DNA of 35,021 bases from Ectothiorhodospiraceae bacterium (GTDB lineage Bacteria; Pseudomonadota; Gammaproteobacteria; Nitrococcales; Halorhodospiraceae), in NCBI GenBank assembly GCA_003552625.1, contig PUNM01000055.1, forward strand, positions 1 to 35,021, given 5' to 3'. The position numbers were made by a program, and so were the translations under genes. Positions within the stretch are counted from its first letter, which is position 1, and the number at the start of each line of letters is the position of its first letter. Positions 1 to 35,021 of the stretch are shown here, piece after piece. The notes below the pieces were generated by a model that saw only the letters and a program-made list of their open reading frames with translations, did not search any database and was not told where the DNA came from.

Positions 1-23
1 GGGTGCTGGAGGTGATGCGCTGA
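1..23 (+). CDS. C-terminal end of upstream gene, probably MrpE/MnhE (partial)
   Basis: The window opens in the last codons of a gene reading ...VLEVMR and ending in TGA at 21-23, which overlaps the ATG of the following mrpF gene (TGATG). The overlap indicates translational coupling. In mrp/mnh operons the E subunit normally precedes F, so the tail is most likely MrpE, but seven codons cannot prove this. Confidence 0.4.
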
Positions 24-295
24 TGCTCGGGATTGCCGCAACCCTCGTCTTTGCCATGCTCTCGGCGTCGCTGGTGCTGGCCTTCGTGCGCCTGGCCAAG
101 GGCCCGATGCTGCCCAACCGGGTGGTGGCGCTGGAGCTGATCGCCTCGATCCTGGTCGGGTTCATCGGCGTCTACGCGATACAAACCGGCGTTGACCACT
201 TCATCGACGTGGCCATTGTCCTGGCCCTGCTCGCCTTCATGGCCGCCGTGGGCTTTGCCCGCTATCTGGAGAAAGGGGGGCCGCGGGATGACTGA
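23..295 (+). CDS. mrpF: Na+/H+ antiporter subunit F (MrpF/MnhF)
   Basis: A 90-residue membrane protein with three hydrophobic segments (about residues 3-22, 35-55 and 62-80). It carries the family pattern RLAKGPMLPNRVVALE after the first segment, as in MrpF/MnhF. MrpF is a small subunit of the multisubunit cation/proton antiporter that exports Na+ using the proton gradient, useful to a halophile or alkaliphile. The ATG overlaps the stop of the upstream gene, and the 3' end overlaps mrpG by 8 bases, as expected inside one operon. Length is normal for the family. Confidence 0.9.
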   Translation: MLGIAATLVFAMLSASLVLAFVRLAKGPMLPNRVVALELIASILVGFIGVYAIQTGVDHFIDVAIVLALLAFMAAVGFARYLEKGGPRDD

Positions 296-674
296 GTTCC
301 TGCAGGAGCTGATCGCCTCTGTCCTGCTGCTGCTCGGCGGCGGGCTGATGCTCATCGCCGCAGTGGGCCTCTACCGCCTTCCGGACCTGCTGACCCGGAT
401 GCACGCCACCACCAAGGCCGGCGCCCTGGGCGCGGCGTTGATCATCGCCGGTGTGGCTGTCCACTTCGCGGACGCCTCGGTGACTGCACGGGCGGCGGCG
501 ATCATCGTCTTCATCGTGCTCACCGCCCCGGTGGCGGCTCACGTCATCGGCCGGGCCGGGTACTTCGTCGGCGTGCCGCTGTGGGAAGGAACGGTCAAGG
601 ACGAGCTGCGCCACCACTACGACCCGGAAACCCACGTGCTGCGCAGCGGCCTTGAGGACCGGGAGGAGCGCTAG
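288..674 (+). CDS. mrpG: Na+/H+ antiporter subunit G (MrpG/MnhG)
   Basis: 128 residues with three membrane segments. The stretch GLYRLPDLLTRMHATTKAG after the first segment is the hallmark of MrpG/MnhG/PhaG proteins. The open frame extends further upstream, to 192, but that part lies inside mrpF; the ATG at 288, overlapping the end of mrpF, gives a normal-length protein starting just before the first membrane helix. The polar C-terminal tail (about 30 residues, HHYDPETH...) is longer than in minimal homologues. It is apparently the last gene of the operon, ending 8 bases before the convergent dciA gene. Confidence 0.9.
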   Translation: MTEFLQELIASVLLLLGGGLMLIAAVGLYRLPDLLTRMHATTKAGALGAALIIAGVAVHFADASVTARAAAIIVFIVLTAPVAAHVIGRAGYFVGVPLWEGTVKDELRHHYDPETHVLRSGLEDREER

Positions 675-682
675 GCGGGCGA

Positions 683-1165
683 TCAGCCCTTGTGGCGGGA
701 GGCCAGCCGCTCGAGAGCGGCGCGCAGATCCGGGTCTTCCGTGGCGGCGGCGGCCTTGCGCAGCGTCTCCGCCGCGCCGCTGCTGAGGTGCCCGGGCGGC
801 TGCAGGCGGCTCGGCCCCGGGGCAGACGGGGCGATGCGTACGGTCACGTGGGCCGGGTACGGTCCGCCGGCGCGTTGCGCCGCCTCCTGCAGCTGCCGCG
901 CGGCATAGCGCAGCCGCGTGGCCCACGCCCCGCTGCTGGCGACGATCACCATCTCCGCCTCGTCCAGGCGGGCCAGCTGCCACTGCTCCCGAAGCGCGTC
1001 CGGCAGGACCTGGCGCATGCGCCGGCGCAGCCGCTCGAGTTCCCGCGCGTGGTCGATCATTGCCCGCATCGGTCCCGGTCGCTGGGCCAACCGGGGAGCA
1101 ACGCGGTGAAGCTTGCCCTCGCGTCGCGGAGGCTGGGCCGGATTGAAGCGCTTGGGCTGGTTCAT
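683..1165 (-). CDS. dciA: DUF721/DciA-like replicative helicase loader candidate
   Basis: 160 residues. The middle (about residues 36-110) fits the DUF721 fold: a helical start (RELERLRRRMRQVLP) followed by strands such as MVIVASSGAWATRLRY, the KH-like part of DciA. DciA is the DnaB-helicase loading factor in bacteria that lack the phage-derived DnaC/DnaI loaders. The N-terminus is basic and proline-rich; the C-terminal third is variable and probably disordered. The gene is divergent from secA, and a DUF721 gene beside secA is a common gammaproteobacterial arrangement. An AAGGA-like ribosome site precedes the ATG. The family call is solid; the functional role rests on the family. Confidence 0.75.
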   Translation of the reverse strand: MNQPKRFNPAQPPRREGKLHRVAPRLAQRPGPMRAMIDHARELERLRRRMRQVLPDALREQWQLARLDEAEMVIVASSGAWATRLRYAARQLQEAAQRAGGPYPAHVTVRIAPSAPGPSRLQPPGHLSSGAAETLRKAAAATEDPDLRAALERLASRHKG

Positions 1166-1314
1166 GGGAGCAGTTTCCTTCGCTGCGTGGTCATACGCAA
1201 GCAGGCGGGCGCGGGCAACGTCGCAATCCGCCGCAGGGCACGCCGATTACCATCGAGGCCCTACGATCTGTATCCTGTAACTCTTGACTTCGCCGAGTGT
1301 TTCAATAACTGCCC
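1166..1314. promoter_or_regulatory. Divergent dciA/secA intergenic region
   Basis: This 149-base gap must hold the starts of both divergent transcripts. A TTGACT hexamer at 1284-1289 resembles a -35 box but leaves too little room before the secA ATG; TATCCT at 1271-1276 is a possible secA -10 box without a good -35. No SecM-like arrest peptide gene is present, unlike in enterobacteria. No strong ribosome site is visible before secA. I cannot assign a promoter with confidence. Confidence 0.3.
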
Positions 1315-4128
<2,814 letters not shown>

Positions 4129-4129
4129 G

Positions 4130-5332
4130 ATGACGGCCGGGGCTGCCGCCGTCCACAGCGTTCCCGGGATCCGGCTGGGTACCACCGCGGCGGCGATCCG
4201 CAAGCCCGGGCGGCCTGATCTAGTCGTCCTGGAGCTGGCCCGCGGAACCCGCGCTGCCGCCGTCTTCACCCGCAACCGTTTCCGGGCGGCCCCGGTCTGG
4301 GTGGCGGAGCGCCACCTCGCGGTCACCGCGCCCCGTTATCTGCTGATCAACACCGGCTACGCCAACGCCGGAACCGGAGAACGGGGCGAAGCGGATACGC
4401 TGGCCTGCTGCCGTGCACTGGCCGATCGCACCGAAACCGCGGTGGAGGCGGTGGTGCCGTTCTCCACCGGGGTCATCGGTGAGCCCCTGCCCGTGGAGCG
4501 TGTTGCCGCCGGCCTCGACGGCGCCCTCGCCGCGCTTGCCGAGGACGGCTGGGATCGGGCTGCGGAGGGCATCCAGACCACCGACACCCGGCGTAAGGTG
4601 GCCAGCTATCAGGTCCGGCTCAGCGGCGGTCTGTGCACGCTGACCGGGATTGCCAAGGGGGCGGGGATGATTCGCCCCGATATGGCCACGATGCTCGCCT
4701 TTGTCGGCACTGACGCCGGCCTGTCGCAATCGCTGCTGGACGCTGCTCTGAAGCGGGCGGTGGGGCGCTCTTTCAACCGCGTGACGGTGGACGGCGACAC
4801 CTCCACCAACGACGCCTGCCTGCTGGCGGCGACCGGTTACGGACCGCAAATCGAGGGTGAAGGCGCCGATCTGGAGCGCTTCCAGGCGGCCCTGGAGGCG
4901 GTGTGCATCGACCTGGCGCGGGCCATCGCCGCCGACGGTGAGGGGGCTACGCGGCTCATTGACGTGGCGGTCGAGGGTGCCCGGGATGCCGCTGAAGCGG
5001 AGCGTGTGGCCTTCACTGTGGCCGAATCCCCCCTGGTCAAGACGGCCGTCGCCGCCGCCGACCCGAATTGGGGGCGCATTCTGGCCGCTGTCGGCCGGGC
5101 GGGGATCGACGATCTGGATGTGGCTGGGGTCAACCTCTTCGTGGGAGGGCACCCGGTGGCCACCGGCGGGACCGTCGATCCGGCCTACGACGAGGCGCAA
5201 GCCGCCGAACACCTCCGCGGCTCCGAGGTCACCCTGGGGATCGATCTGGGGCGCGGGGAGGCCGCGGCGACGGTGTGGACGTGCGATCTGACCGCCGAAT
5301 ACGTGCGGATCAACGCCGACTACCGGACCTGA
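4130..5332 (+). CDS. argJ: Bifunctional ornithine acetyltransferase / N-acetylglutamate synthase ArgJ
   Basis: 400 residues, the usual length. ArgJ transfers the acetyl group of N-acetylornithine to glutamate in the cyclic arginine pathway. The self-cleavage motif is present as DMATMLAF, with the catalytic threonine at residue 187, so the precursor should split there into alpha and beta chains. KGAGMI just before the site and TVDGDTSTND after it are conserved ArgJ features. The ATG follows the secA stop by one base, and the next gene starts directly after the argJ stop, indicating tight co-translation. Confidence 0.97.
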   Translation: MTAGAAAVHSVPGIRLGTTAAAIRKPGRPDLVVLELARGTRAAAVFTRNRFRAAPVWVAERHLAVTAPRYLLINTGYANAGTGERGEADTLACCRALADRTETAVEAVVPFSTGVIGEPLPVERVAAGLDGALAALAEDGWDRAAEGIQTTDTRRKVASYQVRLSGGLCTLTGIAKGAGMIRPDMATMLAFVGTDAGLSQSLLDAALKRAVGRSFNRVTVDGDTSTNDACLLAATGYGPQIEGEGADLERFQAALEAVCIDLARAIAADGEGATRLIDVAVEGARDAAEAERVAFTVAESPLVKTAVAAADPNWGRILAAVGRAGIDDLDVAGVNLFVGGHPVATGGTVDPAYDEAQAAEHLRGSEVTLGIDLGRGEAAATVWTCDLTAEYVRINADYRT

Positions 5333-6316
5333 ATGGGCCATACCCGCGTGACCCGCGATCCGGCTCCGAACTCCCCGATCCATGTCGCCGCTGGCGTCGT
5401 GCGGGCCGGCGATGGCCGGGTCCTGATCCAGCAACGGCCCCCGGGGCGTGATCACGCCGGATACTGGGAGTTCCCCGGGGGCAAGATCGAGCCCGGTGAG
5501 GGGGCGGCGGCCGCCCTGGCGCGCGAGCTCGACGAGGAGCTGGGCATCCGCGTGGTGCCAGGCCCACTGCGGATTCGTGTCCCATGGGATTACGGCCACC
5601 TGCGCGTGGTGCTCCACGTACTCGACTGTGCCGACTGGTCCGGCACCCCGCGCGGGCGGGAAGGCCAGGCGGTGGTGTGGTCGACGCTGCAGGCGTTGTC
5701 GCACCGGCGTTGGCCCGCCGCCAACCTTCCGATCATTCACGCCCTGCAGCTACCGGATCGGTACCTGATCACTCCGCAGGACCCGGACGACCCGGAGCGC
5801 TGGCTGGAGGTCCTGGAGGCCGCCCTGGCCGGCGGAATCCGCTTGGTCCAACTCCGCCGTCCGGAACGATCGCCCGATTCGCTGGTGGCCCTCGGCAGGC
5901 GCCTGCGGGCGCGCTGTGACGCCTACGGGGCGACGCTGCTGGTCAATGCCCCTGACGAGCTGGCTGCCGAGGCCGGTGGCCACGGGGTCCACTGGAACGC
6001 CCGGACCCTGGCGGCGACGCCCCGTCGCCCGGGCTGGGCGCGCTGGGTGGCCGCCTCCTGCCACAGCCCCGGGGAGCTGGAGCAGGCCGCCGCGTGTGGC
6101 GCCGACTTTGCCGTGCTCTCGCCGGTGCAGCGCACCGCCAGCCATCCGGAGCGTCAGCCGCTGGGCTGGGCGCAGTTCGCGGCATGGGTGGCGGACGCAC
6201 CGTTGCCGGTCTTCGCCCTCGGTGGGTTGGGGCCGGAGGATGTCGCGACGGCACGCTCCCACGGGGCACAGGGGATTGCCGCCATCCGCGGGTTGTTGCC
6301 GTCGCGTTGCGGTTAG
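5333..6316 (+). CDS. Nudix hydrolase (MutT-like) fused to a ThiE-like domain
   Basis: 327 residues in two parts. The N-terminal Nudix domain (about 15-135) has an exact Nudix box at residues 50-72, starting GKIEPGE and ending RELDEELGI, as in MutT-type 8-oxo-dGTP diphosphatases that cleanse the nucleotide pool. The C-terminal part (about 145-325) has the thiamine-phosphate-synthase/TenI barrel pattern. Its substrate residues are altered: QLRRP replaces QYRDK, and RTASHP stands where a true ThiE has the TxTK stretch. This fusion is known in Pseudomonas and relatives, where it is annotated as a Nudix family hydrolase. The barrel is probably not an active thiamine-phosphate synthase; a separate intact thiE lies at 17569. 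The ATG directly follows the argJ stop. Confidence 0.88.
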   Translation: MGHTRVTRDPAPNSPIHVAAGVVRAGDGRVLIQQRPPGRDHAGYWEFPGGKIEPGEGAAAALARELDEELGIRVVPGPLRIRVPWDYGHLRVVLHVLDCADWSGTPRGREGQAVVWSTLQALSHRRWPAANLPIIHALQLPDRYLITPQDPDDPERWLEVLEAALAGGIRLVQLRRPERSPDSLVALGRRLRARCDAYGATLLVNAPDELAAEAGGHGVHWNARTLAATPRRPGWARWVAASCHSPGELEQAAACGADFAVLSPVQRTASHPERQPLGWAQFAAWVADAPLPVFALGGLGPEDVATARSHGAQGIAAIRGLLPSRCG

Positions 6317-6350
6317 CCGGTCGCGGGCGCAGGCTGGCCGACGCGGTGGC

Positions 6351-7142
6351 TTAGAGGGTGCACCGCGCCAGGCGGAAGTGGACGTCTTCGCCGGCTGGTA
6401 CCGGGCGGTTGCGGGTATCGGGCTGGCGCAGGAAGCGGATGGTGACCAGGTGGCGGTTGCCGCTGATCTCCGGGATGACGCCGTTCTCAAGCGGCGCCTG
6501 CAGGCGCAGCATCTGCGAGACGCGGCTGTCGTAGGGCGTGCGACTCTGCCAGTTGCCCCCGGTGGCGACCTCGTCGGTGAAGGTCCCGGCCTCGCGCTGG
6601 AGCCGGAGAGCGAAGCGGACCGCCGCGCGCAGGTCGGCGAAGCTCTCGAACCAGCGTTGCATGTCCGCGCTGCGCTCGCTGTAGGGGCGTGCCAGCCAGC
6701 GGTGGTAGCTGGGTAGATCGAAGTTGCAGGTGCCGGCGCCGACGCCGAAGCGCTGGGTGATCAGCCCGAGCAGCTCATCCTCGCGCAGCTCCTGGCCGAG
6801 CGCGGCGTCCGGCTCCCCGACCCGCCGCAGCAGCCGGCGGCATTCGTCGGTCTCCTTCTGCACCTGGGCCGCCGACCACAGCCCCTGCGCCTCCATGAAG
6901 CCGGTTTCGGTGGAGAGGCGGTCGAGTTCCTTGATGACCTCCGAGCGGACCTCGCCGCGCTCGAGGACGTTGAAGGTGTGAATGAACGCCTCCACCGCCA
7001 TGCGGCTGTCGATGATTGCGTCCCGCTCCATCGCGGTCCGAGCTGTCTCCATGAGGAACTCGAGCCGCAGCAGCGTACGCAGCCGTTCGTTGAGTGGGTG
7101 TTCGTAGGTGACCCACGAACCGGTGTTTTCATCTTCACTCAT
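6351..7142 (-). CDS. zapD: Cell division protein ZapD (YacF)
   Basis: 263 residues. ZapD cross-links FtsZ protofilaments and stabilises the Z ring in the cytoplasm. Family signatures are visible: YEHPLNERLRTLLRLE near the N-terminus and TCNFDLPSYHRWL in the beta-barrel part. It overlaps the end of coaE by 8 bases, the usual coaE-zapD coupling. The yacG gene that normally follows is missing: only 34 bases separate the zapD stop from the convergent Nudix/ThiE gene. It appears to be the last gene of the pil-coaE run. Confidence 0.95.
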   Translation of the reverse strand: MSEDENTGSWVTYEHPLNERLRTLLRLEFLMETARTAMERDAIIDSRMAVEAFIHTFNVLERGEVRSEVIKELDRLSTETGFMEAQGLWSAAQVQKETDECRRLLRRVGEPDAALGQELREDELLGLITQRFGVGAGTCNFDLPSYHRWLARPYSERSADMQRWFESFADLRAAVRFALRLQREAGTFTDEVATGGNWQSRTPYDSRVSQMLRLQAPLENGVIPEISGNRHLVTIRFLRQPDTRNRPVPAGEDVHFRLARCTL

Positions 7143-7794
7143 TCTCTGCGGTCCCTCGTTGTAAGGGGGCGCCGCGCGCTGCGGCGAGGAAACGCCGGTG
7201 CAGCTGCTCCACCTGGTGGACCAGCACGTCGCGCGCCCCGGAGTTATCGATCCGGTAATTGGCGACCGCGCACCGTTCGTCCCGGGTTGCCTGGGAGGCG
7301 AGACGGGCGTCGGCCTCGGTGGCTGAGAGTCCGTCGCGGGCCATTAGTCGGTCCCGCTGGACCGACTCGGGCAGGTCGACGACGATCACTGCGTCCATCT
7401 GCCGGTCCATTCCGGTTTCCACCAGTAAAGGTACCACCACCAGGGCGTACGGGGCACGTAAGCGCGCCAGTCGTGTGGTTAATCGCTCTCGGATGCGCGG
7501 ATGAAGGATCGCCTCCAGGCGCCGGCGGGCCGCCCCGTCCTGAAAGACGTGCCGGCCGAGCGCTTGCCGGTCCAGCTGCCCTTCCGGGGTCAGGATCCCG
7601 GCGCCAAACGCCGCGGTAACGGCGGCCAGTCCTTCGCTGCCGGGCGCGACGACCTCGCGGGCCAGCATATCGGTATCGATGACCGGCACGCCACGCATGG
7701 CGAAGAGGGTGGCCACTGTGCTCTTGCCGCTGGCGATGCCGCCGGTCAGCCCGATGCGCAGGGGCGCGGTGGGGGTCTCTAGAGCAGGGGCCAT
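7135..7794 (-). CDS. coaE: Dephospho-CoA kinase CoaE
   Basis: 219 residues. CoaE phosphorylates the 3'-hydroxyl of dephospho-CoA, the last step of coenzyme A synthesis. The P-loop GGIASGKST is at about residues 18-26, followed by VIDTDMLAREVV with the conserved substrate-binding DTD region. A GAGG ribosome site precedes the ATG, and the gene overlaps pilD by 16 bases. The pilBCD-coaE order is typical of Pseudomonas-like gammaproteobacteria. Confidence 0.96.
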   Translation of the reverse strand: MAPALETPTAPLRIGLTGGIASGKSTVATLFAMRGVPVIDTDMLAREVVAPGSEGLAAVTAAFGAGILTPEGQLDRQALGRHVFQDGAARRRLEAILHPRIRERLTTRLARLRAPYALVVVPLLVETGMDRQMDAVIVVDLPESVQRDRLMARDGLSATEADARLASQATRDERCAVANYRIDNSGARDVLVHQVEQLHRRFLAAARGAPLQRGTAENE

Positions 7795-8636
7795 TGGCTT
7801 GCCTCATGGCCGAAGAGCAGGAGGAGCCAGCCGGCTCCGGCGAGGAACGGGCCAAAGGGGATGGGCTGGTCGAGCGGGCGATTGCGCAGGGCCAGAATCA
7901 ATGCGCTCACCAGCCCGGCAAGGGCTGCGATCAGCACCAGCGCGGGGAGTGCTTGCCAGCCGAGCCAGGCGCCGAGGGCCGCGGTAAGTTTGAAGTCGCC
8001 GTGGCCCATCCCTTCACGCCCGGTGATCAGGCGGTGGCCGTGGAAGATGCTCCACATGGCCAGGTAGCCGGCGGTGGCGCCGATGATCGCACCGGTCGGT
8101 GTCGGCGGCGCCGGGTCGAGGATGCTCCACAGCAGGCCGGCCCAGAGCAACGGGAGGGTGAGGCTGTCCGGTAACAGGTAGTGCTCCTGGTCGATCGCCG
8201 CCGCTGCGATCAGGGCCCAGGTCAGTGCCAGGGGGCCGAGGGCCGTGATGGTCAGCCCGTAGACAGCCACCACGGCCACTGTGGCGGCCGCGGTCACGGC
8301 CTCCAGGATCGGGTAGCGCGGCCGGATCTCTGCGCCGCAGCCGCGACACCGGCCCAGCTGGAGCAGGTAGCTGACGAGCGGGATGTTCTCGCGCAGACGA
8401 AGGCGCCGCAGGCAATGGGGGCAGTGGGACGGGGGCCAGGCGAGGCTGTAGTGGCCGCTCGGCTCGACCTCGGTTTGCGTCTGGCCGAGGATTTCCCGGG
8501 CCTCTTCCCCCCAGCGTTGCTCCAGGATGCGTGGCAGGCGGTGGACCACCACGTTGAGGAAGCTGCCCACAATCAGTCCGGCGATGCCGGCGAGGAACAG
8601 CTCCAGGGTCACGGGCAGCGCGTGTGTGGTCTCCAT
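7779..8636 (-). CDS. pilD: Type IV prepilin peptidase / N-methyltransferase PilD
   Basis: 285 residues with about eight hydrophobic segments. PilD cleaves the leader of prepilins and pseudopilins at the inner membrane and methylates the new N-terminus. The cytoplasmic zinc domain has paired cysteines (CPHC and CRGC). The two catalytic aspartates are visible as IDQEHYLLPD and GMGHGDFK, the GxGD protease signature. GSFLNVVVHRLPR near the N-terminus is also typical. It lies between pilC (35-base gap) and coaE (overlapping). Confidence 0.97.
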   Translation of the reverse strand: METTHALPVTLELFLAGIAGLIVGSFLNVVVHRLPRILEQRWGEEAREILGQTQTEVEPSGHYSLAWPPSHCPHCLRRLRLRENIPLVSYLLQLGRCRGCGAEIRPRYPILEAVTAAATVAVVAVYGLTITALGPLALTWALIAAAAIDQEHYLLPDSLTLPLLWAGLLWSILDPAPPTPTGAIIGATAGYLAMWSIFHGHRLITGREGMGHGDFKLTAALGAWLGWQALPALVLIAALAGLVSALILALRNRPLDQPIPFGPFLAGAGWLLLLFGHEASQWPLL

Positions 8637-8671
8637 GGCTCCCCAACGGGCCGGTGGCGAGGGCGCCTAGT

Positions 8672-9862
8672 TTATTGAATGGGGCCGCCGATTTGGAATA
8701 CGGGCAGGTAGAGCGCGGCGACGACCAGAGCCGTGATGACGCCCATGAGGACGATCAGTAGCGGCTCAAGCACGGTTGCCAGCCGCTTGAGGCGGTCTTC
8801 CAGGGCCTGCTTGTAGCCCTCGGCGGCCTCCGCCAGGGCCTCATCGAGGCGTCCGGAGGCCTCACCGACCCCGGCAAGCTGCACGGCTTCGGTGGCCGCC
8901 GGCAGGGCGCGACGCAGCGCGCCAGCGAACGGCTCGCCGGCGCGGACGCGCCGCTGCAGTGCCTGAAGCGGGCGCTCAAGGCTGCCCCCGGCCGCGGCCC
9001 GCTCGGCCAGGGGCAGGGCCTGCAGGAGGGGGACCCCGGCACGCAGCAGCTCGGCCAGTGTCCCGCACCAGCGGGCCAGGTCGGCGTGGTAGCGGGTCGT
9101 CCCGAGCCAGGGCAGGCGGTCGGTCAGGCGCCGCAGGGTGCGCCGCCACGGTGGAGAGCGTCGGAGTGCCATCACCCCGGCGATCGCGGCCAGGGCGATC
9201 GCCGTGGCCATCGGAAGCAGGGTGGTGATGGCCTCGGAGGTTGCGAGCACGGCGCGGGTAAGAGCCGGCAAGTCCTCCGGGGCAGTGCCGATGACCGCTT
9301 CGAATCGCGGGACCAGGACGAGAAGCAGCATCGCCATCAGGGCGAGGGCGGCGGCGCCGACCACCGCCGGATAGGCACAGGCCTGGCGGATGCTTCGTCG
9401 CAGCTGGAGGCGGCGCTCCTGCTCGTCGGCAATGCGGGCCAGGGCGCCGGGGAGATCCCCGGTCCAGGTGCCGGCCTCAAGCAGCGCCCGGTGGACCGGA
9501 TCGAAATCCGGCCACGCCGCTGCAAACGCCTCCGGCAGCGGGGTGCCGCGCTCAACCTGGTGGCGGACGTGGCGAAGCTGGAGGCGCTCCCGGGCGTGTC
9601 GGCTCTGGGCGGCGAGAGCGCGCAGTGCCTCGGACAACGGGGCTCCGGCCTCCAAAAGGCGCGCCAGACGCCGCAAAGTGGCGAGCCGGGACCGCTCTCC
9701 GGGGGAGTGCAGGCCGCATCGCCGTGGTGGCGGGTAGCGGCGCAGCAAGGCGATGCCGCGTTCGGCCAGAGCCTCTTCCAGGGCGGTGGGGTGGTCGGCG
9801 GCACAGCAACCGTGGACGCGCTGGCCGCGACGGTCGATTCCACTCCAGCAGCAACGGTTCAC
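8672..9862 (-). CDS. pilC: Type IV pilus inner-membrane platform protein PilC (GspF family)
   Basis: 396 residues. PilC forms the inner-membrane platform on which the pilus is assembled by PilB. Two GspF domains are seen: the first begins ARLLEAGAPLSEALRAL, the second GTLAELLRAGVPLLQALPL. Each is followed by hydrophobic helices, and the C-terminal helix is LLIVLMGVITALVVAALYLP. The start is GTG, overlapping the pilB stop (GTGA), so translation is coupled. It could equally serve a type II secretion-like machine, but the pilB-C-D-coaE context favours the pilus. Confidence 0.92.
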   Translation of the reverse strand: MNRCCWSGIDRRGQRVHGCCAADHPTALEEALAERGIALLRRYPPPRRCGLHSPGERSRLATLRRLARLLEAGAPLSEALRALAAQSRHARERLQLRHVRHQVERGTPLPEAFAAAWPDFDPVHRALLEAGTWTGDLPGALARIADEQERRLQLRRSIRQACAYPAVVGAAALALMAMLLLVLVPRFEAVIGTAPEDLPALTRAVLATSEAITTLLPMATAIALAAIAGVMALRRSPPWRRTLRRLTDRLPWLGTTRYHADLARWCGTLAELLRAGVPLLQALPLAERAAAGGSLERPLQALQRRVRAGEPFAGALRRALPAATEAVQLAGVGEASGRLDEALAEAAEGYKQALEDRLKRLATVLEPLLIVLMGVITALVVAALYLPVFQIGGPIQ

Positions 9863-11016
9863 GTCGCAGGCTCCTGCGTCACCCGGTGGAGCTCGCGGAG
9901 GCTGGTGATGCCGGCGGCGACCAGGTGCTGCCCGGCCCGGTAGAGGTCCTCGGCCGCGTCAGCGCCGGCGGCTTTCTGGATCTGACGGGCGCCGGCGCCG
10001 GCGAGGATTGCCTCGGTGATCGACCCGCGTACGGGCAGGGCCTGGAAGACGCCGCAGCGTCCGTGGAAGCCATCCCGGCAGTGGGTGCATTGTCCGGCCT
10101 GGTAGCTGGCGGGTGCTTCTGCCGCGGCCCAGGGCTCCAGGTCGCTGCGCACCGGCGTCCGGCAATGCCGGCACAGGCGCCGCACCAGGCGTTGGGCGAC
10201 CACCAGGTTGAGGCTGGAGGCCAGGTCGTGGGTGGGGATGCCCATCCGTGCGAGGCGCTCGATGGCCCCGGCCGCGGTGCGGGTGTGGAGGGTGGAGAGG
10301 ACGCGGTGACCGGTCTGCGCAGCCTTGACGGCGATGGAGGCCGTCTCGGTGTCGCGGATTTCGCCGATCATGATGATATCCGGATCCTGGCGCAGGAAGG
10401 CGCGCAGGGCGGTGGCGAAGTCAACCCCGGCGCGGCGGTTGACGGCTACCTGGGTGACACCGGGGAGAGCGACCTCCACCGGATCCTCCACCGCGCAGAT
10501 GTTGAGCTCCGGCGTATTAAGCCGGCGCAGCGCCGCGTGGAGCGTGGCGGTCTTGCCCGAGCCGGTCGGCCCGGTGACCAGGATCAGGCCGTCCGGGCGG
10601 TCCAGGGCGGATTCCAGTTCCTGCCGGGTGGTCGGCGGCATCTCCAGGTCGGCCAGGGTCTGCGGGGCGTCAGACTCGATGCGGCGCAGGACCAGTTTCT
10701 CTCCGTGAATCCCGGGGCAGCTGGCGGCCCGGAACTGGATGGTGCGCCCGTTGGGCCCCTCGGCCTGCAGGCGCCCATCCTGAGGGCGGCGCTGCTCGGC
10801 CACGTCCATTTCGGCGAGCAGTTTGATCCGGGCGATCACGCGGCTGCGCAGTGCGGCCGGCGGGGGAGAGGCGGCCTCGCGCAGGAGGCCGTCCACGCGG
10901 AGGCGGATGCGCAGGCTGTCCGGCTCCGGCTGGAGGTGGATGTCCGAGGCGCGCAGCCGGGCGGCATCCGCGAGCAGGCGATCCACGTAGCGGATCGTGG
11001 CGCGGTCGTCGTCCAT
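9859..11016 (-). CDS. pilB: Type IV pilus assembly ATPase PilB, lacking the N-terminal domain
   Basis: 385 residues from the ATG at 11016, which has GGAG eight bases upstream. The frame continues upstream to a TTG at 11094, but that start has no ribosome site. The ATPase core is complete: ASDIHLQP at the N2 domain, Walker A GPTGSGKT, Walker B IMIGEIRD, a histidine box (STLHTRTAAGAIERL) and a four-cysteine zinc site (CRHC and CTHC). PilB powers pilus extension. Typical PilB proteins are about 560 residues and carry an MshEN-type N-terminal domain; here it is absent, as in shorter HofB-like proteins. No pilin gene is in the window. Confidence 0.9.
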   Translation of the reverse strand: MDDDRATIRYVDRLLADAARLRASDIHLQPEPDSLRIRLRVDGLLREAASPPPAALRSRVIARIKLLAEMDVAEQRRPQDGRLQAEGPNGRTIQFRAASCPGIHGEKLVLRRIESDAPQTLADLEMPPTTRQELESALDRPDGLILVTGPTGSGKTATLHAALRRLNTPELNICAVEDPVEVALPGVTQVAVNRRAGVDFATALRAFLRQDPDIIMIGEIRDTETASIAVKAAQTGHRVLSTLHTRTAAGAIERLARMGIPTHDLASSLNLVVAQRLVRRLCRHCRTPVRSDLEPWAAAEAPASYQAGQCTHCRDGFHGRCGVFQALPVRGSITEAILAGAGARQIQKAAGADAAEDLYRAGQHLVAAGITSLRELHRVTQEPAT

Positions 11017-11127
11017 GATTTGGGCTCCGTCCCTGTCAGGCTCCGTCCATGGAGCCGGCTCGATCAAGCTAGCCGGAGCGCTGGCGGCGGACAAGGGCCA
11101 GGCCGTCGCAGCCCAATGCGGCCCGGG

Positions 11128-11808
11128 TTACCAGTGGAAGCGCTGGAACCGCGGTTTGATCGGCAGTTTGCCGCGCCAGTACTGGATCAGCAGGAAGCCG
11201 ACCACCATACCGCCGAGGTGGGCGAAGTGGGCGATGCCCGCCATGGTGCCGGTCATCCCGGCGAAGAGCTCGAAGGCGCCGTAACCGATGACGAAGTACT
11301 TGGCCCGGATCGGAATCGGCGGGATCAGAAGCAACAGCCGGTGGTTGGGGAACATCATCCCGAAGGCGAGGAGAATGCCGAAGACCCCGCCGGAGGCGCC
11401 CACCGTCGGATAGACCTCGCCGCCGGCAGCCGCCTGGGTGGCGACAAAGAGCTGGACCAGCCCGGCACCGATGACGCAGATGAAGAAGTAGAGCGCGAAG
11501 GTCCGTGACCCCCAGGCGTGCTCCAGGTGAACGCCGAGGATCCACATGGCGAAGAGGTTCACGAACAGGTGCAGCAGTCCGCCGTGGAGGAAACCGTAGG
11601 TGAGCAGCTGCCAGATCTGGAAGTCCGGCGGTGCCCCGAAAAGGGCGGGCATCTCCGCGCCGGTGCTAATCGGCCATAGGCCGAAGGTGGCGATCAGCGC
11701 CTGCGGGCCGATCACCATCTGCAACAGGAAGATCAGGACATTGGCGGTGATCAGGAAGCCGATCACCGGCGGGAAGCTCGAGAGTGTCGGAGGTCCGGTG
11801 GTTTGCAT
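11128..11808 (-). CDS. Rhomboid family intramembrane serine protease
   Basis: 226 residues from the ATG at 11808; the frame also allows a TTG start 12 codons earlier (11844). Rhomboids cut membrane proteins within the bilayer. The catalytic serine lies in GASGGVFG and the partner histidine in HFAHLGGMV. The HGGLLHLFVN stretch in the second helix and six to seven hydrophobic segments fit the family. The soluble C-terminus is short and basic (KPRFQRFHW). The neighbours (MotB-like upstream, pilB downstream) do not reveal the substrate. Confidence in family is high, in exact start moderate. Confidence 0.93.
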   Translation of the reverse strand: MQTTGPPTLSSFPPVIGFLITANVLIFLLQMVIGPQALIATFGLWPISTGAEMPALFGAPPDFQIWQLLTYGFLHGGLLHLFVNLFAMWILGVHLEHAWGSRTFALYFFICVIGAGLVQLFVATQAAAGGEVYPTVGASGGVFGILLAFGMMFPNHRLLLLIPPIPIRAKYFVIGYGAFELFAGMTGTMAGIAHFAHLGGMVVGFLLIQYWRGKLPIKPRFQRFHW

Positions 11809-11862
11809 GATCGGGTTGTTCGCTCCTGCGCGCCGAAGGAACAAGGTACCATCCTCGGCGGC

Positions 11863-12591
11863 TTAGGGGGTCTCGACACCCTCCAGATCCGGCGGTGTGT
11901 CGCCGAAGTGGAGGACAATCTCGACGCGCCGGTTCCGCGCTCTGCCCTCTGCCGTCTCATTGTCGTCGATGGGGCGGATATCGCCGTAGCCGATGGCCCG
12001 CAGCCGGCGCGGGTCCAGCCCCTGCTCGGCGAGGTAGCGCAGCACCGCGCTGGCCCGGGCCGAGGAGAGCTCCCAGTTGGAAGGGAACTGTTCCGTGGCG
12101 ATAGGCAGGCTGTCGGTGTGCCCCTCCACCGAAATCCGCGCCGTGGTCGCCTGGAAGATGGGGATCAGCTCATCGATGGCCGCCTGCCCTTCGGGCTGCA
12201 GCTCCGCCTGAGCGGTCTCGAAGAGCACAGCGTCGTCGAGCCGGAAGGTGATCGTATCCTCCTCGCCCGTGGCCTCGACGCCGCGCTCTTCCAGTTCGGT
12301 GGGCAGGACCAGAGTGCTGTCAGTATCATCGCGGATCTCCGGCATACCTTCCAGCACGCTGGGGTCGCCCTCGAGGATGTGCTCCTGGCCGTCGAAGATT
12401 CCCTCGCCGGAAGCGTGCTCGTCGTCCTCCGGCTCGATCATGGCCAGGAGGATGACGAAGACGATCAGCAGCAGGGTGATGACGTCGAGGTAGACCAGCA
12501 GCCAGCTGTTGTCCTCTTCCTTGTCGCCCTCGACCTGGACCTGCCTGCTGAAGCGTCCGGTGCGCCGGTTGGTCGGGCTCTCCTCGGTCAC
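11863..12591 (-). CDS. MotB-like OmpA-family stator protein
   Basis: 242 residues. The N-terminus is cytoplasmic and charged. A single membrane helix at about residues 29-51 (SWLLVYLDVITLLLIVFVIL) contains the ion-carrying aspartate, Asp36. An acidic linker leads to a C-terminal OmpA-like peptidoglycan-binding domain (about 110-235, with SVEGHTDSLP and SSARASAVLRYL). With the MotA-like gene 15 bases upstream it would form a proton- or sodium-driven stator. The start is GTG with a GGAGG site. No flagellar genes are nearby, so it may power flagella elsewhere or another peptidoglycan-anchored machine. Which ion is used cannot be read from the sequence. Confidence 0.88.
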   Translation of the reverse strand: MTEESPTNRRTGRFSRQVQVEGDKEEDNSWLLVYLDVITLLLIVFVILLAMIEPEDDEHASGEGIFDGQEHILEGDPSVLEGMPEIRDDTDSTLVLPTELEERGVEATGEEDTITFRLDDAVLFETAQAELQPEGQAAIDELIPIFQATTARISVEGHTDSLPIATEQFPSNWELSSARASAVLRYLAEQGLDPRRLRAIGYGDIRPIDDNETAEGRARNRRVEIVLHFGDTPPDLEGVETP

Positions 12592-12606
12592 CGTGGGCCT
12601 CCGCTG

Positions 12607-13530
12607 CTAGCGTGCGCTGCCCGGACTGCCGGCGCCGGTGCGATCCGTTGTGCCGCCAGTGCCGCGCTCCCCCGCTTCACCCTTGCGCTGTCCCGTCGTT
12701 CCCGCGCCGGCCGCGGCGGCGGCTTTCTGGCTGCTCTCCTCGAGCTGCCGGATCAGGTCGGGGTCGCGGATCTCGTCCTTGTACTGGGCGACGAAGGAGT
12801 GGAGCGTCTCGCGCATGAGAGTGGGGTTGCGCTTCTGGCACATCAGGGAGATCCCCTGGAGGATCATGTTCAGGGTCACCAGGCGCTGTTCCGTGCGCCG
12901 CTCCAGCTTCACGGCGATCGGCTTGAGGATCAGGTTGGCGAAGAGGATCCCGTAGAAGGTGGTCAGCAGCGCCACGCCCATCTGCTGGCCGATGGCGGCG
13001 ATGTCGCCGTCATCGAGGATAAACATCATGTTGATCAGGCCGACCAGGGTGCCGATCATCCCGAAGGCCGGGGCGAAGGAGGCCATGACCCGGAAGATCT
13101 GCGCCTCGGCGTGCTCCTTGGCCCGCAGTCGCTGGATGCGCCACTGCAGCAGATCGAGGATGTCCTCCTCCGGGGTCAGGTCGATGAGCAGCTGCACGCC
13201 GGTGCGCAGGAACGGGTTGGCCACGTTCTCCAGCGCATCCTCCACCGCCCGCACGTCCCCCTTGAACCACAGCTGCGAGATGCGGATGAGCTCTTCCATG
13301 TCATCCCGCGTGTAGACCCGCTCGTTGCGGATGACGATCCATACCAGGCGGAAGACGCGCAGGACCTCGTCCATGGGGTAGGCGAGGAAGGTGGCGGCCA
13401 GGGTGCCGCCGATGACGATGGCCAGCCCCGGTAGGTTGAGAAAGACCAGGGCCTCTTCGGCAGCAACGAAGAGCACCGATCCGATCAGGATCAGGCCGCC
13501 GAGGATGCCGATGAGGGTTGAGGGGTTCAT
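12607..13530 (-). CDS. MotA/PomA-like stator channel protein
   Basis: 307 residues with four membrane helices at about 5-25, 34-51, 149-170 and 185-203, the MotA layout. Helix three, SFAPAFGMIGTLVGLINM, contains the proline-glycine pattern of the stator channel. A large cytoplasmic loop lies between helices two and three. The last 45 residues are a low-complexity Ala/Gly/Thr tail, longer than usual. The protein would pair with the MotB-like product encoded 15 bases downstream. The second-helix stretch LPGLAIVIGGTLAATFLAYP resembles PomA-type proteins, but ion choice is not settled by this. Confidence 0.88.
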   Translation of the reverse strand: MNPSTLIGILGGLILIGSVLFVAAEEALVFLNLPGLAIVIGGTLAATFLAYPMDEVLRVFRLVWIVIRNERVYTRDDMEELIRISQLWFKGDVRAVEDALENVANPFLRTGVQLLIDLTPEEDILDLLQWRIQRLRAKEHAEAQIFRVMASFAPAFGMIGTLVGLINMMFILDDGDIAAIGQQMGVALLTTFYGILFANLILKPIAVKLERRTEQRLVTLNMILQGISLMCQKRNPTLMRETLHSFVAQYKDEIRDPDLIRQLEESSQKAAAAAGAGTTGQRKGEAGERGTGGTTDRTGAGSPGSAR

Positions 13531-13538
13531 AGCCCTCG

Positions 13539-13976
13539 TTATTCAGCGCTGGCGCTTGTGGCGTCGCGCAGGGCGCGCAGCAGGTCCTCGCGGGCGATGA
13601 CGCCGACGACGCGCTGGTCCTCATCGACGACCGGGAAACCCTTGGTACGCAGGTCCACCATCCGCTGCAGAACGCGGGTCAGCGGCAGATCGGGGCTGAC
13701 GGTGATCGGCTCCCGGGTCATGACCTCGTGGATCGGGTGCTCCATGATCGCGTCGTAGCGGGGGACCATGCTGTCCGGGGAGAAGGTGAACGCCTTGAGC
13801 AGGTCGAGCTTTGTCGCCATGCCCAGGAGGATGCCGTCCTCATCCACGACGGGGACGCCGTTGAAGTCGTGCCCGTCGAACAGAGCCTGCAGCGTGCGCA
13901 GCGGGGTGTCCCGGCCGACCGTGTGCGGCGCCGTGGTCATGTAGTCGCGCACACAGTAGCTGAGAAAGTCGTACAT
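13539..13976 (-). CDS. CBS domain pair protein
   Basis: 145 residues made almost entirely of two CBS domains (about 8-62 and 75-140). Each shows the typical MT..P.TV start and a GVPVVDEDG or GFPVVDEDQ strand-turn. CBS pairs bind adenine nucleotides and act as energy or ionic-strength sensors. The gene ends 8 bases before the start of the MotA-like gene, so co-expression with the stator pair is likely. Regulation of the stator by this protein would be an inference from position only. Confidence 0.88.
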   Translation of the reverse strand: MYDFLSYCVRDYMTTAPHTVGRDTPLRTLQALFDGHDFNGVPVVDEDGILLGMATKLDLLKAFTFSPDSMVPRYDAIMEHPIHEVMTREPITVSPDLPLTRVLQRMVDLRTKGFPVVDEDQRVVGVIAREDLLRALRDATSASAE

Positions 13977-14051
13977 GGCGCGTGGTTCTCCGTTCGCTTC
14001 CGCCGACTCAGCGAGGACTATGGCACGGTCCGGCCCGCGGTGACCAGCGCC

Positions 14052-15335
14052 CTAGCGGGCGGCACGGCTCCCACTGCGCCGCCGCGGAGGTTTGCCCCCG
14101 CCGCCGCTGCGCCGCCGCCCGGCCCCGCCGGCGTTGCGCGGCTTGCTCGGGCGCTTGGGCGCGGCGAGTTCGGCAAAGTACTCGGCCGGCGGCGGCTGCG
14201 ACGGGATCTTCTCGCCCAGATAGGCCTCCAGATCCGGCAGCGAGAAGACGTACTCGTCGCAGGCGAGGCTGATCGCATCGCCGGATTCGCCGGCCCGTGC
14301 CGTGCGGCCGATACGGTGGACGTAGTCCTCGGGGTCCTGTGGCAGGTCGTAGTTGATGACGTGGCTGACTGCATCGATATGCAGGCCGCGGGCGGCCACG
14401 TCGGTGCCGACGAGCACCGGGAGGTCGCCGTCGCGGAAGCGCTCGAGGAGTTTTTCGCGTTTGCCCTGCGGGATATCCCCGGAGATGACCGCGGCCTCGA
14501 GGCCGTTGCCGTTGAGGTAGCCGACCACGTTCTCCGCCGCCCGCTTGGTGTTGACGAAGACCAGCGTCCGGCGCGGATCGATGTGCTGCAACAGTCCGAC
14601 CAGGAAGGAGGTCTTCTCCTCCTTGGCGACGTGGTAGAGGGTCTGCCGGATATGGTCGGCGGTGCGCTGCTCGCTCTCGATGGTGACCCGGCTCGGGTCG
14701 CCCATGTGCTCCCAGGCCAGCTCCATGACCCGGTAGGAGAGCGTCGCCGAGAAGAGCAGATTAAGCCGCTTCTCCGCGGGGGGCATGCGCCGCAGCAGGA
14801 AGCGGATGTCCGAGATGAAACCGAGGTCGAACATGCGGTCGGCTTCGTCGAGGACCACCACTTCGATATCGCGCAGGTTGAAGATCTTCTGCTTGAAGAA
14901 GTCGATGATCCGCCCCGGTGTGCCGATGATCACATCGACTCCGCCGCGTAGCTGCTCGCGCTGCGCCTCGTAACCGGTTCCGCCGTAGACGGCAGCGAAG
15001 CGCAGGCCGGTATAGGCGCCGATGCGCTCGGCGTCGTTGTAGATCTGCAGGGCCAGCTCCCGCGTCGGGGCGAGCATGATGGCCCAGGGGCCCTTCGCGC
15101 CCTCCGGCACCGGATGGGTCATCAGGTGATGGAGTGAGGCCACCACGAAAGCTGCCGTCTTGCCCGTGCCGGTCTGTGCCTCGCCAGCGATGCTCTGGCC
15201 CTGGAGGGTCTGCGGCAGGGTGGATGCCTGGATCGGTGTGCATTGGCTCAGGCCTGCCTCGTCGAGGCCATCCAGCACCGATTCGTGAATGGGGAGGTCG
15301 GTAAAGCGCTGCTCGGTTAGATGGGTTTCACTCAT
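14052..15335 (-). CDS. rhlB: DEAD-box ATP-dependent RNA helicase, RhlB type
   Basis: 427 residues from the ATG at 15335, where the protein begins MSETHLTEQRFTDLPIH, closely like E. coli RhlB. The frame is open for another 25 codons upstream, but those residues are unlike the family. Helicase motifs are all present: Q motif (TPIQAS), AQTGTGKT at 53-60, PTRELALQI, DEAD in VVLDEADRMFD, SATLSYR and HRIGRTARAG. The tail is Arg/Gly-rich (GRRRSGGGGKPPRRRSGS), suited to RNA binding. RhlB unwinds RNA for the degradosome. It is divergent from the thioesterase gene. Confidence 0.92.
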   Translation of the reverse strand: MSETHLTEQRFTDLPIHESVLDGLDEAGLSQCTPIQASTLPQTLQGQSIAGEAQTGTGKTAAFVVASLHHLMTHPVPEGAKGPWAIMLAPTRELALQIYNDAERIGAYTGLRFAAVYGGTGYEAQREQLRGGVDVIIGTPGRIIDFFKQKIFNLRDIEVVVLDEADRMFDLGFISDIRFLLRRMPPAEKRLNLLFSATLSYRVMELAWEHMGDPSRVTIESEQRTADHIRQTLYHVAKEEKTSFLVGLLQHIDPRRTLVFVNTKRAAENVVGYLNGNGLEAAVISGDIPQGKREKLLERFRDGDLPVLVGTDVAARGLHIDAVSHVINYDLPQDPEDYVHRIGRTARAGESGDAISLACDEYVFSLPDLEAYLGEKIPSQPPPAEYFAELAAPKRPSKPRNAGGAGRRRSGGGGKPPRRRSGSRAAR

Positions 15336-15441
15336 GGTGGTGGAGGATACCGGAGTCCGCTCGCCACGACTAGCGAGGGAGGATGTGTTTAGAATCGGGG
15401 CAGCCGACACCCCGCAAGCCTCAGGCAGGGAGCATCCGGGC

Positions 15442-15972
15442 GTGAATCTCTATCTGCGATTATTGCGAGTGGTCCTGGCTGCGCTGCTGCGCCGCCGTCC
15501 ACTGGCGGTGGAGGAGGTCTCGGTGCTGCGGTTTCGCACCGGGCTGCTCGACCTCGATCCGAACCGCCATATGAACAACGGCCGGTTTCTGACCCTTATG
15601 GACCTCGGCCGCGTCGATCTGATGGTCCGTATGGGCCTGGCCGGTGAGGCGGTCCGCCGGCGCTGGATGCCGGTGATTGCCTCGGCCATGGTCCGTTGGC
15701 GGCGATCGCTGTTGCCTTTTCAGGCGTTTGAGCTGCACACGCGGCTGATCGGCTGGGATGAGAAGTGGTTCTTCATCGAGCAGCGCTTCGTGCGCGACGG
15801 CCGGACGGTGGCCGTAGGACTGGTCAAGGGGCTTTTCCGTCGCCCCGGCGGTCACGTGCCCACTGCGGAGGTGCTGCAGGCATCCTTGGGCGAGCAGCCG
15901 ATGTGTGAACAGCTGCCGCAATCCGTGCACGAGTGGATGGCGGCCGAACGCCACCTCTCTGGCTTCGACTGA
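15442..15972 (+). CDS. Hotdog-fold thioesterase, 4HBT/THEM6-like
   Basis: 176 residues from a GTG at 15442 preceded by GGGAG; the frame is open further upstream but that part runs across the rhlB start region. The motif LDLDPNRHMNNGRFLTLMDL is the acyl-CoA thioesterase hotdog signature, with a candidate catalytic aspartate and the HMNNG loop as in THEM6-like proteins. A short hydrophobic, basic N-terminus (LYLRLLRVVLAALLRRR) may touch the membrane. The substrate is unknown. The following transporter gene starts 15 bases downstream, so the two are probably co-transcribed. Confidence 0.8.
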   Translation: MNLYLRLLRVVLAALLRRRPLAVEEVSVLRFRTGLLDLDPNRHMNNGRFLTLMDLGRVDLMVRMGLAGEAVRRRWMPVIASAMVRWRRSLLPFQAFELHTRLIGWDEKWFFIEQRFVRDGRTVAVGLVKGLFRRPGGHVPTAEVLQASLGEQPMCEQLPQSVHEWMAAERHLSGFD

Positions 15973-15987
15973 CCCGGGAGTACGCAG

Positions 15988-17316
15988 GTGTGGGCAACCA
16001 GTAAGGCTCCCCGGCGCGAGGTCCTGGGGTGGGCGATGTTCGACTTCGCCAACCAGGCCTACACGCTGCTGATCATTACGGTGATCTACGGCGATCTCTT
16101 CACCCGGGTGATCGTCGGCGACAGCGGCGAGGGCTACCAGCTCGGCAACCTTCTCTGGAGCAGTGCGCTGGCGCTGAGCTACCTCGGCGTGGTTGCGACG
16201 GCGCCGGTCTGCGGGGCGGTGATGGATTATGCGGCCGCCAAGCGGCGCTTTCTCTTTATGAGCTACATCACCACCGTGACGGCGACGGCGGCGCTGTACT
16301 GGGTGGAGCCGGGCTACATCATCCTCGGCTTCGTGCTGATCGCCATCTCCAGCTACGCCTACTCCATGGGTGAGGCCTTCATCGCCGGTTTCCTTCCGGA
16401 TATCGCCGGTCCGCGTGAGATGGGGCGTGTCTCCGGGCTGGGGTGGTCGCTCGGCTACGTGGGCGGGCTCTGTGCGACGGTCTTCACGGTGCTTGTCCTC
16501 GGGGAAGTCAGCGAGGAGAACTTCGACCGCATCCGCTGGGTGGGGCCGTTTGCTGCCGCCTTCTTCTTGCTCTGTGCCATCCCCACGTTCCTCTGGCTGC
16601 GCGAGCGGGGGACACCGCAGTCGTTGCCGGGGGGGGTGGGGTACGCCCGGCTCGGGTTTGCCCGGGTCGGGCAGACGCTGCGCAGCCTCTCCTATCTGCG
16701 CGATATGTCGATTTTCATGGTCTCCCTGCTTCTGGCCATGTCGGGCCTGGCCATCGTGATCTCGTACGCTTTCATCTACGGCGCCCAGGTCATCGGCTGG
16801 GATGAGCACGTGCGAATGATCATGTTCATCGTCACGCAGCTCTCGGCGGCAGCCGGGGCCATCGGCTTTGGCTTGATCCAGGACGCCGTGGGCGCCAAGC
16901 GCACCTACATGGTGACCCTGGTCATCTGGATCGTCGCCATCCTGTTGATCTGGGCGACGCCGGAGCTGACCCGAGGGCTCAACCGCCTTTTCGGCACGGA
17001 CTGGGAGGCGCAGTACGTCTTCCTCGCCGCCGGCTGCACCGCCGGGCTGGCGCTGGGCTCCTGCCAGTCGGCGGGCCGGACCCTGGTGGGGCTGTTCGCG
17101 CCGCCGGGGCGTGCGGCGGAGTTCTTCGGTTTCTGGGGGCTGTCCACCAAGCTCGCCGGCGCCTTCGGCCTGGTCGCCGTCGGTGGCCTCCAGGCGGCGG
17201 TGGGGCTGGAGTCGGCGATCCTCCTTTGTGCCGCCCTTTTCCTGGTGGCGTTTTGCGTGGGCTTCGGCGTCGATGAGGCACGGGGTCGGGCTCGCGGTAG
17301 TGCTTTGATAGAGTAG
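15988..17316 (+). CDS. MFS transporter of the UMF1 / Atg22-like family
   Basis: 442 residues with about eleven to twelve membrane helices. The N-terminal WAMFDFANQAYTLLIITVIY is the signature of the UMF1 (Atg22-like) branch of the major facilitator superfamily. The conserved loop GAVMDYAAAKRRFLF after helix two and FGFWGLSTKLAGAFG near the end agree. Substrates of bacterial members are not established; the yeast relative exports amino acids from the vacuole. The start is GTG with GGGAG seven bases upstream. It follows the thioesterase gene by 15 bases. Confidence 0.87.
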   Translation: MWATSKAPRREVLGWAMFDFANQAYTLLIITVIYGDLFTRVIVGDSGEGYQLGNLLWSSALALSYLGVVATAPVCGAVMDYAAAKRRFLFMSYITTVTATAALYWVEPGYIILGFVLIAISSYAYSMGEAFIAGFLPDIAGPREMGRVSGLGWSLGYVGGLCATVFTVLVLGEVSEENFDRIRWVGPFAAAFFLLCAIPTFLWLRERGTPQSLPGGVGYARLGFARVGQTLRSLSYLRDMSIFMVSLLLAMSGLAIVISYAFIYGAQVIGWDEHVRMIMFIVTQLSAAAGAIGFGLIQDAVGAKRTYMVTLVIWIVAILLIWATPELTRGLNRLFGTDWEAQYVFLAAGCTAGLALGSCQSAGRTLVGLFAPPGRAAEFFGFWGLSTKLAGAFGLVAVGGLQAAVGLESAILLCAALFLVAFCVGFGVDEARGRARGSALIE

Positions 17317-17392
17317 GACTTGAGATACAGGGGCGCTGCGGGTACCGGGATCCGGCGGCGTAGCGCGAGACCAGGCAAAATGGAGAAACCCG

Positions 17393-17563
17393 ATGGCCGA
17401 GCGGACCTGGATGTGCACCGTTTGTGGCTGGATGTACGACGAGAGCCAAGGCTTTCCGGAGCTGGGGATCGAGCCCGGCACCCGGTTCGAGGACCTGCCG
17501 GAGGACTTCCTTTGCCCCGAGTGCAGCGCCGGCAAGGAAGCCTTCGAGGTGATGGAGCTCTAG
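17393..17563 (+). CDS. Rubredoxin
   Basis: A 56-residue protein. It has the two iron-binding knuckles of rubredoxin, CTVCGW (Cys8, Cys11) and CPECSAGKEAFE (Cys41, Cys44), and the connecting GIEPGTRFEDLPEDF stretch. Rubredoxin binds a single iron through four cysteines and carries one electron in the cytoplasm. A GGAG site precedes the ATG, and the gene ends 5 bases before thiE. The order rubredoxin-thiE-hemL is conserved in many gammaproteobacteria. Its electron partner is not evident here. Confidence 0.95.
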   Translation: MAERTWMCTVCGWMYDESQGFPELGIEPGTRFEDLPEDFLCPECSAGKEAFEVMEL

Positions 17564-17568
17564 GCGCC

Positions 17569-18198
17569 ATGCCGGTGGGTCAGCAGCGCATCGAAGGCGT
17601 CTATGCCGTGACGCAGCCGGGTCCGGGGCTTGAGGATTCCGTGTCTGCGGTGCTGCGCGGCGGTGTGCGGATCGTCCAGTACCGGGACAAGAGCGCCGAT
17701 ACCGAGCGCCGCCGGCGCGAGGCCGAGGCGCTGCAGCGGCTGTGCGCTTCGCACGGGGCATTGTTGATTGTCAACGACGATGTCGAGCTCGCCGCGAGCG
17801 TGGCTGCCGACGGCGTGCATCTTGGCCGGGACGACGGCGGCGTGGCTGCGGCGCGCAGCCGGCTCGGGCCGGGCGCGTGGATCGGGGTCTCCTGCTATGC
17901 CGATCTCGATCGGGCTCGCCGCCTGGCGGCGGAAGGCGCGGACTATGTCGCCTTCGGCAGCTGTTTCCCGTCGCCGACCAAGCCGGAGTCCGCACTCGCG
18001 CCTTTGGAGCTCCTGCACCAGGGGCGCGAGGCGACGGGCCGCCCGACCGTGGCCATCGGTGGCATCAACGGGGGGAATATCGGGGATGTGGCCGCCGCCG
18101 GAGCCGATGCCGCGGCCGTGGTCAGCGCCCTGTTCAGTGCCGACGATCCGCAGAGTGCGGCGCAGCGGCTCGTCGCCGAGTGGCGCCGCAACCGTTAG
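17569..18198 (+). CDS. thiE: Thiamine-phosphate synthase ThiE
   Basis: 209 residues from the ATG at 17569; the open frame upstream (to 17320) overlaps the rubredoxin gene and is not used. ThiE joins the pyrimidine and thiazole phosphates to make thiamine phosphate. Active-site stretches are intact: QYRDK at 37-41, VNDD at about 68-71, GVHLGRDD at about 82-89, and SPTKPES around 135-141, which holds the phosphate-binding TK pair. It lies between rubredoxin and hemL, with spacing that suggests one operon. Unlike the ThiE-like domain at 5333-6316, nothing essential is missing. Confidence 0.95.
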   Translation: MPVGQQRIEGVYAVTQPGPGLEDSVSAVLRGGVRIVQYRDKSADTERRRREAEALQRLCASHGALLIVNDDVELAASVAADGVHLGRDDGGVAAARSRLGPGAWIGVSCYADLDRARRLAAEGADYVAFGSCFPSPTKPESALAPLELLHQGREATGRPTVAIGGINGGNIGDVAAAGADAAAVVSALFSADDPQSAAQRLVAEWRRNR

Positions 18199-18240
18199 AA
18201 TCCTCCCGAAACTGGCTTGGCAGAATACAAAGGAGATCCC

Positions 18241-19521
18241 ATGCAGCGGACTCATCAGCTCTTTCAGCAGGCCCGGGAACTGATCCCCGGCGGCGTCAAC
18301 TCCCCTGTTCGCGCTTTCAAGGGGGTCGGCGGCGAGCCGATCTTCTTCGAGCGTGGCGAAGGGCCGTACATGTGGGACGTGGACGGCAAGCGCTACGTCG
18401 ATTACGTCTGCTCCTGGGGGCCGCTGGTCGCCGGGCACGCCGACCCGGAGGTCATCCGGCGCGTCCAGGAGACGGCCGCCAACGGGCTCTCCTTCGGGAC
18501 GCCGGTGGAGCTCGAGGTGGAGATGGCCCGCACTCTGTGCCAGCACGTGCCGTCGCTGGAGATGGTGCGCTTGGTCAATTCGGGCACCGAGGCGACCATG
18601 AGCGCCCTGCGCCTGGCCCGCGGGTTCACCGGGCGCGATAAGATCGTCAAGTTCCAGGGCAACTACCACGGCCACGTGGACGCCCTGCTGGCGCAGGCCG
18701 GCTCCGGCGCCCTGACCCTTGGCGTACCCGGGTGCCCCGGCGTGCCGGAGTCCGTCGTCGCCGACACGCTGACCGTGCCCTTCAACGATATCGATGCGGT
18801 GGAGCAGTGCTTCAACGAGCACGGCAACCAGATTGCCGCGGTGATCGTCGAACCGGTTGCCGGCAACATGAACTGCGTGCCGCCGGTCCCCGGCTTCCTG
18901 GAGAAGCTGCGCGAGGTCTGTGACCGCACCGATGCCCTGCTGATCTTCGACGAGGTCATGACCGGCTTCCGCGTCGGCCCGCAGTGCGCCCAGGGCCGTT
19001 ACGGCGTCACGCCGGATCTGACCTGCCTGGGCAAGGTCGTCGGCGGCGGCATGCCGGTCGGGGCTTTCGGCGGACGTCGCGAGATCATGGAAGGGCTGGC
19101 GCCAGTCGGCGGGGTCTATCAGGCCGGGACGCTCTCCGGAAACCCGGTCACCATGGCCGCCGGGCTGGCAACCCTGGAACGGATCACCGCCCCGGGCGCC
19201 TTCGAGGGTTTGGAGCAGACCACCACCCGCGTGGTGGACGGCATCAAGGAGCGCGCCGACAAAGCCGGCATCCCGCTGACGACCAATCAGGCCGGCAGCA
19301 TGTTCGGTCTGTTCTTCACTGATGATGCGCCGGTGACCCGTTTCGAGCAGGTCAAGGCGTGCGATCTGGACACCTTCAACCGCTTCTTCCACGCCATGCT
19401 CGAGGAAGGTGTCTACCTCGCTCCGGCGGCCTTTGAGGCGGGCTTCGTCTCCCTGGCCCACGATGAGACCGCCGTTCAGGAGACCCTGGATGCGGCCGAG
19501 CGTGCGTTCGCGCGCGTCTGA
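18241..19521 (+). CDS. hemL: Glutamate-1-semialdehyde 2,1-aminomutase HemL
   Basis: 426 residues. HemL converts glutamate-1-semialdehyde to 5-aminolevulinate in the C5 route of tetrapyrrole synthesis. The PLP-binding lysine is Lys265 in [16 protein letters not shown], the same number as in E. coli. [15 protein letters not shown] at the N-terminus and [16 protein letters not shown] are also characteristic. The ATG at 18241 has a strong AAAGGAG ribosome site; a TTG eight codons earlier would include that site and is rejected. A strong terminator follows. Confidence 0.98.
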
Positions 19522-19557
19522 TCGATTCGGGCACCCGCCGGCGGTGCCAACCTTGCG

Positions 19558-19596
19558 CGATCCGGCAGGGCGCTCCCTGCCGGATCGTCGCGTTTT
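19558..19596 (+). terminator. Intrinsic terminator after hemL
   Basis: A perfect 13-base-pair stem (19558-19570 with 19575-19587, arms CGATCCGGCAGGG and its complement) encloses a CGCT tetraloop. TTTT follows at 19593-19596 after a five-base spacer. It stands 36 bases past the hemL stop and separates that operon from the DedA-fusion gene. Confidence 0.8.
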
Positions 19597-19631
19597 AGAA
19601 GCCGGCTCCCACTGAGCCTGCCACCCTGACC

Positions 19632-21644
19632 ATGGACTTCTCCTGGGCCTACGCGCTGCTGGACTGGCTGGCCGCACACCCCGGCTGGGCGACCCTGATC
19701 ATCTTTGTGGTCGCACTCTGCGAGGGGGTGGTGGTCGCCGGACTGATCGTCCCCGGGGCCACCTTGCTGTTCATCGCCGGTGCGCTGGTCGGCACCGGTC
19801 ATCTCGAGCTGTGGCCGAGCCTGGCGGCCGCCTTCGCCGGCGCCTTGATCGGCGACACGATCAGCTATTGGCTGGGGCGGCACCTCGGGGACCGCCTGCG
19901 GACCTATTGGCCGCTGCGCCGCTACCCGGGGGCTCTGGCCAAGGGGGACGCCTTCTTCGCCACACACGGGGGCAAGAGTCTGGTCTTTGGCCGCTTTGTG
20001 GGTCCGGTGCGGGGCATCATCCCGGCGATTGCCGGCATGATGAACATGCCGGCGCGGCCCTTTCTCGTGGTCAACTTCCTTTCGGCGTTGTGCTGGGCGC
20101 CGGCCTATCTGTTGCCCGGTATGGTTTTCGGTGCCTCGCTGGCGGTTGCCGCCTCGGTGGCGCTTCGGCTCGGGGCGTTGCTCCTCGGCAGCCTGGTCGT
20201 GGTCTGGCTTGTGTGGTGGCTTTTTCGGCGCCTGCTGGCACCGCGCCTGCGCCGATTGGGCGCGTTCGTTGCCTGGCGGGCGCGGCGATGGGGCCGGGTG
20301 CATCCGCTGGCCGCCCAGGCGCTGAGCGGCCCCCGTCACGCCCTGCGCGCCTTCAGCTACGGCGCCGGGTGGATCTGGTGGGCGGCACTGATCGCCCTCG
20401 GCGTGCTCCTTTTCCGGCAGGCGTGGCTCGGCGGGCCGACTCTGGTGGATGAGGCGCTGCTGGGCGCCCTCACCCTCGGCATGGATACCGGCCTGCGCGC
20501 TGTGTTCGTTCTGCCGGCGCTGCTGGTCGAGCCGCAGGCCTGGGTCCCGGCGTGGATTGCCGGCGTGCTCTGGGTGGCTGCCGGTGGCCGGCTGCGCGTG
20601 GCCCTGGTGCTCGGTGTTCTGGTGCCGGGTGCGGCGCTGGCGGCACTGGGGCTGGGGTATCTCAGCGGCAATCTGAGTCCCGCGGAACTCTACCGCGGAG
20701 CACCGCCGCTGGCTTTCCCGTCCCCGGCTCTGGCCGGGTTCACCAGCCTGGTCCTGGCCGCTGGCGTGCTCGCTACGGTAGCCTACGGACCGCTGCGCCG
20801 CCCGGTGCAAGTGCTCGGCGTAGCGATCCCGCTGCTCGCGGCAGCCTCGAGCGTCATTGTCGGCGATCGGTGGCTGGCCGATGCGGTAGGCGGCGTACTC
20901 CTCGGTCTGGTCATGGGCGGGCTGGTGGTGCTGGCGCGGACCGCCTCCCAGCGGCGCGCCCCGGAGCGAACCCTGCCGGCCATCGTCGCCCTGGTTCTGG
21001 TCGTAGCGGTCAGCGCCAAGGGTGTCGTGACGCTCAGCGAGGAGCGACAGCGCTTCATCGATCAGGCAGAGCCGCCGGTGCTCAGTGTGGAGGAGTGGCT
21101 TGCGGTCGGGGCGGCGGATGAACTGGCGCGGGAGCTGGGCTGGCTCGACGGTGGTCGGCGCCCGGTGGATTTCCAGTGGCTCGGATCGCCGAGCCAGATC
21201 GCCGAGTGCCTCGGGGAGGGGCCGTGGTATCCGCCGCAGCGGCGGCTCTACGGACTGCTGCGCTGGCTGGAACCGGAGCCGGACGTGGTCCGCATGGCGC
21301 CGCTGGCGCGCTGGTACCGGGGCCGGCTGCCGGCAGTGATCGGGGTCTGGCCGCATGGGGATTCAGAACGCCGGGTCCTGCGCCTGTGGTCCGCGCCGGT
21401 GCGACTCGATGAGGGTGAGCGGCGCCTGTGGCTGGGGAGCGTGGAGGTGGAACGGATCCAGCCCGGCTGGCCGGTGGCCGCGATCCAGTCACGCGCGGCC
21501 ACCCCGGAGGAACGTGAGCAGGTGCTGGGGCAGCTGGTGACCGCCGACGATCTGCAGGTTCAAGTCCCGTCACAGCCGGTACGCATCCTGCCGGCTCGGG
21601 CGTTGACCGGCGCTGCTCCGGAACCCTCTAGCGCCGGGGACTAG
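19632..21644 (+). CDS. DedA - PAP2-like - LssY C-terminal fusion membrane protein
   Basis: 670 residues in three parts. Residues 1-175 are a DedA/SNARE-associated domain with LIVPGATLLF and the FGRFVGPVRGIIPAIAGM motif around 119-135; DedA proteins move lipids across the membrane. Residues 240-450 form a multi-helix PAP2-like unit whose phosphatase motifs are broken: FPSPALAG (362-369) instead of PSGH, and VGDRWLADAVGG (410-421) where GxHxxxD is expected. Residues 480-660 are soluble and match the LssY C-terminal type (PVDFQWLG, VVRMAPL, WSAPVRL). The architecture is known from LssY-like proteins. The gene is monocistronic, and its 3' end overlaps the convergent LON gene by 17 bases. Confidence 0.85.
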   Translation: MDFSWAYALLDWLAAHPGWATLIIFVVALCEGVVVAGLIVPGATLLFIAGALVGTGHLELWPSLAAAFAGALIGDTISYWLGRHLGDRLRTYWPLRRYPGALAKGDAFFATHGGKSLVFGRFVGPVRGIIPAIAGMMNMPARPFLVVNFLSALCWAPAYLLPGMVFGASLAVAASVALRLGALLLGSLVVVWLVWWLFRRLLAPRLRRLGAFVAWRARRWGRVHPLAAQALSGPRHALRAFSYGAGWIWWAALIALGVLLFRQAWLGGPTLVDEALLGALTLGMDTGLRAVFVLPALLVEPQAWVPAWIAGVLWVAAGGRLRVALVLGVLVPGAALAALGLGYLSGNLSPAELYRGAPPLAFPSPALAGFTSLVLAAGVLATVAYGPLRRPVQVLGVAIPLLAAASSVIVGDRWLADAVGGVLLGLVMGGLVVLARTASQRRAPERTLPAIVALVLVVAVSAKGVVTLSEERQRFIDQAEPPVLSVEEWLAVGAADELARELGWLDGGRRPVDFQWLGSPSQIAECLGEGPWYPPQRRLYGLLRWLEPEPDVVRMAPLARWYRGRLPAVIGVWPHGDSERRVLRLWSAPVRLDEGERRLWLGSVEVERIQPGWPVAAIQSRAATPEEREQVLGQLVTADDLQVQVPSQPVRILPARALTGAAPEPSSAGD

Positions 21645-22227
21645 GCTCGCTGTCCAGGGCTTCGCGGATCAGCGCTAGGCGCTCTTCGGCGCTGTCGATC
21701 TCCAGCAACTGTTGCCGCGCTTCGTTGGGCAGGGGCAGCAGTTCGGCGAGGCGTGCGCTGACCCAGTCGGCGTCGGCCAGATCCCGCGGCAGTTCGCTGT
21801 AGACGCCGTCGAGTTGGTTGAGGATGCGTTCGAGCAGGTCCGCCAGCGGTGTCAGCGCCGAGGGCAGGCGGGTCGTTGGCGGCTGGGGGAGCCAGCGCAC
21901 GGTGGCTTCCTGGGCCTGGCCTGCCGGGGTGCGTCGCTGCACGATTTCGAAACGCCGTTCCCCTTCCACCGTGATCCCGAGCAGGCCGTCGTGGCGTTGG
22001 TTCCAGTCGATGATTCGCACCGCGGTGCCCACCGTCTCGGGGGTGGCGTGTTCGCCTACCTCGTTGCCGGCGGCGATCAGGCAGATGCCGAAGGGCTGAT
22101 CGGCCCGCAGGCAGTGGGTAACCAAGTCGGTGTAGCGGCGCTCGAAGATCCGCAGCCCGAGCCGGCCGCGCGGGAAGAGGACGGTCTGCAGGGGGAAGAG
22201 CCGGAGCTCTGCGTACTCATCGCTCAT
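21628..22227 (-). CDS. LON N-terminal (substrate-binding) domain protein
   Basis: 199 residues from the ATG at 22227, just inside the end of ubiX. The start ELRLFPLQTVLFPRGRLGLR and RIFERRYTDL are typical of the Lon N-terminal fold found in stand-alone LON-domain proteins. There is no ATPase or protease part. The frame is open upstream across ubiX, but the protein homology begins at this ATG. Its function is unknown; the domain usually recognises unfolded protein. It is the last gene of the membrane protein-mpl-ubiX-LON run. Confidence 0.87.
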   Translation of the reverse strand: MSDEYAELRLFPLQTVLFPRGRLGLRIFERRYTDLVTHCLRADQPFGICLIAAGNEVGEHATPETVGTAVRIIDWNQRHDGLLGITVEGERRFEIVQRRTPAGQAQEATVRWLPQPPTTRLPSALTPLADLLERILNQLDGVYSELPRDLADADWVSARLAELLPLPNEARQQLLEIDSAEERLALIREALDSEPSPRR

Positions 22228-22837
22228 CAGCGGTGTCCTCCTGGCCCCAGCGCGGGCCAAGGTCGTGATCGACATCCAGGTGGTCCAGGATCCGGGCGAC
22301 GACGAAATCGACCAGATCCGATACGGATTGCGGGCTGTGGTAGAAGCCGGGGTTGGCCGGGAGTACGACGACCCCCATCCGCGCCAGGCTGAGCATGTGC
22401 TCCAGATGGATCGTGGAGAACGGCGTCTCTCGGGGGACCACGACGAGTCGCCCGTGCTCCTTGAGCACCACGTCGGCGGCCCGCTCGATGAGATTGTTCG
22501 AGTGCCCGCCGGCAACGGCGGCCAGTGTCCCCGTGGTGCAGGGGCAAATGGCCATGCGTTTTGGCGCCGCTGAGCCGGAGGCGAGGGCCGCTGTCCACTG
22601 GCTCTCGCCGTAGACGTGGAGGCCTTCGCTGTCGAGGGCCAGGTGCTCGCTCAATGCGCGGTGGAGTTCGGCCGGCCGACGCGGCAGAGCGGTGGACGCC
22701 TCCAGCCCGGCGACCACGCGGCCGGCTTCCGACAGCAGGACGTGGGCCGGCTCGCCGGCCCGGTTGAGGGCCTGCACCAGGCGCAGCCCGTACTGGATGC
22801 CCGAGGCGCCGGTTAGCGCTACGGTAATCCCTCTCAT
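22217..22837 (-). CDS. ubiX: Flavin prenyltransferase UbiX
   Basis: 206 residues. UbiX attaches a dimethylallyl group to FMN to make the prenylated flavin cofactor of UbiD decarboxylases, needed in ubiquinone synthesis. The N-terminal ALTGASGIQYGLRLVQAL is the flavin-binding signature; CPCTTGTLAAVAGGHSNNL and VVPRETPFSTIHLEHM are further family motifs. It overlaps mpl by 4 bases upstream and the LON gene by 11 bases downstream, so it is tightly coupled to both. No ubiD is seen in the window. Confidence 0.96.
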   Translation of the reverse strand: MRGITVALTGASGIQYGLRLVQALNRAGEPAHVLLSEAGRVVAGLEASTALPRRPAELHRALSEHLALDSEGLHVYGESQWTAALASGSAAPKRMAICPCTTGTLAAVAGGHSNNLIERAADVVLKEHGRLVVVPRETPFSTIHLEHMLSLARMGVVVLPANPGFYHSPQSVSDLVDFVVARILDHLDVDHDLGPRWGQEDTADER

Positions 22838-24189
22838 CGTCCGGCCCTCCGTTGCAGGCCCTCAAGTAGCCGTTGATGGATGCCGCCGAAGGCGCCGTTG
22901 CTCATCACCACCAGGCGATCGCCGGGCTGGGCCTCGGCAAGGACGTGTTCGACCAACTGGGGGATCTCGGCAGCCGTGGCGGCGCGTTCTCCCAGGGGGC
23001 GAAGGGCGTCGATCACGGACCAGTCGAGGTCGGCCGGCGCGAGCAGAAAGGCCCGGTCCGCCGCCTCCAGCGCTGCGGCGAGCCGATCCTGGTGGGTACC
23101 CAGGCGCATGGTGTTCGAGCGCGGCTCAACGATGGCGATCAGCCGGCCCGGGCCGTCGCCCAGTGCCTCCAGGGTGGCGGCGATGGCGCTGGGGTGGTGG
23201 GCAAAGTCGTCGATGACCTGGATGCCGTCCACTTCGCCGCGAAGCTCGAGCCGCCGGCGCACGCCGGGGAAGCTTGCGACCGCCTGCAACGCGCCCTGCG
23301 CGGGGGCCCCGGCGGCGCATGCGGCGGCGACGGCGGCGGCAGCGTTCGCCCGGTTGTGGGCGCCGGGCAGCGGGGGATGGAGGGGGCCGACCGGCTCCCC
23401 GCGGTGGTGGAGTGAGTGGCCGTCCCCGTCGGCGACAATGCGCCAGTCATTATCCGGGCCGGTGCCGACCCGCTCGATGGGCGTCCAGCAGCCGCGATCG
23501 AGGACCCCGGGCAGGTTGGGATCGTCGCCATTGACGATCAGCCGCCCCCCGGCCGGAACAGTGCGCACCGCTTGGTGAAGCTGTTGAGCGATGGCGTCGA
23601 GATCCGGGTAGATGTCGGCATGGTCGTGTTCCAGGTTGTTCAGTACCAGCACACGGGGCCGGTAGTGGACGACTTTGGCGCGCTTGTCGAAGAAGGCCGT
23701 GTCGTACTCGTCGGCCTCGACGACGAACGGCGAGCCGGAGCCCAGACGCGCGGAGCGTTCACTGAACCCCGGCGCGCCGCCGATAAGGAATCCGGGGTCG
23801 AGGCCGCAGCGCTCCAGTATCCAGGTGGCCAGCGAGGCGGTGGTCGTCTTGCCGTGGGTGCCGGCGATGGCGACCACACAGCGCCCGCAGAGCACGTTAC
23901 GCGCTAGCCAGGCCGGTCCGGAATCGTACGGGATGCCGCGCTCAAGGGTGTATTCGACGGCGTCGTTGCCCCGGGAGAGGGCGTTGCCGATCAACACCTG
24001 GTTCGGGCTCGGTTCCAGGTGCTCGGGGTTGTAGCCCTCCTGGACGGGGATTTCGGCTGCCTGGAGGATCTCGCTCATCGGCGGCCAGGCGGCCGTGTCG
24101 CTGCCGGTGACCGCGTGGCCGCTGTCGCGGGCGAGCAAGGCGACGCCGCCCATGAAGGTTCCACAAATGCCCAGGACGTGGATGCGCAT
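22834..24189 (-). CDS. mpl: UDP-N-acetylmuramate:tripeptide ligase Mpl
   Basis: 451 residues. Mpl recycles cell-wall tripeptide (L-Ala-gamma-D-Glu-meso-Dap) by joining it to UDP-MurNAc. The N-terminus MRIHVLGICGTFMGGVALLA is the Mpl form of the Mur-ligase Rossmann start, and the ATP loop is AGTHGKTTT. LNNLEHDHADIYPD and DDFAHHPSAI are the usual central and C-terminal motifs. MurC is the closest alternative, but the ICGTFMGG start and about 450-residue length favour Mpl. It lies 6 bases downstream of the small membrane protein and overlaps ubiX. Confidence 0.95.
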   Translation of the reverse strand: MRIHVLGICGTFMGGVALLARDSGHAVTGSDTAAWPPMSEILQAAEIPVQEGYNPEHLEPSPNQVLIGNALSRGNDAVEYTLERGIPYDSGPAWLARNVLCGRCVVAIAGTHGKTTTASLATWILERCGLDPGFLIGGAPGFSERSARLGSGSPFVVEADEYDTAFFDKRAKVVHYRPRVLVLNNLEHDHADIYPDLDAIAQQLHQAVRTVPAGGRLIVNGDDPNLPGVLDRGCWTPIERVGTGPDNDWRIVADGDGHSLHHRGEPVGPLHPPLPGAHNRANAAAAVAAACAAGAPAQGALQAVASFPGVRRRLELRGEVDGIQVIDDFAHHPSAIAATLEALGDGPGRLIAIVEPRSNTMRLGTHQDRLAAALEAADRAFLLAPADLDWSVIDALRPLGERAATAAEIPQLVEHVLAEAQPGDRLVVMSNGAFGGIHQRLLEGLQRRAGR

Positions 24190-24195
24190 GGTGAT

Positions 24196-24696
24196 TCAGC
24201 CACCCACCCAGTAGACGACCTGGATGCTCAGGAAGCTGTAGGCCAGTGCCAGCAGGACCCCGAGCGCCAGGGGGATCTCCAGCGTGTGGCGGAAGATATG
24301 CCCGACGATCCCCACACGCCAGGCCCACAGCAGAAGGATCGCCGTAGCTGCACCGGGCGCGCTCTGCGGATCGCTGCCGGCGAGCATGAAGCTGAGCACC
24401 GTCAGTGGGATGGCGATGAGCACCTCGGTGCCGAACAGGGCCGTGGCGCTCTGCATGAAGCGCGCCTGCAGGGCGCGCAGTACAAGCACCGCATAGAGAA
24501 AGAGCAGGGAGAAGCCGGCGGCAGCGAGGACCTGGGCGCCGACGTTGCCGCTTTCCGGCATGTTGGCGGCGGCGATGTAGTTGAGGGCGCCGCTGAGCAA
24601 CACGGCGGCTCCCAGCGCCTGCGGGGCGTACGGCAGGTCCTGCGGCCCTTGGCGGAACAGGCAGATGCCGGCGAGGCTTTGAAGGATTGAACCCAT
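24196..24696 (-). CDS. Small integral membrane protein, possibly Yip1-like
   Basis: 166 residues from the ATG at 24696, which has GGAGA upstream; the frame extends further (to 24825) without a ribosome site. About five hydrophobic helices are seen (roughly residues 27-45, 55-75, 87-108, 118-135 and 140-162). No catalytic motif is visible. The helix pattern is reminiscent of small Yip1-type membrane proteins, but I do not recognise it with certainty. It precedes mpl by 6 bases, so it is probably co-transcribed with mpl, ubiX and the LON gene. Confidence 0.7.
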   Translation of the reverse strand: MGSILQSLAGICLFRQGPQDLPYAPQALGAAVLLSGALNYIAAANMPESGNVGAQVLAAAGFSLLFLYAVLVLRALQARFMQSATALFGTEVLIAIPLTVLSFMLAGSDPQSAPGAATAILLLWAWRVGIVGHIFRHTLEIPLALGVLLALAYSFLSIQVVYWVGG

Positions 24697-24930
24697 CGCG
24701 CTCTCCTGGACGTCGCTTGGGGGCATGATAGCGCACGGTGGGCGGGGGGCGGGCGCTTGACTGCACAACCGGGTTGCGCTGACATAGCCTCCGATAAAAC
24801 TGAGGACTGCGTCACCTATGCGCACCTGTCCATGCTCGGTTGCCGCGGCGCAACAGTGGCGTTACAGTGCGCCTCGATGCGCTGATCCTATGCTTATAAC
24901 AGCGAACGCACCGAATAACGGAGACACCGC
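24697..24930. promoter_or_regulatory. Divergent region between the mpl operon and ppa, with a possible ppa promoter
   Basis: This is the longest non-coding gap in the window (234 bases) and is noticeably more AT-rich near its right end. TATAAC at 24895-24900 could be the ppa -10 box, leaving a short leader that carries a GGAGA ribosome site just before the ppa ATG. No convincing -35 box lies at the right distance. A TTGACT at 24757-24762 may belong to another start. No small open frame with a ribosome site stood out. Confidence 0.35.
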
Positions 24931-25464
24931 ATGAACCTTGAATCTGTGCCGGCCGGCCGGTCGATTCCGGACGACATCAACGTCGTGATCGAGATCCCGC
25001 TGCACGGCGGCCCGGTCAAGTATGAAGTGGACAAGGACACCGGGGCGCTTACCGTCGATCGCATCATGGCGACGGCGATGCACTATCCCTGCAATTACGG
25101 CTTCATCCCGCAGACGCTTGCCGATGATGGCGATCCGGTGGATGCGCTGGTGATCACGCCGCTGCCTCTGCTGGCCGGCTCGGTGATCCGCTGCCGGCCT
25201 GTCGGCGTTCTCGAGATGGCCGACGAATCCGGGGAAGACGCCAAGCTGATCGCCGTCCCGGTGGAAAAGCTGACTCCGGACTACGCCGACGTGCAGGGTC
25301 CGGATGATTTGCCCCCGCGGCTGCTCAAGGAGATCAGCCACTTCTTCGAGCACTACAAGGATCTCGAGCCCGGCAAGTGGGTGCAGATCCGCGAGTGGAA
25401 GGGGGCCGACGCCGCGCGAGCCGAAATCGAGCACGCGGTGTCCAATTACCAGAACAAGTCCTAG
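24931..25464 (+). CDS. ppa: Inorganic pyrophosphatase (family I)
   Basis: 177 residues, the normal length of bacterial family I enzymes. It splits pyrophosphate to phosphate, pulling biosynthetic reactions forward. The metal-binding signature is DDGDPVDAL around residues 65-73, preceded by [25 protein letters not shown] near the N-terminus is also typical. A GGAGA site precedes the ATG. The gene probably has its own promoter. It is unlike membrane-bound or family II pyrophosphatases. Confidence 0.97.
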
Positions 25465-25559
25465 CTGGCGAAGGATGGCGCCGGCAATCTATTGGGCTCG
25501 ATGGATCGGCCGATAACCATGTGACCGAGCACCCGGTTCGACGGCGGAGGTGGTGAGCG

Positions 25560-25901
25560 ATGGCTCGTGCCTTGACGGCAGGGCGGTTGGAACGGGAAAA
25601 CGCCTCGTTTCAGGGAACGGGCGGGGTTAGCGCATGCAACCGCGACCACGGGTTCCGACCGGCCTTCCTGGATACGGAGACTGGGACCATCTACCTATCC
25701 TGCAATGGTAGTGGGCAGCCCGCTCCTTTCCACCGCCTCGACGGTCTGCCCGATGAGTTGATCAGCGAGCGCGACGACCACGGCCGCGTCATCGCCGTCA
25801 AGCAGACCGTCGTCTCGGGCTTCGAGCGCGACGGCTGTTTCTATACCCGGGAGCAGGCGGCCTGCTTCGTCGTGCCGCCTTCGCCCCAGCAGGGGCGCTA
25901 G
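25560..25901 (+). CDS. Conserved hypothetical protein
   Basis: 113 residues with a GGAGG site nine bases before the ATG. The body from residue 28 (NRDHGFRPAFLDTETGTIYL) to the end (GFERDGCFYTREQAACF) resembles short uncharacterised proteobacterial proteins with an RPAFLDTETG...FHRLDGLPDE pattern. There is no signal peptide or membrane helix. The first 25 residues look variable. The prmA ATG begins one base after its stop, so the two are translationally linked. Function is unknown. Confidence 0.7.
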   Translation: MARALTAGRLERENASFQGTGGVSACNRDHGFRPAFLDTETGTIYLSCNGSGQPAPFHRLDGLPDELISERDDHGRVIAVKQTVVSGFERDGCFYTREQAACFVVPPSPQQGR

Positions 25902-25902
25902 C

Positions 25903-26784
25903 ATGGCCCTCCAGCAGATTGCCTTCGAGGTCGCGGCCGCCGACCTCGAGCCCGTCGAAGCACTGCTCGAAGGGTTCGGAGCGCTTGCCGTTACGAGCCA
26001 GTCGGAGGATGGCAGCGTCCTGCTCGAGCCCGGTGTGGGGGAGCACCCGCTCTGGGAACGGGTACGTGTCACCGCGTTGCTGCCTGAGCAGACCGACCCG
26101 GAGCCGATCCGCAGGCAGATCGATGCCACGCTGGGGGACCGGGTTACCGGCTGGCAGGTCGAGGAGTTGGAAGACCGGGCCTGGGAGCGCGAGTGGCTGG
26201 AACACTTTCGCCCCATGCGCTTCGGGCAGCGGCTCTGGGTGGTTCCCTCGGAGATGGAACCGCCGCTGCCCGAGGACGCCGTAGCGGTCCGCGTGGACCC
26301 GGGGCTGGCTTTCGGGACGGGCACCCACGAGACCACCGCCCTGTGCCTGGAGTGGCTTGACCAGGAGTCACTGGCCGGGCAGTACGGGGTGGATTACGGC
26401 GCGGGCTCGGGTCTGCTGGCGGTTGCGGCGGTCCGTCTCGGCGCGCGCGGTTGTATGGCGGTCGACAACGATCCGCAGGCCGTGCGCGCCACGCAGGAGA
26501 ACGCGGAACGCAACGGCGTTGCCGGCGCGGTAGCCGCCCACCCGGCGGCAGATCACCCACCGTGTTGCGCTGATTTCCTTGTCGCCAATATCCTCTCCGC
26601 TACGCTGGTAGCCTTGGCGGATGAACTTCTGGCGCTGGTCCGGGAGGGCGGGCGCATCGCCCTGTCGGGCATCCTCGACGGTCAGCAGGAGCGGGTGATG
26701 GCCGCCTTTCAGGGGCGTGTTGTCTGGGATCCGGTCGCGCACCGCGGCGACTGGGTGCGGATCAGCGGCACCTGCACCGCCTAG
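25903..26784 (+). CDS. prmA: Ribosomal protein L11 methyltransferase PrmA
   Basis: 293 residues, the standard length. PrmA trimethylates ribosomal protein L11 using S-adenosylmethionine. The N-terminal substrate-recognition domain (about 1-95) is followed by the linker and the methyltransferase domain. SAM-binding motif I reads VDYGAGSGLLAVAAVRLG, where most homologues have DVGCGSG, and VANIL provides the post-motif. The WEREWLEHFRPMRFG stretch is characteristic. PrmA is followed by the DUF3426, fis and pur genes, an order shared with many gammaproteobacteria. Confidence 0.96.
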   Translation: MALQQIAFEVAAADLEPVEALLEGFGALAVTSQSEDGSVLLEPGVGEHPLWERVRVTALLPEQTDPEPIRRQIDATLGDRVTGWQVEELEDRAWEREWLEHFRPMRFGQRLWVVPSEMEPPLPEDAVAVRVDPGLAFGTGTHETTALCLEWLDQESLAGQYGVDYGAGSGLLAVAAVRLGARGCMAVDNDPQAVRATQENAERNGVAGAVAAHPAADHPPCCADFLVANILSATLVALADELLALVREGGRIALSGILDGQQERVMAAFQGRVVWDPVAHRGDWVRISGTCTA

Positions 26785-26816
26785 TCCGAGCCGCAGCTCC
26801 GTTGTAGAGGTGCTCT

Positions 26817-27821
26817 GTGTATACCCAGTGTCCTGGTTGCGCCACGATCTTCACCCTGCGCGCCTGGCAGTTGCAACGCGCTCGCGGGCAGGTGACCTGC
26901 GGGCTTTGCCAGACGACCTTCGATGCCTTCGACGGGCTGAGTGAAGAACTTCCCGGTCAGGCGTCTGCGGGTCCGGAAACGCCTGCGGATCCGGGCCGGC
27001 GGGAAGAGGTCGCGCGGGAGGGCGGCGACCCTGCTACAGCACAGACACCCGGCGAAGACGCGGATTCGGGTGTGGAGGCCGAGCCGGCCGGGCGGCCGGC
27101 GGCGAGTGACGGGGAGCCGGCGGCCGAAGGAACGCCGGAGAGCGCGCCGCGTCGGGAGGGCACAGAATCGTCGGTAGAGCCGGAGGGACTGCCGGATCGT
27201 GGCGAGCTGCGGGCGGATCAGGCGCAGACGAGCGACGGGCTGGACGATACCGACTGGGAGGCTATCCTCGCTGAGGTCCGGGGCGAGCAGCGAGGCGCGG
27301 CGCAGCCAGAAGCGCCGAAGGGGCGGTCGTGGCTGCGCCGGAGTGCTTACGCGGTGGTGGCGCTGCTGCTGTTCGGTGGTGTTGTGCACGGTTCCTACCT
27401 CTATCGCGACGCCTTGATCGATCTGCCGGGGGCGCGGGCGTGGCTGGGGGCCGTGTGCGCGGTGTACGGCTGCCAGCTGGAGAGCGCCGAAAGCTACGCG
27501 GTGATCGAAATCGAGGAGCGGTTCCTCGAGCGGCATCCGCGGCGTGACGATGCACTGATGCTCGGTGGGGTGTTGGTGCATGCCGGTGAGCGCCGCCTGC
27601 CGTTTCCCGAAATGCGTTTGATCCTGCGCGATCTCGACGGCCATGTGACGGGTCAACGCTGGGTCCAGCCTGCCGACTACGTAGCGGATAGCCGCCTGCG
27701 CGCCCGCCTGGATGCCGGGATGGAGCCCGGAGCCCGGGTGCCGGTGCGCGTTTCGGTGGCCGAGCCGGAAGGGGGAGCCGAGAGCTTCTCGCTCGAATTC
27801 CGGCCGGCGCAATCACGGTAG
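26817..27821 (+). CDS. Zinc-ribbon and DUF3426 domain membrane protein
   Basis: 334 residues from a GTG preceded by AGAGGTG. The N-terminal finger has paired cysteines (CPGC at 5-8 and CGLC near 28-31). Residues 45-165 are an acidic, Pro/Gly/Glu-rich, probably disordered stretch. One membrane helix lies at about 176-195, and the C-terminal 130 residues form the DUF3426 domain (EERFLERHPRRDDALMLGGV, FPEMRLILRDLDG). The layout suggests a cytoplasmic finger and a periplasmic domain. The function is unknown; the gene is usually found between prmA and dusB-fis. Confidence 0.85.
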   Translation: MYTQCPGCATIFTLRAWQLQRARGQVTCGLCQTTFDAFDGLSEELPGQASAGPETPADPGRREEVAREGGDPATAQTPGEDADSGVEAEPAGRPAASDGEPAAEGTPESAPRREGTESSVEPEGLPDRGELRADQAQTSDGLDDTDWEAILAEVRGEQRGAAQPEAPKGRSWLRRSAYAVVALLLFGGVVHGSYLYRDALIDLPGARAWLGAVCAVYGCQLESAESYAVIEIEERFLERHPRRDDALMLGGVLVHAGERRLPFPEMRLILRDLDGHVTGQRWVQPADYVADSRLRARLDAGMEPGARVPVRVSVAEPEGGAESFSLEFRPAQSR

Positions 27822-27849
27822 CCACCGCGGGGCGGGCCGCGGCGGCTAC
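27818..27849 (+). terminator. Hairpin between the DUF3426 gene and fis
   Basis: The arms at 27818-27830 and 27837-27849 pair over 13 positions with one A-C mismatch around a GGCGGG loop. The left arm contains the stop codon of the DUF3426 gene. The next T run (27866-27870) is 17 bases away, so it is not a classical intrinsic terminator; it may be a weak terminator, an attenuator or an mRNA-stabilising hairpin at the start of the fis leader. Confidence 0.45.
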
Positions 27850-27881
27850 CGGGCGATATCGACAATTTTTGGGGGTGATCC

Positions 27882-28181
27882 ATGCAGCAGCACAGAGGGC
27901 TCGAGACGCCAGAGAGCCCTGATCAGGAGGGCGGTGGTGCGGTCGGGGGGCCGATCCGCGACGCGGTCACGCGCGCCCTCGACGACTATTTCCGGGAGCT
28001 GGATGGCCACGACTGCAATGGCCTCTACCGCCTCGTCCTCAACGAAGTGGAGGTGCCGTTGCTCCAATCGGTGATGCGGTACTGCTCCGGGAACCAGACC
28101 CGGGCGGCGCAGCTCCTCGGTCTTAATCGGGCAACGTTGCGCAAGAAGTTGCGCGAGCACGGCCTTGACTCCAACTGTTAG
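27882..28181 (+). CDS. fis: DNA-binding protein Fis
   Basis: 99 residues (E. coli Fis has 98). Fis bends DNA and regulates stable RNA, recombination and growth-phase genes. The C-terminal helix-turn-helix, [20 protein letters not shown], is nearly canonical, and the dimer core around [13 protein letters not shown] agrees. The N-terminal 25 residues are acidic and Gly-rich, and differ from enterobacterial Fis. In Pseudomonas-type genomes dusB precedes fis; here the DUF3426 gene does. purH follows 19 bases downstream. Confidence 0.93.
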
Positions 28182-28200
28182 CAACCCGGGCAATCCATTT

Positions 28201-29784
28201 ATGGCAACGAACGAACATTTACGGCCCGTGCGCCGGGCACTGATCAGCGTTTCCGACAAGACCGGGGTCGAGGCATTCGCCCGGTCCCTGCACGAGCGTG
28301 GCGTGGAGATCCTCTCCACCGGGGGTACGGCGCGATTGCTCGAGCAGGCAGGGGTTGCGGTCCGGGAGGTCTCCGCCGAGACCGGCTTTCCGGAGATCAT
28401 GGCCGGGCGCGTCAAGACGCTGCACCCGCGGATCCACGGCGGCCTGCTCGGTCGTCGCGGCGTGGATGACGAGGTCATGGCGGAGCACGGGATCGGCCCG
28501 ATCGACCTGCTTTGCGTCAATCTTTACCCCTTTGAGCAGGCCACGGCGGATCCGGACTGCACGCTCGCCGACGCCATCGAGAACATCGACATCGGTGGCC
28601 CGGCGATGATCCGGGCCGCTGCCAAGAACTGCACCGACGTTGCCGTGGTCACCGAGGTCGAGGGGTACGAAAGCCTTCTGGCCGAACTCGATGCCCACGG
28701 CGGTACGACGAGGGCCCTGCGTCAGCAGCTCGCGACCCGGGCTTTCGCCCATACGGCGCGCTACGACGGGGCGATCGCCGCCTACCTGGGATGCCGGGAC
28801 GAGCAGGGCGAGCGTCACAGTGCCTACCCATCGACCTGGACGCTGCAGGTGGAGAAGGTCGAGGAGATGCGCTATGGCGAGAACCCGCACCAAGCCGCAG
28901 CCTTCTACCGCGATCCCGGCGCCCGCGAGGCGAGCGTGGCGACGGCGCGCCAGCTTCAGGGCAAGGCGCTGTCGTACAACAACGTGGCGGACACGGATGC
29001 GGCGCTTGAGTGCGTCAAGGGGTTCCAGGCGCCGGCCTGCGTGATCGTCAAGCACGCCAACCCGTGTGGCGTGGCGTGCGCCGGCACGCTGCGCGAGGCC
29101 TACGATCGGGCCTTCGAGGTCGATCCGACCTCCGCCTTCGGCGGCATCATCGCCTTCAACGGGACCGTGGACGCCGAAGTGGCCGGTGCCATCCTTGACC
29201 GGCAGTTCGTGGAAGTCGTCATTGCCCCGGAGGTGAGCCCCGACGCCCGGGATCGCTTCAGCGCCAAGGCGAATGTCCGAGTGCTCGAGACGGGGGCCTG
29301 GCCGGCGGTGCCCGGCGCGGAGATCGACCTCAAGCGGATCCGCGGCGGGCTGCTGATTCAGGACCGGGATACGGCGGTGGTCCCGGAGGAGGACTTACGC
29401 GTCGTCACCGAGCGCCAACCGACGGAGGCCGAGTGGCGCGACCTGCGCTTTGCCTGGGAAGTGGTGCGGCACGTGAAGTCGAACGCGATCGTCTTCGCCG
29501 GGCAGCAGCGAACCCTGGGCGTCGGGGCCGGGCAGATGAGCCGGGTCTTTAGTACGCGCATCGCCTGTGAGAAGGCCGCGGAAGCCGAACTGGACCTGGA
29601 GGGCTCGGTGCTGGCCTCCGATGCCTTCTTCCCTTTCCGGGATGGTGTGGATCAGGCTGCCCAGGCCGGCGCTGCGGCCATCATCCAGCCGGGCGGGTCC
29701 ATGCGCGACTCGGAGGTCATCGCTGCCGCCAATGAGTACGGCCTGGCGATGGTCTTTACCGGCATGCGTCATTTTCGCCACTGA
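28201..29784 (+). CDS. purH: Bifunctional AICAR formyltransferase / IMP cyclohydrolase PurH
   Basis: 527 residues from the ATG at 28201 (E. coli 529). It performs the last two steps of IMP synthesis. The N-terminal MGS-like cyclohydrolase part starts [17 protein letters not shown] and contains [10 protein letters not shown] and [15 protein letters not shown]. The C-terminal transformylase part has the catalytic KHANPCGVA motif and ends with GMRHFRH. The frame is open 12 codons upstream into fis, but the ATG at 28201 matches the family start. purD follows 21 bases later. Confidence 0.98.
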
Positions 29785-29805
29785 ACCGGCACGAAGGAGA
29801 GCAGC

Positions 29806-31098
29806 ATGAGGGTACTGGTGATCGGCGGTGGCGGCCGTGAGCACGCCATGGCGTGGGCCCTGGCCCGCTCGGAGCGCGTCAGCGAGGTCCTGGTAGCGCC
29901 GGGCAATGCCGGCACCGCTCGGGAACCGAAGGTCCGCAACGTCCAGGTGGGCGCCGAGGATATCCCGGCCCTGGTCCAGATGGCCCGTGAGCACCAGGTG
30001 GCCTTTACCGTGGTCGGGCCTGAGGCCCCCCTGGTCGCTGGTGTCGTGGACGCCTTCCAGGAGGCCGGCCTGCGGTGTCTGGGGCCGACCGCGGATGCCG
30101 CCGAGCTGGAGGGGTCGAAGGCCTTCGCCAAGGCGTTCATGGCCCGTAACGGGATTCCGACCGCCGCCTACGAGAGCTTCGATCATCTCGATGCCGCGCA
30201 GGACTACATCCGCGAGCAAAAGGCGCCTCTGGTCGTCAAGGCGGATGGCCTCGCTTCCGGCAAGGGTGTGGAGGTTGCCGCCACCAAGGACGACGCGATG
30301 CTCGCTGCAGAGCGCATGCTCTCGGGCCAGGCCTTCGGCGAGGCCGGGCGCCGGGTGGTTGTCGAGGAGTGCCTGCAGGGCGAGGAGTTGAGCTTCATCG
30401 CGCTGGTCGACGGTGAAGATGTGCTGGCGATGGCTAGCTCCCAGGACCACAAGCCGCGGGACGACGGCGACCAGGGCCCGAACACCGGGGGGATGGGCGC
30501 CTACTCGCCGGCCCCGCTGATGGACGGGCCACTCTACGAGCGGGTCATGGAGACCATCGTCCGGCCCACCGTTCGCGGGCTGGCGGCCGAGGGTCGTCCT
30601 TACCAGGGCTTTCTCTATGCCGGGCTGATGGTCGACGAGCGGGGGGAGCCGCGGGTGCTGGAGTACAACTGCCGGCTGGGCGACCCGGAGGCGCAGCCAC
30701 TCCTCTTTCGGCTGCGCTCGGATTTTGCCGAACTCTGCATGGCTGCCCTCGACAAGGAACTCAACGCCACAACCATGGAGTGGGACCCTCGCACGGCGGT
30801 CGGCGTGGTCATGGTGGCAGCCGGTTATCCCGGCTCCGTGGAGCGCGGCGATCCGATCGACGGGCTCGACGAGCCGGAGCCGGCGGACACCAAGGTCTTT
30901 CACGGGGGTACGGCGATCGACGGCGAGGGCCGGGTTGTCACTAACGGGGGGCGGGTGCTCTGCTGCTGTGCTCTGGGTGAGCGTGTCAGCGACGCCCAGG
31001 CGGCCGCCTATCGGCGTGTGGCCGGGATCCACTGGGACGGCGTCTTCTACCGCCGGGATATCGGTGCCAAGGCGATCGCCCGAGAAAATCGGGGTTAA
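29806..31098 (+). CDS. purD: Phosphoribosylamine-glycine ligase PurD
   Basis: 430 residues. PurD is the ATP-grasp ligase that makes glycinamide ribonucleotide. The N-terminus VLVIGGGGREHAMAWAL is diagnostic, and LVVKADGLASGKGV and NTGGMGAYSPAP are the ATP-grasp and family motifs. A GGAGAG site precedes the ATG. The purH-purD pair is the usual gammaproteobacterial unit. No intrinsic terminator with a T run on this strand was found after the gene. Confidence 0.98.
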   Translation: MRVLVIGGGGREHAMAWALARSERVSEVLVAPGNAGTAREPKVRNVQVGAEDIPALVQMAREHQVAFTVVGPEAPLVAGVVDAFQEAGLRCLGPTADAAELEGSKAFAKAFMARNGIPTAAYESFDHLDAAQDYIREQKAPLVVKADGLASGKGVEVAATKDDAMLAAERMLSGQAFGEAGRRVVVEECLQGEELSFIALVDGEDVLAMASSQDHKPRDDGDQGPNTGGMGAYSPAPLMDGPLYERVMETIVRPTVRGLAAEGRPYQGFLYAGLMVDERGEPRVLEYNCRLGDPEAQPLLFRLRSDFAELCMAALDKELNATTMEWDPRTAVGVVMVAAGYPGSVERGDPIDGLDEPEPADTKVFHGGTAIDGEGRVVTNGGRVLCCCALGERVSDAQAAAYRRVAGIHWDGVFYRRDIGAKAIARENRG

Positions 31099-31107
31099 GG
31101 CTACGAT

Positions 31108-31141
31108 AAAAAAGGCCGCTGAGTCGTTCGACTCAGCGGCC
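31108..31141 (-). terminator. Intrinsic terminator of the phasin gene
   Basis: A perfect 12-base-pair stem (31114-31125 with 31130-31141, arm GGCCGCTGAGTC) with a four-base loop is flanked on its left by six A residues (31108-31113). On the minus strand that reads as a hairpin followed by six T residues, so it terminates the phasin transcript coming from the right. A second 8-base-pair hairpin (31152-31172) lies just before it. With no T run on the plus strand it may only partly stop purD transcription. Confidence 0.85.
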
Positions 31142-31179
31142 GCTCTCCGCTCGACCGCCGCGAGGGCGGTTGAAGGGGC

Positions 31180-31632
31180 TTACGCCGACTTCTTCGAGGA
31201 GGAGCTGCTGGTGGAGCTGCTGCCGCTGCCGCTCGCCGAGGAGCTGGTGCTGGAGCGGCCCTTGGTGGCCTTCTCGGTCTGACCCTTGACCGTCTCGGAG
31301 ATCACGGCCACGTTTTCCTGCGCCAGCTTCTGGACTTCCTCGCCAGTGCTCTTGCTGATATCGGCCAGCTGCGTGGCGTCCTCGGTGATCTTGTTGCTCA
31401 CCGTCTGGACCACCTTGCCCTGGTCGTTCAGGTAGCTCTGGAAGCTCTCCGGGTCACGGACTTCCAGCGCCTTGCGCATCTGCTCCATGGCCAGCTCCGT
31501 GTAAGAGCGGGCGGCCTCGATGTTCAGGTGGGCCACCTTCTCGGCATGGTCGAGCAGCAGGGCGTTGAGCTTGCGGCTCGGCTCCATCATCTTCTGGAAC
31601 TGTTGCATGGACTTGTTGAGTTGGTCTTGCAT
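31180..31632 (-). CDS. Phasin family protein
   Basis: 150 residues from the ATG at 31632, which has a perfect AGGAGG site. The helical part (about 1-115, MQDQLNKSMQQFQKMMEP... EAARSYTELAMEQMRKAL... LAQENVAVISETV) is the phasin_2 pattern; phasins coat polyhydroxyalkanoate granules. The last 25 residues are almost all Ser/Thr/Gly/Ala with a KKSA end. The upstream region carries two palindromic operators overlapping the promoter, as seen for PhaR/PhbF-controlled phasins. No PHA synthase gene is in the window. The frame extends upstream to 31734 through the promoter and is not used. Confidence 0.9.
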   Translation of the reverse strand: MQDQLNKSMQQFQKMMEPSRKLNALLLDHAEKVAHLNIEAARSYTELAMEQMRKALEVRDPESFQSYLNDQGKVVQTVSNKITEDATQLADISKSTGEEVQKLAQENVAVISETVKGQTEKATKGRSSTSSSASGSGSSSTSSSSSKKSA

Positions 31633-31680
31633 GGTAAACCTCCTGGGATACTGTCCGGCATGACCACTCGCCATGCCTTG

Positions 31681-31719
31681 TGCGATGCAACATAGCACCT
31701 GCTGTGTTGCGATGCAACA
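31681..31719 (-). promoter_or_regulatory. Phasin promoter with two PhaR/PhbF-like operators
   Basis: Reading the minus strand, the palindrome TGTTGCATCGCAACA occupies 31719-31705, and TGTTGCATCGCA recurs at 31692-31681. Both contain the core TGC-N3-GCA. The sequence matches my memory of the published PhbF consensus (TG-N-TGC-N3-GCAA), fully for the first copy and with one mismatch for the second. A possible promoter overlaps both: TTGCAT (31717-31712), a 17-base spacer, and TATGTT (31694-31689) with an upstream TG (extended -10). Overlap of operators and promoter suggests repression. Confidence 0.6.
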
Positions 31720-31734
31720 GTTCCTTTCGTCCAC

Positions 31735-31760
31735 AAAAAAGCCGCCTCGTTGGGCGGCTT
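31735..31760 (-). terminator. Intrinsic terminator of the actin-like gene
   Basis: On the minus strand, GCCGCC (31758-31753) pairs with GGCGGC (31746-31741) around a six-base loop, followed by six T residues (complement of A 31735-31740); two extra A-T pairs extend the stem. It lies 56 bases after the stop of the actin-like gene and directly upstream of the phasin promoter, separating the two transcripts. Confidence 0.85.
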
Positions 31761-31815
31761 GTCGCGGTGCCGACGCCGCGCGGTGGCGCCGGCCCGCCAG
31801 AGTGGGGGTGGTTGG

Positions 31816-32976
31816 TTATTGCTCCCCGCTTGCCCGGAAGTCGCGGCTGCCGCCCTCGTCGCGGCTGGTGTCCCCCCGGCTGTAAGAGGAGGTGCTCCCG
31901 CCGTAGCCGGCGGTAGAACCGCTGCCGGCCCCGTAGCTGTCGGCATCGCCCGAGCTCGGACCCAAGTCCGCGGCCTGCTGCTGGGCGTTGAAGTAGGCCC
32001 AGTTGTAGTAGCCACGCGCGTTCGCCGTCACCGAATCCTGGGCGAGCTGCGCCTGTGGAAGCTCAGGACGCAGATAGCGCTCCAGGACCCGGCCGCCGCC
32101 ACCGGTGATGATGATGTGGTCGTACTCTTGGATCTGCCACATGGAGCGCGCCTCCACCAAAAGCTTGGTGGCGATGTCGCCGAAGATACGGTCGCGCAGC
32201 TCGACGATGTCCACCGGGCGCCCGGAGACGTTGACCTGACCCCGGATCACCGCATCGTCCAAGGTGTACTGCTCACGCTCGAGGCCGTAGTGCGTAGACA
32301 GTTCCTGGGCGATCTCCTCGTAGCCGAAGGAGATGCCGAGCGGGACCGTCTTGCAGAAGCCCGGCGAATACTCGCCGTCGATCACCGTCGCGAAGTCGCT
32401 GGTCCGGAATCCGATGTCGATGATCCCGATGCGTCCGGAAAGGAGCGGATGGTCGCCGCGGATCTGGCCGCGATCGTCGAGGACCTCGGCCCAGAAGCTC
32501 CCGACCGGCTGCGGGACGACCTCGATGCGCTCCAGGCGGATACTGACCCCGAAGCGGCTCGCGCCAGTATGACGGACGACCTCATGATCGCCACGGAGCT
32601 GGCGCACGAAGTCATCGGCCATATGCATGCGCCCCGGGGGGAGCCCGGTGACGACGTAGAAGTTGTTGATCGTCTCCCGCGCGTAGAGGCTGAGCGCACC
32701 GAGAAAGAGGATCTTGAGATCGTCGCCTTCGGCACGGGTGGGCGACAGCCCGCGATGGGCGAGCCGCGAGTGCCGAATGGCGTAGTCTCCCAGCAAGTAA
32801 TTCTTGCCGTTGTAGGAGATGCGCAGCTCACTGCTGCCGGTGCGCTGACCGATTCCGAGCGACATGGGCATGCCCGATTCGCCCTCCCCGACCACGCTCG
32901 GGAAGACGTGCCCCTCGCGGCCGTCATCGATCTTGATGAATCCGTAACCCATGTCCAGGCCAATGCAACGTTCCAC
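31816..32976 (-). CDS. Actin-like ATPase, ParM/StbA-related, with a low-complexity C-terminal tail
   Basis: 386 residues from a GTG at 32976, eight bases after AAGGGGGA; an ATG six codons earlier lacks a good ribosome site. Actin-fold nucleotide motifs are in order: phosphate-1 CIGLDMGYGFIKI (4-16), phosphate-2 GIIDIGFRTSDFATVIDG (184-201) and the adenosine motif IIITGGGGRVLERYL (288-302). ANARGYYNWAY (319-328) resembles the end of ParM/Alp proteins. Residues 336-386 are a Ser/Gly/Asp/Tyr-rich tail with no fold. ParM moves plasmids with a ParR partner; no parR or centromere-like repeats are seen here. MreB is unlikely by motif. The role is unknown; neighbours are bactofilin and an M23 peptidase upstream and a phasin downstream. 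Confidence 0.82.
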   Translation of the reverse strand: MERCIGLDMGYGFIKIDDGREGHVFPSVVGEGESGMPMSLGIGQRTGSSELRISYNGKNYLLGDYAIRHSRLAHRGLSPTRAEGDDLKILFLGALSLYARETINNFYVVTGLPPGRMHMADDFVRQLRGDHEVVRHTGASRFGVSIRLERIEVVPQPVGSFWAEVLDDRGQIRGDHPLLSGRIGIIDIGFRTSDFATVIDGEYSPGFCKTVPLGISFGYEEIAQELSTHYGLEREQYTLDDAVIRGQVNVSGRPVDIVELRDRIFGDIATKLLVEARSMWQIQEYDHIIITGGGGRVLERYLRPELPQAQLAQDSVTANARGYYNWAYFNAQQQAADLGPSSGDADSYGAGSGSTAGYGGSTSSYSRGDTSRDEGGSRDFRASGEQ

Positions 32977-33092
32977 GGCGAATCCCCCTTCCATTTCTGT
33001 CTGCGGTCAAGCCGGGCGGCTCACCGTTCCGTCTTGCACCGCGTTGCCGGCTATGCTAGCACAGCAAAACCGCTTATGAGCCAACCGCTTGC

Positions 33093-33668
33093 CTAGTGCC
33101 GTCCCCAGAAGGTCTGGCGCGTGCGGGGGCGCTCGTGCTCTTCCTCGGTTTCATCGTGCGTTTCGGCCTGGGCCGGCGCCTCCTGCGCGGCCATCGGTTC
33201 AGGCTCCGGGGCCGGTTGCGTTTCCGGCGCGGGATCCGGTTCGGGTTCGGAGTGTTGCGGGCTGGAGAGGCGGGCCTCGCCGGCGCGCTCGTGCTGGAGC
33301 GCGGCAAGGGGCTCATCCCGGCGCGGATGGCTCTCGCCAAGGAACTGTCCGCCCGCCTCGATGATGAAGTCGTCGCTGTGGAGCTCGCCGAAGACCCGCC
33401 CTTGGGCGACAATCTCCAGACTGGCGCAGTCAATCACGCCCTCCACGTAGCCGCTGACCAGTAGCCGGTGCGCCTTGATATTGCCCTCGAAGCGGCCCGT
33501 GTGGCCGACGGTGACGTCGTGCTCGGAGATGATGGTCCCCTTGATCTGGCCGTCCAGGTGGAGATTGGACTCGAGGGTTAGTTCTCCGACCAGTCTTGTT
33601 CCATCGCTGATAACTGTCGTTCCAGGGCCTCGGCTCTTCGATTTATCCCCTTTGCCAATGATTCCCAT
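33093..33668 (-). CDS. Bactofilin
   Basis: 191 residues. The core (about 15-113: TTVISDGTRLVGELTLESNL, GHTGRFEGNIKA, LLVSGYVEGVIDC, GRVFGELHSDDFIIEAGGQF) is the right-handed beta-helix of bactofilins, which self-assemble into nucleotide-free filaments on the membrane. The remaining 75 residues are a Pro/Glu-rich disordered tail. The first 91 bases overlap the 3' end of the M23 peptidase gene in another frame. A bactofilin next to an M23 peptidase is a known pairing in cell-shape control (for example CcmA with Csd1 in Helicobacter). Confidence 0.93.
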   Translation of the reverse strand: MGIIGKGDKSKSRGPGTTVISDGTRLVGELTLESNLHLDGQIKGTIISEHDVTVGHTGRFEGNIKAHRLLVSGYVEGVIDCASLEIVAQGRVFGELHSDDFIIEAGGQFLGESHPRRDEPLAALQHERAGEARLSSPQHSEPEPDPAPETQPAPEPEPMAAQEAPAQAETHDETEEEHERPRTRQTFWGRH

Positions 33669-34507
33669 TTTACACGGCCCTCTTCCTCAAAGACTTCTTC
33701 ATAATTCTCGAGGCTCCAGTCCAGGAACGGCTCCGGGTTGAGCTTGCGCTGGGTATGCCAGATCTCGTAGTGCAGGTGCGGTCCATTGACATTGCCCGTG
33801 GCGCCGGAGTGGGCGATCACATCCCCTTGCTCGACGAACTCGCCGGGCTCCACCTCGAAGTCATCCAGGTGGGCATAGTGGGTCTGGAAACCGAAGTCGT
33901 GAGCCAGGATGACCAGGTTGCCCAACCCGCTGCCCTGGTGTTTGGCCGCGTAGTTGACCACACCATCGGCGGTGGCGACTACCTTCTCACCCACCGGCGC
34001 TCTCATGTCCACGGCGGCGTGGAAGGAGCGCTCGCCGGTGACCGGGTGGACGCGCCATCCGTATCCGCTCGTGATCCGCGATTCCTCTTTCAGAGGCCAG
34101 CCGTTGGGAATGGTACGCAGCATGAGGGACTTCTCGAGCGCCGTTTGACTTGCCACATCGACGCGCTCGCGCCGGTCGCGCTCCGGCTGCGGGTCGAGAC
34201 CGACGAGCGCCTCGATGTGGCCAAGTTCCAGGTCCAGCCGATGGATCTCCTGCTCGCGCTGGCTGATCAGATTGCGCAGCTCGGCGTTGCGCTCCTCGAT
34301 TTGCTGCGCGGCCTGCGCCTTCTGGGCGCGGACGTCGTTCAGTTCCTCGATCTTGTGATTCAGGCCGTAGATGGCCGCCGCCCCCCCCAGCAGGACGAGC
34401 AGCACCAGCCCCAGAAAGGCGAAGGCAAAGCGCTTGGCGATCTGGTGGAGGGAGTAGTGCCGGGCTCCACGAAAGTCGGTGATGGTGACCGTGAACCGCT
34501 CTTTCAC
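33578..34507 (-). CDS. Membrane-anchored M23 family peptidoglycan peptidase
   Basis: 309 residues from a GTG at 34507 preceded by GGGGAG; the frame upstream (to 34747) is low-complexity and overlaps the neighbouring gene. One membrane helix (27-48) is followed by a coiled coil (about 50-104) and an M23 lysostaphin-like domain. The zinc and catalytic residues are present: His163 and Asp167 (SFHAAVDM), His210 region (QTHYAHL), and His244/His246 (PHLHYEIW). It should cut peptide cross-links in the periplasm, or regulate such enzymes. The 3' end overlaps bactofilin by 91 bases, indicating co-translation. Confidence 0.93.
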   Translation of the reverse strand: MKERFTVTITDFRGARHYSLHQIAKRFAFAFLGLVLLVLLGGAAAIYGLNHKIEELNDVRAQKAQAAQQIEERNAELRNLISQREQEIHRLDLELGHIEALVGLDPQPERDRRERVDVASQTALEKSLMLRTIPNGWPLKEESRITSGYGWRVHPVTGERSFHAAVDMRAPVGEKVVATADGVVNYAAKHQGSGLGNLVILAHDFGFQTHYAHLDDFEVEPGEFVEQGDVIAHSGATGNVNGPHLHYEIWHTQRKLNPEPFLDWSLENYEEVFEEEGRVKWESLAKGINRRAEALERQLSAMEQDWSEN

Positions 34508-34583
34508 GCTGTGGTTGCTCCCCGCGATGATGCCGCGCCCGGCACCGCCACAAGCGGGCCAGTGCCAGGCGCTTTTGGATGCC

Positions 34584-34880
34584 TCACCGCTGCGAGTGGT
34601 GGTCCTCGTCGCTGCCGCGACGGAACTCGCCTTCGATGATCTGCCCCTGCCCCCGGTACTGTCGCCCACTGCGCCGCTGGAAGTCCGCCGCAGCCTGACG
34701 TAGCTGGCGCCGCAACCACCAGGTGCGGATGGCGATGATGACCGCACCGATCAGGGCGAGGCCGAGAAGGACTGCGAGTACGACGATGCCCAGGGTCGCG
34801 GCCAGGGCGATGACGGCGATCCCCGCGATGATGCCGGCGACCCGGGCAACCGGACCGCGCTGCGCGTGCTGAACCTGCAT
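34584..34880 (-). CDS. Small hydrophobic membrane protein
   Basis: 98 residues with a GGAGGC site before the ATG. Two adjoining hydrophobic stretches (about 12-30 and 32-50) form one or two membrane helices, followed by a basic, Gln/Arg-rich cytoplasmic tail (WWLRRQLRQAAADFQRRSGRQ) and an acidic/His end. I do not recognise a named family. It lies 76 bases upstream of the M23 gene in the same direction and may begin that transcript. Confidence 0.6.
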   Translation of the reverse strand: MQVQHAQRGPVARVAGIIAGIAVIALAATLGIVVLAVLLGLALIGAVIIAIRTWWLRRQLRQAAADFQRRSGRQYRGQGQIIEGEFRRGSDEDHHSQR

Positions 34881-34995
34881 GTTGCCTCCGCCTCTGCCGG
34901 CCTGGGCGTATTCGAAACGCCAAGGATAGCCGGCCGGGCCGGTGGTGGGCTACCCTTTCTGGCTTACCCGCCGGGGGCATCGAGGCGTGACGGCG

Positions 34996-35021
34996 ATGAG
35001 CGAGCAGCATCCGTTCGAGAA
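34996..35021 (+). CDS. Start of a downstream gene (partial)
   Basis: An open frame begins with ATG at 34996 (MSEQHPFE...) or an in-frame GTG at 34987 and runs off the window. It is divergent from the small membrane protein. Eight codons are too few to name it, and no clear ribosome site decides between the two starts. Confidence 0.35.

Follow-up and report, generated by a model that had tools for sequence, protein, structure and literature searches.

FcmB of Nostoc is a chromosomal, ParM-derived actin that controls cell shape and has a ParR-type partner (PMC12645912). The LmdC–BacA module sets cell curvature in the spiral bacterium Rhodospirillum rubrum (PMC10945521). Bactofilins usually have short tails of low conservation (PMC12448750). 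The placement of bactofilin scaffolds in cells is still poorly understood. The Trp-containing C-terminus of arcadin-2 sits in the groove of crenactin, the tryptophan contributing to the binding, and the C-terminus of ParR sits in that of ParM (PMC5173319).

The window, i.e., the whole stretch of DNA analysed, is a contig of 35,021 bp from an assembly totalling 2.48 Mb. A check of open reading frames confirmed five minus-strand ORFs in the region 31180–34880, and four of them gave significant profile matches; the five same-strand genes reported in the first-pass annotation are thus real. The remaining ORF encodes a small membrane protein of 98 aa (34584..34880, minus strand), which belongs to no Pfam family and has counterparts in loci L022, L024, L027 and L030 of the same bacterial family. 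The genes secA, mpl, ppa, prmA, fis, purH and purD on the flanks are housekeeping genes, and the gene order is common to the named relatives, which are Halorhodospira species. The actin of the locus is present in the genome as a single copy, its bactofilin is the sole bactofilin found there, and the canonical MreB is encoded separately at C127 (5.8e-147).

The actin gene (31816..32976, minus strand) encodes a ParM/ALP-type actin-like ATPase of 386 aa. Comparison with relatives moved its start from 32994 to 32976, where a GTG codon stands behind a conserved AGGGGG. The protein matches the Pfam profiles ALP_N with 118 bits (cut-off 26.3; 5.2e-34) and MreB-like_C with 52.4 bits (cut-off 27.8; 9.8e-14), and PF06723 (MreB) is absent among its Pfam matches. 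The NCBIfam FcmB equivalog profile gives 44.2 bits, far below the cut-off of 300. The closest solved structures by sequence are Dh-cParM1, pCBH ParM and CorM. Viral scans for more relatives of the actin returned two distinct contigs. An AF2 model built with 11 sequences had a pLDDT of 61; the final model, made after two viral relatives had been added, has a pTM of 0.75 and a pLDDT of 77. The structure prediction that had been proposed at the first pass yielded a ParM-type fold, with Z scores of 25–32 against ParMs. The model matches Dh-cParM1 with Z 31.6 (rmsd 3.5, 318 aligned residues, 22% identity), and further matches are CorM (Z 28.7), Ta0583 (28.1) and Alp7A (27.5). The C-terminal tail, Gly/Ser-rich from about residue 341, has low model confidence and is probably disordered.

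Orthologues of the actin (n = 20, about 60–87% identity) are distributed over the family of the source genome, hereafter the home family (10), a sister family that includes Aquisalimonas (8), genome G339 and one groundwater gammaproteobacterial MAG. Sampling of 369 genomes of the class revealed a further orthologue in G339 alone and an intermediate relative in two more. In the tree, the 20 orthologues are grouped separately from plasmid and phage ParMs with a support of 99/100, the outgroup branches being long. A dN/dS of about 0.1–0.2 indicates strong purifying selection; the conservation level of the actin equals that of purD/purH and exceeds that of the bactofilin. Related chromosomal actins, ParR-less and with no adjoining bactofilin, occur in the bacterial family f210. 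The f210 genomes are small, mostly of low GC-content and belong to the same phylum; they are possibly Zetaproteobacteria, which is a guess.

The chromosomal location claimed at the first pass was borne out, since purH, purD, fis and secA flank the locus and its position is conserved among relatives. The same holds for the reported absence of parR and centromere repeats: ORF and repeat searches found no ParR-like ORF at the locus, no iterated repeats or parC iterons in 31100–35000, and no FcmC/CorR-type partner directly 3′ of the actin gene. The ParR position of the orthologue loci contained only the phasin or ORFs not common between loci. Among eight mobile comparators, an ORF in the ParR position was scored in four (L114, L117, L118 and L156) and L043 and L044 gave no clear call, with the scan pattern missing mobile L115 and L116 and also L096 of f210. 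In the viral contig L156, phage G (gp505) and plasmids L117 and L118, a short ORF starts within about 20 nt past the actin stop, and in L158, L115 and L116 the downstream ORF overlaps the actin gene according to the ORF list or annotation. These comparator ORFs are ParR-like mainly by position and size, because a Pfam hint, to a plasmid stability protein, was obtained for L158 only and was weak.

The actin is akin in sequence to plasmid and phage ParMs, as would be expected of a remnant of a ParMRC plasmid-segregation system or of a system that segregates chromosomes through an adaptor not recognised as such. Such an origin or role is nevertheless improbable in view of the missing ParR ORF and parC repeats, the housekeeping flanks from secA to purD, the strong purifying selection and the separate grouping of the orthologues outside plasmid and phage ParMs. 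The plasmid-remnant reading was rejected because ParR and parC are absent and the flanks are housekeeping genes.

The four-gene order noted at the first pass is conserved in relatives only in part. Bactofilin lies directly upstream of actin, on the same strand and in the same order, at 16/20 orthologous loci and in three different neighbourhoods, whereas among these actin loci the adjacency of M23 and phasin is restricted to the home family. All ten loci of the latter have the order M23–bactofilin–actin–phasin followed by convergent purD, as far as contig ends permit. Five genomes of the sister family feature mutM–bactofilin–actin, in most cases with a convergent greB behind and with neither M23 nor phasin there, and the groundwater MAG carries acs–bactofilin–actin. 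The bactofilin has been lost in G019, G027 and G043, where actin still lies between mutM and greB; mutM–bactofilin is kept and actin is missing in G031; in G339 actin is present and bactofilin does not adjoin it. Four genomes (G019, G027, G043 and G339) have the actin but lack both class-1 bactofilin and LmdC; there, the actin must work with a different partner or serve a different role. The idea of M23–bactofilin–actin as one obligate machine was rejected because each part occurs without the other: actin is present without the other two in the same four genomes, and M23 and bactofilin are present without actin in G031, G034 and families f3 and f4.

The spacer between the bactofilin and actin genes contains a conserved extended −10-like motif, TGTGCTAGCAT (33053..33063, minus strand), present in 7/10 home-family loci and as two variants. 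The actin gene therefore probably also has a promoter of its own, and the motif suggests that its transcription may be separate from that of the bactofilin gene. An intrinsic terminator lies 3′ of the actin gene (31739..31760, minus strand) and has equivalents in 7/10 home-family loci; a hairpin with a T run was read in the window and six other loci, three of them by eye. Since this terminator divides actin from phasin and the −10-like motif stands in the bactofilin–actin spacer, the grouping of the five genes into one cluster could not be upheld. The five genes are not a single functional cluster, and the core consists of bactofilin and the ParM-type actin.

The phasin gene (31180..31632, minus strand; ATG at 31632, refined from relatives) matches the Phasin_2 profile PF09361 with 66.5 bits (cut-off 24.9; 2.6e-18). 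Its promoter contains repeated TGTTGCATCGCA-type boxes (31681..31719, minus strand), which we take to be PhaR-operator-like, and the gene forms its own transcription unit. The source genome encodes three phasins, and phasins are also found elsewhere in the genomes of home-family relatives. The first-pass annotation had suggested that the actin could position cell-wall enzymes or PHA granules rather than plasmids. A granule role would run via the phasin, and the two genes do adjoin in 10/10 home-family genomes. However, adjacency conservation reaches purD/purH equally, the terminator and a separate phasin promoter divide the genes, an opposite-strand RRM gene is interposed between them in G010, the actin loci of the sister family have no phasin nearby and no phasin was found in the actin-bearing G339. 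A PHA-granule role is thus very improbable. It was rejected because of the terminator, the promoter, the RRM insertion and the confinement of the actin–phasin neighbourhood to the home family, and the phasin is a bystander neighbour, not part of the actin module.

The M23 gene (33578..34507, minus strand; GTG at 34507, refined from relatives) overlaps the bactofilin gene by 91 nt at its 3′ end. Its product matches PF01551 (4.8e-30), and its best PDB match is the Helicobacter pylori Csd1–Csd2 pair (5j1l, 1e-45). As read from sequence only, the protein is composed of a cytoplasmic N-terminus (TDFRGARHYSLHQ), a TM helix, a coiled coil and an M23 domain with the zinc motifs HAAVD and HLH; the stretch GARHYSLHQ resembles, by eye, the R25-H26-L27 cluster, a comparison made with regard to the cytoplasmic β-hairpin that binds bactofilin in the LmdC–BacA module. 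The protein is a predicted LmdC/Csd1-like wall endopeptidase, and the overlap of its gene with the bactofilin gene is a known module. The M23–bactofilin gene pair is kept in the home family, f3, f4 and f5, and other families of the order have overlapping pairs that no actin gene accompanies (G034, G023, G017 and G013). Judging from this distribution, M23–bactofilin pairing is older than the association with actin. A full-length LmdC homologue accompanies class-1 bactofilin in G016, G025, G029, G041, G039, G031 and G034, and it is missing where class-1 bactofilin is missing (G019, G027, G043, G012 and G022). This co-occurrence fits the published LmdC–BacA module (PMC10945521) and the Csd1/Csd2 match.

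The class-1 bactofilin (33093..33668, minus strand) has 191 aa and matches PF04519 with 82 bits (cut-off 27.9; 3.1e-23). It is composed of an N-terminal MGIIGKGDKSK, which is membrane-targeting-like and was likened to MFSKQAKS of BacA by eye only, a bactofilin core and an acidic tail of 78 aa. Tails of actin-adjacent bactofilins are 78–121 aa long, mostly acidic and unalignable apart from the tip, and those of same-class bactofilins without actin (n = 7) are 25–64 aa long; one bactofilin, L130, was left out of this survey. The tail here ends in QTFWGRH-stop (33093..33116, minus strand), which is proposed as a putative actin-docking peptide. A tryptophan is located within the last four residues in 16/16 actin-adjacent bactofilins versus 0/80 other bactofilins, and the latter include close relatives having LmdC without actin. 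The first 31 of these negatives were seen together with the positives, and the remaining 49 were gathered later as a test. The tips are TxWGRR, WGRH or WDRR in the home family, RRWR or RRWS in the sister family and SSWSRR in the groundwater MAG, with a residue order that differs between the first two groups (WxRR and RRWR). Of 525 predicted proteins of the loci, 45 carry a Trp within their last four residues, and a sizeable share of these are actin-adjacent bactofilins; a stricter rule that also demands two or more Arg/Lys among the final five residues leaves solely actin-adjacent bactofilins.

In all class-1 bactofilins examined, tip and actin are present or absent together, and this holds even for G031 and G039, which belong to one genus. 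Actin and tip are both missing from G031, G034, G013, G017 and G023, although these genomes have LmdC together with a class-1 bactofilin. In the sequences compared, the tip tracks actin, not LmdC. The naive Fisher value for the split of 16/0 and 0/80 overstates the association on account of common ancestry, as the tip-bearing bactofilins represent about three lineages and cannot be counted as 16 separate events; when these three lineages are set against seven unlinked class-1 bactofilins, the test returns p = 0.008, which is approximate only. The bactofilin tree is poorly resolved, including for a single versus a repeated origin of the tip. Tip codons differ synonymously between aligned loci, hence the peptide itself looks selected. 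No convincing Trp/Arg tips were seen on other actin-neighbour proteins in bactofilin-less genomes. The presence of the tip only beside an actin gene suggests that two different bacterial cytoskeletons may be wired together.

We propose that the LmdC–bactofilin wall-shaping module has recruited a chromosomal ParM-type actin that has no ParR, and consider this to be as probable as not. It is rather unlikely that the actin acts alone, on shape, the chromosome or other cargo, with bactofilin beside it by inherited order and the tip binding something else that co-occurs. The retention of actin at the mutM/greB locus in G019 and g13, which have lost bactofilin and LmdC, and the ParR-less f210 actins with no neighbouring bactofilin, would agree with such an independent actin. 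The persistence of bactofilin–actin adjacency in three otherwise unrelated neighbourhoods and the coincidence of tip and actin across all class-1 bactofilins examined speak against it.

For the recruited actin, a composite cytoskeleton can be drawn up tentatively, with chances that we put slightly short of even: a bactofilin polymer would replace ParR, its Trp/Arg tip would bind actin, and a nucleotide-driven filament would thereby be linked directly to a membrane scaffold and its wall endopeptidase. The known docking of arcadin-2 and ParR and the tail motif of BacP led to the proposal that bactofilin tips capture actin. Membrane-bound bactofilin polymers would display many tips, which may dock actin, by analogy with ParR and arcadin-2 most likely in the groove between subdomains IA and IIA. 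Bactofilin would then serve as an adaptor in the place of ParR, tying actin to the membrane and LmdC. The actin filament may help to position or orient the bactofilin–LmdC patch and hence the site of peptidoglycan cutting, and the placement of cutting would tune cell curvature or width. Tip–actin binding, membrane attachment and the effects on wall cutting and shape are all what we infer. The main difficulty for the mechanism is that four genomes keep the actin without class-1 bactofilin. An actin-linked tip makes the question of bactofilin placement a peptide-binding one.

The description of a chromosomal ParM-like actin as new was too strong a claim, because FcmB is a described chromosomal ParM-type actin with a role in shape (PMC12645912); cParMs (PMC12270681) and CorM (PDB 9rmi) also precede it. 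Among open-licence papers, with bioRxiv outside the search, none was found to link a ParM-type actin to bactofilin, and a bactofilin-partnered, ParR-less ParM-type actin appears undescribed in the literature searched. Dh-cParM1 (PMC12270681; PDB 8x1i) is the closest solved structure and is likewise chromosomal, and some cParMs lack ParR. The cParMs are mostly from Firmicutes and mostly accompanied by ParR, and no bactofilin context is known to be reported for them. In LmdC–BacA (PMC10945521) and H. pylori Csd1/Csd2–CcmA, the M23 gene overlaps or adjoins the bactofilin gene as it does here, the M23 domain of this locus being closest to Csd1/Csd2; however, an actin partner is not reported there. 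The proposed docking resembles crenactin–arcadin-2 and ParM–ParR in that a short C-terminal peptide from a gene neighbour would enter the actin groove, but the peptide would in this case be carried by a bactofilin, which forms polymers. BacP of Myxococcus xanthus is likewise a bactofilin with an exceptionally long tail, and a conserved motif in that tail has been implicated in the binding of a client, although its motif is KKKVVVKK and its client is PadC rather than actin (PMC12448750).

FcmBC/CorMR of filamentous cyanobacteria (PMC12645912; PDB 9rmi), in which we infer FcmB and CorM to be one system in two species, shares with this locus a chromosomal ParM-derived actin of similar fold. There, the ParR-type FcmC is encoded directly downstream, whereas the actin described here has no such gene and has bactofilin upstream. 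If the proposal is true, this would be the second plasmid-type actin turned to cell shape, after FcmB, by a route unlike that of FcmB: ParR has disappeared from the system, and its position may have been taken by a shape protein.

A gene for a small membrane protein (34584-34880) lies ahead of the M23 endopeptidase gene in the window and is conserved across several genomes of the Halorhodospira family f1. A profile search assigned the protein to no family; a distant counterpart follows the bactofilin genes of locus L133, where an RRM-like gene is also found near the M23-bactofilin pair. In family f2, the block 5′ of the bactofilin and actin genes is conserved around mutM (loci L032, L036 and L127), and comprises genes for an HDOD/EAL-like protein, an ABC ATPase, a permease, an ABC_transp_aux (GldG-like) protein and a DUF4340-like protein, in addition to mutM itself.

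Repeated TGTTGCATCGCA-type boxes are located 5′ of the phasin gene (31681-31719 of the window), and similar boxes occur in nine of the ten f1 loci. They are possibly operators for a PHA regulator. At locus L042, a gene for an RRM RNA-binding protein (10421-10837) is placed between the actin and phasin genes on the opposite strand.

Bactofilins of a second class, class 2, feature a Gly/Ser-rich tail (L119-L126, L128 and L134-L137), and their genes showed no linkage to LmdC among the genomes examined. Class 2 provides the sole remaining bactofilin in G019 and G027, f2 genomes that keep the actin and lack class-1 bactofilin and LmdC, and probably also in G043, another such genome.

A second clade of chromosomal ParM-type actins (identity about 31%) is present in at least 23 genomes of family f210 from the same phylum (L095-L104; G423, G444, G429 and others). 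Neither ParR nor bactofilin genes adjoin these actin genes in the loci examined; their housekeeping neighbourhoods are several and differ, and nearly all f210 genomes checked have a bactofilin gene at another site. Genomes G027, G053 and G040 carry divergent ParM genes of the plasmid type (L043, 9186-10211; L044, 8095-9117; and L045), with about 22-25% identity; these are distinct from the chromosomal actin.
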